Source: Isoalcanivorax pacificus W11-5 (GTDB taxonomy: Bacteria > Pseudomonadota > Gammaproteobacteria > Pseudomonadales > Alcanivoracaceae). Taken from it: a stretch of 64,000 bases of DNA. A model generated the notes under the pieces. It was not told the origin of the DNA, did not search any database, and saw only the letters and a program-made list of their open reading frames with translations. Location: positions 3,674,994-3,738,993 of the forward strand of contig NZ_CP004387.1 of NCBI RefSeq assembly GCF_000299335.2, in the 5' to 3' direction. The position numbers and the translations under genes were made by a program. Of this stretch, positions 1-64,000 are shown piece after piece; position 1 is the first letter of the stretch, and each line of letters begins with the position of its first letter.

Positions 1-1
1 A

Positions 2-571
2 TTTGTTGCCCAGGAGGCCCGCAAGGAAGCCACGTCCAGGCTTACCCAGCGAGGCAAGGCGATTTACATCAGGGAAGCTATCGCTAATGCAATTCTGGCC
101 AGAATTGGACCAGGCTATGAGATTCTCGTCACCGAGTACCTGTCCGACCTGTCCCAATATGAGGAAATGGTAGAAGCCATCGCCAACACCACGTCTCAAA
201 GCGAAGCCGCAGCTGCTCTCCAGTTTTTTACCGGCAACCTGCCCGGCCTGGGCCTGCTACTGCTTCCAGAACAGGATTGCAACAGGATTCGTAACCGCAT
301 ACAGCGCGCCAGCAAGCTCAATGAACTCGCTTCCGTATGCCGGGATTATGAAAATACCGTGTCGCAGAACATTCAGGAAGACAGGCATAGCTTTATGCGC
401 TCCATGCAATTCTTATGGCAGGGTCATGGTTATTCTTTTGATCTGTCACACGAGCAACAGGCATCAATGCTTTACGAGGAATTTCAGGCCGCACAGACAC
501 TACCAGCAGAATATGCCGCCTTGATTGGCACCTACTGTATGGCCGAAGCGATTGGGGAGTATAAAGAATGA
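2..571 (+). CDS. Hypothetical protein, 5' end outside window
   Basis: An open frame runs from base 2 without a stop to 571, so the gene begins upstream of the window; at least 189 residues are visible. An internal ATG at 167 exists, but the frame upstream of it is open and protein-like, so that is unlikely to be the start. The visible part is mostly helical and hydrophilic, with no motif I recognise. It overlaps the next gene by four bases (ATGA), so the two are probably translated together. Function unknown. Confidence 0.6.
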   Translation, partial: FVAQEARKEATSRLTQRGKAIYIREAIANAILARIGPGYEILVTEYLSDLSQYEEMVEAIANTTSQSEAAAALQFFTGNLPGLGLLLLPEQDCNRIRNRIQRASKLNELASVCRDYENTVSQNIQEDRHSFMRSMQFLWQGHGYSFDLSHEQQASMLYEEFQAAQTLPAEYAALIGTYCMAEAIGEYKE

Positions 572-978
572 GAGGGATATTAAGCGCGCTTGTTCTGGCC
601 GTGGCCCTACCCGTATCTGCCTATGAGCAAGAGAAGGATTTGTCAGGTGCCTTCTACACCAATACCGCTTTTGGCCTATGTCAGGTTACCGGGAAGAATT
701 TGACAAGCCTGGCCAGACAGGCTGCGCTCGAGGCCCCCTCTCATAAAGCCGTTACTGAGCGCCTGGCGGATCTGGATAACCGGTACGCACACTACTTTGA
801 CGCACTAGGTTTCAAGCTTGAAGATCAGGAGCCGGAGCAAGGAGCGGATGCCATTCTGGAACTGGCAGCAGCACTTTCTTCAGGAGATATGGAGACGGAT
901 TTGCTTTACAAGCTTCTTGTGTGGGAGTGCGTTAAAGAGACCAAGATAGGATTAGATAGCCAGCAACCTCATGGATAG
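568..978 (+). CDS. Small exported hypothetical protein
   Basis: A 136-residue protein. It begins with a short hydrophobic segment (residues 4-18) ending in VSAYE, which fits a Sec signal peptide cleaved after Ala, so the mature protein would be periplasmic. The remainder is acidic and helical, with two cysteines (in GLCQV and WECVK) that could pair. It starts four bases inside the upstream gene and is its probable operon partner. I do not recognise the family. Confidence 0.6.
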   Translation: MRGILSALVLAVALPVSAYEQEKDLSGAFYTNTAFGLCQVTGKNLTSLARQAALEAPSHKAVTERLADLDNRYAHYFDALGFKLEDQEPEQGADAILELAAALSSGDMETDLLYKLLVWECVKETKIGLDSQQPHG

Positions 979-1050
979 TCAGCAGAATTTCCGTCTACTT
1001 CTCTGCGAATTATTTGGCCCTAAAGAATATCTGTTATTTATCATAAAAAA

Positions 1051-1077
1051 GGCCAGGCGCTATTCAGTAGCCTGGCC
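1051..1077 (-). terminator. Rho-independent terminator of the NERD helicase gene
   Basis: Perfect 8-bp stem GGCCAGGC/GCCTGGCC with an 11-base loop. Read on the minus strand it is followed by TTTTTT, which fits a terminator for the helicase gene ending at 1109. On the plus strand there is no T tract. Confidence 0.75.
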
Positions 1078-1108
1078 CCTACCACTTTTACTCTTGTCTA
1101 TATCGCGA

Positions 1109-2959
1109 TCAGCCCGTCATCGCTTTGAATTGCGCCATATACCAGTTCCCCCCTGCCCCCGTTACCAGTAAATGACGCCTTGCGCGTGTCATCCCGACAT
1201 ACAACAACCGGACCTCACGCTCGATTTCTTCCTCGTCGTCATTCAAATTGCCAACGCCCGACAGGATCACCGTATCAAATTCCAGCCCTTTGCTGCTCTG
1301 CCGGGTGAGCAGCACCACCTGCTCCGCAGCCGGGTCATAGCTCTTCTTCTGAATATTGTCTTTTAGCCATGTGCAGGGTACGCCCAGGGCTGTTAGCTGC
1401 TTCTGGATAAGCTCGGCTTGCCAGTGTTGTGGGTAGACCACCGCGATACTGTTCAGCGCATGGCCCTGGGCTTGCCACTGTTTTATACAGCGCGCTATAT
1501 AATTTGCTTCACTTTGGGCAGAATCGCACTGCTTGAAGACCGGTGCGGGACCACTGGCGCCCGCCACCTCCGGGGCAATCAAAGGAACATTATCCTCGTC
1601 CGCCTCTTGCGCCTGCAGGAAATCCTTGGCGAACTCATAGGCAAACGTAAGGATTTCTCGCGTATTGCGATAATTCAGTTTCAGGATAGTGGTCCGACCA
1701 CGCGCCTGGATACCGGCACTGGAAAGCGGGAACTTCAATGATTTCTTACGATAGATTGACTGCGCGTCATCATACAGCAGCAACAAGGAGTTGGTATCCG
1801 GATCGATCATCTGCACTACCAGCTTTAGCCAGCTCTGATCGAAGTCATGCCCCTCATCGACCATCAGGGCACCATACTGCGCCCTGGGAATATGGCCCTT
1901 GTCTACGCCCTGGATAACGCTGGTTACCGCCCGCTCCCAGTACGGTTCCTCACCTGGCTGAACGTCCAGATTATAGGTCTTGAGTTGCAGGCCACACCAT
2001 TCATGGAAATGATGCACCATCACATTGTCGCCGATGTTTTTTTCCTGAATGAAAGCGCGCAGCTTCGCCGCAAGCGCGATATTGAAGCAAAGCACCAGAA
2101 TCGGCTTGCTGACCGCCCGCGCGAGATGCAGGCACCGATAGCCAAGAATCAACGTCTTCCCGGATCCTGCGACACCATGTACCACCCGATGCCCGTCGCC
2201 CATGCTCTTGGCCATCTGCTCCTGTTGCAGATCCATCACCCGCACAATGTCCGGCACATAATCGTAGGAGGGTTTGTCTGCCTCAGCCGCTTTATCCTCG
2301 CCGAAAAGATCCTGTTGTGGCGCATTGATTCTTACCTCAGGAAATAGCTGCCAGCGAATGCGGTCCATCTGTGGCACCGTCAGTTTATTTCCGAAGTGGT
2401 ACTCGAACATATCCCAGAGGTAAGTCTGGAATGTTTCCGGATCGGTCACTGTGGACATCTCGTCCTTGCAGATAAGCCGGTGCGGCGGCAATACCAGCTC
2501 CTGATCCTGTTCTGGAATCGCCTCATTCCATTGCTTGCGGGTGATGTTGGGAAAGACCACACCATATCCATACGGGAACACTAACCGCCCCTCATACCGC
2601 CCGCCGGCATTCACCAGCTGAGGATCACGGCGCAGTTGATCCACCGCCACATGCGCATACTGGCGCACCTGCTCCAGCGGATTACTGACCGTCTGGCGGC
2701 CCGTGCTTGTTTCAATCAGCACCGTTTGGGGTGTAATGCTTTTGATGGTATCCAGTTTCCAGTCCTTCACCTCGAGAAACAGCAGACCGCGCCCTGGGTG
2801 AAGAACGATAAAATCGGGATATCTGCGCTGCTTGCCCAGCGGGATGTCGTACCAAACGGCGTAATCATCCTCCAGAAGACTTTCCAGCCGCCGCCCTAGG
2901 CGACGCTCCCCACTGGTCATGTTCCGGATGGTGCTCAGACTGGGAATAACTGTCGCCAT
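1109..2959 (-). CDS. NERD-domain nuclease fused to UvrD/Rep-type helicase
   Basis: A 616-residue fusion. Residues about 15-130 form a NERD (nuclease-related) domain with PDF at 48-50 and EVK at 63-65, the D...ExK pattern of restriction-like nucleases. The rest is a superfamily 1 helicase: Walker A GVAGSGKT near 265, motif II DEGHD near 365, LNYRNT (motif IV region), SSKGLEFD (motif V) and YVGMTRAR (motif VI). It should bind and unwind DNA with ATP and possibly cut it. Such proteins are common in genomic islands and some act against phage, but that role here is inference. It is a single gene with its own terminator. Confidence 0.88.
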   Translation of the reverse strand: MATVIPSLSTIRNMTSGERRLGRRLESLLEDDYAVWYDIPLGKQRRYPDFIVLHPGRGLLFLEVKDWKLDTIKSITPQTVLIETSTGRQTVSNPLEQVRQYAHVAVDQLRRDPQLVNAGGRYEGRLVFPYGYGVVFPNITRKQWNEAIPEQDQELVLPPHRLICKDEMSTVTDPETFQTYLWDMFEYHFGNKLTVPQMDRIRWQLFPEVRINAPQQDLFGEDKAAEADKPSYDYVPDIVRVMDLQQEQMAKSMGDGHRVVHGVAGSGKTLILGYRCLHLARAVSKPILVLCFNIALAAKLRAFIQEKNIGDNVMVHHFHEWCGLQLKTYNLDVQPGEEPYWERAVTSVIQGVDKGHIPRAQYGALMVDEGHDFDQSWLKLVVQMIDPDTNSLLLLYDDAQSIYRKKSLKFPLSSAGIQARGRTTILKLNYRNTREILTFAYEFAKDFLQAQEADEDNVPLIAPEVAGASGPAPVFKQCDSAQSEANYIARCIKQWQAQGHALNSIAVVYPQHWQAELIQKQLTALGVPCTWLKDNIQKKSYDPAAEQVVLLTRQSSKGLEFDTVILSGVGNLNDDEEEIEREVRLLYVGMTRARRHLLVTGAGGNWYMAQFKAMTG

Positions 2960-3008
2960 AGTGCTTCTGCCTCTTTTGATTCTTTGGCACAGCGGCCCCG
3001 ATACCGAT

Positions 3009-3026
3009 TTACTTATTATTAAGTAA
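3009..3026. promoter_or_regulatory. Inverted repeat upstream of the helicase gene
   Basis: TTACTT and AAGTAA arms separated by six A/T bases, about 50-67 bases upstream of the helicase start. The rest of 2960-3256 shows no gene. It could be an operator or simply AT-rich promoter DNA. Confidence 0.3.
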
Positions 3027-3256
3027 TACCTTGGTTATTTCTCTTCCACCTGGTCGCACTCTCTCAGGCTTATAACGCTATTCTGGCCATTGGCTTTTAT
3101 CTCTGTCCCACCTTAAATGCGCGTTTTAGCGATCAATTATTCAGATCTTGAGCGGTTTGGCGCCCACCAGGCACTTGAAAATGACAGTAATGCTCGTCCA
3201 AATGCAAAAATCTGCCAAGCAAGAGCATTTTAACACCCGTACCCCGCACTATTTAG

Positions 3257-3610
3257 CCCGGCAGCCTCTCCATATGCCAAGTACAGGAAGCTCTCCTGAC
3301 CGCTGGCCACCTGGTCGCGCACGCCCGCAAGGCGCGTCGATGGACCCAGGCGGGGCTTGGTGAACGTCTGGGCGGCATTGATCGCCGGCACATCAGCGCG
3401 CTGGAGAAAGGCCCGCCTCACATTGATTTCGAGCTGGTGGTAAGTGCCCTGTCGCTGCTTGACCTCCCCATTCTCCTCACCCTGCCCAACGAAGGGCAGG
3501 CCTCTGCGCGCCTCAACGCCAGGGATCTTCTATTGGCCGTGTCAGAACAGATCGTCAAGGGCCAGGCAAGCCCAGGGCGGAACAAGCCGGAGATCAGCAA
3601 TGATTTCTGA
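3257..3610 (+). pseudogene. HipB-like XRE regulator remnant, start lost
   Basis: The frame from just after a TAG (3254-3256) to the TGA at 3608-3610 encodes a clear XRE helix-turn-helix of the HipB-antitoxin type: HARKARRWTQAGLGERLGG then DRRHISALEKG, followed by LPNEGQ and a tail. No ATG, GTG or TTG lies in the open part upstream of the domain, and the nearest ATG (3274) is in another frame, so the start seems destroyed. A broken HipA-like start follows at once. I read it as the antitoxin part of a decayed hipBA module. Confidence 0.6.
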
Positions 3611-3618
3611 GAACGCCT

Positions 3619-3720
3619 ATGTCTGAATCTGCCTGCTGGGGCAACCCGCGCCCGTGATGGGTAGCGTGGCCTACCCAGATGGCCAGAGGTATTGGTTCCA
3701 CCATGCAAAGAGCTACCTAG
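3619..3720 (+). pseudogene. Truncated, frameshifted HipA-like N-terminus
   Basis: An ATG at 3619 starts eight bases after the hipB-like stop but soon reaches a TGA. A neighbouring frame then reads GSVAYPDGQRYWFHHAKSYL, resembling the first beta strands of HipA kinases. The frame dies where the minus-strand RAYT gene ends (3713). The match is short and the assignment rests on position after hipB. Confidence 0.35.
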
Positions 3721-4711
3721 CCAATATACGAGGCCCCGCGATCATACATTCCCCGTGCACCCACTTCCTGCCAGTACAATCTGCATACTGACGCAACGCC
3801 CGAGCACTACCAACGGCCGCCATCCTACTATTCGGTCGTGGCGCCATATACTTTAACCAGGCGGCGTGCGGGATACCCAGACGCCTCAGAATAGATGGCA
3901 CAGATTCCGCCAGCGCGCCGCGCTTACCTGGCAGCACAGCACGCGCGGTCCAGTCCACAAGCTCCAAGTAATCCAGCAGCCGGTAACCGCATAACAGCGT
4001 GTCTTCCTGCTCTTGCTCAACACTCCCGGACAAGGGCATCAATTGCGGGCCTTCCTCGACCTGGACATTATCCTTCAGATCCTCGATACGCTGCTTGATT
4101 GAGGTGTATTCCGACGCTTCCGGCGTCACGGCCATGCCTGCTCGCACAGGGTTCAGGTCTACATACGCCATGCAACGCAGCACGGCGGCCTCATCCAGCA
4201 AAGGCTGGGCCTTGAAGCGCCCTTCCCAGAAGTGGCCTGTGCAGCAATCTTCCTCGTTGGAGCGCCGGGCGATGTATTCATTCAGGCATTTCATGAACCA
4301 ACTGAGATCGGACAACCTGGCTCGCCATTTCTGCACCTCTTCCCTCGCACGGGTCGCGGTAGCGTCATCCGGGGAGTGGCCTGCCAGCCAGTTATGAACG
4401 ATGGGAGGCCCAGCAAAGAGACGCAGCCATCTCGCAGCGACCTCTTCATCTGACCAATCTTCTGATTTTGCAGGGTTGATACGTAGCACCAAGTGATAAT
4501 GATTCGACATGATGGCATACGCACAGAGATCAATGGCGAAGACCTCGGTCAGCAGCGCAAGCCTTTCCTGCACCCAGGCTCGGCGGTGCTCGTAACTTAC
4601 TCCGGAAACATCGTCCTGGCCGCACAGAAAAGCCCGTCTTACGCATCGTCCAATGCAGTGGTAGTACGGGGTATCCGATAGCGATATCTGCTGGGATCTT
4701 GGGGTTGTCAT
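3713..4711 (-). CDS. REP-associated tyrosine transposase (RAYT, Y1/IS200-like)
   Basis: A 332-residue protein of the Y1 transposase superfamily. The hallmark HUH-type motif is SNHYHLVLRI (His71-Tyr-His73), and LDEAAVLRCMAYVDLNPVRAG is the typical RAYT C-terminal signature; the catalytic tyrosine is probably in LNEYIARR. RAYTs are single-copy transposases tied to REP palindromes. This fits here: copies of a palindromic repeat start 90 bases upstream (4801) and recur to 11309. A clear SD (GGAGG, seven bases before ATG) supports the start. A homologous 108-bp fragment lies at 10319-10426. Confidence 0.88.
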   Translation of the reverse strand: MTTPRSQQISLSDTPYYHCIGRCVRRAFLCGQDDVSGVSYEHRRAWVQERLALLTEVFAIDLCAYAIMSNHYHLVLRINPAKSEDWSDEEVAARWLRLFAGPPIVHNWLAGHSPDDATATRAREEVQKWRARLSDLSWFMKCLNEYIARRSNEEDCCTGHFWEGRFKAQPLLDEAAVLRCMAYVDLNPVRAGMAVTPEASEYTSIKQRIEDLKDNVQVEEGPQLMPLSGSVEQEQEDTLLCGYRLLDYLELVDWTARAVLPGKRGALAESVPSILRRLGIPHAAWLKYMAPRPNSRMAAVGSARALRQYADCTGRKWVHGECMIAGPRILAR

Positions 4712-4800
4712 GGCGTTCCTCCTTGAACCATGACGTACCGTAGCAACCCGAATCCGACAGATTTATAGGAGATCGGCCTCTCTTCGTGTAAGACATTCTC

Positions 4801-4817
4801 CAATTAGTGCCTGTCCT
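4801..4817 (+). repeat. REP-like repeat arm, copy A
   Basis: CAATTAGTGCCTGTCCT, identical to the conserved arm of the units at 5049, 9340 and 10430. It lies 90 bases upstream of the RAYT start, with a degenerate inner arm (GGAGATCGGC) at about 4767-4776. Confidence 0.7.
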
Positions 4818-4868
4818 AGATTTGCCGAACATATATTCTTCTCCTTAATCGTAAAAACTATTAAGCCC

Positions 4869-4925
4869 TAACAGAGATTAGGACGCACGCGCTTTTATCC
4901 AATAACGACGCACGCGGCATATCAC
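4869..4925 (+). repeat. 57-bp direct repeat, left copy
   Basis: Matches 16356-16412 at 50 of 57 positions without gaps and in the same orientation. Each copy holds two short ACGCACGC blocks around TATCCAATAAC. The pair encloses the intron, HNH, AbiGi, ABC-3C and coiled-coil genes, so it may mark an integration or recombination boundary. Confidence 0.65.
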
Positions 4926-4945
4926 GAAGACTATTTCGAGATAGG

Positions 4946-5183
4946 CACTGTCAGTCACAGGGTGAGATCTATCGTCAATTAGCAACAGGATCAGCGATCT
5001 CTTACAGCACCTGTAAGAAATTTGCTAGCAGCCCTGTAAGCCTATGTGCAATTAGTGCCTGTCCTAGACTTTCACTGTCAGCCACAGGGCGACATCTATC
5101 GCCAATTAGCAATCCTGATCAGCGATCTCTTACAGCACCTGTAAGAAATTGGCCAGCAGCCCTGTAAGCCTATGTGCAATTAG
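4946..5183 (+). repeat. Tandem 127-bp REP-like units, copies B and C
   Basis: Two direct units, 4946-5072 and 5073-5183, begin with CACTGTCAG and end with the CAATTAG arm. They share long identical stretches including the internal hairpin CTTACAGCACCTGTAAG. The second unit is cut after CAATTAG by the group II intron and resumes as TGCCTGTCCT at 7098-7107. The rest of 4712-5183 shows no gene. Confidence 0.75.
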
Positions 5184-5221
5184 GTCGCGGTAGGAATGCC
5201 GGTTACCCGGCACCCCCCGCA

Positions 5222-5256
5222 CAGATCCGGACGTGCGCTACTAACGCATCCGGCTC
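5222..5256 (-). ncRNA. Group II intron domain V
   Basis: Minus-strand hairpin beginning GAGCCGGATGCG and closing with CGCACGTCCGG. It has the AGC catalytic triad position and the 2-base bulge expected of domain V. A second hairpin (GTGCCGGGTAACCGGCA) just downstream is domain VI. Confidence 0.75.
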
Positions 5257-5266
5257 CTGCTTCGAG

Positions 5267-6670
5267 TCAACCGCACCAGCGTTGATTCGGGTATGGATGA
5301 ACGATCCGCACGGTGGGTATCCAGCGCTTGATATGCTTTGTCATGTTTACCCAACTTATCGGCCTTTTGTTTCCACGCCTTCGCAGCGCTTTGCACCAGT
5401 GCCGACAGATTTCCGTGCGGAAGGTTTGCAGCGATACACCGTTCCCCGGCACACCGTAGTAGTTGACCAGCCCTGTCAGGACTTTTCTCAACCAACGCCC
5501 CTGATCGTGTACATTAACCATCAGGTTCCGCCTTAGCCACTCTTTGATTCTCAGTAGTGTGGCCCGCTGACGTTTGGCAATAGTGTGCCGCCGGACTGTA
5601 AAGCAACCGTCCCGGCGTACGGCACAGATATGGGTAAAACCCAGGAAGTCGAATGTCTCCGGCTTGCCCTTCCCCTGTGCCTTACGATTTGCTTGCGCAA
5701 AGCGGCCAAACTCAATCAGCCGCGTCTTGTCCGGGTGCAATCTCAGTCCAAACTGTGTGAGTCGCCGCACCAGGGCGGTGTATAGGGCATGTCCGTCGCT
5801 TTGGTACTGGAACCCCAGCGCAAAGTCGTCGGCATAGCGGACAATATAGACCTCTCCCCGCGCATGCCGTTGCCGCCACTGGTGTACCCATAGATCGAGC
5901 ACATAGTGCAGGTAGATGTTCGCCAACAGCGGCGATATCACCGCACCTTGCGGGGTTCCAATCCGTGTGCCTGAGCGTTGCCCGTCTTCTTCAACACCCG
6001 CTCGCAGGGTTCTGACCAGGATATTCAGTACTCGTTTGTCGCTGACCCGGTGGCTGATGAATTGCATCAGCCATTCGTGGTCCAGCTCGTCAAAGAAGCC
6101 CTGTATGTCTGCATCCAGTACCCAGCTCACCTTCTTCTGCGTCAGTGTCATGTACAGAGCGTCCAGCGCTCTGTGCTGACTGCGACCGGGGCGGAACCCA
6201 TAGCTAAACCCCAGGAAGTCCTCCTCGAAGATCGTCTCCAGCACCCAGACCAGCGCCTGCTGGACTATCTTGTCTTCCAGTGCTGCGACGCCAATCGGCC
6301 GCTGTTGGCCGTTCGCTTTGGGTATCCAGATACGTTTCGAGGGCTGTGCCCGGTAGCGGCCCGTGTGCAGACGGCAGTGCAAGTCGTGAAGGCGACTTTC
6401 CAGGTCGACCCCGTAGCCTTCCCAACTCATGTCGTCCACGCCGGTGGCCGCTTTGCGGTTCAGCGCCAGGTAGGCATTCCTCAGCCGATCGACACTAACG
6501 TGGTGTAGCAGGTTGTTGAGTTGAAGACGTTCATCCCGTCTCGTTGCGGTACGTAGCCTGAGCAGACCCGATTCAGCCCGGTCCTCGCTCTGTGTCGAGG
6601 GCGCTGCGGGGTACTCAGTCTTCCTCTCTGCCAAAACCCTTCGCTCCACAGGCTCCGCCATCAAAGTCAT
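5267..6670 (-). CDS. ltrA: Group II intron reverse transcriptase/maturase
   Basis: A 467-residue intron-encoded protein. RT blocks are in order: RPIGVAALEDKIVQ, YGFRPGRSQHRALD, VLDADIQGFFDELDHEWL, TPQGAVISPLLANIYLHYVLD, and the catalytic YADD near 280. A maturase X domain follows (TFDFLGFTH, then WLRKVLTGLVNYYGVPGN). I see no HNH endonuclease domain after X, so it is of an endonuclease-less class. It would splice its own intron RNA and copy it into new DNA sites. It lies entirely inside the intron. Confidence 0.92.
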   Translation of the reverse strand: MTLMAEPVERRVLAERKTEYPAAPSTQSEDRAESGLLRLRTATRRDERLQLNNLLHHVSVDRLRNAYLALNRKAATGVDDMSWEGYGVDLESRLHDLHCRLHTGRYRAQPSKRIWIPKANGQQRPIGVAALEDKIVQQALVWVLETIFEEDFLGFSYGFRPGRSQHRALDALYMTLTQKKVSWVLDADIQGFFDELDHEWLMQFISHRVSDKRVLNILVRTLRAGVEEDGQRSGTRIGTPQGAVISPLLANIYLHYVLDLWVHQWRQRHARGEVYIVRYADDFALGFQYQSDGHALYTALVRRLTQFGLRLHPDKTRLIEFGRFAQANRKAQGKGKPETFDFLGFTHICAVRRDGCFTVRRHTIAKRQRATLLRIKEWLRRNLMVNVHDQGRWLRKVLTGLVNYYGVPGNGVSLQTFRTEICRHWCKALRRRGNKRPISWVNMTKHIKRWIPTVRIVHPYPNQRWCG

Positions 6671-7097
6671 TATCTCTCCAATGTTGTTCGCCTGCTTCCT
6701 CGCTACTATGGTTTTGTCCGACTCCCTGCGCCACCACCGACCTTATTTCTTCATTTCTTCGGTGTGACCAGCACGGAATGATGCTGGTGATGCACAGGGC
6801 CTCCCGGGTTCCGTTCGGTAAACATCAGTACATGCACCGGGTCTCTGACTCCGGGGAGCCTGCTTGGTCGCTCGCATAGCGCTTAAAGCAGTGTGGCCTT
6901 CCCTTTCAAGCAACAAGGTCGGCACTCCCAACGAGTGATTTCGGAGCTCAATACCGAGCCTGCACCTTCCCCTGTCAACGCTTAACCTCTGACCTTACGG
7001 GCAGCGGACCATGACTCGGGGCTTCAGCGAGGCGCTACCCTCCTACTGAATAGCGGACTTGCACCGCTTGATTTACCGCCAGCTTTGCCCGGCGCTC

Positions 7098-7107
7098 TGC
7101 CTGTCCT
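7098..7107 (+). repeat. Distal half of intron-split REP-like repeat (copy C)
   Basis: TGCCTGTCCT continues the repeat arm interrupted at 5183 by the group II intron. It is followed by GGATTTGCTAC, like the CTAGATTTGC after copy A. Confidence 0.6.
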
Positions 7108-7179
7108 GGATTTGCTACTTTGAACTGTTGCGATGCAATTTCCATGCAGCGATTGTACAGGAATTAGTGTGAACAGGCC

Positions 7180-8367
7180 CTAGGGAGATGAGGCCGCTAG
7201 CTGCGCATCGAATTGAGAGGCTGCTCCTCGTATTAAATCTATTTGTTCTAATGCCGAATGCTTCATAACTTCCAGTCGGTGAGCAATCAATGCAGCCATC
7301 GTGAGCTCTACGCAATTTTCTCGATAGGGAAATAAGAGAAGTGCATACCCTTCCTCGCTGTTTACGTGCTGGCTTGTCATGGAGCCAGGCCCAAGTTCAA
7401 TGATGAAAGGGATTTTCTCGTCTATGGATACGCACATGCTCCATGACGGGCCAGATTTCATGACAATGATAGCCACTGCACCGGGATAGCCCACCACTTT
7501 CGCAAAAGGCGTATCACATGCGAAAAGGGTTGACGTTCCGCGCATTGCAGACTTCGTTCCATCACTGGGGCGCCAAACGCCTTTGCGTGCTTCGCTTGCC
7601 GTGGCATGGGTCAAAAAATCTTCGCCGAAAAGCGAATACCCGATTCCTAGTGAAAGTTTGCACATGAACCGCTGATCGAACTTCGTGTTCACTACGACTT
7701 GCATAGGGATGTTGCCTGCATGAATTGCTGTTCGAATGGCTTCTCTATTTAGTACGTCGTCAGCAGTCGGTGAGTCGAAGCCCCAAACCTTCGGATCAAC
7801 TTTCGCCCCATTGGGATCTCGAAGTTCAGCACAGAGGATCTTTCGTGCTTTTCGCTTTTCCAAAGAACGATGGAAGCTGCGCAGACCGAGTGTGTGCTTC
7901 TCGGGGCTTTCCGATACGGGAAAGAAATATGCAACGGATGGCTTTTTCTTCGTGTCTATAGGATTGCCCCCTGTGTACGAATCCATCCTTTCGTCATTCG
8001 GGCGAATCCATGTGATTGTTTCTCCGGAGGGACCGATCCAATGTTCTGCTACGTGCTCATCAGGAACATCGAGGTTTGGTATTTGCGCCTTACCCATGCA
8101 ACGAAGTGGTAAGCCGGGATCATCCGGCTTCGTGCAAAGCAAGCGCGCGGCTTCCGCCAGATAGTTGGTGATGAACCAGGATTTGGCGTAGGAGGCATCA
8201 ACCCACAAGCCTAAGTTGTTGTTGCATGTCTTGCAGACGTTGGTGAGTTGAAAGATTTGTGGAGCGTATTCGCCACCCATGAACTGGGGGATGGCGTGCT
8301 CCAAGCTGGATTCGTTTTGTGGTTTAGCTTTGCCGCAATAAAGACACGTAAATGTACTGTCCATCAT
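7180..8367 (-). CDS. HNH endonuclease-like protein
   Basis: A 395-residue protein with an N-terminal HNH-type zinc site: CLYCGK near residues 8-13, SSLEHAIPQFMGG near 20-32 (the first His of the fold), then NVCKTCNNNLG near 42-52. The remaining 340 residues are a mixed domain I do not recognise, probably deciding target choice. The fold predicts a metal-dependent DNA or RNA nuclease. It stands alone between the intron and a decayed DUF932 gene; the company of other conflict genes suggests phage defence, which is inference. Start chosen at the first of two adjacent ATGs. Confidence 0.75.
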   Translation of the reverse strand: MMDSTFTCLYCGKAKPQNESSLEHAIPQFMGGEYAPQIFQLTNVCKTCNNNLGLWVDASYAKSWFITNYLAEAARLLCTKPDDPGLPLRCMGKAQIPNLDVPDEHVAEHWIGPSGETITWIRPNDERMDSYTGGNPIDTKKKPSVAYFFPVSESPEKHTLGLRSFHRSLEKRKARKILCAELRDPNGAKVDPKVWGFDSPTADDVLNREAIRTAIHAGNIPMQVVVNTKFDQRFMCKLSLGIGYSLFGEDFLTHATASEARKGVWRPSDGTKSAMRGTSTLFACDTPFAKVVGYPGAVAIIVMKSGPSWSMCVSIDEKIPFIIELGPGSMTSQHVNSEEGYALLLFPYRENCVELTMAALIAHRLEVMKHSALEQIDLIRGAASQFDAQLAASSP

Positions 8368-8627
8368 CTCGTTCCCCAGAAAATGGTGCGCCTTCTTGGA
8401 TTTTATCGAAGTTCACTTCTACTGTTTTTGAGTAGTTACGGCAGCTTGACATCTCCGGCCAGAGGCCGGTCGCGCTGTCGTGCTGCGCATCGAGCCTCGT
8501 TGTACGAGTCTCGCCCCCGTTCGGGCTTCCATCGCTCCCTCGCTCCGCTCGGCTGACGCCTACGGCCCGGCTTTCAGCTTCGGACCTGCGCGCTTCGCTT
8601 GCGTGCGGTTTGCACATCACTGCGGCC

Positions 8628-8836
8628 GTTGCCATGTCCAGCCGTCTTTCCTGACTCCATCACCTTGCTCGCGACTGTAGCCCGTGTCCGCGTGCCGTCA
8701 AGGCGCGTCAGGTCGTGTCCTCGGCTGCGCCTGCGGGCCCGCACCACCCTGACGCTTTTCTCCTTGACGGCCCATGTCCGTGGGCTCCTGACCGTCGCGG
8801 GCGATGAACCCAGGAAAGACGGCTGGACATTGCAAC
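8628..8836. repeat. 26-bp inverted repeat in long leader of DUF932 gene
   Basis: Arms 8628-8653 (GTTGCCATGTCCAGCCGTCT...) and 8811-8836 are complementary at 25 of 26 positions with 157 bases between. They lie in the 584-bp gene-free stretch 8368-8951 and would form a long RNA hairpin upstream of the DUF932 start. I see no gene in this stretch on either strand. Confidence 0.6.
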
Positions 8837-8951
8837 AGGGACAACCGGGTTCCTCGTGCCAACCGCACCAAACAACCGACAGGCTGGGCTCCGAATCTAG
8901 GAATCCGGTGTGCGGTTTGAACAGCAAACCCTTTTCGTCAGGAGAAAGACC

Positions 8952-9263
8952 ATGCTTGCATCCCGTTTCGCTTCCCGTTCCCCGGTACTGCGCAGCGATT
9001 CCCCGCTGTCCGATGACCAGATTCACCGTGTGGCCCCGTCCATCTTCGTCGATGCCCCGCATGAGAGCCGTTCCCAGCGTTACGCCTATATTCCCACCGC
9101 CACGGTGCTGACCGAACTGCGCAAGGAAGGGTTTCAGCCCTTCATGGTGACGCAGACCCGCACCCGCCACGAAGACCGGCGCGACTACACCAAGCACATG
9201 ATCCGGCTGCACCATGCCAGCCAGATCAACGCCCGAGGCGAAGCCAACGACAACGAAATATAG
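8952..9263 (+). pseudogene. DUF932 protein, C-terminally truncated
   Basis: The frame gives about 103 residues starting MLASRFASRSPVLRSDSPL and including RYAYIPTATVLTELRKEG and FMVTQTRTRHEDRRDYTKHMIRLH. This is the N-terminal part of DUF932 proteins, about 250-300 residues long on plasmids and integrative elements. A good SD (AGGAGA) precedes the ATG. The frame stops in the TAG that begins REP-like unit D, so the gene lost its 3' part at that repeat. It marks former plasmid or ICE DNA. Confidence 0.75.
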
Positions 9264-9356
9264 GACAGGCACTTATCAAAGATAGCCGATCTAATACATC
9301 GTTGTAGGAGATCGGCTATCAGACGTGTAAGCCTGTATGCAATTAGTGCCTGTCCT
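9262..9356. repeat. Complete REP-like palindromic unit D
   Basis: Nested inverted repeats: outer AGGACAGGCACT/AGTGCCTGTCCT (9262-9273 and 9345-9356, 12/12) and inner GATAGCCGATCT/AGATCGGCTATC (9281-9292 and 9309-9320, 12/12). This is the most complete unit of the family, REPIN- or MITE-like, 95 bp. Confidence 0.8.
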
Positions 9357-9378
9357 AGATTGCAGCTAGACTTCTCAT

Positions 9379-10098
9379 TCATAAATCTTTTCTCAACGTT
9401 TCCAGAGAAACAATTCTTGATTGTAGTATTTTTAGATCACTCAAAGGAAACTGAGCCAACTCAGCCTGAATGAAATCAACCAATCCAGGTATATCATCGT
9501 CGCTATTCACAAATATGTAGCGAATGTCCGTTGGCGAGATCTCTAGCTTATATTTTTCAACATCTTTATTTGCCCTATTTGCATCTTCATCATATGAATC
9601 ATCATATAGAATAGCCGAAATAACAGGAGGAACGTACCTCCATTCATTTTCAAGATAGAACTGCTTTTCTATAAACTCCCCAGACACCCTAACTCTTCCA
9701 TAAATAGGCTTTATTAAAGACAATAACTCATACGCTTTTTTATTTAGTTCTGATTTTTTATCTTCGTCTTCAAACTTTATAGCTACAAGATACTTCATTA
9801 TAGATTGGGCATGCCCGCCTTGGGGGCTGTAGATTACAGGATTCAATCCGTTTTTCATTCCCCAGCTCTTTGCCAACCCAATCCCATAGTTCCCATAAAA
9901 ATCTGTATGCTCGGAAATTCTTGCCAAAGGGATATCACAAAAACAACTCATGGGGAAGGATATATACTTGTGTTTAGAATGCCCAAGCCATTCCACATCT
10001 TCTAAGCAGAATCTTGGGAGAATTCCATTCTTTAGAATCATCTTCAGGACATCAAGTGACTTAGTAAAATGAAATAGATTATCTGATTTCGGTTTCAT
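9379..10098 (-). CDS. AbiGi-like abortive-infection family protein
   Basis: A 239-residue protein starting MKPKSDNLFHFTKSLDVLKMILKNG. The pattern LFHFT...L..IL.NG...R, then FPMSCFCDIPLARISEHTDFYGNYGIGL, matches my memory of the AbiGi family (putative abortive phage-resistance component) and related DUF2971-type proteins. The molecular activity of the family is not established as far as I know. The gene is AT-rich compared with the core genome and sits between REP-like units D and E. No partner gene overlaps it, so if it belongs to a two-part system the partner is missing. Confidence 0.6.
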   Translation of the reverse strand: MKPKSDNLFHFTKSLDVLKMILKNGILPRFCLEDVEWLGHSKHKYISFPMSCFCDIPLARISEHTDFYGNYGIGLAKSWGMKNGLNPVIYSPQGGHAQSIMKYLVAIKFEDEDKKSELNKKAYELLSLIKPIYGRVRVSGEFIEKQFYLENEWRYVPPVISAILYDDSYDEDANRANKDVEKYKLEISPTDIRYIFVNSDDDIPGLVDFIQAELAQFPLSDLKILQSRIVSLETLRKDL

Positions 10099-10318
10099 AC
10101 TTTCCTATATCCTAATCAACCCCTTTCTGTTTCTTCCCAAGCACGCTGGGTAGCTGCTCCGTTCAACTCCGGCCAGTTATGATCAAGGCCATAGCCTCCA
10201 AGAGGAAGCGGGGGAAAATCGGGGACGCCCGCCATTTTCGCAAGCGGTCAATCCACCCAAGCGTAAGTAATGTCTCACATCTGTGTCTGAATTGGTGGGC
10301 GTCGCCGATTAGCCCGAC

Positions 10319-10426
10319 GGTGCTCGTAACTAATGCCGGAGGCAGTGCCCTTGTCGCACAGAAAGGCTAGTTTTACGCATCGTCCAATGCAGTGGTAGTA
10401 CGGAGTATTTGCCAGCGATATCTACT
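10319..10426 (-). pseudogene. RAYT gene fragment (N-terminal part)
   Basis: Colinear with 4585-4692, which encodes about residues 7-42 of the intact RAYT; shared runs include TTACGCATCGTCCAATGCAG. No reading frame remains. It directly precedes repeat arm E, so a second RAYT copy once stood next to this repeat and was deleted. Confidence 0.7.
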
Positions 10427-10429
10427 GTG

Positions 10430-10446
10430 CAATTAGTGCCTGTCCT
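10430..10446 (+). repeat. REP-like repeat arm, copy E
   Basis: CAATTAGTGCCTGTCCT, identical to the arm of unit D, between the RAYT fragment and a hypothetical gene. Confidence 0.7.
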
Positions 10447-10461
10447 CGATTTATTTCTGTC

Positions 10462-10905
10462 TCAATCAAAAAGACATGAGGGAAATGTATTATGAGGCAC
10501 AGTCTTTCCAAGCTTCCCTTTACTTCCTGAGACACGGCACCGTCCACCTGGAGGAACCTCAACTCGTATCCATTGAGAATCCGTTAAGGCCATATCAATG
10601 ACCACCTCTAGTTGTTCTTTATTTAGGACACAGATTGTTTCCTCGCCGCAAACGAGGCACACAAATAAATCCGCCTGAGAGTTCTGGACATTGCAAAGCG
10701 GCTCTAGTTGATCTGAGGTAAAAGTGAATGACCAAGGCCCTGATGAACGACTATATTTTATAAATATATGACAATCGGCATTTACCAAATAGTGACCATA
10801 TCGCGAGCTTCCTTTATTGAGTGCTTTAAAGGATGGATGCTCTGCTATTTGTGTTAGCGCAGCACCATGATAGAAATCCTGCTCCTGAATCTTCATTCTC
10901 GGCAT
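10462..10905 (-). CDS. Hypothetical protein
   Basis: About 147 residues with a compact alpha/beta look: FYHGAALTQIAEHPSFKALN, then YGHYLVNADCHIFIKYS, WSFTF, DLFVCLVCGEETICVLNKEQL and WIRVEVPPGGRCRVSG. I have a memory of similar uncharacterised proteins in other proteobacterial islands but know no function. Alternative starts exist at 10908 (GTG), 10905 and 10896 (ATG); the GAGG ahead is closest to optimal spacing for 10896. The gene sits alone between repeat E and repeat F. Confidence 0.55.
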   Translation of the reverse strand: MPRMKIQEQDFYHGAALTQIAEHPSFKALNKGSSRYGHYLVNADCHIFIKYSRSSGPWSFTFTSDQLEPLCNVQNSQADLFVCLVCGEETICVLNKEQLEVVIDMALTDSQWIRVEVPPGGRCRVSGSKGKLGKTVPHNTFPSCLFD

Positions 10906-11215
10906 CACCTCATAATTTACTTAAATAGTTACAACTCAAGACAAACACTTACCGGCTTGGATAGAGCTGCATGGAAAAATGCTTACTACAGATTAAACCA
11001 TTGCTTACACTAAATTCTGCGCTATATTTGCACTTCCAACCATTTTTTTCTTAGATTCTCATCGCTCTTCTTTTGACTTGGTATTCGATCTTCTACTTCA
11101 TTTCTTCTGCTTCCTACGATCAATTAACCGCTTTCGCCCGAAGAGAGAAATCTGGGACAGACCATCAACAAGAGCTTCGGCCCTCTACCGCGCTGCAAGA
11201 AATGAACTGAAATAC
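10906..11215. other. Intergenic region without recognisable content
   Basis: AT-rich, with stops in all frames and no hairpin or repeat that I can identify. It separates the hypothetical gene from REP-like unit F. Confidence 0.4.
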
Positions 11216-11309
11216 AAGACAGGCATTTATCAAAGATCGCCGATTTACTAACGCGTTGCAGGAGATCGGCCATCAGACCTGTGCGCCTATATGCAGTTAG
11301 TGCCTATCC
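11216..11309. repeat. REP-like palindromic unit F, diverged
   Basis: Aligned with unit D over its whole length: ACAGGCATTTATCAAAGAT, inner arms around GATCGCCGAT/GATCGGCCATC, and the end CAGTTAGTGCCTATCCT. It has several substitutions and lies about 100 bases downstream of the end of the ABC-3C operon. Confidence 0.7.
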
Positions 11310-11405
11310 TTATTTTTCGGTGGGTGTCCCCGATTACCCCTATCCTTCTAATGAATAGCGGCTTCTACCCGCTTGATTTACCGGTGCCCTACCTGCCCCA
11401 GACTT

Positions 11406-13265
11406 TTACTTAATCTCTTTCGGAGGGAAGAGTCCGAAACGGCCATGCTGGGGGTTCTTCGTGAAAACCGTCAGTGCGAGTTGACCTTCGAAGGATTCTG
11501 GTGGATGCTCATTTTCGACAATTATTACTTGGCTGTCGGAATGCTCTTCGATCAGATATTTATAGAATTTTTGTTTAAGATTTGTGCCTTGCAGGCTATC
11601 GCCTTCGCCCTCTGGTTTGTAATAGGCGAGCAATGGTGAATCAAGCACAACAAACCCTGGGTGAGGAAGCGATCGCTCTTTACAAAACTCGAGCAATCCC
11701 AAAGTAGCGGCAGCATGCGTTATCGCTCTGAGGCCCTTACCCCTGTTACCGCGAAGCTTACCGTTAATGACAAAGTCCATGGTTGCTTCATCAAAATGAA
11801 CACCACCTGTATCGGGAAAGTCCCAAGCCTCAAGTATCCGTTCTACCGTTTTAGAAAAATCGTGTAGAACTTGATGCGATAGTTTCGTAGAAATATTTTT
11901 ATCACCAGCTTCCACTCCCCCTGAATCCCCAAACAACTTTTCTCTTTGCGCTAGGAGCTTGTCCAATCTGGTAAATACCGTAATGTGCGAAACAACTTTG
12001 CTGCGCATATCAACAATATCGGAATAGCGGGACTGCATATCAGACAACTCCGGAGCAACAGCGCTTCTAATTTCACTGTCAACACCGTTAAATTTGTTTT
12101 CGACCCCAATCAGATCTTCGGATAGAAGTGCGTACTCTTCACGCAACGCAGTAACTGTAGAATCAAGATCACTTGCCAGTCTCTTAATCTTTTCCATCTC
12201 TGCTGCTGCCGCAATGACAATGGACTCAATATCGCCATCACATTCTTCGGTGCTATGTTGAGCTTCAGGCGAAGCGCCACAGAGCGGGCAAGGCGCTCGC
12301 TCATGGTGCACAAAAAGTGAGCCGGATTCTTCAATGGCCATCAATCGATGTAAATCGATTACATATTGAGATTTTAGCAGATCGAAGCGTTCCAACATAT
12401 CGGCTATGTCATCTATCCTGTCCTTGATTGCCTCGCGGCTTCTCACAATTTCCCGTCTTTGGACGGTCATCTCATTGAGCTGAGACTGAACCAATTGAAG
12501 CTGCTCTCTTCTGAATGAAATGGATTCATCAATTTTTTCGAGCTGTTCTTCCAACTCCTCACGCCCAAAACCGTGTTCGGTAATCTCGTCCTCTACATCA
12601 GCGATCCATTGCTCGATAAGTTCAGCTTTTGCTCTATCATTTGCATCAGATTGTTTGCGAGCATCTGCTGGCTCTATCGCGCTATCATCCGCACCAGTAA
12701 GCACAAGCTTCAAGGAGGATTTTTCAGCCGTTCTAGAAATATATTGACCAGTTAAGAACGGAGAATCCTGACGGATTATTTCCTGCTCATTAACAATGAT
12801 GAGTCGAGCGATATCGCGGAAACTTAGAGACCTGCAATCTCCATTCGCATTCTTTCGCACATATTTGCTTAGCAAATCTATAGCGCCAAGTAGCCAACCG
12901 GAAATATTATCCTCTCGGCCCGCTGCGTGTTTTACCTTGATCGTGCCGCTTTCCTTGACATCAGTCGCAGCCTTAATATTTCCTTCATATATTCGGTAGT
13001 TGCCACCATCTATACTGCGTTCAAATGTCCAGAGTCCTTTTTTCGAGGATTCAATAGCAATGCGGGCTTTGTCGTACCCGTCCAGCTCTGGAATTCCTCG
13101 CAGCTCCTTTCCTCCAAGGAGGAAGTCAATGGCCTCAACAAGGAAGGACTTTCCGGTATCGGATGCACCACATACAACACTTAAGCTTTCGTCAAAGTCA
13201 ATCAGAGCAGGAGGAACTCTAGCACCCAAAAAACTTATATTTCTTATTTGAATCATCTCACTCAT
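11406..13265 (-). CDS. ABC-3C system SMC/Rad50-like ATPase
   Basis: About 619 residues. Walker A CGASDTGKS lies near residues 32-40. A long coiled coil follows, with a zinc-hook-like CPLCGAS near 330 at its tip, a second coiled coil, and a C-terminal ATPase half with VVLDSPLLAYYKPEG and IIVENEHPP. This is the Rad50-like arrangement of ATPases in ABC-three-component conflict systems, where the ATPase senses nucleic acid and controls a partner effector. It is the last gene of a three-gene minus-strand operon whose members overlap or nearly touch. The start was set at ATG 13265; a GTG at 13280 is the alternative. Confidence 0.8.
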   Translation of the reverse strand: MSEMIQIRNISFLGARVPPALIDFDESLSVVCGASDTGKSFLVEAIDFLLGGKELRGIPELDGYDKARIAIESSKKGLWTFERSIDGGNYRIYEGNIKAATDVKESGTIKVKHAAGREDNISGWLLGAIDLLSKYVRKNANGDCRSLSFRDIARLIIVNEQEIIRQDSPFLTGQYISRTAEKSSLKLVLTGADDSAIEPADARKQSDANDRAKAELIEQWIADVEDEITEHGFGREELEEQLEKIDESISFRREQLQLVQSQLNEMTVQRREIVRSREAIKDRIDDIADMLERFDLLKSQYVIDLHRLMAIEESGSLFVHHERAPCPLCGASPEAQHSTEECDGDIESIVIAAAAEMEKIKRLASDLDSTVTALREEYALLSEDLIGVENKFNGVDSEIRSAVAPELSDMQSRYSDIVDMRSKVVSHITVFTRLDKLLAQREKLFGDSGGVEAGDKNISTKLSHQVLHDFSKTVERILEAWDFPDTGGVHFDEATMDFVINGKLRGNRGKGLRAITHAAATLGLLEFCKERSLPHPGFVVLDSPLLAYYKPEGEGDSLQGTNLKQKFYKYLIEEHSDSQVIIVENEHPPESFEGQLALTVFTKNPQHGRFGLFPPKEIK

Positions 13266-13269
13266 CTTG

Positions 13270-13764
13270 TTAACCGCCACCTAATCCTTGCAATGAATGA
13301 AACTGGGTAGTCCATTTATCAAAGAAGCTACTGATTAAACTATGAAGCTCTTTGGTATCCATATTCCCGAAAGTCTCGCCAACCCAATTTGCCCTAACTA
13401 TCAATGAGCGCATATACGGGGTAGCCATTAAGTCGACGAATGGCTTGGCATAATCAGTTGCTTGATAAAAAATCCCTTCTTCGCCGGCTATTCGGGTAAC
13501 AAGCCCGCGGCTCATCATCAATGAAATTCCCGACTCAATAATTTTACGCCTAACCAGAAGTTCACCCTCTCTCATAGGAAGAGGTGGATGAAGACTTTTC
13601 GGTCCATTAACATCACCTGAATGAACTACCAGATAGTCAAAATCCACAAGACGCTGCAAATCCAAAGCAGCAGGGAAATTGGCAGCAAGGATAACTAGTG
13701 AGCGAACACCGGTCTCAAGAGTGCTGTTAAATACAGTGACATTTTTTTGGCGCTCTTCACTCAT
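13270..13764 (-). CDS. ABC-3C system middle component
   Basis: About 164 residues with a winged-helix look: VFNSTLETGVRSLVILAANFPAALDLQRLVDFDYLVVHSGD, then MREGELLVRRKIIESGISLMMSRGLVTRI and FYQATDYAKPFVDLM. This is the pattern of middle-component proteins of ABC-3C systems, thought to bridge ATPase and effector. It overlaps the effector gene by eight bases, and the ATPase start lies inside or just after its end, indicating coupled translation. A GGAG eight bases before ATG 13764 supports that start over the GTG at 13773. Confidence 0.75.
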   Translation of the reverse strand: MSEERQKNVTVFNSTLETGVRSLVILAANFPAALDLQRLVDFDYLVVHSGDVNGPKSLHPPLPMREGELLVRRKIIESGISLMMSRGLVTRIAGEEGIFYQATDYAKPFVDLMATPYMRSLIVRANWVGETFGNMDTKELHSLISSFFDKWTTQFHSLQGLGGG

Positions 13765-14857
13765 CTTGCTCACTCCAGTTCAACCGACGATCATTCACAA
13801 GTTGGTGACACATCCCTTGTTTGTCCCGTACGCGGGTGACACTAGTGAGCGGGCTTGCATCAACTGCAACATTGGCTGCTTGGTTCATTGTTGCATTCAA
13901 ACGATCCATGCCACACGTATGCTGAGACTCACACACTTCCACCACCCCATCATAAATATCATCTTGAAGAGCTTCGAAGACACCTGAAGGAACTGTATCC
14001 CGAGAAAAATTTCGCAAGGACTCCGCATGGTAAAAGCGCTCGCGCTGTCTACGAAAGTTATTCCGTATGCTATCATCCTTTATTAGTAGGGAAAGATCGG
14101 GCGGTTGCTGGTCATCACCAATGAACTGTGCATATACGCTCAGCAGCTGTCTTACGTATCGATGATCCATAGATACAGTATCTTCTGGCGGTATTACAGG
14201 TTCGGGACGTGGGCCAAGACCGCCACCAAACCTTACGGCATGAAAAGGTGTGGTCGCATGTTGTTCAATCATTCGAACATGTGACACGGAATCGAATATC
14301 GTATAATCAAAGCTCTCAAAATGGGCAAGGAGATCGCCCTCAAGCTTTATCTTGGCTGTAGATGTAATGCCATCTTCACAATATTTCTCCCAGTTATCTT
14401 TTAGTTCTTCTTTTAATTTTTGAGCGTTGGCGAGTAGTTTACCTAGTTTTGTTCCGATCTGCTTCGGAGCAACAAAGTAGTATTTTCGCGGAGGCGTGTA
14501 TTCACCGCGTTTCGTAAAGTAAATAATTTTACCTAACTCGACCCAGACACTGGAAGGCGTTAGGGGCTTATCATAAAACTTACACTGGTAGTTGTCCCAA
14601 CCATCACTGAACTGGTTAGAAGCGATAAAACCTACGACATCTAATCCTTTGTCACCTGATCCGGCAAAGCGTTTGACGCAATAATAGGAACTTCTAAGAG
14701 ATGAAGCCCATTCCTCGGCAAACTCCTCCCATTCGTCCGCGCTAAATAGTTGCACGCGCTGCGTTTTCGGGATAGGAATCCCAGAACCTATATGCTCTGA
14801 GCTATACAATCCTTTTTGAGGATTGGGTAGAATCTCTTTGAAATCATCTTCGTTCAT
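13757..14857 (-). CDS. ABC-3C effector with PD-(D/E)XK nuclease-like domain
   Basis: A 366-residue protein. Residues about 40-130 resemble Mrr-type restriction nucleases: WEEFAEEW (Glu near 46), GSGDKGLDVVGF (Asp73) and NYQCKFY (Gln91-x-Lys93), the D...QxK catalytic pattern. The C-terminal half (SMDHRYVRQLLSVYAQFIGD onward) is the conserved ABC-3C C-terminal region that docks to the other components. It heads the operon effector-middle component-ATPase. By analogy it would cut DNA when the ATPase senses invasion; the target is unknown. Confidence 0.75.
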   Translation of the reverse strand: MNEDDFKEILPNPQKGLYSSEHIGSGIPIPKTQRVQLFSADEWEEFAEEWASSLRSSYYCVKRFAGSGDKGLDVVGFIASNQFSDGWDNYQCKFYDKPLTPSSVWVELGKIIYFTKRGEYTPPRKYYFVAPKQIGTKLGKLLANAQKLKEELKDNWEKYCEDGITSTAKIKLEGDLLAHFESFDYTIFDSVSHVRMIEQHATTPFHAVRFGGGLGPRPEPVIPPEDTVSMDHRYVRQLLSVYAQFIGDDQQPPDLSLLIKDDSIRNNFRRQRERFYHAESLRNFSRDTVPSGVFEALQDDIYDGVVEVCESQHTCGMDRLNATMNQAANVAVDASPLTSVTRVRDKQGMCHQLVNDRRLNWSEQDE

Positions 14858-14936
14858 TTTCTTATTTCGTAATGATTGGCGTGAATTTCACTTAGCCACC
14901 CTTGAATTATACTTCGAATTCCGGTGGCAGTTTAGT

Positions 14937-14968
14937 TGATCATTTTCACTTTGGATCAAAGCTGATCA
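14937..14968. promoter_or_regulatory. GATCA-rich candidate operator upstream of ABC-3C operon
   Basis: TTGATCA, GGATCA and CTGATCA occur within 32 bases, about 80-110 bases upstream of the effector start. Two of them are the palindrome TGATCA. The spacing suggests a repressor site, but no regulator gene is adjacent. Confidence 0.25.
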
Positions 14969-15059
14969 TGTGCCGCATCATATAACGCCCGACGGAGCAG
15001 GAAAATTGGAGCGAGGAACGAGCGGAAATTTGATCCGCCAGCCGCGGCTTGCAAGCTAC

Positions 15060-15344
15060 TTATATGTCGTCCAAATAGCTTACCGTAGACGAAAAAATAA
15101 TTTTGCCTTCCTCATCGGCAATCTTGAGCTCTATATTGTTCCCATCTGGGCGCACCTGAAAGGCTCTGCAGCGGTCTCTCCACCTATGGACAACCTCAAC
15201 CGTCATACCATGAATTTGGCCTTCATGGGTGTTAACAACAAAGGTGTCAGGGTGCTCCTTGGTCTCCAGGCCATATTTTCTTACGAAGCTAACAAGAGAC
15301 GCCAGATCATTTATTGCACTGAAATCGGCTACAATTTCTTCCAT
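15060..15344 (-). CDS. Small hypothetical protein
   Basis: A 94-residue acidic protein starting MEEIVADFSAINDLASLVSFVRKYGLETKE and ending in beta-rich HRWRDRCRAFQV...IIFSSTVSYLDDI. ATG 15344 follows GGGAAGAG at good spacing; a TTG at 15356 could also serve. No family recognised. It may be an accessory of the neighbouring ABC-3C operon but is transcribed separately (about 200 bases upstream of it). Confidence 0.5.
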   Translation of the reverse strand: MEEIVADFSAINDLASLVSFVRKYGLETKEHPDTFVVNTHEGQIHGMTVEVVHRWRDRCRAFQVRPDGNNIELKIADEEGKIIFSSTVSYLDDI

Positions 15345-15446
15345 TTCTCTTCCCAATAAATTGAGCTATATTTTCTAGTCAGTGCCGCCATACACGACGC
15401 GAGCTTGCGAGCGTGGCGACCGTAGGGAGCGAATTTCATGGCTTCG

Positions 15447-16328
15447 CTATGCATGTTGACTAATGGAGAATAGGTATGCAATGCCGTCCTCAACCCTTGT
15501 TTTAATTGAAATCAGTTGGTTCAAGCCAAACTTTCCTGACGCCCCATGAGTACCGTCATTGAACACTCTAAAAAGGGCAAGGACGTTTTTCACGTCCTCA
15601 TCAACGAAATCAACTGCTTCTTGGGTCAACAATCCACATCGATTTAACAGGTACCGAATTTTTTCTTTCCTGGTGGGCTGCCCGCCTGGCGTCATATCAC
15701 AGCTGGGGTTTAGCGCTAAGACCTTGTCATCGGGCGCATTCATATCAAGTATCTGAACGAAAACCTCCCTGGCGCTTGTACAAAAGTGACGTGCAGCATC
15801 AGGATTCTTTGGATTCAGTGAGAATAGCGCCCCCCTCCATCGGTTGCTAAGGTCCGGCGATACTTGTTGAAGCATCCCCTCAATTTCACTGCGTAAAAGA
15901 TCGGATGGGTCAATTTCTGATTCATCTGCTTTGGAATCAAGAGCATTCGAAAGAGCTAAGCTATTCGCATTTTCTCGCTCAGATAGGTCTAAGAACTCAC
16001 TGCCATAATTTTCGATTTCTAGAACGCTCCCACCTGCGTCTAAACGTTCATAGTAGTTATTCAAGGTTATCGCGGATGTTTGGAAAACCTGATATTGAAC
16101 CGAGGTGGAAGACTGGAGCCGTCTGAGCTCTGCGGATATTTTCTGGCTGTTCGCCCGCACTCTCGCGTTGTACCTTCTAACTTCATAGTTATAGTTGTTG
16201 GCCGCCTGCTTTACTTTCTGATTATGCTGGCGAACTTCACGATTATACTTGTCTATAGCCTGTTTCTGCTTATTCTGAGCTTGGCGAATTGCGCTGCGAA
16301 ACTGCGACAGAGTCATTTTTCGAGGCAT
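15447..16328 (-). CDS. Coiled-coil protein, possible pPIWI-associating nuclease domain
   Basis: A 293-residue protein. Residues 1-75 are a basic, Asn/Gln/Tyr-rich coiled coil with the repeated phrase YNxEVRxYN. The C-terminal half holds LSNRWRGALFSLNPKNPDAARHFCTSAREVF and KIRYLLNRCGL...FNDGTHG, which from memory resembles the predicted nuclease domain named pPIWI-associating; no PIWI gene is in the window. A strong SD (AGGAGGGAG) precedes ATG 16328. The isolated defence-like position supports a conflict role, but the activity is inference and could be wrong. Confidence 0.5.
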   Translation of the reverse strand: MPRKMTLSQFRSAIRQAQNKQKQAIDKYNREVRQHNQKVKQAANNYNYEVRRYNARVRANSQKISAELRRLQSSTSVQYQVFQTSAITLNNYYERLDAGGSVLEIENYGSEFLDLSERENANSLALSNALDSKADESEIDPSDLLRSEIEGMLQQVSPDLSNRWRGALFSLNPKNPDAARHFCTSAREVFVQILDMNAPDDKVLALNPSCDMTPGGQPTRKEKIRYLLNRCGLLTQEAVDFVDEDVKNVLALFRVFNDGTHGASGKFGLNQLISIKTRVEDGIAYLFSISQHA

Positions 16329-16355
16329 CGCTCCCTCCTGTTTGGTATTGATGCA

Positions 16356-16412
16356 TAACAGATATTAGAACGCACGCGCTCCTATCCAATAACGACGCAC
16401 GCAGCCCATCAC
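16356..16412 (+). repeat. 57-bp direct repeat, right copy
   Basis: Partner of 4869-4925 (50/57 identical, same orientation), directly upstream of the coiled-coil gene. It closes the repeat-bracketed accessory block. Confidence 0.65.
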
Positions 16413-16471
16413 TACATTTATATTAAAATAATGAAGAATAATTGAAAACTATCAAGGTTTTGGGATGAATT

Positions 16472-16609
16472 CTAATTTACCAGATCCTGTTCGCGAGACT
16501 TCTTTTTCCCAATCCAATCACATAGCCCAAGCCAGAGGCCAAGATAGTCTTCGGCATCGCACGCAGCGGGTAATATTAGAAAGCTCGACGTGACAAGCCA
16601 AATCAGCAC
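16472..16609 (-). CDS. Candidate 45-residue membrane or exported peptide
   Basis: A short frame with GTG start, preceded by ACAGGAAG at five bases. The product begins with a hydrophobic stretch (LIWLVTSSFLILPAACD) that could be a signal peptide or membrane anchor, followed by YLGLWLGLCDWIGKKKSREQDLVN. LPAAC is lipobox-like. The length and charge layout resemble small toxins or phage lysis-like peptides, but this is only shape. It may be spurious. Confidence 0.35.
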   Translation of the reverse strand: MLIWLVTSSFLILPAACDAEDYLGLWLGLCDWIGKKKSREQDLVN

Positions 16610-16682
16610 ATTAACTTCCTGTTAAATTTCGCATCCTAAATATTGACACTGCGGAATCTCGAGTAATAATTGGCACAGGTGC

Positions 16683-16887
16683 TTGAACACACCTAACCTA
16701 TCAGCGGCCCACCGCACCCGTCAGCTTGCGGTATTTTTGTGCCTATAGCTTTCCAAGCTATGGCCGGGTAGCGGCAGCCATAAAATACCCGCAAGGGGAA
16801 AGCTGCCGGCCGTCTGATAGCGGTGTTCAACTGCCCGGCCGCCCTCTGAACAAGGGCAAACGTTGAACAAACTATCAGGAGGCCATC
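16683..16887 (+). ncRNA. Structured C4-like leader RNA controlling symE
   Basis: Contains hairpins GCCTATAGCTTTCCAAGCTATGGC (16740s) and CGGCAGC...GCTGCCG enclosing a GCAA tetraloop hairpin (about 16781-16805). CTGATAG-CGGT-GTTCAAC (16814-16831) can pair with GTTGAAC-AAA-CTATCAG (16862-16878), which ends in the symE SD, AGGAGG. It can also pair with an upstream look-alike, TTGAACAC...CTATCAG (16683-16704). Two competing partners for one antisense segment is the layout of phage C4 antisense RNAs. Family membership is from memory and structure only. Confidence 0.5.
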
Positions 16888-17142
16888 ATGGCTGCTCAAA
16901 AGAAGACATCTTTCAGGCAACGCACCATCAAGCTCAGCTATCTCTGCTACCCCAACCCAGACCCCTTCAAACGCACCCCACCCAAAACCGTGCCCTTCCT
17001 CCGCCTCTCCGGCCTCTGGCTAACCGCCGCCGGCTTCCACCCAGGCCAACACTGCAAAGTCACCGTCGCCAACGGCGCTCTGCTCATCACCGCCGAACCA
17101 CCCGCCCCCGAGCCCCCGGCCAAACGCAAACGCCGCCACTGA
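16888..17142 (+). CDS. symE: SymE-family type I toxin
   Basis: An 84-residue basic protein with a single SymE/AbrB-like core: VPFLRLSGLWLTAAGFHPGQHCKVTVANGALLIT near residues 36-69, flanked by proline-rich ends and a basic tail (KRKRRH). SymE of E. coli is an SOS-induced toxin limiting translation or acting on RNA, controlled by the antisense RNA SymR. Here the control seems to be a structured leader instead (16683-16887). An optimal SD (AGGAGG) is followed by ATG 16888. Codon use is GC-rich, unlike the upstream islet genes. A hairpin follows at 17158. Confidence 0.8.
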   Translation: MAAQKKTSFRQRTIKLSYLCYPNPDPFKRTPPKTVPFLRLSGLWLTAAGFHPGQHCKVTVANGALLITAEPPAPEPPAKRKRRH

Positions 17143-17157
17143 CAACCCCTTCACACA

Positions 17158-17178
17158 GCCCCGGCACCTCGCCGGGGC
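17158..17178 (+). terminator. Hairpin after symE
   Basis: GCCCCGGC/GCCGGGGC perfect 8-bp stem with a 5-base loop, 16 bases after the symE stop. It lacks a T tract, so it is a weak terminator or mRNA-stabilising hairpin. Confidence 0.5.
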
Positions 17179-17565
17179 CTGTGCCACGATTCACCAGGCA
17201 CGCTACCGCCCCGTCAACGCAAACGGTTCTCAAACGAAAACAGTTCGCTCAACGTCAAAAAATCTCGATTTAGTAACGGGAAGACCAGAATAAAAACGGA
17301 ATCCCCAGTAACCTATTGTTTTTCAAAACCCCGGATTCAACACGAGCGCAAAGCCAAAGCGCACGCGCGCCGAAGCAAACAGCCGATTAATATCGTTATG
17401 CCATTATTGGAAACAAATTCAGGGGATATGCTGCAACGCTAACGCAGCCATGATCCTTGGCCTGATGTGTTCCCTTATTAGTGATGGCATTGAGTGTGCA
17501 CAGTTCACATTTTCTGCGCAAGCGTTTGGGGCATGGGCGGGGTGAACGGGATATGAACGAAGGGA
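17179..17565. other. Gene-free stretch between symE and hicB
   Basis: Mixed composition without a protein-like frame, repeat or RNA gene that I can recognise. Confidence 0.4.
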
Positions 17566-17793
17566 TTATTGAACGGACACAGTCACTTGGTGCTCGTGAG
17601 CGCCTGGACTGGCGGGCTCTGGCATGGGTTCGCCATCTTTAAGGCGGCATTCAATCGCCAGTTCAATAGCTTCGATGACGTTTTCGAGTGCTTCTGCTTC
17701 CGTATTGCCGACACTGACCACTTCGGGGAAGGCCGGGCAGAGCGCTAGTACAACACCGTCATCGTTCAGCAGCGTTACATTGTATATCGGCAT
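17566..17793 (-). CDS. hicB: HicB-family antitoxin, orphan
   Basis: A 75-residue protein with the HicB/UPF0150 partial RNase-H fold: MPIYNVTLLNDDGVVLALCPAFPEVVSVGNTEAEALENVIEAIELAIECRL. HicB antitoxins neutralise the HicA mRNA interferase and usually sit next to hicA; no hicA-like frame is visible on either side. ATG 17793 follows AGAGGGGG at ideal spacing; an ATG at 17808 overlaps the upstream gene. It is coupled to a DUF2442 gene just upstream (17805). Confidence 0.75.
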   Translation of the reverse strand: MPIYNVTLLNDDGVVLALCPAFPEVVSVGNTEAEALENVIEAIELAIECRLKDGEPMPEPASPGAHEHQVTVSVQ

Positions 17794-17804
17794 AATCCCC
17801 CTCT

Positions 17805-18050
17805 TCATTGACTAACTTTCTGGCCACGCAGCAGCCCCTCAACCGAAATATCTTCATCCAACTCGGGCCAGTGAACCCCTAGCCCACCGCCCATCAGCAC
17901 ATAATTCTCACGCTGCGATGGTGTTGCCGTCTGCAATCGCGGGAACCAGCTCAAAGGAATAGAAAGCCGGCGGCCATCCTGTAAATCGACCAGCAAATCA
18001 TATTCCGTGCATTGGATGTTTTGCGCGTAGGCATTTTGATGGGATGACAT
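17805..18050 (-). CDS. DUF2442 protein (antitoxin-like)
   Basis: An 81-residue protein starting MSSHQNAYAQNIQCTEYDLLV, with the DUF2442 signature LVDLQDGRRLSIPLSWFPRL followed by NYVLMGGGLGVHWPELDEDISVEGLL. DUF2442 proteins are often paired with DUF4160 proteins in toxin-antitoxin-like modules; here the partner is a HicB gene, so no toxin is present. ATG 18050 with AAGGAA before it is preferred; the frame stays open upstream to 18170 but looks non-coding. Confidence 0.7.
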   Translation of the reverse strand: MSSHQNAYAQNIQCTEYDLLVDLQDGRRLSIPLSWFPRLQTATPSQRENYVLMGGGLGVHWPELDEDISVEGLLRGQKVSQ

Positions 18051-18159
18051 ATCAGCCGTTCCTTCAGCTTCGGTACAGCCGGCCATGGCTGCGTTGTATG
18101 CGTGGACTGGATAGAAGACTATAACGGTCGGTGGAATACCGGCAACCAGGGAGGCTGTT

Positions 18160-18345
18160 ATGCAGTGCAAGGACAGCGAGGCTCAGACCCGCCACGAGTT
18201 GGAAGCTACGAGATACGATAAGTATGTGCTTCGGAAGGTTGGGCGGGCGCGTGCTTCCACGGAGGCCGGGCGGGTATGGAGCAATGATGTGGTTGCGGCG
18301 CTCTTTAGGGCGAGGCGGGAGCAGGTATTGAGCTCTGCTGAATGA
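18160..18345 (+). CDS. Stability-determinant-like antitoxin, orphan
   Basis: A 61-residue protein: RHELEATRYDKYVLRKVGRARAS...VWSNDVVAALFRARREQVL. The E.xRYDxxVxxKVxxA...S xxVxAxFxxRR pattern resembles small antitoxins of RelE/ParE-type toxins (stability determinant family). A strong SD (AGGGAGG) lies six bases before the ATG. No toxin frame follows; only a GTGGGTTTCGCTTCGCTCTACCC-type intergenic element comes next. Confidence 0.5.
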   Translation: MQCKDSEAQTRHELEATRYDKYVLRKVGRARASTEAGRVWSNDVVAALFRARREQVLSSAE

Positions 18346-18480
18346 GGTGAGTTTGGGCGGCGTGGGTTTCGCTTCGCTCTACCCACCCTACGCGAGCGGC
18401 GGTGGCGTTTGGTACTGACCCGGAGGCTGGCGTTACGTTCCTCACCGCCACCTTGAAGAAAGAAAAACAGCCAAAACAAA

Positions 18481-18502
18481 AACGCCACCCGAAGGTGGCG
18501 TT
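18481..18502 (-). terminator. Terminator of pnp
   Basis: AACGCCACC/GGTGGCGTT perfect 9-bp stem with a TTCG loop on the minus strand, followed by TTTGTTTT, 27 bases after the pnp stop. Confidence 0.85.
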
Positions 18503-18528
18503 AATGCAGTAGCTGGAGAAGCGTTTAC

Positions 18529-20622
18529 TTACGCCTCAACAGCTTCTTTCATGGACAGCTTGATCCGCCCACGCTGATCAACATCCAGCACTTTCACCTT
18601 GATCACGTCACCTTCTTTCACATAGTCGGTAACCTTCTCAACACGCTCTTGCGCGATCTGCGAAATGTGCAGCAGGCCTTCGGTGCCCGGGAAGATTTCG
18701 ACGAAGGCGCCGAAGTCGACGGTGCGAGTCACTTTGCCCTGGTAGATCTCGCCCACTTCCGGCTCGGCGGTGATGCCTTCGATCTTGGCAGCGGCAGCAG
18801 CGGCCAGATCGCGGGTTTCGGCATACACTTTGACGGAGCCGTCGTCTTCGATGTCGATGTTGGCGCTGAACTCTTCGCACAGGGCACGAATGGTAGCACC
18901 GCCTTTACCGATGACGTCGCGGATTTTGTCCGGGTTGATTTTCAGGGTGATCAGGGTCGGCGCGTTGGCAGACAGTTCTGCGCGCGGCTTGCTGATGACC
19001 TTGTTCATTTCGCCGAGAATATGCAGGCGGCCTTCGCGGGCCTGGTTCAGGGCGGTTTCCATGATTTCTTCGGTGATGCCCTGGATTTTGATATCCATCT
19101 GCAGGGCGGTCACGCCTTTCTCGGTGCCGGCAACTTTGAAGTCCATGTCGCCGAGGTGGTCTTCGTCACCGAGGATGTCGGAGAGGACGGCGAAGCGGCC
19201 GTCTTCTTCTTTCACCAGGCCCATGGCGATACCGGCGACAGGCGCCTTGATCGGTACGCCGGCGTCCATCAGTGCCAGCGAGGTGCCGCACACGGAGGCC
19301 ATGGAGGAGGAGCCGTTGGATTCGGTGATCTCGGACACCACGCGGATGGCGTACGGGAATTCCTGCTCGTTCGGCAGCACAGCTTGCACGCCGCGGCGGG
19401 CCAGGCGGCCGTGGCCGATTTCACGGCGTTTCGGGGAGCCGACCATGCCGGTTTCGCCCACGCAATACGGGGGGAAGTTGTAGTGCAGCATGAAGCGGTC
19501 CTGGCGTGAGCCTTCCAGGGCGTCGATCAGCTGGGCATCGCGCATGCCGCCGAGGGTGGCGACGACGATGGCCTGGGTTTCGCCACGGGTGAACAGGGCG
19601 GAACCGTGGGCTTTCGGCAGGCCGCCAGCTTCGATGTTGATCGGGCGCACGGTGTTCAGGGCGCGGCCGTCGATACGCGGCTTGCCGGACACAACGGCTT
19701 CGCGCACGGTGGCTTTTTCCAGTTTGCCGAACAGGGCAGACACTTCACCTTTGTCCGGGGCACCTTCTTCGCCGGTGGCGAAGGCTTCAACGGCTTCGTT
19801 TTTCAGGTCGCCCAGGCGGGTGTAACGCTGTTGCTTGTCGGTGATGGTGTAGGCTTCGGCCACGGCACCGGCGAAGCGGGCTTTCACCTGCTCATACAGT
19901 GCGGTGTTGGTGGCGGCCGGTTGCCAGTCCCATTGCGGTTTGCCGGCTTCGGCGGCGAATTCACCGATGGCCTTGATGGCGGCCTGCATTTCCATGTGGC
20001 CGAACAGCACGGCGCCGAGCATCTGGTCTTCGGTCAGCTCTTTGGCTTCGGATTCCACCATCAGGACGGCGGCTTCGGTGCCGGCCACGACCAGATCCAG
20101 GGCGGAGTCTTTCAGCTCGGAGTAGCGCGGGTTCAGCACGTACATGTCGTTGATGAAGCCGACACGGGCGGCGCCCAGCGGACCGGCGAACGGGATGCCG
20201 GAGATGGCCAGTGCGGCGGAGGTGCCGAGCAGGGCTGCGATATCCGGATCGGCGTCTTTGTCAGCGGACATGACGGTGGCGATGATCTGGACTTCGTTCA
20301 TGAAGCCTTTCGGGAACAGCGGGCGGATCGGGCGATCGATCAGGCGGCAGGTCAGCGTCTCTTTCTCGGACGGACGGCCTTCGCGCTTGAAGAAGCCACC
20401 GGGGATGCGGCCGGCAGCGTAGGTTTTTTCCTGGTAGTTGACGGTCAGCGGGAAGAAGCCTTTGTTCGGGTCGGCTTCTTTCTTGCCTACGGCGGTGACC
20501 AGCACGGCGGTTTCGCCGATGGTGACCATGACGGCGCCGGTGGCCTGGCGGGCGATGCGGCCGGTTTCAAGGACCACGGTGTCGCGGCCATACTGGAATT
20601 CTTTGCGTACAGTATTGAACAT
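18529..20622 (-). CDS. pnp: Polyribonucleotide nucleotidyltransferase (PNPase)
   Basis: A 697-residue protein, the usual length. There are two RNase PH domains: the first starts at [25 protein letters not shown] and has RPIRPLFP; the second has [11 protein letters not shown] and [13 protein letters not shown], the catalytic Asp region. A KH domain follows ([15 protein letters not shown]), then an S1 domain ([31 protein letters not shown]). It degrades RNA 3' to 5' with phosphate and joins the degradosome. It follows rpsO in the standard order, with a terminator hairpin between them. Confidence 0.98.
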
Positions 20623-20696
20623 ATCTCTCGTCTCTTCTCTCTTCTCAACAACAGTATCGCGTGATCGCCGGCTGTCTGGCGCCGAAACGCCAAAAC

Positions 20697-20727
20697 AACA
20701 GAAGCCCGGTGCTACCGAGCTTCTGTT
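20697..20727 (-). terminator. Terminator between rpsO and pnp
   Basis: Minus-strand hairpin AACAGAAGC-CGGT/ACCG-GCTTCTGTT followed by GTTTTGG, 30 bases after rpsO. It partly separates rpsO from pnp transcription, as in other gammaproteobacteria. Confidence 0.75.
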
Positions 20728-20758
20728 GCGTACAGCATGTTGCGGCGATCCGGCGCGT

Positions 20759-21028
20759 TTAGCGGCGCAGGCCCAGTCGCTCGATCAGCTGTGCATAACG
20801 GCTTTGATCCTTCTTCGCCAGGTAGTCCAGCAGTTTGCGGCGCTGGTTTACCATGCGGATCAGGCCACGACGACCGTGGTGGTCTTTTTTGTGGGCCTTG
20901 AAGTGGTCCTGCAGGCCATTGATGTTGGCGGTCAGCAGGGCTACCTGGACTTCCGGGGAACCGGTATCGCCTTCTTTCTGGCCATAGTCCTTCAGGATCT
21001 GTGCTTTTTCTTGCGGGCTCAGTGCCAT
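20759..21028 (-). CDS. rpsO: 30S ribosomal protein S15
   Basis: An 89-residue protein, the standard S15 length: [67 protein letters not shown], ending RLGLRR. It binds the 16S rRNA central domain early in 30S assembly. It sits between truB and pnp, as expected for this operon. Confidence 0.98.
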
Positions 21029-21131
21029 GGTCTTTTCTCCAATATGCGCAGTGTGTGATGCGGGCAGCCATGCATATTTATAGCTGCCGCCGGTTTCCGT
21101 GTGCCCCTGAGCGCGGTGGCTCGGTGCGACC

Positions 21132-22052
21132 TCAGTGGGTCGCGACCAGGCGACGGGGGGCTATCATACCGTCTTCCTGGACCTCTCCGACACCCAGAAA
21201 ATCGTCGGTGCCGGCGCGGTAGAGGGTGACCCAGCCGTCTTTGGGCCGGTGGGTGGCCATGACGGACTGGCCTTTCAGCAGGTAATAGCTGGCATCTTGC
21301 CCCAGCTCCACGCGCGGCCAGTCTGCCACGGCGGTGTATAAAGGCAAGAGCTTTTTGTCTATCGCCTCGAAGCCGCCCTCGTCTTTCAGGGCGCCCAGCT
21401 CGTCCAGGGTCAGCATCTCGCTGGCCGGGTAGGGGCCGGCGGAGAGGCGGTGCAGCACGGTGACGTGGCCGCCGCAGCCCAGGGCGGCGCCCAGGTCTTC
21501 GACCAGGGAGCGGACATAGGTGCCTTTGGTGCAGTCGACTTCGAAGCTGACGTCGTCGCCGTCCACGCTCAGCAGCGCAAGGCGGCGGATGGTCACCTGG
21601 CGCGGCTTGCGCTCGACGGTAATGCCCTGGCGGGCCAGTTTGTACAGGGGCTGGCCTTCGTGCTTGATGGCCGAGTACATGGACGGGATCTGCTCGATGG
21701 GGCCGAGGAAGCGCATCAGGGCGGCTTCGATCTCGTCCGGGGTGGCGGTCACGGGGCGGGTTTCCACCACGTCGCCATCGGCATCGCCGGTCTCAGTGGT
21801 CACGCCCAGGCGGGCGGTGACGCGGTAGCTCTTGTCGGCATCGAGCAGGAACTGGCTGAATTTGGTCGCTTCGCCAAAGCAGATCGGCAGCATGCCGGTG
21901 GCCAGCGGATCGAGGCTGCCTGTATGCCCGGCCTTGGCGGCGGCGAACAGGCGCTTGACGGTCTGCAGGGCGCCGTTGCTAGTGATGCCGGCGGGTTTGT
22001 TCAGCAGCAGGATACCGTTGATATCCCGGCCGCGTTGACGGCGCTTGGCCAC
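21132..22052 (-). CDS. truB: tRNA pseudouridine-55 synthase
   Basis: A 306-residue protein with [15 protein letters not shown], the catalytic-Asp motif [55 protein letters not shown] and [15 protein letters not shown]. It makes pseudouridine 55 in the T loop of tRNAs. It lies between rbfA and rpsO with a short gap on each side. Confidence 0.97.
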
Positions 22053-22071
22053 GGTGGTGCTCCTGAATCGG

Positions 22072-22497
22072 TTACGGGCGAGGGTCGCCGTCGCTGTGCG
22101 GGTCGTCTTCGTCGTCGATCAGGTCGCGGTCTTCGGCGCGGGCCTGGTCGATCAGCGCGGAGAGGCGGCTGGCCTCTTCCGGCAGCTTGTCGTAATGAAA
22201 GCGCAGCCGGGGCGTGGTGCGGGTGTTCAGATCCTTGGCCAACTGGCTGCGCAGGAAGCCGGCGGCGTTGCTGAGCACGCCCTCGGCTTCCAGGCCAGCC
22301 TCTGCGCCTTCACCCAGCAGGGTGAAGTAGACATCGGCCCAGGACAGATCACGCGCCACTTTCACCTGCTGGATGGTAACCAGCCCCAGGCGCGGGTCTT
22401 TCATGCCGAAGCGGATCAGGGACGCCAGCTCGCGCTGGATGTGGTCCCCGATCCGGTCGGTACGCTGGAAGCCCTGTGGGCGACGATGTTTTGTCAT
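22072..22497 (-). CDS. rbfA: Ribosome-binding factor A
   Basis: A 141-residue protein: RTDRIGDHIQRELASLIRFGMKDPRLGLVTIQQVKVARDLSWADVYFTLLG, then LRSQLAKDLNTRTTPRLRFHYD, the KH-like RbfA fold, with an acidic tail (DLIDDEDDPHSDGD). It helps late 30S maturation. Its ATG shares a base with the infB stop (TAATG), so translation is coupled. Confidence 0.97.
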   Translation of the reverse strand: MTKHRRPQGFQRTDRIGDHIQRELASLIRFGMKDPRLGLVTIQQVKVARDLSWADVYFTLLGEGAEAGLEAEGVLSNAAGFLRSQLAKDLNTRTTPRLRFHYDKLPEEASRLSALIDQARAEDRDLIDDEDDPHSDGDPRP

Positions 22498-25223
22498 TAC
22501 AACGTCCGCGCCACCACGCGCACTTCAAACACTTCGATCTTGTCGCCGGCCTTGACGTCGTTGTAGCTCTTCACGGCCAGGCCGCACTCCATGCCGTTGC
22601 GCACTTCGGCAACGTCTTCCTTGAAGCGGCGCAGGGATTCGAGCTGGCCTTCGAACACCACCACGTCGTCGCGCAGGACGCGGATCGGCAGGTTCCGGCG
22701 CAGGGTGCCTTCGACCACCATACAACCGGCCACGGCACCGAACTTGGAGCTGCGGAACACGTCGCGCACCTCGGCCACGCCGACGATCTCTTCGCGGCGC
22801 TCGGGCTCGAGCTTGCCGCTCATGGCCGCTTTCACGTCGTCGATCAGCTCGTAGATGATGCTGTAGTAGCGCAGGTCGATGCCTTCACGCTCGCACAGTT
22901 TCTTGGCGGCGGAATCGGCGCGGACGTTGAAGCCCAGGATGACCGCCGAGGAGGTCATGGCCAGGTTCACGTCGGATTCGTTGATGGCGCCCACACCGGA
23001 AGTGACGATGTTCACTTTCACTTCGCTGGTGCTCAGGTCGTGCAGGGCCCCGATCAGCGCTTCCAGGGAACCGCGCACGTCGGTCTTGAGCACGATGTTG
23101 ACCTGGCTGGCTTCTTTCTCGCCCATGGTCTCGAACAGGTTTTCCAGTTTCGAGGCCTGCGCGCGCTTGAGTTTGACGTCGCGGTCGCGCTGCTGGCGGA
23201 ACTCGGCCACTTCGCGGGCTTTCTTCTCGTCAGCGACGATCAGGAACTGCTCGCCGGATTCCGGTGCGCCGTCGAGGCCCAGGATTTCCACCGGGATGGA
23301 CGGGCCGGCTTCGGTGATCGGCTTGCCGTTTTCGTCGACCATGGCACGGGTGCGGCCAAAGTTGGCGCTGGCCAGCATCATGTCGCCGACTTTCAGGCGG
23401 CCTTCCTGGATCAGCACGGAGGTAACCGGGCCGCGGCCTTTTTCGACACGGGATTCGATCACGACACCACGCGCCGGGCCTTCCGGCGCGGCTTTCAGTT
23501 CCAGCAGCTCGGCTTGCAGCAGGATGGTATCGAGCAGGTCGTCGATGCCCAGGCCGCTGTGGGCGGACACGTAACAGAACTGGTGATCACCGCCCCACTC
23601 TTCCGAGATGATGCCGCGCTGGGACAGGTCGTTCTTGACGCGGTCCGGGTCCGCGCTCTCTTTGTCCATCTTGTTGACGGCAATGATGAGCGGCACGCCA
23701 GCGGCTTTCGCGTGGTTGATGGCCTCTTCCGTTTGCGGCATCACGCCGTCGTCGGCCGCCACCACGATCACCACGATATCGGTGGCCTGGGCACCGCGTG
23801 CACGCATGGCGGTAAACGCCGCGTGGCCCGGGGTATCCAGGAAGGTGATCATGCCCTTGTCGGTTTCGACGTGGTAGGCACCGATGTGCTGGGTAATGCC
23901 GCCGGCTTCGCCTTCGGCCACCTTGGCGCGGCGGATGTAATCCAGCAGCGACGTTTTGCCGTGGTCAACGTGGCCCATGATGGTGACCACCGGTGCACGC
24001 GGTTGCGGCTCGGCGGTGTACTGCACCAGGTTGGCCAGATCGTCGGCAATGGTCTCTTCCTGGCCTTTGACGGCTTTCGGCTTGTGGCCCATTTCCTCGA
24101 CCAGCAGCATCGCCGTTTCCTGGTCGATATGCTGGTTGACGGTGGCCATCTCACCCATTTTCATCAAGGTGCGCATGACTTCGCGCGACTTGATGTTCAT
24201 GCGCTGAGCCAGATCACCGACGGTGATGGTCTCAGGCACTTCCACTTCATAGATCATCTTTTCAGTCGGGCTCTTGAAGCCGTGTTCTTTGTGGAAGGAG
24301 CTCTTCATCTGGCCGTGCGCCACGACGTTGCGCACCTGCGCCTGCGGACGGCGACGACGGCGCTTGGTAGTGCGCTCTTCGTCTCGCCAGCTGGCCTCCA
24401 TCGCTTCTGACACAATACCGGAACCGGTCTCGATCTCTTCGCTGCCGGCGGCTGCCGGCTGCTCGCCACCACGGCGCTCCAGTTCTTCGGCAATGCGCCG
24501 TGCTTCTTCTGCAGTACGCCGGGCGGCCTCTTCCTCGGCCTTTTTGCGGGCTTCGGCTTCCTGTTTGCGGCGCGCTTCATCGGCTTCACGCTTGCGGCGC
24601 TCTTCCTCTTCGCGCTGGGCCCGCTCTTCAGGGGTTTCTTCCTTGTGAGCCACCTCGGCTTTCTTGCCGGTGCCCTTGGGCACGGACAGGCGCTTGGCCT
24701 TGTCGTCGGCGGATTTTTTCGTGTCATCCTGGTCGTCTTCGCCGGCAGCGGCGCGCTCGGCTTCGGCGCGGGCGGCAATCTCTGCCTCACGCTTGCGGAT
24801 GGCCTCTTCCTCGGCTTTCTTGCGGGCTTCTTCCTCGGCGGCCTTCGCGGCTTCTTCTGCCGCTTTGCGTTCGGCTTCCAGGCGCTCGGCTTCCAGACGC
24901 TCGCGCTCCTGGTCTTCGATCACGGAGCGTTTGACGTAGGTGCGTTTCTTGCGCACTTCCACGGCCACGGTCTTGGCCTTGCCCGACGCGCCGGTGGTCT
25001 TGATGGTGCTGGTGCTCTTGCGCTTGAGCGTGATTTTCTGCGGCTCGGCGTCGGCGGTGCCGTGCGAACGGCGCAGGAACGACAGCAGCTGCTGTTTCTG
25101 ATCGTCGGACACTGCGTCGTCAGCGCTGCCGTGATCCAGGCCCGCTTCTTTCATCTGCTTGAGCAGGGTATCGACGGGGGTCCCGACGATATCCGCGAGT
25201 TTCTTTACGGTCGTATCTGCCAT
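22497..25223 (-). CDS. infB: Translation initiation factor IF-2
   Basis: A 908-residue protein. ATG 25223 ([29 protein letters not shown]) has AGGAGAAGG before it; the frame upstream is not IF-2-like. It has an N-terminal IF2 helical domain, a long charged Glu/Ala/Arg/Lys-rich linker (about 110-300), a second N domain ([24 protein letters not shown]), a G domain ([23 protein letters not shown], then SAHSG) and C-terminal beta barrels. It brings fMet-tRNA to the 30S subunit using GTP. Coupled to rbfA. Confidence 0.98.
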
Positions 25224-25427
25224 GTCAGCCAACCTTCTCCTGTCCGCCGTTCGCAAGCCGCGTGATCGACGCTGGCTTGTCAGCAGGCCGTCTCGCCTGC
25301 GTGCAGGCCGGTGCCGGGCACCCACCTGCGCTGGGTCGGCACGGCACTGGATGTGCAAGTGTGCCGGCGCCGGGTACTGAAACAGCCCCGAAGGGCCGTT
25401 CAGCGTATGTGCTTACTGGTGTTGCGG

Positions 25428-26927
25428 TTACTCTGCCTCGTCCGCGAACCAGGGGGCGCGCGCGGTCATGATCAGTTGCGCGGCCCGCTCTTCGTCGAGG
25501 CCTTCGATGTCGAGCAGGTCATCCACCGCCTGCTCGGCCAGATCTTCCATGGTGATCACACCCATGCTGGCCAGTTTGACGGCCAGGGCGCGGTCCATGC
25601 CTTCCATGTTGAGCAGGTCTTCCGCCGGGGCGGCATGCTCAAGCTGCTCTTCGGAGGTCAGTGCGCGGGTCAGCAGGGCGTCCTTGGCGCGCTGACGCAA
25701 TGCCTCGACGATGTCTTCGTCGAAACCGTCGATGGCAAGCATTTCTTCCATCGGCACATAGGCCACTTCTTCCAGCGTGCTGAAGCCTTCTTCCACCAGC
25801 ACGGCGGCAATGTCTTCGTCCACATCCAGGTCGGCGATGAAGCGCTCCAGGATTTCCTGGGTCTCGGCCTGCTGCTTTTCCTGCGCAGCATCCAGCGTCA
25901 TCACGTTCAGCTCCCAGCCGGTCAGTTCCGAGGCCAGGCGGATGTTCTGACCGCCACGGCCGATGGCCTGAGCCAGGGCGGATTCGTCTTCGACGGCGAT
26001 GTCCATGGCGTGGCGTTCTTCATCGACCACGATGGAGGCGACTTCGGCCGGCTGCATGGCGTTGATCACCAGCTGCGCCGGGTTGTCGTCCCACAGCACG
26101 ATGTCGATGCGCTCGCCGGCCAGTTCGTTGGACACGGCCTGCACGCGCGCACCGCGCATGCCGACGCAGGCACCGACCGGGTCGATGCGCTGGTCGTTGG
26201 TTTTCACGGCGATCTTGGCGCGGGAGCCGGGATCACGGGCAGCGCCCTTGATTTCGATCAGCTCTTCGCCGATTTCCGGCACTTCGATCTTGAACAGTTC
26301 GATCAGCATTTCCGGCGCGGCGCGGCTGGCAAACAGTTGCGGGCCACGGTTTTCCGGGTTGACGCCAGCAAGATAGGCGCGGATGCGGTCGTTCTGGCGC
26401 ACGGCTTCACGCGGGATCATCTGGTCGCGGGTGATCAGCGCCTCGGCGTTGCCGCCCAGGTCCAGGATGATGCTGTCGCGTGTCGCTTTCTTGACGGTGC
26501 CGCTGATCAGCTCGCCGATACGATCACGGTATTCTTCGATGATCTGGGCGCGCTCGGCTTCGCGCACTTTCTGCACGATCACCTGCTTGGCGGTCTGCGC
26601 GGCGATACGGCCAAACGCCACCGACTCGACTTCCTCGGCCCAGGTGTCGCCGATGTTCAGCGACGGGTCCTGCTCGCGGGCTTCGTCCAGGGTCAGCTGG
26701 CGGCCGAACTCGTACAGGTCTTCGTCCGGCACCACGTGCCATACGCGGTAGGTGCGGTAGTCACCGGACACGCGGTCGATGTGCACGCGCACTTCCACGT
26801 CGTCTTCCTTGAAGCGCTTTTTGGTCGCGGCGGCCAGCGCCAGCTCAATCGCTTCAAAAATGACGTCACGGCTGACGCCCTTTTCATTGGATACGGTTTC
26901 CGCAACCAGCAGGATCTCTTTGTTCAT
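25428..26927 (-). CDS. nusA: Transcription termination/antitermination factor NusA
   Basis: A 499-residue protein: N-terminal RNAP-binding domain ([37 protein letters not shown]), S1 domain ([24 protein letters not shown]), two KH domains ([24 protein letters not shown] and [24 protein letters not shown]) and two acidic C-terminal repeats ([30 protein letters not shown]). It modulates pausing, termination and antitermination. It lies between rimP and infB. Confidence 0.98.
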
Positions 26928-27000
26928 GGCCAGGCCTTTACAAAGACAACTAAGTCAAACTTTTCAGGCTGAACACAGCCGACTGGACAACACACAAGGC

Positions 27001-27453
27001 TCAGTCGAACTGCGGCACCACGTTGGCGCGGTCAACCTGCGCGAATGGGACCACCAGTGTCTGACCGTCCACGGCCAGATGCAGGTCGTCACCCATGACG
27101 GCGGTAATGTCTGCCGTAAATCTGCGGCGGTTCGACACTGGCGCGAGCAGGCGGACCTGCACTTTTTCGCCAATGTAGAGCTGCCATTGTTCCAGCGTGA
27201 ACAGCGGCCGATCCATGCCCGGCGAGGACACTTCCAGCGTGTACTCGCCGGAGATCGGGTCTTCCACGTCCAGCACACCGCTGACCTGATGGCTGACCTC
27301 AGCGCAATCATCCACGGTAATGCCGTCTTCATGATCGATATAGATACGCAATACTGCGCCCCGGCCCTGGATATATTCCAGACCCCAGAGTACGTAACCC
27401 ATGCTTTCCACCGACGGGGCCAGCAGGGCGTGCAGTTGATCTGCCTTGCGCAT
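27001..27453 (-). CDS. rimP: Ribosome maturation factor RimP
   Basis: A 150-residue protein, the standard length. It includes ADQLHALLAPSVESMGYVLWGLEYIQGRGAVLRIYIDHEDGITVDDCAEVSHQVSGVLDVEDPI and YTLEVSSPGMDRPLF. ATG 27453 has AGAGGAAA before it; a GTG at 27468 overlaps that SD and is less likely. It acts in 30S maturation. First protein gene of the rimP-nusA-infB operon behind tRNA-fMet. Confidence 0.95.
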   Translation of the reverse strand: MRKADQLHALLAPSVESMGYVLWGLEYIQGRGAVLRIYIDHEDGITVDDCAEVSHQVSGVLDVEDPISGEYTLEVSSPGMDRPLFTLEQWQLYIGEKVQVRLLAPVSNRRRFTADITAVMGDDLHLAVDGQTLVVPFAQVDRANVVPQFD

Positions 27454-27501
27454 CGCTTTCCTCTTCACTGGCGCCGCTGCACTGTGCGCGGCGCACCAAA
27501 C

Positions 27502-27526
27502 AAAAAGCCCCTGCTAGAGGGGCTTT
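27502..27526 (-). terminator. Attenuator/terminator between tRNA-fMet and rimP
   Basis: Minus-strand AAAGCCCCT/AGGGGCTTTTTG hairpin with T tract, 40 bases after the tRNA. In E. coli the metY-rimP region has a similar terminator that lets only part of the transcription through. Confidence 0.8.
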
Positions 27527-27566
27527 CTGTTACAAGAATCTGCACGCAGTCGCAGACTCTTCTCTG

Positions 27567-27643
<77 letters not shown>

Positions 27644-27675
27644 TCAAACTTTTGTGCCCGTTGTGCAGCCCGGCA

Positions 27676-27762
27676 CCGGGCTCACAACCCGAAGGTCGTA
27701 AAACTCCCTTCGGCTTATGCGGTTTGGGAGCCCGACAACCTACCAGACTGCTCCACCCCGCA
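27676..27762. pseudogene. Scrambled tRNA-fMet fragments
   Basis: 27727-27762 repeats the 5' half of the adjacent tRNA in the same orientation (CTACCAGACTGCTCCACCCC identical). 27676-27698 repeats its anticodon arm in the opposite orientation (GGGCTCACAACCCGAAGGTC). No complete cloverleaf is possible, so this is decayed or rearranged duplicate tRNA DNA. Confidence 0.65.
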
Positions 27763-28128
27763 TCAAAACTTCGTGCCTTTAAAGCCTGCACCGGGCCATG
27801 CGCAGAGGAGCTTGCCTCCGGCCTGATTTGTTGCCTGAACACCCTGGAAAGTGCTCAGCATCGCCCCAAAACAGGCCGCAAATCCTACTGATTCCTGCCA
27901 CTTATGTCAATCTAGTTTTTGACAAAGCCAGCATAAACCTACTGCCAGACTTCAAAAAAACTTTGAACAGCGCGCAAAGCGCGCTTGCCCCTATTGATGG
28001 TGCCGAAGGCGGGGCGAAAAGCGCCGCTTTTCGCGCCACCGCAGCACCGGGCTATTGTCCCGGTGCGTCCCGGCGGTGGCCGGCAGGCCCGCCCGAGAGA
28101 CAAGAGCGGGCGTCAGCCCTTCATGTGT
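27763..28128. other. Gene-free spacer between the tRNAs, with hairpins
   Basis: No protein-like frame. It contains GCACCGGG/CCCGGTGC (28044-28066) and the tight palindrome CGAAAAGCG-C-CGCTTTTCG (about 28016-28034), probably RNA-processing or termination hairpins between tRNA-Leu and tRNA-fMet. Confidence 0.5.
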
Positions 28129-28214
28129 TGGTGCCGAAGGCGGGACTTGAACCCGCACGAGCTAGGCTCACTACCCCCTCAAGATAGCGTGTCTACCAAT
28201 TCCACCACTTCGGC
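28129..28214 (-). tRNA. leuU: tRNA-Leu (GAG)
   Basis: 86 bases with encoded CCA. It has acceptor GCCGAAG/CTTCGGC, D arm GTGGAATTGGTAGACACG, anticodon loop CTTGAGG, a long variable arm and T arm GGGTTCAAGTCCC. The position next to secG matches leuU of other gammaproteobacteria. Confidence 0.97.
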
Positions 28215-28220
28215 TGAAAC

Positions 28221-28682
28221 TTACTGCCCGGCCGGGACGTCGTCACCGGTCGCGGGGGCCGGGGATTCTACCCCAGCCTGCGGTACCTCAGAAGTGTTTT
28301 CTTCCTGCGGCACCGGGAACTCCGACTCGGCGGCCGGGGCGTCTTCTGCCGGCGGCACGGTCTGGATTTCGCTGGACCAGTCAGGCACTTCGGATTCTTC
28401 CTGCTGCAGACGCTCCAGCACCGGCAGGCTGCCGATGTTGTCCACCGCCTGGCGGGCATACCATGCCAGGCCCAGGCTGGTGAGCATGAAGACAGTGGCC
28501 AGGATCGCGGTGGCGCGGGTCAGGAAGCTGCCCGAACCGCTGCTGCCGAACACGCTCTGCGACGCAGAGGCACCACCACCGAACGACGCGCCGGCATCGG
28601 CGCCCTTGCCGTGCTGAATCAACACCAGGCCAATCAGGGCCAGAGCCGTCAACACGTGAACAACATGTAGAACAATATCCAT
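28221..28682 (-). CDS. secG: Preprotein translocase subunit SecG
   Basis: A 153-residue protein with two membrane helices: [20 protein letters not shown] near residues 4-23 and a second around [23 protein letters not shown] (53-75), joined by the conserved [15 protein letters not shown] loop. The C-terminal 75 residues are acidic, Pro/Ala/Glu-rich and longer than in E. coli (110 residues). It is part of SecYEG. tRNA-Leu follows seven bases later, so both share a transcript. Confidence 0.95.
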
Positions 28683-28691
28683 AACGTCCGC

Positions 28692-29456
28692 TTATTGCGC
28701 TGTTGCCGCCTGACAAATGGCGAGAAAACTGTCTGCGTCCAGTGACGCCCCGCCGATCAGACCACCGTCGATGTCGGTCTCGGCCAGCAGGGAGGCGGCA
28801 TTATCCGCCTTTACACTGCCGCCGTAAAGGATGCGCAAACTGGCGGCAATCTGCCCGTCCCGCGCCTCGATCCGGGCGCGGATAAAGCGGTGAACGGCCT
28901 GTGCCTGGGCCGGGGTGGCGGTCAGGCCGGTGCCAATCGCCCAGACCGGCTCGTAGGCCAGCACGGCCTGTTGCAGGGCCTCGACGCCCACCTGGGCCAG
29001 CACGGCATCCAGTTGGCGGGCGATCACTGTCTCGGTATCGCCGGCCTCGCGCTCGGCCAGGGTTTCGCCGATGCACAGCACGGGCGTCAGGCCGGCGGCC
29101 TGGGCGCGCTGGAATTTGGCAGCCACCACGTCGTCGGTTTCACCGTACAGGGTGCGGCGTTCGGAGTGCCCGACCAGCACGTAGCCGCATTGCAGGTCGG
29201 CCAGCATGTCGCCGGAGACTTCGCCGGTGTAGGCGCCTTCGGCTTCGGTGGCCAGGTTCTGGGCCCCCAGATGGACGTGGCTGCCCTGCAGGGTGACGGC
29301 CACCGGCGCCAGGTACGGGAATGGCGGGCACAGCAACACGTCGATGCCGGCCGGTGCGCCATGCGCCACGGCGCTGGCCAGTTCACGGGCCATGGTCAGG
29401 CGGCCGTGCATTTTCCAGTTGCCGGCGATCAGCGGGGTGCGGGGGGAAGTGGCCAT
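28692..29456 (-). CDS. tpiA: Triosephosphate isomerase
   Basis: A 254-residue TIM barrel: start RTPLIAGNWKMHG (Asn and Lys of the active site), catalytic His in VLVGHSERR, catalytic Glu in VLAYEPVWAIGTGLTATPAQAQ, phosphate loop RILYGGSVKADNA and GGLIGGASLDADSFL. It interconverts dihydroxyacetone phosphate and glyceraldehyde 3-phosphate. secG starts 10 bases after it. Confidence 0.98.
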   Translation of the reverse strand: MATSPRTPLIAGNWKMHGRLTMARELASAVAHGAPAGIDVLLCPPFPYLAPVAVTLQGSHVHLGAQNLATEAEGAYTGEVSGDMLADLQCGYVLVGHSERRTLYGETDDVVAAKFQRAQAAGLTPVLCIGETLAEREAGDTETVIARQLDAVLAQVGVEALQQAVLAYEPVWAIGTGLTATPAQAQAVHRFIRARIEARDGQIAASLRILYGGSVKADNAASLLAETDIDGGLIGGASLDADSFLAICQAATAQ

Positions 29457-29508
29457 AAGCGCTCTGCCTTGTTCGGATTCTTGTGGAGCCAGATGTTAAC
29501 GGTTTTTG

Positions 29509-29548
29509 AAAAGCGTCGGGCGTCTGACGTCGGACGTCTGACGCTTTT
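29509..29548 (-). terminator. Terminator of glmM, built on heptamer repeats
   Basis: AAAAGCGTC/GACGCTTTT stem enclosing GTCTGAC-GTCGGAC-GTCTGAC units. It overlaps the glmM stop and has T runs on both strands. The same GTCGGAC heptamer is amplified at 34914. Confidence 0.6.
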
Positions 29549-30885
29549 TAAGCTATCGCGCTCTGGACGGTGTCGGCCAGCTCGCCGCAGACCTGGGCGA
29601 CCAGGGATTCGTCTTCGCCTTCCACCATCACGCGGATCAGCGGCTCGGTGCCGGACGGGCGCAGCAGCACGCGGCCCTTGCCGGCCAGGCGGGCTTCGGC
29701 GGCGCTGATGGCCTGTTTGACGTCATCGCGCTCGGTGACGCCGTCGCGGCGTGCGCCGCGCACGTTGATCATGGTCTGCGGCAGCTTTTGCATGCCGGCG
29801 CAGGCGTCGCGCAGGGAGCAGTTGCGCAGTTGCAGGGCCGCCAGTACCTGGAGCGCGGAAACCACGCCGTCACCGGTGGAGGTGCAGTCCAGGCAGACGA
29901 TGTGCCCGGAGGCTTCGCCGCCCAGCTGCCAGCCGTTTTTGTCGAGCATTTCGATCACGTAGCGGTCGCCCACGTTGGCGCGGCCGAAGGGAATGCCTTC
30001 GCGCTGCAGGGCCAGCTCCAGGCCGAAGTTGGACATCAGTGTGCCGACGGCACCGCCTTCCAGTCCGCCGCGCAGTTTGCGGTCCAGGGCCAGGATGTAG
30101 AGCAGTTGGTCACCATCGACCAGGTTGCCCTGGTCGTCCACCATCAGGACGCGGTCGGCGTCGCCATCGAGGGCAATGCCCAGGTCGGCGCCGGTCTCCA
30201 CCACGGTTTTCTGCAGGCGCTCGGGGTGGGTGCTGCCGCAGTCGAGGTTGATATTGAGGCCGTCCGGCTGGGTGGCCAGTTCGATCACTTCTGCGCCCAG
30301 CTCTTCGAGCACGTCCGGGGCGATGTGGTAGGCGGCGCCGTTGGCGCAGTCGACCACGATCTTCATGCCTTTCAGGCTCAGGCGGCCCAGCACCGTGCTC
30401 TTGCAGAATTCGATATAACGGCCGCGCGCGTCGACGATGCGGCGCACTTTGCCGAGGGAGTCGGCGCTGGCCATTTCCATTTTTTCGTCCAGCCGGGCCT
30501 CGATATCGCGTTCAACGCTGTCAGGCAGTTTGCGGCCGTCGGCACCGAAGAATTTGATGCCGTTGTCGGTGTAGGGGTTGTGCGAGGCGGAGATGACGAT
30601 ACCGGCCTGGGCATGAAAGGTGGTGGTGAGGTAGGCAATGGCCGGTGTCGGCATGGGGCCGAGCAGCAGCACATCGACCCCGGCGGCGGAGATGCCGGCT
30701 TCCAGGGCGGATTCGAACATGTAGCCGGAGATGCGGGTGTCTTTGCCGATCAGGATTTTGCTCTGGCCACGCTCGGCCAGCACGCTGCCGGCGGCCCAGC
30801 CCAGCTTGAGCACGAAGTCCGGGGTGATCGGAAATTGCCCGACGGTGCCGCGCACGCCATCGGTGCCGAAGTATTTGCGTGTCAT
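29548..30885 (-). CDS. glmM: Phosphoglucosamine mutase
   Basis: A 445-residue protein. The active-site serine is Ser101 in [17 protein letters not shown], the metal loop is LDGDADR, the sugar-specificity loop GEASGHIV, and the phosphate loop [15 protein letters not shown]. It converts glucosamine 6-phosphate to glucosamine 1-phosphate for peptidoglycan and LPS precursors. It lies downstream of folP in the usual ftsH-folP-glmM order. Confidence 0.98.
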
Positions 30886-30962
30886 CCTTTTCGTTGCCTC
30901 CAGTGGAACGGCCTGGTGTCGGCGCCGGGGAGAAATGGCCGGGCGCCGGGTTGTGTGTTGTG

Positions 30963-31001
30963 GGGGAAGAGCGCCTTCGCGTTGCGAAGGCGCTCTTCCC
31001 C
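30963..31001. repeat. Perfect 18-bp inverted repeat between folP and glmM
   Basis: GGGGAAGAGCGCCTTCGC, then GTT, then its exact complement (30984-31001). The hairpin is very stable but has no T tract. It lies 34 bases downstream of folP and 78 upstream of glmM, so it may shield the folP 3' end or attenuate glmM. Confidence 0.75.
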
Positions 31002-31035
31002 GGCCCTCCCCTTCACAGGGAAGGGGGCGTTCATG

Positions 31036-31884
31036 TCATCCGTTCAATACCGCCCACGCCATGTTCAGCGCATCCACGGTTTCGCGCACATCGTGGGCGC
31101 GAATGATATGCGCGCCGCGCTCCAGTGCCATGACGTGCAGCGCAAGCCCGGCCGGCAAGCGCTGGTCCACGGGCCGGCCCAGGGCGTGCCCGATCATGGA
31201 TTTGCGTGACATGCCCACCAGCAGCGGCAGTTCAAATTCCGCCAGCACGTCCAGCTCGCGCAGCAGGTGCAGGTTATGCGCAAGGGTCTTGCCGAAACCG
31301 AAACCCGGATCAATCACCAACCGCTCGCGGGTGATGCCGGCGGCCAGGCAGGCGTCGACGCGCTCGCGCAGGAAGCGCTGCACGTCCGCCACGACATCGT
31401 CGCCGGGATAGCTCGGACTCTCCTGCATCACGCCCGGCTCGCCGTTCATGTGCATCAGGCACACGGCCAGCCCGGAGGCGGCAGCGGCTTCCAGCGCGCC
31501 CGGGCGGCGCAGGGAGCGGACGTCATTGATCAGGCCGGCGCCGGCGGCAGCGCCTTCACGCATGACGGCGGGCGTGCTGGTATCCAGGGAGATGATCACG
31601 TCGAGTTCGCGGGCGATGGCATCCACCACCGGCACCACGCGTTCCAGTTCTTGCGCTTCGCTGACCGGCGCCGCACCAGGACGGGTGGATTCGCCGCCCA
31701 CGTCGATGATGCCCGCGCCTTCTTCGACCATACGGCGCGCCTGCGCCAGCGCTGCATCGCGCGTGACGAACCGGCCACCGTCAGAGAAGGAATCGGGGGT
31801 GACGTTGAGCACCCCCATAACGACAGGCGCGGACAGTGTCAGTGTCCGCGCCCCGCATGCCAGCTGATAAGCAGAAGGTGTCAT
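31036..31884 (-). CDS. folP: Dihydropteroate synthase
   Basis: A 282-residue TIM barrel with VMGVLNVTPDSFSDGGRF and GAGIIDVGGESTRPGAAP (pterin-binding signatures), DTSTPAVMREGAAAGAGLINDVRSLR, VIDPGFGFGKT and GMSRKSMIG. It condenses a pterin pyrophosphate with p-aminobenzoate and is the sulfonamide target. It starts three bases after ftsH stops. Confidence 0.97.
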   Translation of the reverse strand: MTPSAYQLACGARTLTLSAPVVMGVLNVTPDSFSDGGRFVTRDAALAQARRMVEEGAGIIDVGGESTRPGAAPVSEAQELERVVPVVDAIARELDVIISLDTSTPAVMREGAAAGAGLINDVRSLRRPGALEAAAASGLAVCLMHMNGEPGVMQESPSYPGDDVVADVQRFLRERVDACLAAGITRERLVIDPGFGFGKTLAHNLHLLRELDVLAEFELPLLVGMSRKSMIGHALGRPVDQRLPAGLALHVMALERGAHIIRAHDVRETVDALNMAWAVLNG

Positions 31885-31887
31885 GCG

Positions 31888-33822
<1,935 letters not shown>

Positions 33823-33886
33823 GGGACACCTCTCCCCGTTCACGCGGAATCTGCGTGCATGGCACTCCGCCATACACGATAGGAAC

Positions 33887-34510
33887 TTACACTATTTTCA
33901 AACCCGACCCCAGCACATACACCTCTGGCGAGCGGGGGCGGCTGGCGGCGGGCTTGCGTGTCACCAGCCTGTCAAAGCAGTCGTGAAGATCGCGGCGGTA
34001 GCTGTCCAGCCCCTCGCCCTGGAAGACCTTGACCAGAAAGCGGCCATCGGGTGCCAGCACCCGGCGGGCCATGTCCAGCGCCAGTTCGGCCAGGTACATG
34101 GCCCGTGGCTGATCCACGGCCCGTGTTCCACTCATATTGGGGGCCATGTCGGACATTACAAGGTCGACTTTCTTGCCACCCAGGGCGGCCAGCAGCTGCT
34201 CGAACACGCTTTCTTCGCGAAAATCGCCCTGAATGAAGGTCACATCGGGGATCGGGTCCATGGCCAGGATGTCGCTGGCAATGATCTGGCCCTGGCCGCC
34301 GATGAGCCGTGCAGCGACCTGGGACCAGCCGCCGGGGGCGGCACCGAGGTCCAGCACCCGCATGCCGGGGCGGAACAGGCGGTCTTTTTCGTGGATTTCC
34401 AGTAACTTGAAGCTGGCGCGGGAGCGGTAGCCCTCGGCCTGGGCGCGGGCCACCCACTGGTCGTTGAAGTGCTCCTGCAACCAGCGGCTGCTGCTTTTTG
34501 ATCGTGCCAT
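33887..34510 (-). CDS. rlmE: 23S rRNA 2'-O-methyltransferase (U2552)
   Basis: A 207-residue RrmJ/FtsJ protein: [15 protein letters not shown] (catalytic Lys), SAM motif [30 protein letters not shown] (catalytic Asp), [13 protein letters not shown] (catalytic Lys) and a final [11 protein letters not shown] (Glu). It methylates the A-loop of 23S rRNA. It precedes ftsH and is divergent from yhbY. Confidence 0.97.
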
Positions 34511-34595
34511 GCTGTGCCGGCCCTGTGTTTCCGCGTCCGCTCGCGTGCTGTGCGGACATCATTGTAGAATGTGCGCCCTTTTCCGGAGACCCGCC

Positions 34596-34910
34596 ATGCC
34601 ACTTTCAGCGCAGGACATTCGCCGCTTTCGCGCCATCGGCCACCATCTCAAGCCGATCCTGATCTTCGGGGGCAACGGCCTGAGCGAGTCGTTCCTGGGC
34701 GAGCTTGATGCCCGGCTGGAAGACCATGAGCTGATCAAGGTGCGGGTCAACGCCGAGACCCGTGACGACCGCGCCACCGTGGTCGAGGCGCTGTTGAAGG
34801 CGTCCCGCGCCGAGCTGGTACAGCGCATCGGCAATATCGCGCTGATCTATCGGGGCGCCAAAAAGCCAAATCCGAAACTCTCCAACATTCTGCGCGCCCA
34901 GCAGGGCTGA
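34596..34910 (+). CDS. yhbY: YhbY (CRS1-YhbY) RNA-binding protein
   Basis: A 104-residue protein: LKPILIFGGNGLSESFLGELDARLEDHELIKVRVNAETRDDRATVVEALL...VQRIGNIALIYRGAKKPNPKL, the CRM fold. It is associated with pre-50S particles. ATG 34596 follows CCGGAG. It is divergent from rlmE with an 85-base promoter gap, and convergent with greA. Confidence 0.95.
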   Translation: MPLSAQDIRRFRAIGHHLKPILIFGGNGLSESFLGELDARLEDHELIKVRVNAETRDDRATVVEALLKASRAELVQRIGNIALIYRGAKKPNPKLSNILRAQQG

Positions 34911-34913
34911 GGC

Positions 34914-34976
34914 GTCGGACGTCGGACGTCGGACGTCGGACGTCGGACGTCGGACGTCGGACGTCGGACGTCGGAC
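34914..34976. repeat. Nine tandem copies of the heptamer GTCGGAC
   Basis: Nine perfect head-to-tail 7-bp units (63 bp) directly after yhbY. Each junction forms the palindrome GACGTC. The array lies between convergent yhbY and greA, next to a terminator hairpin. Slippage of copy number is expected. Confidence 0.9.
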
Positions 34977-35002
34977 GCCAGAAGCGTCCAGCTTCCGGCG
35001 TC
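34974..35002. terminator. Bidirectional hairpin between yhbY and greA
   Basis: GACGCC-a-GAAGC gtcca GCTTC-c-GGCGTC, two perfect stems with a mismatch, nine bases from the greA stop. There is no long T tract. Confidence 0.5.
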
Positions 35003-35010
35003 TCGCGTCC

Positions 35011-35486
35011 TTACAAATGCTCCACTTTGTCGATCTCGAATTCCACCACGCCGCCCGGCGTTTCGATCTGCACCACATCGCCTTCCACTTTGCCGATCAG
35101 GCCGCGGGCAATCGGTGAGTTCACCGAGATCTTGTTCTGCTTGATGTTGGCTTCGTCGTCGCCAACGATCTTGTAGACCTTCTGTTCGTCGGTATCCACA
35201 TTGAGAATGGTGACGGTGGTGCCGAACAGCACTTTGCCGGTGTGGGCGATTTCGCGCACGTCGATGATCTGCGCCGCGCCCAGCTTGCTCTCGATCTCGT
35301 TGATGCGGCCTTCGCAGAAACCCTGTTCCTCGCGCGCAGCGTGGTACTCGGCGTTTTCTTTAAGGTCGCCGTGCTCGCGGGCTTCGGCGATGGACTGGAC
35401 GATGCGCGGACGCTCCACCATCTTCAGACGCTGCAACTCCGCGCGCAGCGCTTCGGCGCCCTCAACGGTCATGGGGAATCGTTGCA

Positions 35487-35487
<1 letters not shown>
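35011..35487 (-). CDS. greA: Transcription elongation factor GreA
   Basis: A 158-residue protein: [62 protein letters not shown] (coiled coil with the acidic DLKENAEY tip) and a C-terminal domain with [29 protein letters not shown]. It rescues backtracked RNA polymerase. Its ATG shares one base with the carB stop (TGATG), so it is the last gene of carA-carB-greA. Confidence 0.97.
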
Positions 35488-38729
<3,242 letters not shown>

Positions 38730-38782
38730 GTCTTGCTAACCGTCGAAGTCGGGTTGATTGGCCGGCCGAAGCCGGACGCTCA

Positions 38783-39913
<1,131 letters not shown>

Positions 39914-39980
39914 CGCAACCTCCAGAAATTAAAGCCAAATCTTGGGGGGAAGGGCCTGAACCACAGTGCTTCGCGTGCGC

Positions 39981-40011
39981 AAAAAAGCGAGATGGACTGA
40001 TCCACCTCGCT
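39981..40011 (-). terminator. Terminator or attenuator between dapB and carA
   Basis: Minus-strand AGCGAGGTGGA/TCCATCTCGCT (one G-T pair) with a TCAG loop and TTTTTT, about 70 bases before carA. It either ends dapB transcription or acts in the carA leader. The gap holds no other feature beyond a possible TAAAAT -10 upstream. Confidence 0.75.
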
Positions 40012-40150
40012 CGAATTCAGCTCTTTTTTGCCGCCAGCCGCCAAGCCGGCCCTTCGGGATCGCGCTATTTTAGGGGTTATCGTCGCCGGGCGCCAGCGCA
40101 AGGGGACCACCTCGGCGAAAAGGCAGCCCGCCCCGGCGAACTTGATGTGA

Positions 40151-40966
<816 letters not shown>

Positions 40967-41041
40967 TTACGGTGAAGAGAGACGGGAAGGCTACAGCGAA
41001 ACGACAGCACGGGCAAAGCGCTCATCGCTCGCCGCTTCCCT

Positions 41042-41428
41042 TCATTCCTTGCGGGCGCCGGTATGCACTTCGCCTTCGGCCTGGCCGGGGTGCGGCGGCA
41101 CGCCCGGGCGGTTGCTGCGACGGTCACGGGAGACTGCCGCACGGGCCAGCATCATGGTGGTGGCCGGAGCGGTCAGCAGCACCGCCACGGTGATCAGCAG
41201 CTCATGGATCACCGGGCGTGTCTTCAGCGCGCTGAAAAACAGCATTGAGGCGATCAGGAAGCAGCCGGCGCCAAGCGTGTTGATCAGCGCCGGGCCGTGG
41301 ATGCGCTGATAGAAATTGGATAACCGCAGCAGCCCCAGCGCGCCGGTCACGCACAGCAAGCCGCCGATAATCAGCAGCAGCGAGACGGGAATCGCCGCCC
41401 ACAGCGGCACCTGCTCCATCGGGCTCAT
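41042..41428 (-). CDS. mnhG: Na+/H+ antiporter subunit G
   Basis: A 128-residue protein with three membrane helices: PLWAAIPVSLLLIIGGLLCVTGALGLLRL, LINTLGAGCFLIASMLFF, ELLITVAVLLTAPATTMMLARAA, with the family signature LLRLSNFYQRIHGPA. Basic hydrophilic tail. Last gene of the antiporter operon; its ATG overlaps the mnhF stop by four bases. Confidence 0.93.
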   Translation of the reverse strand: MSPMEQVPLWAAIPVSLLLIIGGLLCVTGALGLLRLSNFYQRIHGPALINTLGAGCFLIASMLFFSALKTRPVIHELLITVAVLLTAPATTMMLARAAVSRDRRSNRPGVPPHPGQAEGEVHTGARKE

Positions 41429-41709
41429 TCAATCACCTCGCCGCGCAGCAGGAATTTCGCCATAGCGATGGAACCCACGCAGCCGAGCAGCGCTATCAGC
41501 AGCGCGATGTCGAAATACAGCGTGTTGCCAAAGCGCATGCCCTGCACCAGCAGCAGCAACATGGCGGAAATGTAGATCATGTCCAGCGCGATCACGCGGT
41601 CCTGCGCGGTGGGGCCGCGCAGCAGGCGGATCAGCGCCAGCAGCATGCCGAGGCTGATGCAGATCAGCGCGAAGGTGAGCACCGGCGCAATCGAGACGGT
41701 CATCATCAT
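41425..41709 (-). CDS. mnhF: Na+/H+ antiporter subunit F
   Basis: A 94-residue protein with three helices: APVLTFALICISLGMLLALIRLL, RVIALDMIYISAMLLLLVQGM, FDIALLIALLGCVGSIAMAKFLL; GPTAQDRVIALD is the MnhF/MrpF signature. The start is the first of three ATGs (MMMTVS), overlapping the mnhE stop. Confidence 0.93.
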   Translation of the reverse strand: MMMTVSIAPVLTFALICISLGMLLALIRLLRGPTAQDRVIALDMIYISAMLLLLVQGMRFGNTLYFDIALLIALLGCVGSIAMAKFLLRGEVIE

Positions 41710-42197
41710 TCGAATATCATCCTCAGCGGTGTTTCGTAGCGCTGTTTGATGGTGTGTGTCCACCATTCTTCATCGTGCAGATCAAGAATGTGCAGCATCA
41801 GCTGGCGCCGGTCGGCGCTGAGTTCCACCCAGACCGTGCCCGGCGTGCAACAGAGAATGCAGGCCAGCGCTGCCAGGCCGTGCGGCGCCTGAATATCCAG
41901 TGGCACCGTCATGAACCCGGAGTTCTGGCGACGTTTCGCCGGCCCCAGAATGACCAGGCTGACCGCGATGCAGGAACGGCAGATATCGAACAGCACCACG
42001 CAAAACAGTTGCGCGATGATCAACGGCCGGCGCACTTTCAGCGCACGCACCGGTTGCATCTGCCGGGTGAAATACGGCACCGCCCAGGCGAACGCGACAC
42101 CCAGCAGCCAGTGGCCTGGTGCCACGGTCTCGTTCAGCAGCAGCCACATGGCCAGCAGGAAGGCCGAGATCAGCGGGAAAGGCAGCCAACGTTTCAT
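41706..42197 (-). CDS. mnhE: Na+/H+ antiporter subunit E
   Basis: A 163-residue protein: WLPFPLISAFLLAMWLLLNETVAPGHWLLGVAFAW, then IIAQLFCVVLFDICRSCIAVSLVILGP and the soluble end MTVPLDIQAPHGLAALACILCCTPGTVWVEL...LLHILDLHDEEWW. The LACILCCTPGTV signature identifies MrpE/MnhE. The ATG shares one base with the mnhD stop. Confidence 0.94.
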   Translation of the reverse strand: MKRWLPFPLISAFLLAMWLLLNETVAPGHWLLGVAFAWAVPYFTRQMQPVRALKVRRPLIIAQLFCVVLFDICRSCIAVSLVILGPAKRRQNSGFMTVPLDIQAPHGLAALACILCCTPGTVWVELSADRRQLMLHILDLHDEEWWTHTIKQRYETPLRMIFE

Positions 42198-43819
42198 CAA
42201 TGCACCTCCCCGGCCACTGGCGTGCTGTCCATGACGCCTTCGGCGAAGGTCGTGCCATCGTGCAGCGCTTCGGCGGTGCGCTGCAAAAAGCCCATCACCG
42301 GCCCGGCCTGGACGGTAATCAGCACACAGCACAGCAACAGGCCGGCGATCGGCGCCGCTTCGATCAGACGCAGCCGGGGCACCTTGTGGCTGGCCGGCAC
42401 CCAGAACAGGCGGATACCAAGCCGCATCAGCGTGATGATGCCGGCCAGGCCGGACACCACCAGCAGCACCAGCAACAGCCAAGTCACGACCGGCACCTGG
42501 GCCAGTTGCGCCATGTCGTGATGCGCCAGCGCGGTGGCCATCAGTGCGAACTTGCCGATAAACCCGGACAACGGCGGCATGCCGGTGAGCATCAGCGTAC
42601 ACAACACAAAACTCATGCCGAGGAAGGCCAGCGCGGCGGGGATGGCAACGCCGACTTCGTCCTGCTCGGGCAGCACCATGCCTTCGGCCTCGAACGCTTC
42701 CACAGTGACCGCGAGCAGGTTGGCACCGAAATCACGAATGCGTTCCAGCAGGTCGGTGAGCAGGAAAAACGCCGCCAGCGCCAGGGTGGAACCGAGCATG
42801 TAATAGAGGGCTGCAGCAGTGGCGCCCACGCCTTCGATGGCAATACCGGCCAGCAATGTGCCCGATGACGCAATCACGCTGAACCCGGCCAGCCGCTTGA
42901 AATCCTGCGCCGCCAGCATGCCCAGGCTGGCCACCGCCAGCGTGGCCAGCCCGCCGTACAGCAGCCACTCGCCGCCGAAGCCGGCGGAGTCACCGGCGTC
43001 ATCGGAGAACAGCAGCAGCCACAGGCGCAGCAGCACATAAATCCCGACTTTGGTCATGATGGCGAACATCGCCGCCACCGGTGGCGTGGCGGCTGCATAA
43101 CTGCCGGGCAGCCAGAAATTCAGCGGCCAGATGGCGCTCTTGATCAGAAAGGCCACGGCCAGGATGGCGGCGCCGGTTTCCAGCAGGTGCGTGTCGGCGG
43201 GTGACATGGGCGGAATGCGCAGCGCGATATCGGCCATGTTCAGCGACCCGGCGGCGGCGTAGATCAGCGCCACGCCGATCAGGAACACGGAGGACGCCGC
43301 CAGGTTGACCGCCACATAGTGCAGCCCGGTCCGCACGCGCTGCTTGCCGGAACCGTGCAGCAACAGGCCGTAGGACGCCGCCAGCATCACTTCGAAAAAC
43401 ACGAACAGGTTGAACAGATCGTTGGTCAGGAAGGCGCCGTTGACGCCCACCAGCATGAACTGGAACAGCGCATGGAAATGCACGCCAACACGATCCCAGC
43501 GGGCCGCGGCGAACATCAGCGTGGCGCAGGCCAGCACCGCCGTGAGCAGCAGCATCAGCGCGGCGAGCCGGTCCGCCGCCAGTGCAATGCCGAACGGCAG
43601 CGACCAGTTGCCAAGCAGATAGGTGGCGCTCGGCGCGGCACCAGCCACCTGATCGGCCTGCCACAGCAACACCAGCGCGATGGCCAGCAGACTGAAGGTG
43701 CTGCACAGGCCCACGGTCACTTTCAACCGCCGGCGGTGCTCGTCCACGGGCACCAGCGCCGCACCGACCAGCAGCGGCAGCAGGATCGGCGCGATGATCA
43801 GATGATCGAGCAGGTTCAT
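42197..43819 (-). CDS. mnhD: Na+/H+ antiporter subunit D
   Basis: A 540-residue NuoN/L-like proton-translocating membrane protein with about 14 helices. Signatures are NGAFLTNDLFNLFVFFEVMLAASYGLLLHG (key Glu), FLIKSAIWPLNFWLPGSYAAATPPVAAMFAIMTKVGIYVLLRLW (Lys in helix 7) and SLGMLAAQDFKRLAGFSVIASSGTLLAG. With MnhA it forms the cation/proton path. An insert around EAFEAEGMVLPEQDEV interrupts the helical part. It overlaps mnhC by four bases. Confidence 0.95.
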   Translation of the reverse strand: MNLLDHLIIAPILLPLLVGAALVPVDEHRRRLKVTVGLCSTFSLLAIALVLLWQADQVAGAAPSATYLLGNWSLPFGIALAADRLAALMLLLTAVLACATLMFAAARWDRVGVHFHALFQFMLVGVNGAFLTNDLFNLFVFFEVMLAASYGLLLHGSGKQRVRTGLHYVAVNLAASSVFLIGVALIYAAAGSLNMADIALRIPPMSPADTHLLETGAAILAVAFLIKSAIWPLNFWLPGSYAAATPPVAAMFAIMTKVGIYVLLRLWLLLFSDDAGDSAGFGGEWLLYGGLATLAVASLGMLAAQDFKRLAGFSVIASSGTLLAGIAIEGVGATAAALYYMLGSTLALAAFFLLTDLLERIRDFGANLLAVTVEAFEAEGMVLPEQDEVGVAIPAALAFLGMSFVLCTLMLTGMPPLSGFIGKFALMATALAHHDMAQLAQVPVVTWLLLVLLVVSGLAGIITLMRLGIRLFWVPASHKVPRLRLIEAAPIAGLLLCCVLITVQAGPVMGFLQRTAEALHDGTTFAEGVMDSTPVAGEVH

Positions 43820-44163
43820 GCGCTGCCGTCCTCCTTGCCGTCCACATGGTCAGTGCCGGTGAGGCCGCGCGAGGCGAGCAGCAACACCAGGAACAGGGCC
43901 GTCATGGCAAAGCCGATAACGATGGCGGTCAGCACCAGCGCCTGCGGCAGCGGGTCAGCGTATTCGGTCAGTGGCAGCAGTTCGCCGTCGATGATCACCG
44001 GCGCCTTGTTTTGCGTCAGCCGGCCCATCGAAAAAATAAACAGGTTCACCGCGTAGGAAATCAGCGACAGCCCCATGATCACCTGGAAGGTCCGTGGGCG
44101 CAGCAGCAGCCAGATGCCGGCGCCGGACAACACGCCGATGGCCAGGGCAAGAATCAGTTCCAT
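43816..44163 (-). CDS. mnhC: Na+/H+ antiporter subunit C
   Basis: A 115-residue NuoK-like protein with three helices: LILALAIGVLSGAGIWLLL, TFQVIMGLSLISYAVNLFIFSMG, PLPQALVLTAIVIGFAMTALFLVLLLA. It overlaps the end of mnhA by 10 bases. Confidence 0.95.
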   Translation of the reverse strand: MELILALAIGVLSGAGIWLLLRPRTFQVIMGLSLISYAVNLFIFSMGRLTQNKAPVIIDGELLPLTEYADPLPQALVLTAIVIGFAMTALFLVLLLASRGLTGTDHVDGKEDGSA

Positions 44164-47063
44164 CGTATCGCTCCCCGTCGGCGGTTTTCGGTGGGTGTGT
44201 CGCCGGCCTTGGCGGAACTGCGGTGACTGCGCACCGACTGGTGACCCAGCGCAATCAGCACCAGCACGGTGGCGCCCACCACCAGCGAGAACACGCCGAG
44301 ATCAAACAGGAAGGCACTTGGCAGCGGCACTTCGCCAACCAGCGGCAGCACCGGATGCGGTGAATGGGTAGTCAGGAACGGATAACCGAATACCCAGCTG
44401 CCCAGGCCCGTGAACAGTGCCAGCAACAGGCCGCTGCCGATCCAGACGTGCGGCCGAATGGGCAGCTTTTCTTCCACCCATTCGGTGCCGCCCACCATGT
44501 ATTGCATGATGATCGCCACCGACATCACCAACCCGGCGACGAAGCCGCCACCCGGCATGTTGTGGCCGCGCATGAACAGATAGATGGCGACCACCATCAA
44601 GACCGGCATCAGCGCGCGCATGAAAATACCCGGCACCAGCAAACTGCCGTCTTCGGCGTCTTTCGACGGCGTATAGCCTTCCGGGTCGTCCTGCTGTTGT
44701 GACAGGTGAATGCTTTCCTGCGCGGGGCGGAAGCGACGCAGCAATGCGTAAACCGTCAGCGCGACGATACCCAGCACGGCGATTTCACCGAAGGTATCGA
44801 AACCGCGAAAGTCCACCAGGATGACGTTCACCACATTGGTGCCGCCGCCTTCGGGCAAGGCTTTTTCGAGAAAGAAATCGGCAATGCTTTCGCTCTGGTC
44901 GCGGGTCAGCACCAGGTACGCCAGCAGCGCCATGCCGCCACCGCCGAGCGTGGCGATCAGGAAATCGCGGCTGCGCCGCACGCGGTCACGCAGTGACGCC
45001 TGAATGCCCAGTTCTTTCGGTTCCAGACGACGCGGCAGCCAGCGCAGGCCGAGCAGGATCAGCACGGTGGTGACCACCTCCACCGCCAGCTGGGTCAGCG
45101 CCAGGTCCGGCGCGGAAAACCACGCGAAGGTCAGACACACCACCAGCCCGGTGCCGCCGACCAGCGCCAGCGCGGCGAGCCGGTGATATTTCGCCTGATA
45201 CGCCGCCGCAACAGCACAGATGCCGCCGATCAGCCACATCATGGCAAACGCCGGGTCGAGCGCCATCGGCAGTTCGCGCAGGTCCGTCACGCCCCGCAAC
45301 GACGGCAGCAGCCCGGCGATCAGCGTCACCACTACCAACCACATCAATTGCGGTTGCAGGCGCTGACTGGTGAGGCGGTACTGCAGGCGGCCGGCAAAGC
45401 CGGTGGCCGCCATCAACACGCGCTCGAATTCGCGCTGGCCATCGAAGCGGTGCAACAGCGGCACTTTGTCCAGCGAACGCACCGGCAGGAATTTTTCCAG
45501 GATCAGGTACAGCAGCACGCCACCGCCCAGCGCGGCAACGCTCATCAGCAGCGGCAGGTTGAAGCCGTGCCAGACAGAAAGACTGTATTCCGGCGTGGCG
45601 ACGCCCAGCACCGAGACAACCGCCAGGTGCAGAAACGGGCCGATGGTCAGCCCCGGCACCACACCCACGACCAGGCAGGCCAGCACCAGGGCTTCGATCG
45701 GGAAGCGCATCCAGTACGGCGGCTCGTGCGGTACGCGCGGCAGGTCTTTTGCCGGCGGGCCGAAGAACACTTCGTGGATGAAACGCAGTGAGTAGGTCAC
45801 GCTGAACAGGCCAGCCAGAGTCGCCGCCAACGGCAGGCCCCAGTTCATGCTGCCACTGATGTCGATGGTTTCGGCGAAGAACATTTCTTTCGACAGGAAA
45901 CCATTCAGCAGCGGCACACCGGCCATGGCGGCAGCGGCCACCATCGCCAGCGTGGTGGTGATCGGCATCAGGTGGCGCAGGCCACCCAGCCGGCGCAGGT
46001 CGCGGGTGCCGGTTTCGTGATCGATGATCCCGGCCGCCATGAACAGGGAGGCTTTGAAGGTGGCGTGGTTGAGGGTGTGGAAAATCGCGGCCACTGCGGC
46101 CAGCGGTGTGCCAATACCCAGCAGCAGGGTTATCAGCCCGAGGTGACTGATGGTGGAGTACGCCAGCAGGCCTTTCAGGTCATGCTGGAAGATGGCGAGG
46201 AAGGCGCCGATCACCAGGGTCGCAAGCCCGGCGCCTCCGATGATCAGTGACCAGGCTTCGGTGCCGGCCAGCACCGGCCAGAAGCGGATCAACAAGAACA
46301 CGCCTGCTTTCACCATGGTGGCCGAATGCAGGAACGCGGACACCGGCGTCGGCGCCGCCATGGCGCGCGGCAACCAGAAGTGGAACGGGAACTGCGCGCT
46401 CTTGGTCAGCGCACCGAGCGCCACCAGGCCCAGCACCCAGAGGTAACCGTCATGGGCACGCACCAGATCACCGGCTGCCAGCACGTCATCGAGGTCATAG
46501 CTGCCGACGATCTGCCCGAGAATCACCATGCCGGCGAACAGCGCCAGCCCGCCGGTGGCCGTGACGGTAAAGGCCATGCGCGCGCCACGGCGGGCATCGG
46601 CGCGGTGGTGCCAGTAGCCGATCAGCATGAAGGAGGTGAGGCTGGTCAGCTCCCAGAACAGCACCAGCTGGATCAGGTTGCCGGAGAGCACCACGCCGAG
46701 CATGGCGCCCATGAACGCAAGCAGGAAGGAAAAGAAGCGCGGCACCGGGTCTTCCGGTGACATGTAGTAGCGCGCATAGAGCACGACCAGAAAACCGATC
46801 ACCGACACCAGCAGTGTGAACAGCCAGGCAAAGCCGTCCATGCGGAAAATCAGGTTCAGGCCGTATTGCGGCAACCAGGGGATCGTGGTCCGCAGCACGT
46901 CGCCGCCGGCCACCGCGCCATATTGCAGCAGCGCCAGCAGCGCGCACCCGAGTGTCACGCTGCCGGCCAGCCAGGCTTCCCAGTTACGCGCGTTCGCGGG
47001 CAGCAGCGCCGCAAGGCAGCTTCCCAGGAACGGCAGTAACACGATCAGGACCAGCGACGACAT
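44154..47063 (-). CDS. mnhA: Na+/H+ antiporter subunit A fused to subunit B
   Basis: A 969-residue membrane protein. The N-terminal 500 residues are NuoL-like (FSFLLAFMGAMLGVVLSGNLIQLVLFWELTSLTSFMLIGYW; FPFHFWLPRAMAAPTPVSAFLHSATMVKAGVFLLIRFWPV; YSTISHLGLITLLLGIG). An Mrp-A-specific extension follows, then a MnhB domain after about residue 800 (LVPGIFMRALMPVLMVVAIYLFMRGHNMPGGGFVAGLVMSVAIIMQYMVGG). A separate mnhB is absent, so this is the fused Pha/Mrp-type AB. It exports Na+ (or K+) for H+. Confidence 0.95.
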   Translation of the reverse strand: MSSLVLIVLLPFLGSCLAALLPANARNWEAWLAGSVTLGCALLALLQYGAVAGGDVLRTTIPWLPQYGLNLIFRMDGFAWLFTLLVSVIGFLVVLYARYYMSPEDPVPRFFSFLLAFMGAMLGVVLSGNLIQLVLFWELTSLTSFMLIGYWHHRADARRGARMAFTVTATGGLALFAGMVILGQIVGSYDLDDVLAAGDLVRAHDGYLWVLGLVALGALTKSAQFPFHFWLPRAMAAPTPVSAFLHSATMVKAGVFLLIRFWPVLAGTEAWSLIIGGAGLATLVIGAFLAIFQHDLKGLLAYSTISHLGLITLLLGIGTPLAAVAAIFHTLNHATFKASLFMAAGIIDHETGTRDLRRLGGLRHLMPITTTLAMVAAAAMAGVPLLNGFLSKEMFFAETIDISGSMNWGLPLAATLAGLFSVTYSLRFIHEVFFGPPAKDLPRVPHEPPYWMRFPIEALVLACLVVGVVPGLTIGPFLHLAVVSVLGVATPEYSLSVWHGFNLPLLMSVAALGGGVLLYLILEKFLPVRSLDKVPLLHRFDGQREFERVLMAATGFAGRLQYRLTSQRLQPQLMWLVVVTLIAGLLPSLRGVTDLRELPMALDPAFAMMWLIGGICAVAAAYQAKYHRLAALALVGGTGLVVCLTFAWFSAPDLALTQLAVEVVTTVLILLGLRWLPRRLEPKELGIQASLRDRVRRSRDFLIATLGGGGMALLAYLVLTRDQSESIADFFLEKALPEGGGTNVVNVILVDFRGFDTFGEIAVLGIVALTVYALLRRFRPAQESIHLSQQQDDPEGYTPSKDAEDGSLLVPGIFMRALMPVLMVVAIYLFMRGHNMPGGGFVAGLVMSVAIIMQYMVGGTEWVEEKLPIRPHVWIGSGLLLALFTGLGSWVFGYPFLTTHSPHPVLPLVGEVPLPSAFLFDLGVFSLVVGATVLVLIALGHQSVRSHRSSAKAGDTPTENRRRGAIRWN

Positions 47064-47450
47064 TCAGGCTCTCTCTGCTCTGGTTGCGCAGCAGTGGCGC
47101 GCGCGTACCGGGTCTGGGCGTTTCCGCAACCACCCGGCACCGGCAAACCGCGCCGGACGGCGGGCCTGGTTGATGCACTGATCAATACCGGATGATGGCG
47201 GCCTGTGCGACCGTTGTTCAGCGGGCAGCCCTGAAGATCATGTCCGGATTCAGACATGCTGGCGCGCAGTGGCGCAACACTGGGGCAAATAAGGGCGAGC
47301 CCGTTTTCGGCTGGACGGCGCTTGCGTGGATAGCGTCAAGGGCGGCCAGGCGCGAAATACGATTCCCCAGCACTGTAACGCATATAACCTAATCGAACAA
47401 AGGGGAATTTCTTAATAAAAATTAAATATGTATGACGGCGCCCACACACC
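47064..47450. promoter_or_regulatory. Upstream region of the mnh operon
   Basis: A gene-free stretch of about 390 bases between mnhA and the dnaJ terminator. Its dnaJ-proximal 70 bases are AT-rich (AATTTCTTAATAAAAATTAAATATG) and should hold the mnh promoter on the minus strand. I could not single out a convincing -35/-10 pair. Confidence 0.4.
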
Positions 47451-47474
47451 AAAAACGGCGCCTTGCGGCGCCGT
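47451..47474 (-). terminator. Terminator of dnaJ
   Basis: Minus-strand ACGGCGCC/GGCGCCGT stem with GCAA loop and TTTTT, 19 bases after the dnaJ stop. Confidence 0.85.
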
Positions 47475-47492
47475 CGGTGGATGCACGGGGGG

Positions 47493-48623
47493 TTACAACC
47501 CGTCGAAGAAGCGCTTCACGCCTTCGAACCAGGACGTGTTACGCGGATTGTGGCGCTTGCCGCCTTTGTCCAGCGAGCCCTGGAACTGGCGCAGCAGGTC
47601 CTTCTGTTCGCTGGTCAGACTGACCGGGGTTTCCAGCACCACGCGGCACAGCAGGTCGCCCGGCGGGCCGCCACGCACGGAGGTGACACCCTTGCCACGC
47701 AGGCGGAACAGCTTGCCGGTCTGGGTCTCGGCAGGGACTTTCAGTTTCACCTTGCCGCCCAGGGTCGGGACTTCCAGTTCGCCACCCAGCGCTGCATCGA
47801 CAAACGACACCGGCACTTCGCAGTAGAGATCGCTGCCGTCACGCTTGAAGATATCGTGCTCGCGCACGCTCACCTGCACGTACAGGTCGCCCGGCGGCGC
47901 ACCGTTGGCGCCCGCCTCGCCTTCGCCGGCCAGACGGATGCGGTCACCGGTATCGACACCCGCCGGAATTTTCACCGACAGCGTCTTGGTGGACTGCACA
48001 CGGCCCTGGCCATGGCAATTGTTGCACGGGTTCTTGATCACCTTGCCGTTGCCACCACAGGTGGGGCAGGTCTGCTGCACGGTGAAGAAACCCTGCTGCA
48101 TGCGCACCTGGCCCATGCCACCACAGGTGGAGCAGGTCACCGGCGCTTCGCCGTTTTTGGCGCCACTGCCGTCACACACTTCACAGGTGGCCCAGGTCGG
48201 CACGCGGATTTTTTCCTCGGTGCCGCGCACCGCCTGTTCCAAGGTCAGCTCCAGCGTGTAGCGCAGGTCTGCACCGCGCGCCGGGCCGCGACGACGGCCG
48301 CCACCGCTGCCGCCAAAAATATCGCCGAAGATGTCGCCGAAAATATCCGAGAAACCGGCCCCGGCCGCGCCGGCACCGCCGCCGAAACCGCCCTGGTTAT
48401 TGACGCCGGCGTGGCCGAACTGGTCGTAGGCAGCGCGCTTCTCGTCGTCGGACAGCACCTCGTAGGCTTCTTTTGCCTCTTTGAATTTGTCCTCGGCCAC
48501 GGTATCGCCCGGGTTACGGTCCGGGTGATATTTCATGGCCAGGCGGCGATAGGCTTTCTTGATGTCCTGGGCATCGGCTCCCCGCTCGATACCCAGCACT
48601 TCGTAGTAATCCCGCTTTGACAT
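47493..48623 (-). CDS. dnaJ: Chaperone DnaJ
   Basis: A 376-residue type I J-protein. J domain with YHPDRNPGD (HPD motif, about 33-35), a Gly-rich linker, four CxxCxGxG repeats ([32 protein letters not shown]) forming two zinc sites, and the C-terminal client-binding domains. It stimulates DnaK ATPase. It follows dnaK after a 145-base gap with a strong hairpin. Confidence 0.98.
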
Positions 48624-48717
48624 GGTCTAGCCTTCGTATTCCAGTGAAACCGCACCTTCCGGCAAGCATGTCCCGGCACGGTGTCCATGTGCCCGACGTT
48701 GCCGGGCCCGACACGCT

Positions 48718-48740
48718 GACGCCGGGCATTGCCCGGCGTC
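48718..48740. repeat. Strong hairpin between dnaK and dnaJ
   Basis: GACGCCGGGC/GCCCGGCGTC, a perfect 10-bp stem with a 3-base loop and no T tract. It is likely a stability or partial-termination element setting the dnaK:dnaJ ratio. Confidence 0.6.
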
Positions 48741-48768
48741 TCGCGTGCGACTGCCGACTCGGACGCCG

Positions 48769-50688
48769 TTATTTCTTGTTGGCGTCGTCGTCCACTTCCT
48801 CGAACTCGGCGTCCACGGCATCGCCTTCCTGGCCGCCTGCCTGGGCACCTGCGTCCGCCCCGCCCTGTTGCTGGGCTTCGGCATACAGACGCTGGGCCAG
48901 TGCGCCGGAGGCATCGGTGAGCGCTTTGGTCTTGCTCTCGATGGCCTCTTTGTCGTTGCCCTTGAGCACGCCTTCCAGATCGGAGATGGCCGCAGTGATG
49001 GCGGCTTTCTCTTCGTCAGTGGCCTTGTCGCCGGCTTCTTCCAGCGTCTTGCGCGTGGCGTGGATCAGGTGGTCGGCCTGGTTACGGGCCTGCACCAGTT
49101 CCTCGAACTTCTTGTCCTCGTCCGCGTGCGCTTCGGCATCGCGCACCATTTGATCGATCTCGTCGTCCGACAGGCCGGAGGAGGCCTTGATCTGGATCGA
49201 CTGTTCCTTGCCGGTGGCCTTGTCCTTCGCGCCCACGTGCAGGATGCCGTTGGCGTCGATATCGAAGGTCACCTCGATCTGCGGCACGCCACGGGCCGCC
49301 GGCGGAATGCCTTCCAGGTTGAACTGGCCCAGCGACTTGTTCTGCGCCGCCTGTTTGCGCTCACCCTGCAGCACATGCACCGTCACCGCTGACTGGTTGT
49401 CGTCTGCGGTGGAGAACACCTGCGACGCCTTGGTCGGGATGGTGGTGTTCTTCTCGATGATCGGCGTCATCACGCCACCCATGGTTTCGATACCCAGGGT
49501 CAGCGGGGTCACGTCCAGCAGCAGGACGTCGGTCACGTCACCGGCCAGCACGGCGCCCTGGATCGCAGCACCGATGGCCACGGCTTCATCCGGGTTGACG
49601 TCCTTGCGCGGCTCTTTGCCGAAGAATTCGGCCACTTTCTTCTGCACCAGCGGCATACGTGTCTGGCCACCGACCAGGATCACGTCGGTGATTTTGCCTG
49701 GCTGCAGGCCGGCGTCTTTCAGCGCGGTGCGGCACGGCTCCAGCGAACGGTTGACCAGGTCTTCCACCAGCGACTCGAGTTTCGCGCGGGTCACTTTCAC
49801 CACCAGGTGTTTCGGGCCGGTGGCGTCTGCCGTGATGTACGGCAGGTTCACTTCGGTGTGTTCGCCGGAGGACAGTTCGATCTTGGCCTTCTCGGCGGCT
49901 TCTTTCAGGCGCTGCATGGCCAGCGGGTCACCGCCCAGGTCGATGCCGGAATCTTTCTTGAACTCGGCCGCCAGGAAGTTGATCAGCGCGAGGTCGAAGT
50001 CTTCACCACCGAGGAAGGTGTCGCCGTTGGTAGCCAGCACTTCGAACTGGTGCTCCCCGTCCACTTCCGCGATCTCGATGATGGACACGTCGAAGGTGCC
50101 GCCGCCGAGGTCGTACACGGCGATGGTGCGGTCACCACCTTTCTTGTCCATGCCGTAGGCCAGTGCGGCAGCGGTCGGCTCGTTGATGATCCGCTTCACT
50201 TCCAGACCGGCGATGCGGCCGGCATCCTTGGTCGCCTGACGCTGGGCATCGTTGAAGTAGGCCGGCACCGTGATCACGGCTTCGGTGACTTTTTCGCCGA
50301 GATAGTCTTCGGCGGTCTTTTTCATCTTTTTCAGCACCTGCGCGGAAATCTGCGGCGGTGCCAGCTTGTCGCCCTTGACTTCGACCCAGGCGTCACCGTT
50401 GTCCGCCTCGACGATCTTGTAGGGGACCATCTTGATGTCTTTCTGCACGACGTCGTCTTTGAACCGGCGACCGATCAGACGCTTCACCGCGAACAGGGTG
50501 TTGGTCGGGTTGGTCACGGCCTGACGCTTGGCGGACTGGCCGACCAGCGTTTCGTCGTCCGTGTAGGCAATCACGGAAGGCGTGGTACGGGCGCCTTCGC
50601 TGTTCTCAATCACTTTGACCTTGTCGCCTTCCATGATGGCGACGCAGGAGTTCGTGGTACCCAGGTCAATACCGATAATCTTGGCCAT
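48769..50688 (-). CDS. dnaK: Chaperone DnaK (Hsp70)
   Basis: A 639-residue protein. The ATPase domain starts [18 protein letters not shown] and has [42 protein letters not shown] and [15 protein letters not shown]. The substrate domain starts after [21 protein letters not shown], and the tail ends in [13 protein letters not shown] 50688 is chosen by homology; the frame extends seven codons upstream. Preceded by a sigma-32-like promoter. Confidence 0.99.
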
Positions 50689-50757
50689 TGTCTCTTTCTC
50701 CTCACACACCGTGGCAGGCCCCCTCAGGCGACCGGCCGCGACTGAACGGTTTGATTG

Positions 50758-50789
50758 GCTATATTGTGGTCATCAACCCCGTTTCAAGA
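50758..50789 (-). promoter_or_regulatory. Sigma-32-like promoter of dnaK
   Basis: Minus strand: CTTGAAA, about 12 bases, then CCACAATAT, close to the CTTGAAA-N11-15-CCCCATNT consensus. The -35 lies in the loop of an AACCCC/GGGGTT hairpin directly after grpE. Confidence 0.65.
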
Positions 50790-50793
50790 GGGG

Positions 50794-51402
50794 TTATTCG
50801 CCTTTTGCCACCACCACCCGCGCCGGGCGCAGCAGGCGGCCATTCAGGGCATAGCCCTTTTCCAGCACGTCGATGACGCTGTTCGGCGCCGCGTCCGGGT
50901 GCGGCACCATGGCCATCGCCTCGTGCTGCTCCGGGTTGAAGGCGTCGCCGCGCGGATCGATCTGCTCGATGTTGAAACGCCCGAAGACGTCCAGCAGCAC
51001 TTTCAATGTGAGCTGGGTGCCTTCGCGGGCCGGCGTCAGGGCCTCGTTGTCGGCATCCAGCGCCGCCAGCCCGCGCTCCAGTGAATCGGCCACGGTGATC
51101 ACCTCACCGGCGAACTTCTCCACCGCGAACTTGTGCGCGTTGGCAACTTCACGCTCCACACGGCGGCGTACGTTCTGTATCTCGGCCTGGGCGCGCAGAT
51201 CGGCTTCTGCCAGGGCCTTGCGGGTCTGTTCCAGCTCCGCGCGCAACGCCTGCACCTCTGCCTCCGGCGAGGGCTGTTCCGCCGCCTGCTCCACCGCCGC
51301 CTCGACCACGGCCTCGGCGTCGCGCTGCGCCTGGCTCACGGCGTCTTCCGGCGGGGTCTGTTCACTGCCCGGATTGTCGTGTGATTTGTCCTGCTCACTC
51401 AT
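50794..51402 (-). CDS. grpE: Nucleotide exchange factor GrpE
   Basis: A 202-residue protein: a disordered N-terminus, a long coiled coil (about 45-110, ALRAELEQTRKALAEADLRAQAEIQNVRRRVEREVANAHKFA) and a beta domain with VLDVFGRFNIEQIDPRGDAFNPEQHEAMAMVPHPDA and VIDVLEKGYALNGRLLRPARVVVAK. It releases ADP from DnaK. It has its own heat-shock promoter. Confidence 0.98.
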   Translation of the reverse strand: MSEQDKSHDNPGSEQTPPEDAVSQAQRDAEAVVEAAVEQAAEQPSPEAEVQALRAELEQTRKALAEADLRAQAEIQNVRRRVEREVANAHKFAVEKFAGEVITVADSLERGLAALDADNEALTPAREGTQLTLKVLLDVFGRFNIEQIDPRGDAFNPEQHEAMAMVPHPDAAPNSVIDVLEKGYALNGRLLRPARVVVAKGE

Positions 51403-51459
51403 GGGTCACTCCGCAGTTCAAGCGGGCACCAGGCGGCCCGCCATTGGAAAGGTGGCAAC

Positions 51460-51488
51460 AATATGGGAACGGGCCCGGAGGATTCAAG
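51460..51488 (-). promoter_or_regulatory. Sigma-32-like promoter of grpE
   Basis: Minus strand: CTTGAAT, 14 bases, CCCATATTG, a good match to the heat-shock sigma consensus. It lies about 60-85 bases upstream of the grpE ATG. Confidence 0.7.
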
Positions 51489-51501
51489 GCCGAAAGGCCG
51501 C

Positions 51502-52560
51502 TCAGAGCTTGCCGAGCGTGGCCGAGAGGATGCGCGCGGTGATATCCACGGTGGGGATCACCTTCTCGTAGTCCATGCGCGTGGGGCCGACCACTGCCAG
51601 CACACCCACCGTGCCGGCATTGGCCTGATAGGGCGCGGACACCAGCGAACATTCGTCGAACACCTGATAGCCAGCCTCGCGACCGATGAAAATCTGCACG
51701 CCGTCGGCATGCACGCTGCGCTCCAGCAGGTGCAGGATGTCGCGCTTGCGGTTGAAGGCATCGAACAGGTCACGCATGCGATCGAGGTTGTCGGCCTGGG
51801 CCATGCCGAGCAGGTTGGCCTCGCCGGACACCACATAATCACCGCTGCTGGCCTCGTCGCCTTCCTGATGCAGCGCCTTGGCCGCCACGTCCATGGCAGT
51901 CTGCATCAGCGCGTCCATCTGGTCCTTGTCGCTACGCATGGTCGAGAGCAGCCCGTCACAGATCGCGTCCAGGTTGCAGCCGGCGTAGGTGCGGTTGATG
52001 TAGTTGGCGGCCTGTTTCAGCTCGGTGTCGCTGTAATCGCGGTCGGTGTGGATCACGCGGTTCTGTACTTCGGCGCGGTTCACCACCAGCACCACCAGCA
52101 CGCGGCGCTCCGACAGCGGCAGGAATTCCACCTGGCGCAGCGTGGTGACTTCACGGCGCGGCACCACCACCACGCCGGCCATGCGGGTCAGCTCCGCCAG
52201 CGCCCTTGAGGCCCGCGTGACCAGCTCCTGCGGCGACTGGTCCACGTCCAGCAGATGCTCCAGTTCCTTTTTCAGAGCCCCGGCGCGCGGCTGGTTCATC
52301 GGCGCGGAGCGCAGCAGGGCATCCACATACATGCGGTATCCCAGCTCCGTCGGGACGCGGCCGGCGGAGGTATGCGGGCTGTACAGCACGCCGATGTCCT
52401 CCAGCTCCGCCATCACGTTGCGGATGGTGGCCGGGCTGACCGACAGTGAACCGGACGACGCCAGCGTCTTCGAGCCCACCGGCTGACCATCGCGGATATG
52501 GCGCTCCACGAGCGCCATCAGCAGGCGTTGTTTGCGTTCGTTCAGTTCGAGTTCGGCCAT
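51502..52560 (-). CDS. hrcA: Heat-inducible transcription repressor HrcA
   Basis: A 352-residue protein: N-terminal winged helix (RKQRLLMALVERHIRDGQPVGSKTLASSGSLSVSPATIRNVMAELEDIGVLYSPHTSAGRVPTELGYRMYVD), then the GAF-like and C-terminal regions (GVLAVVGPTRMDYEKVIPTVDITARILSATL). It represses chaperone genes at CIRCE operators in many bacteria. I see no CIRCE sequence upstream of hrcA, grpE, dnaK or dnaJ here, so its targets may be elsewhere, for example groESL. Confidence 0.95.
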   Translation of the reverse strand: MAELELNERKQRLLMALVERHIRDGQPVGSKTLASSGSLSVSPATIRNVMAELEDIGVLYSPHTSAGRVPTELGYRMYVDALLRSAPMNQPRAGALKKELEHLLDVDQSPQELVTRASRALAELTRMAGVVVVPRREVTTLRQVEFLPLSERRVLVVLVVNRAEVQNRVIHTDRDYSDTELKQAANYINRTYAGCNLDAICDGLLSTMRSDKDQMDALMQTAMDVAAKALHQEGDEASSGDYVVSGEANLLGMAQADNLDRMRDLFDAFNRKRDILHLLERSVHADGVQIFIGREAGYQVFDECSLVSAPYQANAGTVGVLAVVGPTRMDYEKVIPTVDITARILSATLGKL

Positions 52561-52602
52561 GGCGTGAGTATGGGGGCGACCACAATATCTTCAAAGAGCC
52601 GT

Positions 52603-52631
52603 GTTATAGCCAAGCCGGCGGCCGGCGACAA
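52603..52631 (-). promoter_or_regulatory. Sigma-70-type promoter of hrcA
   Basis: Minus strand: TTGTCG, 17 bases, TATAAC, 43 bases upstream of the hrcA ATG. Confidence 0.5.
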
Positions 52632-52737
52632 CGCCGGAAGGGCTTATCAAGTCACGATGAATTGCCTATCATCCGCATAACTGGCCTTACGGACAGTAAC
52701 CATTCACCTCAAGGACAGGCCCCAGCCGAGGCGCCCC

Positions 52738-54402
52738 ATGCTCACACATCTCAGCGTGCTCAACTTCGCCACCGTCGACAGCCTGGAGCTGGAGCCAGCC
52801 CGTGGCCTGACCGTGATCACCGGCGAAACCGGGGCCGGTAAATCCGTGATCATCGACGCCCTGGGCCTGGCCCTGGGCGAGCGCGCCGACAGTGCCGTGG
52901 TGCGGCCCGACTGCGAACGGGCCGAAGTGCAGGCCACTTTTGATCTGCGCGGGCATCCGGCGGCACGCACCTGGCTGGCCGAGCGCGAACTGGATAACGG
53001 CGAGGAATGCATGTTGCGCCGCACCGTGCGCCCGGACGGCCGTTCCCGCGCCTGGATCAACGGCAGCCCGATGCCGTTACAGGAGGTGCGCGAGCTGGGC
53101 GACATGCTGATCAGCGTACACAGCCAGCACGAGCATCAGGCGCTGCTGCGCCGGGAAGTTCATCGCAGCCTGCTGGACAGTTTCGCCGGCGCCGGTGACC
53201 TGGCCGAGACCCTGCGCGAGCACTGGCGCGCCTGGCACAAGGCCCGCCGGGCGCTGGACGAGGCCATGGCCGCGTCGCGCGAGCAGCACGAGCGCGAGGA
53301 GTTGCTGCGCTTCCAACTGGAAGAGCTCGATGCGCTGGCCCTGGGCGAAAACGAACTGGATGAACTGGAAGGCGACCAGAAGCGCCTGGGCCACGCCGAA
53401 GAGCTGATCCGCCTGTGCCAGCAGAGCCTGGCGCTGCTGTTCGAACACGAAGAAGGCACCGTCAACGACCAGCTCGGGCAGGCACTGAACTGGCTCGGCG
53501 ACGCCAGCAGCGAAGACCCGGCCCTGGGCAATATCTTCTCCACGGTGGAATCGGCCCGCCTGCAGGTGGAAGCCGCCGCCGATGACCTGCGCCATTACCT
53601 GGACCGCCTGGACGTGGACCCGGAGCGACTGGCGCAGGTGGACGAGCGCCTGAGCCAGGTCTATACGCTGGCGCGCAAACACCGCGTGCGCCCGGAAGAG
53701 CTGTACCAGCGCCACCAGCAACTGCGCGAGGAAGCGCACACGCTGGCGCACTATGACGAGCACCTGGCCGGCCTGGAAGCTGCTGAAAAACAGGCCCGCG
53801 ACACCTACGACCACAGCGCCCGCGCGCTCAGCGAGCGGCGCCGCAGCAAGGCCGGCGAACTGGCCAGCGGCGTGATCAGCCATCTCAAGGCGCTGGGCAT
53901 GCGCGGCGCACGCCTGGACGTATCACTCACCGCCACCGAGCCCGGCCCGGACGGGCTGGAGATCGTGGAATTCCTGTTTACCGCCAACCCCGGCCAGCCG
54001 CTGCGCCCGCTGGCGAAAGTCGCCTCCGGCGGCGAGCTCTCCCGCGTCAGCCTGGCGATCCAGGTGATCTGCGCCAAGGTGCTGACCGTACCCAGCCTGG
54101 TCTTCGACGAGGTGGACGTGGGCGTGGGCGGCGGCGTGGCCGAGATCGTCGGCCGCCTGCTGCGCGAACTCGGCGAGCACGCTCAGGTGCTCTGCATCAC
54201 CCACCAGCCCCAGGTGGCCGCCCAGGGGCACCAGCACTGGCATGTGCACAAGAAGCAGAGCAAAACCAGCACCCACACCCGCATCCAGTCGCTGACCATG
54301 GAGCACCGCACCAGCGAGCTGGCGCGCATGCTGGGTGGGCTGGAGATGACCGACTCGACGCTGGCGCATGCCAGGGAGATGCTCGAAAAGGCACAGGCCT
54401 GA
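52738..54402 (+). CDS. recN: DNA repair protein RecN
   Basis: A 554-residue SMC-like ATPase: MLTHLSVLNFATVDSLELEPARGLTVITGETGAGKSVIIDALGLALGERAD (Walker A), coiled coils in the middle, ASGGELSRVSLAIQVIC (ABC signature), LVFDEVDVGVGGGVAEIVGRLL (Walker B) and VLCITHQPQVAAQGHQHW. It acts early in double-strand break repair. Divergent from hrcA. A CTG-N10-CAG at 52681-52696 is only a weak LexA-box candidate. Confidence 0.98.
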   Translation: MLTHLSVLNFATVDSLELEPARGLTVITGETGAGKSVIIDALGLALGERADSAVVRPDCERAEVQATFDLRGHPAARTWLAERELDNGEECMLRRTVRPDGRSRAWINGSPMPLQEVRELGDMLISVHSQHEHQALLRREVHRSLLDSFAGAGDLAETLREHWRAWHKARRALDEAMAASREQHEREELLRFQLEELDALALGENELDELEGDQKRLGHAEELIRLCQQSLALLFEHEEGTVNDQLGQALNWLGDASSEDPALGNIFSTVESARLQVEAAADDLRHYLDRLDVDPERLAQVDERLSQVYTLARKHRVRPEELYQRHQQLREEAHTLAHYDEHLAGLEAAEKQARDTYDHSARALSERRRSKAGELASGVISHLKALGMRGARLDVSLTATEPGPDGLEIVEFLFTANPGQPLRPLAKVASGGELSRVSLAIQVICAKVLTVPSLVFDEVDVGVGGGVAEIVGRLLRELGEHAQVLCITHQPQVAAQGHQHWHVHKKQSKTSTHTRIQSLTMEHRTSELARMLGGLEMTDSTLAHAREMLEKAQA

Positions 54403-54421
54403 CGGACCTGCACCCGGAACG

Positions 54422-54445
54422 AAAAAGGCCCCGTTCAGGGGCCTT
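54422..54445 (-). terminator. Terminator between convergent recN and fur
   Basis: AAGGCCCC/GGGGCCTT stem with a 5-base loop. The minus strand has a T5 tract (fur terminator); it may also stop recN. Confidence 0.8.
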
Positions 54446-54464
54446 GATCAGTGTTGCAGGCAGC

Positions 54465-54872
54465 CTACTTTTTCTTCTTCGGCCGCACGTACAGCACCAG
54501 CGAGTGCTCCACCAGCTCGTAGCCGTGCTCTTCGGCAATCATCTTCTGGCGCTTTTCGATCTCCGGATCGAGGAACTCAACCACCTTGCCGGTATCCAGG
54601 CACACCATGTGGTCGTGGTGGCCTTCGTCCGCCAGCTCGAACACGGCCGAGCCGCCCTCGAAGTTGTGGCGCATGACGATGCCGGCCTGCTCGAACTGGG
54701 TCAGTACGCGGTACACGGTGGCCAGCCCCACGTCTTCACCGGACTCCATCAGGGCTTTGTAGATGTCTTCAGCGCTCATGTGCCGCTCAGCGGCGGCTTC
54801 GAGCTGCTGCAGAATCTTCACTCGGGGCAGGGTGACCTTCAGGCCAGCCTTGCGTAGGTCCTGGTTATCCAA
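54465..54872 (-). CDS. fur: Ferric uptake regulator Fur
   Basis: A 135-residue protein: winged helix with DLRKAGLKVTLPRVKILQQLEAAAERHMSAEDIYKALMESGEDVGLATVYRVLTQFEQAGIVMRHNF, then the metal-binding ELADEGHHDHMVCLDTGKVVEFLDPEIEKRQ. It lacks the extra C-terminal cysteines of E. coli Fur and ends RPKKKK. Iron-loaded Fur represses iron uptake genes. Divergent from bamE, a typical arrangement. Confidence 0.98.
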   Translation of the reverse strand: MDNQDLRKAGLKVTLPRVKILQQLEAAAERHMSAEDIYKALMESGEDVGLATVYRVLTQFEQAGIVMRHNFEGGSAVFELADEGHHDHMVCLDTGKVVEFLDPEIEKRQKMIAEEHGYELVEHSLVLYVRPKKKK

Positions 54873-54904
54873 CGTCCTATCTCCTTGCGCGGTGGGCGGG
54901 AACC

Positions 54905-54932
54905 TTGTGTCCCGAGAGCAAGTCTGTATTAT
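54905..54932 (+). promoter_or_regulatory. Promoter of bamE
   Basis: TTGTGT (54905-54910), 16 bases, TATTAT (54927-54932). The expected start lies only about five bases before ATG 54944. Confidence 0.5.
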
Positions 54933-54943
54933 CGCCCGAACTT

Positions 54944-55450
54944 ATGCGAAATCCAAAAGTGATGCCATCCATTCTGCCTATCGCCCGAATCGCACCCGCT
55001 GGCGTGCTGGTCCTGGCCCTCGTCATCAGCGGCTGCAGCGCGCTGCGTTTTCCCGGGGTCTACAGGATCGACATCCCGCAGGGCAATTTCGTGACAGAGG
55101 ACATGCTCGGCCAGCTTGAGCCCGGCATGACACCGGATCAGGTCCGTTATGTGCTGGGCCAGCCGACCCTGATCGATCCCTTCACACCGGACGCCTGGTT
55201 CTATCCGATGGTGTACCAGCCCGGCCGTGGCAAAAAAGTGGAACAACGCATCGTGGTGCACTTCGACAATGGCGTCTACGCCTGGCACGAAGGCGAAGTG
55301 ATCGAGGATTTCCGCCGCAAGGTCACCGGCCAGCAGGATCTTGAGTTGCAGGAGCGCCTGCGCCAGCAGGAGCGTGAGCGCGATAGCGCCCCGGGGGCGC
55401 CGGCCAGCGCAGAGCCCGGTGTCAACGAACCGGGCGTGCCCTCGATGTAA
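54944..55450 (+). CDS. bamE: Outer membrane assembly lipoprotein BamE
   Basis: About 168 residues, or 162 from ATG 54962. A lipoprotein signal peptide has a hydrophobic core and lipobox (APAGVLVLALVISGC), followed by the SmpA/OmlA domain: VTEDMLGQLEPGMTPDQVRYVLGQPTLIDPFTPDAWFYPMVYQPG. The C-terminus is charged and disordered. It is a subunit of the BAM complex, anchored to the outer membrane. Convergent with rnfH with no gap. Confidence 0.93.
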   Translation: MRNPKVMPSILPIARIAPAGVLVLALVISGCSALRFPGVYRIDIPQGNFVTEDMLGQLEPGMTPDQVRYVLGQPTLIDPFTPDAWFYPMVYQPGRGKKVEQRIVVHFDNGVYAWHEGEVIEDFRRKVTGQQDLELQERLRQQERERDSAPGAPASAEPGVNEPGVPSM

Positions 55451-55765
55451 TCATCCGTCCGCACCGGCCTGCCGCGGCGTCTTGCGCGCGCGGGCCTTGC
55501 GGGTTTCCTTCGGGTCGATGATCAGCGGCCGATAGATTTCCACCCGCTCACCGTCATGCAGTACGCGCTGTTTCGGACTGGCTTCGGCCTGACCGAAGAT
55601 GCCCATCGGCGAACGCGCCAGATCCAGCCCCTCGAAATGCTCACCGATACCCGACTCCCGCGCCGCCTCGTACATGGTGGTCCCGACCGGCACCTGCAGG
55701 CTGATCAGTTTTTGTTTATGCGGCAACGCGTAGGCCACTTCCACACGGATCATGCCCTCGCTCAT
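55451..55765 (-). CDS. rnfH: RnfH/RatB family ubiquitin-like protein
   Basis: A 104-residue beta-grasp protein: IRVEVAYALPHKQKLISLQVPVGTTMYEAARESGI, LARSPMGIFGQAEASPKQRVLHDGERVEIYRPLIIDPKETRKARA. Usually preceded by ratA in the ratA-rnfH pair; here the upstream gene is a Na+ symporter overlapping by four bases, and ratA is absent. The function of the family is unclear. Confidence 0.9.
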   Translation of the reverse strand: MSEGMIRVEVAYALPHKQKLISLQVPVGTTMYEAARESGIGEHFEGLDLARSPMGIFGQAEASPKQRVLHDGERVEIYRPLIIDPKETRKARARKTPRQAGADG

Positions 55766-57255
55766 TGCGGCGCCTCTGTGGTGAGAGGCACCTCATTTTG
55801 CGCCTGCGGCGTGGCGGGCGCCTCTTCCACCACCGGCTCTGCCGGCACCGCTTCATCGGCCGGTGCCAGCGCCTGCCAGAGCGAGAACGCGAACACCAGA
55901 ATCAGCGCCAGCGGCGCAAACACCCGCACCATCGCACGCCAGACCATGTACAGGCCAAAGCTCTTCATGGCCAGCTCCTTGCGCGCCTGGGTCTCTTTCA
56001 TGATCCAGCCGGCAAAAATGGCAATCAGCAGGCCGCCCACCGGCAGCATGATGTTGATGGTGAGGAAATCCATCAGCCCGAAGAAGGTCTTGCCGAACAG
56101 CGTGTAGTCCGCCAGCACGTTGAACGACAGCGCCGAGCCGATGCCGAGCGTCCAGGCCAGCAGGCCGACCAGGATGGCCGCCTTCGGCCGGCTGAAGCCC
56201 TTCTCCACCAGCCAGGCCACCGGTGGCTCGGCAATGGAAATGGACGATGTCCAGGCCGCGCACACCACCAGCACAAAGAACAGCGTGCCGAACAGCATGC
56301 CCAGCGGCATCTCGGCAAAGGCCAGCGGCAGCGTCACGAACAACAGCCCCGGCCCTTCACCCGGCGCCAGGCCATTGGCGAACACAATCGGGAAAATGAT
56401 CATGCCGGCCACCAGCGCGACGAGGGTATCCAGCGCCGCCACGGCCAGCACAGTGCTGCCGATGGACACCGGTTTGCGCTGGCCACTGCGGGTCACAACC
56501 TCGCGCGGCATATAGGCACCGTAGGCCATGATGGCGCCCAGGCCGATGCTCAGGGTAAAGAAGGAATGGCCCACCGCCGCCAGCACGGAGGCGCCGCTGA
56601 TCTTGGCTATATCGAAGGCAAACATGTACCGGAAGGCATCAGCGAAACCATCGCTGGTCAGCGCGTAGCCAAACAGCACCGCCAATAACGCGAACAGCAG
56701 CGGCATCAGGATGCGCACCGCCCGCTCGATACCACGGATCACACCAAAACCGACCACGAACATGGTCATGGCCATGAAAGCCGTGTGGCCACCCAGCACC
56801 AGCCAGGGGTTGGCCATCATGCCTTCAAAGGCGCCCTGCACTTCGACGGCGGAGGCGTGCACCAGCGCACCGGAGACCATCTCCCAGACATAAAACAGCG
56901 TCCAGCCACCGATCACCGTGTAGAAAGACAGCAACAGGAACCCGGACAGCGCGCCCAGCGCGCCGACACCGGCCCAGCGGCTGTTGACGCCGTTGTCCCG
57001 CGCCAGCTTGAACATGCTGTTCACCGGGCTCATGCCACCCCGACGCCCCAACATCACCTCGGCCACCATGATCGGCACACCCACCGCGACGATGCAGAGC
57101 AGGTACATCATTACAAACGCGGCGCCCCCATTGGCGCCGGTCATGTAGGGGAACTTCCAGATATTCCCCAGGCCTACCGCGGAACCTGCCGCCGCCAGGA
57201 TAAACACCCAGCGGCTGCCCCAGATGCCGTGGATCGGCTTGTTCTCGTTTGCCAT
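55762..57255 (-). CDS. Sodium-dependent symporter, NSS/SNF family
   Basis: A 497-residue protein with about 12 membrane helices. It begins with the signature WGSRWVFILAAAGSAVGLGNIWKFPYMTGANGGAAFVMMYLLCIVAVGVPIMVAE (Na+ site and unwound helix 1). Later it has IGLGAIMAYGAYMPREVV and a cytoplasmic-type tail rich in Pro/Glu. It takes up an amino acid or similar solute with Na+; the substrate cannot be told. It is divergent from smpB and coupled to rnfH. Confidence 0.92.
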   Translation of the reverse strand: MANENKPIHGIWGSRWVFILAAAGSAVGLGNIWKFPYMTGANGGAAFVMMYLLCIVAVGVPIMVAEVMLGRRGGMSPVNSMFKLARDNGVNSRWAGVGALGALSGFLLLSFYTVIGGWTLFYVWEMVSGALVHASAVEVQGAFEGMMANPWLVLGGHTAFMAMTMFVVGFGVIRGIERAVRILMPLLFALLAVLFGYALTSDGFADAFRYMFAFDIAKISGASVLAAVGHSFFTLSIGLGAIMAYGAYMPREVVTRSGQRKPVSIGSTVLAVAALDTLVALVAGMIIFPIVFANGLAPGEGPGLLFVTLPLAFAEMPLGMLFGTLFFVLVVCAAWTSSISIAEPPVAWLVEKGFSRPKAAILVGLLAWTLGIGSALSFNVLADYTLFGKTFFGLMDFLTINIMLPVGGLLIAIFAGWIMKETQARKELAMKSFGLYMVWRAMVRVFAPLALILVFAFSLWQALAPADEAVPAEPVVEEAPATPQAQNEVPLTTEAPQ

Positions 57256-57326
57256 AACGCTGTCCCCGTTCAGGAATCGGCCATTCTCACCACTTTAACC
57301 AGCGTGCTCAAGTTACGGCCTTGGCC

Positions 57327-57332
57327 TATAAT
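57327..57332 (+). promoter_or_regulatory. -10 element of smpB (near-leaderless)
   Basis: A perfect TATAAT lies 10 bases before the smpB ATG (57342), so transcription should start 2-3 bases before the start codon. The -35 is weak (GTGCTC, 17 bases upstream). No SD is present. Confidence 0.6.
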
Positions 57333-57341
57333 CGCCGCCCT

Positions 57342-57815
57342 ATGACTAAAGCCAAACCGAAAACCGGCATTGCCGACATCGCCGTCAACCGCAAGGCACG
57401 CCACGACTACCACCTCGAGGAACGCTTCGAGGCCGGCCTCGTTCTCGAAGGCTGGGAGGTCAAGGCGTTGCGCGCGGGACGCTGCAACCTGTCCGAAGCC
57501 TACATCACCCTCAAGGGTGGTGAGGCCTGGCTGTTCGGCTGCCGTATCGAACCGCTGGGCACCGCCAGCACCCATATCAGCCCCGATCCGCTGCGGCTGC
57601 GCAAACTGCTGCTCAACCGGCGCGAGCTGGGCCGCATTTTCGGGGGGGTGCAGAAAGAAGGCGCCACCTGCGTGCCTCTGAGCCTGTACTGGAGCAAGGG
57701 CCGTGCCAAGCTGGAAATCGCCCTGGCGAAAGGCAAGCAGAAGTTCGACAAGCGGGCGACCGAGAAAGAGCGCGACTGGAATCGCCAGAAACAGCGCCTG
57801 ATGCGCCGCAACTGA
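57342..57815 (+). CDS. smpB: SsrA-binding protein SmpB
   Basis: A 157-residue protein: [112 protein letters not shown], the full SmpB barrel and basic tail. It carries tmRNA to stalled ribosomes. ATG 57342 (MTKAKPK) chosen; the frame upstream overlaps the promoter. ssrA lies 730 bases downstream. Confidence 0.98.
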
Positions 57816-57830
57816 TACCCGCTGCCCTGA

Positions 57831-57867
57831 AAAGAAAAATGCGGAGTCAGGCTACCCTGCTCCGCAT
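57831..57867 (-). terminator. Bidirectional terminator after smpB
   Basis: ATGCGGAG-t-CAGG/CCTG-c-TCCGCAT stem. Minus strand has TTTTTCTTTTC, ending the membrane-protein gene; it also lies 16 bases after smpB. Confidence 0.75.
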
Positions 57868-57924
57868 CAGCAGATGCTGCCAAACCAGGCAACTTGCCCG
57901 GCCGGCCGTTTGACGGCCATCAAG

Positions 57925-58200
57925 TCAGATGACCTTTTCGTTCGCCGCGCCGGTCTCGGCGCGCGGGTCCTTGCGCACCAGCCAGTACACCATCAGCCAG
58001 GCGCGCAGCACCGCAGGCAGGAAGAACACCGCGAACAGCACCACCGGCAGGCGGGCATCGCCGGCAAGGGCATTCACACCCAGCAGGCCACCAAAATAGG
58101 CGCCCAGGGCCACCAGCAGGACCAGGCTGCGATACACCAGCGGCCAGCGGCCCAGGGTGCGGTCCATACGATCTGTCATTTCAGCTACGTTTGCTTTCAT
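57925..58200 (-). CDS. Small two-helix membrane protein
   Basis: A 91-residue protein starting MKANVAEMTDRMDRTLGRWPLVYRSL, with helices LVLLVALGAYFGGLLGVNALA and LPVVLFAVFFLPAVLRAWLMVYWLV, and a hydrophilic end. An excellent SD (GAGGAGGAAAG) precedes ATG 58200. No family recognised; it looks like an inner-membrane protein of unknown role. Confidence 0.7.
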   Translation of the reverse strand: MKANVAEMTDRMDRTLGRWPLVYRSLVLLVALGAYFGGLLGVNALAGDARLPVVLFAVFFLPAVLRAWLMVYWLVRKDPRAETGAANEKVI

Positions 58201-58494
58201 CTCTACTTTCCTCCTCGATGAGGACAACGCTCTGACCGGCTGCCGCCAGGGCGAACATGCCGCAGGCCTTGTGTTGTGCACATCGGAAACAGACTCCTTG
58301 CTGACCAGGCCCCGCACTTTTGGCGCAGCGCCTGCCGACAACTGTTCCCTTTGGGTTCAGGTCGCGTGTTACGAAAAGTATCATCCATCATCTGTCAATA
58401 CGGAAAAGCCATTGTTGCCAGATTGTCCGACAGGAACTTCGGGAAGTTTACATTCTATGATGGCATCGTCAGATCAGGGCCTGCCAGCGACCCC
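58201..58494. other. Gene-free stretch upstream of ssrA
   Basis: No protein-like frame beyond chance. It should hold the promoter of the small membrane protein gene on the minus strand. Confidence 0.4.
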
Positions 58495-58533
58495 CTTGAA
58501 AAGCCGGTGCAGCGCCCCTATTTCCTGTACACT
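58495..58533 (+). promoter_or_regulatory. Candidate promoters of ssrA
   Basis: CTTGAAA (58495-58501), 13 bases, CCCCTATTT (58515-58523) closely resembles a sigma-32 promoter. TACACT at 58528-58533 could be a sigma-70 -10 with a poor -35. Both would start transcripts just before the mature tmRNA end at 58545. Confidence 0.5.
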
Positions 58534-58544
58534 ACGCAAGATCA

Positions 58545-58899
58545 GGGGCCGACAAGGTTTCGACGTTGGTTTTGAATCCTGTGGTGCATGTCGAGAAGGT
58601 TACGGTTCTCGTAAATCCATCGTGACAACTAAGTAATCGCAAACGACGATTCTTACGCACTGGCAGCCTAATACCCTGCCTACGGTCAAGCGACCCAGCC
58701 TGTGGGGAAGCGCGACCGGCTAAGCTACACAGGCTCGCATTGAGGCTCGTCCCGGGCTGATTTGCTAAATCCTTAGGGAATCGGCGCTGACATCCTGCCC
58801 TTCGGGCCGTAAGCGCTTAAATCAATAGAACGGGCTAAACATGTAGATCTGCAGGTGGATTGCTGACGGACGCGGGTTCGATTCCCGCCGGCTCCACCA
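58545..58899 (+). ncRNA. ssrA: Transfer-messenger RNA (tmRNA)
   Basis: 355 bases. Acceptor arms GGGGCCG and CGGCTCC with encoded CCA, and T arm GCGGGTTCGATTCCCGC. The tag frame starts at GCA after AAGTAATC and reads ANDDSYALAA followed by TAA, giving the full tag AANDDSYALAA with the expected ALAA end. It acts with SmpB in ribosome rescue. Its 3' end is the integration site for the following islets. Confidence 0.98.
58876..58899 (+). repeat. Attachment site att1 (3' end of ssrA)
   Basis: The last 24 bases of ssrA (GTTCGATTCCCGCCGGCTCC plus ACCA) recur at 62295-62318 (20/24 identical) and, less completely, at 63606-63629. This is the expected footprint of tyrosine-integrase insertion into tmRNA genes. 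Confidence 0.75.
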
Positions 58900-58955
58900 T
58901 ATTTTTTCTTATTTTTCAAAATTTTAAAGCACGGAAGGGCCACATGTTGGCCCTG

Positions 58956-58991
58956 AAATGCCTGCATTTATCTCCGAAATGACAGCATTTA
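58956..58991. repeat. Short repeats at left islet end
   Basis: AAATGCCTGCATTTA and AAATGACAGCATTTA lie 20 bases apart, just inside the islet. A related palindrome, with AAATGACAGCA, lies just inside the other end (62236-62257). They may be integrase or excisionase arm sites. Confidence 0.4.
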
Positions 58992-59092
58992 GCCCTCCCT
59001 CCCCCGCTCAGCCATTTCTCTAGCAGGCAAGAATCAAGCTCCCGCATTTCACTGCCACCACCGGCACCTGGCTTGACTAAACGAATTAAATG

Positions 59093-59121
59093 TTGACTCA
59101 CAGTCAATGATCACATATCTT
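59093..59121 (+). promoter_or_regulatory. Promoter with overlapping operator of the retron-like operon
   Basis: TTGACT (59093-59098), 17 bases, TATCTT (59116-59121): near-consensus spacing and elements. The -35 is also the left half of the palindrome TTGACT-CAC-AGTCAA (59093-59107), a plausible binding site for the XRE protein of the same operon. A GAACC/GGTTC hairpin and a boxA-like TGCTCTTTAA (59151-59160) follow. Confidence 0.6.
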
Positions 59122-59127
59122 AGCGGC

Positions 59128-59405
59128 CATGGACGAACCAACGGTTCGTTTGCTCTTTAAAAATTTCCTCCAGGAATCGTACTAGCTAGTAGATGGCTTG
59201 CGGCTTTACCGCTGCTGGCCGGCTGTCGGGGCAACCCAGGCAGTCTGAATCCCCCCACATGTCCTCGACGCGGATCGCCCGGGACACATGCGGCAGGGGG
59301 AACAACGCTCGAAGCATGGTGGCTTGCGTTGTCTACATCGCTCCTTTCGGCTGGTGCGTGGAAGCGGCAGGCACAATCCGTGCTGAAAGTGACCCTATGG
59401 AGGTT
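59128..59405 (+). ncRNA. Candidate msr-msd-like structured RNA
   Basis: About 280 bases without a gene between the promoter and the 79-aa gene, full of hairpins. They are GCGG-CTTTA-CCGC (about 59199-59211), CTGCTGG/CCAGGCAG (about 59212-59243), a long imperfect stem with CCCCCCACATGTCC against GGACACATGCGGCAGGGGG (about 59251-59300), and AACGC..AGC/GCT.GCGTT (about 59303-59330). Short hairpins followed by a long stem are what retron msr-msd RNAs show. I could not define a1/a2 ends or the branching G, so this is a candidate only. Confidence 0.4.
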
Positions 59406-59409
59406 TGAG

Positions 59410-59649
59410 ATGAACACTGAAGAAATTTCAGGACTCATCGATCTGCTTCGGCAGATCAAAGAGCAAGGCGGTGTAGACGACAGTTTGGCTAAAGAAATTG
59501 GGTTGGCGATCGAAGCGCTTGAACGTGAGAGCGAATGCAAGATGCCACTTGAGAACATATGTCTCGTACTGGGACTTATCTCGAAGGTGGTTGCTGTTCT
59601 GCCCGAAGTTCAAAAAGCTTTTGAAGTATTAACCAAGTTTCTTGAATGA
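59410..59649 (+). CDS. 79-residue protein of the retron-like operon
   Basis: Starts MNTEEISGLIDLLRQIKEQGGVDDSLAKEIGLAIEAL and ends with an amphipathic to hydrophobic helix, ENICLVLGLISKVVAVLPEVQKAFEVLTKFLE. An excellent SD (GGAGG, six bases before ATG). It lies between the candidate ncRNA and the XRE gene and is on the same transcript. It could be a small effector or accessory protein; I know no homologue. Confidence 0.6.
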   Translation: MNTEEISGLIDLLRQIKEQGGVDDSLAKEIGLAIEALERESECKMPLENICLVLGLISKVVAVLPEVQKAFEVLTKFLE

Positions 59650-59716
59650 CCAGCAGCGCTAGCGCTGGCATATAGTACACGGGCAAACAGCAAGCCACCT
59701 ATTTTTATGGATCACT

Positions 59717-60013
59717 ATGAATTTCGGCACGGCAATAAAAACCTGTAGAGAAGCTAAAGGTCTATCAAGGGCCAAGCTAGCAGAGGATTGTCTTCTCTCC
59801 CCTTCCTACATCACGCTACTCGAACAGAATAAAAGAGACCCCAATCTCTCCGTAGTCAATAAAATTTCTAAAGCCCTTGACATCCCTCCGTCAATTTTAA
59901 TTTTCTTAGCTACAGACAAAGAAAATTTCGAGTCATTTGATAAAGAGTTGGCAGAAAAACTTTCCCTGATAACATTGAAGCTAATTCAAAATGCAGCGGA
60001 TAAATCCTCCTAG
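59717..60013 (+). CDS. XRE/Cro-C1-type regulator
   Basis: A 98-residue protein with a classic helix-turn-helix at residues about 5-55: FGTAIKTCREAKGLSRAKLAEDCLLSPSYITLLEQNKRDPNLSVVNKISKALDIPPSILIFLA. A short acidic helical tail follows. It overlaps the RT gene by 23 bases. HTH proteins accompany one class of retrons (type VI in the published scheme, from memory). It may repress the operon at the palindrome overlapping its promoter. Confidence 0.85.
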   Translation: MNFGTAIKTCREAKGLSRAKLAEDCLLSPSYITLLEQNKRDPNLSVVNKISKALDIPPSILIFLATDKENFESFDKELAEKLSLITLKLIQNAADKSS

Positions 60014-60474
60014 ATATTTCCATAAACCCATAGTTACCCTAGACGGATTAGCGAAGCGCCTAGGCGTCAGTGAAGAGGAGCTTAATCACCTCATCGATAA
60101 CGTTGAGAAATATATTTATCCCAACACCCCAGAGAAAAAGGCGTCGGGCGGATTTCGCCAAACCTACCGAATCGGCAATAGGCTCAGGAAGCTGCAGGAC
60201 AAAATAAAATTCCGCCTCTTCAGATATGTCGAATGGCCCTTCTATCTTCATGGGGCTATCAGAGATGAAAAAGCAGCTAGAGATCACATTACAGATGCAA
60301 AGGCTCATTCCCACGGCGCTCACACTATCAACCTTGATGTATCAAGATTTTTCCCCTCTATATCTTCCGAGCAAGTCTACCTAATGTGGCTAAGTGGATT
60401 TGTAACCATCCCCTAAAATCGGTGCATGCGTAATTAGAGTTCTCCGGCCTACAATGACGCTAACGGAGAACGAC

Positions 60475-60741
60475 ATGAAGAAATCACGGTACAGCGAGTC
60501 ACAGATCGTCAAGATCCTGAAGGAGGTCGAGGGCGGTCGTCTGGTCAAGGAAGTCTGTCGGGAGTACGGCATCTCTGATGCGACCTACTACAACTGGAAA
60601 GCTAAATACGGCGGCATGGAGGCTTCTGACGTGAAGCGCCTCAAGGAGCTTGAAGAGGAAAACCGCCGGCTAAAGCAGATGTACGCTGAACTGAGCCTGG
60701 ACCACAAACTGCTGAAGGATGTGATCGAAAAAAAGCTGTAA
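60475..60741 (+). CDS. IS3-family OrfA
   Basis: An 88-residue protein: MKKSRYSESQIVKILKEVEGGRLVKEVCREYGISDATYYNWKAKYGGM (helix-turn-helix that binds the IS ends) and a leucine-zipper-like coil (LKELEEENRRLKQMYAELSLDHKLLKDVIEKKL). AAAAAAAG at 60728-60735, just before the stop, is the likely -1 frameshift site to make the OrfAB transposase. ATG 60475 is preferred over 60454. Confidence 0.93.
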   Translation: MKKSRYSESQIVKILKEVEGGRLVKEVCREYGISDATYYNWKAKYGGMEASDVKRLKELEEENRRLKQMYAELSLDHKLLKDVIEKKL

Positions 60742-60764
60742 AGCCAGCCGTTCGGCGAGAACTG

Positions 60765-61586
60765 GTGGATTACCTCAAGCATGCTCACGGCGTCAGCATC
60801 CGTAGAGCCTGTCGAATCGCTGGCATCAGTGACTCTGTGTACCGGTATCGGCCGGATACTTCCCGGGATGAACCAGTGATTGCCGCGCTTCAGATCGCGG
60901 CTGAACGCTATCCCGCCTACGGCTTCAGCAAACTGTTCAAGGTGCTTCGACGCTGGGGTCATGGATGGAATCACAAGCGGGTACACCGGTTGTACTGTGC
61001 CCTGAACTTGAGCAAGCGGCGACGGGGCAAGAAGCGGCTTCCGACGAGACGTCCTGAGCCATTGGCGGTTCCCGCCACTGCCAACCACTGCTGGTCCATG
61101 GACTTCATGAGCGACAGCCTGTTCTGTGGCCGGCGGTTCCGGACATTCAATGTGGTCGATGATTTTAACCGGGAGGTGCTGGCCATCGAGATCGACCTGA
61201 ATTTACCGGCCCCAAGGATTATCCGGGTGCTGGAACGTATCATCGCCTGGCGAGGCTACCCGGCCAGGTTGCGAATGGATAACGGCCCGGAGTTCATCTC
61301 CATGGCCCTGGCAGACTGGGCCGAACAGCACGGTATCTCGCTGGAGTTTATCAAGCCGGGTAAGCCGACTCAGAACTCCTACGTGGAACGCTTCAATCGG
61401 ACTTACCGGGACGAGATCCTCAATATGTATGTCTTCCGGAATCTCACTGAGGTCCGGCAACTGACCGAATCGTGGATGGCCGAATACAACGACGAGCGTC
61501 CCCACGATTCATTGCAAGACCTCACACCATGGGAATACTTGGCGAAACACCAACAGACGGAAAACTCTAACCAACGGTGCAACTAA
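60765..61586 (+). CDS. IS3-family OrfB (DDE transposase)
   Basis: 273 residues from the ATG shown; probably expressed as a frameshift fusion from OrfA. It has an HTH_21-like start (LKHAHGVSIRRACRIAGISDSVYRYRP) and an rve integrase core with catalytic Asp in WSMDFMSD, Asp in RLRMDNGPEFIS and Glu in NSYVERFNRTYRDEIL. It appears intact, so the IS may be active. Confidence 0.95.
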   Translation: MDYLKHAHGVSIRRACRIAGISDSVYRYRPDTSRDEPVIAALQIAAERYPAYGFSKLFKVLRRWGHGWNHKRVHRLYCALNLSKRRRGKKRLPTRRPEPLAVPATANHCWSMDFMSDSLFCGRRFRTFNVVDDFNREVLAIEIDLNLPAPRIIRVLERIIAWRGYPARLRMDNGPEFISMALADWAEQHGISLEFIKPGKPTQNSYVERFNRTYRDEILNMYVFRNLTEVRQLTESWMAEYNDERPHDSLQDLTPWEYLAKHQQTENSNQRCN

Positions 61587-62168
61587 AACAGGGATGTTTA
61601 CAGATTTAATTTTTCTCCTGAGGTTGCAAAAGCACTAATGAAGCTGACCACTAGAGAATACTGGCTCTACGAAGGCGCCCCAACAAGCCCACTTATAGCC
61701 AACATGATTTTTGGACAACATGAAGCCGATCTCGTCGAAGAGTACATTCGACAGGAAATCACGTACACACGATTCGTAGACGATATAACAATATCGAGCC
61801 CGAGAAAAATGGAAGATCAGAAACTGGGATCAATAATTCGACAAATCTATGGAATGCTTCTTAACAAAGGTCTTCAGCCAAATAGAAAGAAGCAAAAAGT
61901 TTACATAGGTGCTGGAAGAGGGAACGTCCACGCCATTATCACTCGGCGAGGACGAGTACATTACGAAAAGAGTCGGCGAAAACAAATCAAGCTGGAGGCT
62001 TACAATCTACTCAAGAGCGCCGAGGAGACTGGCCGTGATACTGACGAATATAGGTCGCGTTATAATAGCATCTTAGGCAAGCTATCCATGATGAGGCGGC
62101 TTCATCCGCAAGAAGCCCAGAGAGAGATTGATAAGCTAATTGAAATGGCTCCTTTAAAAGGGGCTTAG

Positions 62169-62294
62169 AGAACGGCAGACTCTAAGCAGGTTTGGAACCG
62201 GCTCTTGAGATGGCCCAACCGCGAAACCTAGGAAATGCTGTCATTTAAATGACAGCACCCGGCCAGAACCTCCTATTCATTGTGGGTCACGCAA
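62169..62294. other. Right end of first islet
   Basis: Gene-free. It contains the perfect 22-bp palindrome TGCTGTCATTTAAATGACAG...CA at 62236-62257, which shares AAATGACAGCA with the left islet end (58977-58987). Confidence 0.55.
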
Positions 62295-62318
62295 ATTCAA
62301 TTCCCGCCGGGCCCACCA
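62295..62318 (+). repeat. Attachment-site copy att2
   Basis: Matches the 3' end of ssrA at 20 of 24 positions, including TTCCCGCCGG and CCACCA. It marks the junction between the retron-like islet and the next one. Confidence 0.7.
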
Positions 62319-62331
62319 GATACTCCAATAC

Positions 62332-62358
62332 AAAAAGGCGCCATCGTGGCGCCTTTTT
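62332..62358. terminator. Bidirectional terminator
   Basis: AAAAAGGCGCCA-TCG-TGGCGCCTTTTT, a perfect 12-bp stem with T5 on both strands, just after att2. It could originally have terminated ssrA, and it also ends the toxin gene at 62428. Confidence 0.85.
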
Positions 62359-62427
62359 GTATTTCAGAACTGCGCTTCCCTGTTTATTGCTCCTATTAAG
62401 CATCCCAAAAAAAGAATAAAACCATTT

Positions 62428-62859
62428 TTATTCGTGATCATATAAATCCATACTGTGATCAAACCACAATATATAAAATATTTGCCTAATCCTGTAACCG
62501 ACCATAGGCGCCAGCCCGTTATACCTACACACCAACAGGGTTTGCTTATCCTCAGTAATGAATTGAGGCACAGAGGCACGCTTAATCTGGGTAACTGGCA
62601 TTTTTTCAAACCCCAAAGCATGCCGTCCAGCTTGCTTCAAATCTGACCATCGCAATTGACGGCGCTTAAAAATGGCATCTGCTGCAGCCACTTTATTGTC
62701 GTCATCCAATCCTGAGAAGCAATACTTCCCACTTTGGATACGCTCAAATGAAAAGAGGATAGGATCATCATCCGTTGATGCAGTTTCTTTGGCATCAAAC
62801 CGCCCCCCCTTCTTTTTATCTGGCACAACAATATTTTTTCTTTTTCTACCAATTCCCAT
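62428..62859 (-). CDS. Probable toxin of Panacea-type TA pair
   Basis: A 143-residue basic protein. The N-terminus is KRKNIVVPDKKKGGRFD and the core includes FKRRQLRWSDLKQAGRHALGFEKM and LLVCRYNGLAPMVGYRIRQIFYILWFDHSMDLYDH. The ending (LWFD...LYDH) is like RelE/YoeB-type RNases. It starts 17 bases after the Panacea gene, so it is its natural partner; a toxin role follows from that position more than from sequence. Confidence 0.6.
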   Translation of the reverse strand: MGIGRKRKNIVVPDKKKGGRFDAKETASTDDDPILFSFERIQSGKYCFSGLDDDNKVAAADAIFKRRQLRWSDLKQAGRHALGFEKMPVTQIKRASVPQFITEDKQTLLVCRYNGLAPMVGYRIRQIFYILWFDHSMDLYDHE

Positions 62860-62876
62860 CCTTAGGAAACGCCTCG

Positions 62877-63323
62877 CTATTTGATTCTGGTTTTAAAATA
62901 AGTCTTAAGATCAGCCTGTGGAATTGTACCCGCGACTTCTTCGTAATCCTGCCACGGCGCCTCTTCGTGCGTCATATTCCTAAGTTTCCATGCAGAAAAC
63001 TGCCCGAAAACCTCATAGACCTCATTTAAAAATTCAAGCTGCTCGTCAGTAAAACTCTCTTCAGGAGAAAAATCCTCAGGAGCAGGTATGGCGCTTTTGC
63101 CATGTTGCTTGTAATCATGGTAAACACTAGGCACAACCGGCCCATGAGCCCAAGCTTCAATATTCTGAGAAAACAACGGCTTATCGAAAATGGCGAGGTG
63201 GAAACCTTGAGCGTAATACAGGAGCTTTTGTAGCTTTAAATTGGATATGCCCGTCTCCGCATCTTCACGGTCATCCCGGACCAAAAAATACTTAGCCACA
63301 TCAACCGCTGAAATATTAGACAT
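62877..63323 (-). CDS. Panacea-domain (SocA/DUF4065) antitoxin
   Basis: A 148-residue protein starting MSNISAVDVAKYFLVRDDREDAETGISNLKLQKLLYYAQGFHLAIFDKPLF, then AWAHGPVVPSVYHDYKQHGKSAIPAP, the DUF4065/Panacea signature; the Trp-His-Gly-Pro-Val-Val segment is diagnostic. Panacea antitoxins pair with many unrelated toxins. ATG 63323 follows GCAGGAGG at ideal spacing; an ATG five codons upstream is rejected. Confidence 0.88.
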   Translation of the reverse strand: MSNISAVDVAKYFLVRDDREDAETGISNLKLQKLLYYAQGFHLAIFDKPLFSQNIEAWAHGPVVPSVYHDYKQHGKSAIPAPEDFSPEESFTDEQLEFLNEVYEVFGQFSAWKLRNMTHEEAPWQDYEEVAGTIPQADLKTYFKTRIK

Positions 63324-63605
63324 GGTTGCCTCCTGCAATCACGACTTGAGGTTCTGCCATTTATAGTTATCACCTCGCTCTGGCTCTCCAATGCTATCAC
63401 CTGAACGGACGCCAGCCCTAGCAGGCCGCAATACTGACCAAAGGAGCAGCAAAAATCAACCTCAGCAGCCTTGTGACAATCCCAAAAGGTGATGATTGCC
63501 AATGTTAAGCGCGAAACCGGTTTCAACAAGTGGTACAAAAATTGCTATGCTACTATCCCTGCCTAATCGACAAGCCCTTTAAAATCAACACACTAAAGGC
63601 TACGA
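63324..63605. other. Promoter region of the TA pair and gene-free DNA
   Basis: No protein-like frame. It must carry the minus-strand promoter of the Panacea operon; I could not pin down the elements. Confidence 0.4.
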
Positions 63606-63629
63606 TGATGCCTCCCGCCGGTTCCACCA
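63606..63629 (+). repeat. Attachment-site copy att3, diverged
   Basis: Identical to the ssrA 3' end at 16 of the last 17 positions (TCCCGCCGGtTCCACCA) but different before. It probably closes the second islet carrying the Panacea pair. Confidence 0.6.
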
Positions 63630-63701
63630 ATCGCAGAGCAGCGGAGGCGCCTTTCCTTTTCTGATTGTCGTTCGGATCAGTGCCGCATACGGAGGCATCC
63701 G

Positions 63702-63992
63702 ATGAACAGGGATCACATCCTTGCATTACTCAGCCAGAACAAGCCCGCCCTGGAGGCACGCTTTGGTGTGACGCGGCTGGCCTTGTTTGGCTCGTCGGCC
63801 CGCGGCACTGCATCACCCGACAGTGACATCGACATCCTGGTTGCCTTTGATGGGCCGGCCACATCAAAGCGCTATTTCGGCGTGCAATTCTATCTGGAAG
63901 ATCTGCTACAGCAGCCCGTGGATCTCGTTACCGAGAAAGCATTGCGTCCAGAACTGCGTCCCTTCGTTGAACGGGATCGCGTCAATGTCTGA
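63702..63992 (+). CDS. mntA: MNT-type nucleotidyltransferase (MntA-like antitoxin)
   Basis: A 96-residue minimal nucleotidyltransferase: RLALFGSSARGTASPDSDIDILVAFDG (GSxxRG...DxD catalytic motif, both Asp present), then FYLEDLLQQPVDLVTEKAL. Such proteins pair with HEPN RNases and silence them by adding AMP. SD GGAGG is seven bases before the ATG. The next gene starts inside its last codons. Confidence 0.9.
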   Translation: MNRDHILALLSQNKPALEARFGVTRLALFGSSARGTASPDSDIDILVAFDGPATSKRYFGVQFYLEDLLQQPVDLVTEKALRPELRPFVERDRVNV

Positions 63993-64000
63993 GCGCGTGG
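63985..64000 (+). CDS. Start of probable HEPN toxin (HepT), cut by window end
   Basis: ATG 63985 begins MSERV, overlapping the MNT gene by eight bases, where mntA-hepT pairs place the HEPN toxin. Only five codons are visible, so the call rests on position. Confidence 0.3.

Follow-up and report, generated by a model that had tools for sequence, protein, structure and literature searches.

A probable type VI retron behind ssrA in Isoalcanivorax pacificus W11-5, its reverse transcriptase gene split by an IS3-family element

Background

The closest described systems to the locus treated here are the type VI retrons of PADLOC, in which genes for a small protein (SP), an HTH protein and a reverse transcriptase (RT) follow one another in that order. 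A literature search that covered few subscription papers found no experimental work on type VI retrons, and retron types in this article follow the PADLOC model names. Interruption of a retron is already known: in Retron-Bth1 the RT gene carries a group II intron, which is presumed to be removed by splicing, and the retron still yields RT-DNA (PMC12548924). The locus described below resembles that case in carrying a mobile element within a retron RT gene, but differs in that the element is an insertion sequence (IS) with no known exit from the mRNA. Our literature search found no paper on retrons broken by an IS.

Two other described systems bear on parts of the locus. The first is regulation by boxA, described for suhB and for a gene that encodes a ParE-like toxin (PMC5725501); a boxA-type element before a toxin-type gene is common to that case and to this one, whereas the accessible text of that paper mentions no retron, and here a hairpin and boxA open a long structured leader. 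The second is the pair IS911 and IS629 of the IS3 family, which have the orfA/orfB transposase and short ends seen here.

The window, by which we mean the whole analysed stretch of 64,000 nucleotides from I. pacificus W11-5 (contig NZ_CP004387.1, positions 3,674,994 to 3,738,993), contains an operon that shares gene content and order with the PADLOC type VI retrons. It departs from them in three ways: its RT gene is interrupted by an IS, its SP is too divergent for the SP_VI model, and its RT lies near the boundary between RT_V and RT_VI. Our reading, to which we assign a probability of roughly 0.85, is that this is a type VI retron carried behind ssrA, that its RT gene was split once by an IS3-family element, and that the loss was neutral or mildly favoured. 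The features on which the argument draws are collected in Table 1.

Table 1. Features of the retron segment and its borders, numbered by position in the window
Feature	Position	Strand	Remarks
ssrA (tmRNA)	58545-58899	+	likely site of island integration; final 18 bases recur downstream
Promoter-like site TTGACT-17-TATCTT	59093-59121	+	consensus scan
Palindrome TTGACTCACAGTCAA	59093-59107	+	likely HTH operator, predicted
Hairpin, then boxA-like TGCTCTTTAAAA	59131-59162 (boxA-like 59151-59162)	+	leader scan, fold
Helix H1, 5' strand CCTCCA	59167-59172	+	tentative; in unconstrained minimum-energy fold
Helix H2, 5' arm GGTGGCTTGC	59318-59327	+	covariation, fold
SP gene	59410-59649	+	79 aa; linked to type VI retron small proteins by position and family alignment
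Helix H2, 3' arm GCAAGCCACC	59690-59699	+	between SP stop and HTH start
HTH gene	59717-60013	+	98 aa, Xre-type; PADLOC HTH_VI 3.3e-26, 90/92 positions
RT gene, 5' part	59991-60400	+	136 codons and 2 bases; retron RT N-terminal half, motif LDVSRFF
Target duplication GATT	60397-60400 and 61603-61606	+	perfect 4-bp copies flanking the IS
IS3-family insertion sequence	60401-61602	+	1,202 bp; two transposase frames, matching ends
orfA	60454-60741	+	95 aa, HTH_Tnp_1 1.6e-26
orfB	60765-61586	+	273 aa, rve_3 8.8e-29, rve 1.7e-21
RT gene, 3' part	61607-62168	+	FVDD catalytic motif
att-like copy of ssrA 3' end	62301-62318	+	2/18 mismatches; right border of retron segment
Further copy of ssrA 3' end	63612-63629		2 mismatches of 18

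Results and discussion

Genomic setting

The retron segment starts just 3' of ssrA and is flanked by repeats of the ssrA end. In the closest congeneric genome (G035), 399 bases ending with ssrA are kept at 97.7% identity, and similarity ceases at the last base of ssrA (12 kb compared); a second congeneric genome (G032) shows an exact second ssrA-end repeat about 1 kb further on. Read from these sequence relations, the region would be a stack of cargo integrated at ssrA. Among or beside further ssrA-end repeats lie genes for a Panacea-type antitoxin-like protein (62877-63338, minus strand, 6.1e-25) and for a nucleotidyltransferase (63702-63992, plus strand, PADLOC PDC-S09, 2.2e-28), and these possibly form a stack of small cargo modules. 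Elsewhere in the window the minus strand encodes a Lamassu-like pair (11406-14857; LmuB 2.1e-180, LmuA 1.1e-118), an AbiGi-like protein (9379-10098, 4.9e-53) and a protein with NERD and UvrD helicase domains (1109-2959, PADLOC C3a187, 1e-168). A group II intron with its own RT (5267-7061, minus strand, with an Rfam D1-D4-6 match at 6839-7061) sits amid these defence genes and is a second mobile insertion in the window.

Gene content and retron type

The model HTH_VI matches all 29 of the HTH family members scanned, with the best E-value of the models. For the SP family, PADLOC SP_VI matches 34 of the 42 aligned members; the window's own SP gives no match to that model at E 0.1, and is tied to the family by position, length and family alignment. 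No convincing name for the family came from Pfam, NCBIfam or PHROGs, and comparison of the SP by sequence with solved structures gave nothing convincing either (the best was JetA, E 0.001). Its predicted model, of moderate confidence, consists of three helices (mean pLDDT 80, pTM 0.44). In the best 80 of 439 RT relatives, an HTH gene lies upstream of the RT at 58 loci, and every one of those 58 has an open frame of SP length ahead of the HTH gene.

The RT halves match retron RT models with best E-values of 1.3e-25 (left) and 1.7e-31 (right), and the border position of the protein is visible in its scores. RT_VI is best for the C-terminal half (107.6 bits vs 83.9 for RT_IV), RT_V is best for the N-terminal half (88.4 bits, slightly above the 84.6 of RT_VI), and the RTs of intact relatives divide likewise, with RT_VI best in 5/8 and RT_V in 3/8. 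A profile of the RT family finds the RT of retron Ec86 (PDB 7v9x) as its nearest solved structure, at 1.1e-40; the partner genes of Ec86 differ from the SP and HTH seen here. In the alignments, VHA stands where the VTG motif is expected, and DAKAH takes the place of NAxxH. Given the HTH_VI match, the RT_VI matches and an SP family that itself matches SP_VI, a type VI retron is, to judge by sequence comparison, the most likely identity of this SP-HTH-RT operon. The initial annotation of this DNA had rightly recognized a retron-type RT, but had neither noted the gene for SP nor assigned the operon to type VI.

An RT gene split at a single codon

The RT frame starts at 59991, enters the IS, resumes beyond it and ends with a stop at 62168. 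That a retron-like RT is cleanly interrupted here by an IS3 element had been proposed before, and is borne out by the ends of the element, by the GATT pair and by the two halves falling on one codon. The rejoining arithmetic proposed with it is also right: 410 bases (59991-60400) plus 562 (61607-62168) make 972, or 324 codons including the stop. The halves were searched separately against homologues with the insert left in place. In five of the closest intact homologues (L028, L029, L030, L031 and L034), the left half ends, with its residue 137, on the very codon at which the right half starts with residue 1; in L033 the left-half end and the right-half start are not quite on one codon. In the genome_contigs set (the best 80 of 439 relatives), both halves could be aligned at 64 of the 80 loci. 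Both half-ends lie exactly on one codon in 30 of these 64, and 52 of the 64 are collinear to the codon once short alignment ends are extrapolated; the half-ends are off by one or two codons in 11, and L102 is the single non-collinear locus. At the junction the residue is Phe without exception (two alignments, 9 sequences each), and the meeting of the halves at this one codon of uninterrupted homologues marks the insertion as a clean, in-frame one. At the protein level the two halves thus align as parts of one RT, so that the refuting condition named in the initial annotation does not apply, and catalytic motifs are kept in both halves (LDVSRFF; FVDD).

The insertion point lies between the motif A and motif B blocks of the RT, so that the N-terminal fragment is no longer than 141 residues and the C-terminal one lacks the motif A aspartate. 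No further stop codon occurs in either half, and the SP and HTH frames are intact, so that the RT alone is broken, and by a single insertion, as had been suggested. A retron is expected to have an intact RT gene, and this locus, split by the IS, does not; it is therefore a retron remnant and not a working retron. One might suppose instead that the RT works as two separately made fragments, both being open with catalytic residues kept, and the right part offering an ATG at 61638. That ATG, however, sits 11 codons inside the right half, a consensus scan shows no promoter-like site near 61600, and in the 64 relatives that align to both halves (from the best 80 of 439) no RT divided at the same point was noticed, bar the unexplained L102; a split but working RT strikes us as far-fetched. 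Equally hard to credit is an assembly artefact, given a single-contig genome that is 100% complete, the flanking duplication, and a distinct copy of the element, 87% identical, elsewhere in the same genome.

The inserted element and its age

The element has the marks of the IS3 family: orfA and orfB frames with a slippery run, a DDE-type transposase, short inverted ends (TGTAACCATCCC and TGTAAACATCCC, matching at 11 of 12 positions) and a 4-bp duplication. Elements of the IS911/IS629 type in this family make target duplications of 3-4 bp. The slippery run, A7G, lies where orfA ends; orfA and orfB are in different frames, and frameshifting at the run is putative. Besides the insert, the genome holds one further full copy and one 178-base remnant (96% identical), and since the full copy is only 87% identical, the insert is not a fresh duplicate of it. 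A copy carrying a deletion, 92-93% identical, occurs in a congeneric genome, and full copies are found on plasmids of Marinobacter (88%) and Halomonas (85%). Contigs of the genome G029 carry lone 95-base left and right IS ends (95% and 88%) at several places, which are possibly miniature derivatives, or contig breaks. An Rfam match to isrN, an Hfq-binding sRNA (75 bits, 60740-60882, minus strand), falls inside the transposase gene of the IS, and the isrN family may have been derived from an IS element.

The insertion had been described as recent. Its perfect duplication, the intact transposase frames and the absence of any other stop in the RT halves make recency plausible from the sequence.

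Uninterrupted relatives and the meaning of the loss

Loci anchored on the SP (E 1e-5) occur in 8 of 381 order genomes and in 5 of 369 class genomes, both counts including the locus in the window. The RT is broken in one of 11 such loci, that of the window, and uninterrupted in 10/10 of the others, so that breaks are not simply common. The genomes sampled were one per species, and among them no empty or population allele without the IS was found. Searches for a close uninterrupted relative reached the following levels. The closest RT homologues in sampled genomes have 39% identity over the whole right half, and the highest identity is 43%, in one partial segment of L096 (genome_contigs, best 80 of 439). 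Viral contigs yielded relatives at 34% over the right half and shorter segments at up to 45% (best 80 of 104), an initial viral contig scan having given 6 pattern matches and no relative, and a 24-base left-flank pattern 0 matches. RT records number 59 in plasmids and 8 in phages, all below 60% identity. No near-identical uninterrupted RT is present in the 390 order genomes, the best 80 genome_contigs loci or the viral contigs searched. The search of related genomes recommended by the initial annotation thus found intact homologues, all at 43% identity or below, which is too distant to demonstrate an empty site, a cost in fitness or reversible switching. Two earlier suggestions, that the cell had switched off a costly defence and that the IS acts as a reversible switch, are unsupported, no empty or population allele having been found.

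Each suggestion nevertheless deserves a weight. A switch would require that precise excision restore the RT in part of the population, and could draw on the perfect 4-bp duplication, the intact transposase frames and the helper-driven precise excision described for IS629, an IS3-family element (PMC9330008). The same source describes copy-out paste-in transposition for IS911, also of the IS3 family, and this would be expected to keep the donor copy in place; together with the missing near-identical uninterrupted RT in the collections just listed, it makes a switch very improbable. That the insertion was selected, the retron being costly through autoimmunity or a new phage balance, we consider unlikely but worth keeping in mind. 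Only the RT was struck, with SP and HTH still open, in a family whose other ten SP-anchored loci keep the RT uninterrupted. The case is a single genome, however, in which a neutral island insertion is indistinguishable from a selected one, and the genome has few copies of the IS (one full and one partial besides the insert).

The leader and its long-range helices

Tests on RNA used 56 loci and the window, leaving out L048 (an unrelated frame) and L053 (no suitable start). The promoter itself is weak evidence, since two promoter-like sites were found vs 3.9 expected in shuffles. The palindrome TT[GC]ACTnnnAGT[GC]AA, allowing at most 2 mismatches, is present in 50 of 55 leaders vs 3.9% of shuffles, a distribution that fits autorepression by the HTH protein. 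A hairpin with a boxA-like TGCTCTTTA behind it (up to 2 mismatches in 9) occurs in 28 of 57 leaders and is missing, by this rule, from the other 29; 13 of the 28 are exact matches. The same rule matches 38 of 684 background stretches taken from the same loci, a background that includes the leaders. The leader in our window folds with a z of -2.04 (6/200 shuffles fold equally well) and has no match to Rfam at E 1. Long retron leaders occur in L057 and L077, that of L057 with many tandem 16-base units (GTCAG..AGACAGTTC) between conserved ends.

Helix H2 pairs the leader with the gap between SP and HTH, and so brackets the SP gene. Taking the best helix at each locus in 54 distinct sequences (window included), a locus's own pairs score on average 25.7 vs 19.1 (sd 4.2) for swapped pairs and 17.2 (sd 2.9) for shuffles; 50/54 pass a filter on position and score, with 30 distinct helices and double changes in all ten innermost columns. 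Choosing the best helix at each locus introduces a bias, and the two regions were therefore aligned separately, without pairing information, in 51 sequences. The best diagonal of this pairing-blind alignment is H2, with 7 scored columns paired at 84-98% (an eighth is too gapped for scoring). None of 100 row permutations exceeds 0.96, against 1.82 for the helix; with 22 representatives the helix scores 2.53 vs 1.11. Five loci outside the 51-sequence set have H2 at the same place, matched by 0, 0, 0, 6 and 6 of 500 shuffles, although they are not fully independent, two having been fetched earlier (one of them read by eye) and two repeating known helices. Locus by locus, H2 reaches 0.05 or below in 35/52 and does not in 17/52; that of the window is matched by 38/1000 shuffles.

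Helix H1 is tentative, the support from the family being mixed. Its 5' strand adjoins the boxA and its partner strand, TGGAGG at 59398-59403, overlaps the SP Shine-Dalgarno. Own pairing exceeds swapped pairing (16.7 vs 13.5, sd 2.9) over the 50 of 57 sequences in which the boxA anchor has no more than 4 mismatches in 12. In the window alone it is no better than chance (199/1000 shuffles reach it), and its fixed-column covariation in 44 sequences lies above the permuted mean and never above the permuted maximum at three lengths. H1 had been considered as a candidate for the a1/a2 repeats. What the locus presents in the way of an msr-msd with a1/a2 repeats is thus a structured leader with a strongly covarying H2, a mixed H1 and no Rfam match. 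In L005 and L006, from another type VI branch, the ribosome site before the small frame lies by eye in a local hairpin, and masking of this site may recur across type VI branches.

Constraint on the small protein gene and its flanks

Fourteen disjoint pairs of close relatives were compared. Synonymous difference is 0.186 in SP, 0.290 in HTH and 0.367 in RT, the SP value being below that of HTH in 11/14 pairs and below that of RT in 12/14; amino-acid-changing difference is higher in SP (0.067) than in HTH (0.024). Of the non-coding stretches, the 100 bases just ahead of SP differ by 0.056 and the SP-HTH gap by 0.068, with the leader from -200 to -100 more variable at 0.169. Leader, SP synonymous sites and SP-HTH gap are thus less variable than the synonymous sites of HTH and RT, and part of this low variation could come from recombination or from an expression gradient. 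By quarters, SP synonymous difference runs 0.125, 0.182, 0.178 and 0.259, and the higher last value speaks against a strict template role for the end of SP. A speculative reading, which we hold to be doubtful, is that the functional type VI retron RNA of this clade encloses the SP gene, the whole stretch being constrained as RNA, with H2 pairing leader sequence some 65-105 nt ahead of SP with the SP-HTH gap.

Conclusions

It would appear that the operon consists of operator and promoter, boxA-type leader RNA, SP, HTH and RT, carried behind ssrA. In intact relatives the RT and the HTH protein may bind the leader RNA and gate SP upon phage infection, with SP the probable effector and the RT with its leader RNA the probable sensor. 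In I. pacificus W11-5 the IS removes the RT and, we infer, the defence with it: no active RT would be made, no RT-DNA would be produced, and the system would be off. The HTH protein, acting at its palindromic operator, would still repress the operon, and the ribosome site of SP may be covered by the folded leader RNA; the cell could in this way tolerate an intact SP that has lost its RT, and SP would be silent here. That the cell lives with an intact SP suggests that SP is not lethal by default. The insertion itself is an ordinary kind of damage, and most likely represents a loss, neutral or mildly favoured, within an island in decay.

The locus amounts to a natural RT-null type VI retron that has kept SP and HTH, and as such it bears on whether SP is toxic without RT. 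If the retron RNA does enclose the SP gene, then the action of RT on that RNA, or its unfolding upon infection, would directly set SP translation; a retron that reverse-transcribes or masks the message of its own effector would represent a new kind of retron control, for which the IS-broken locus would serve as a natural RT-null test. The operator, the boxA, the covarying helix around SP and the low synonymous change in SP offer concrete, testable predictions for the family.
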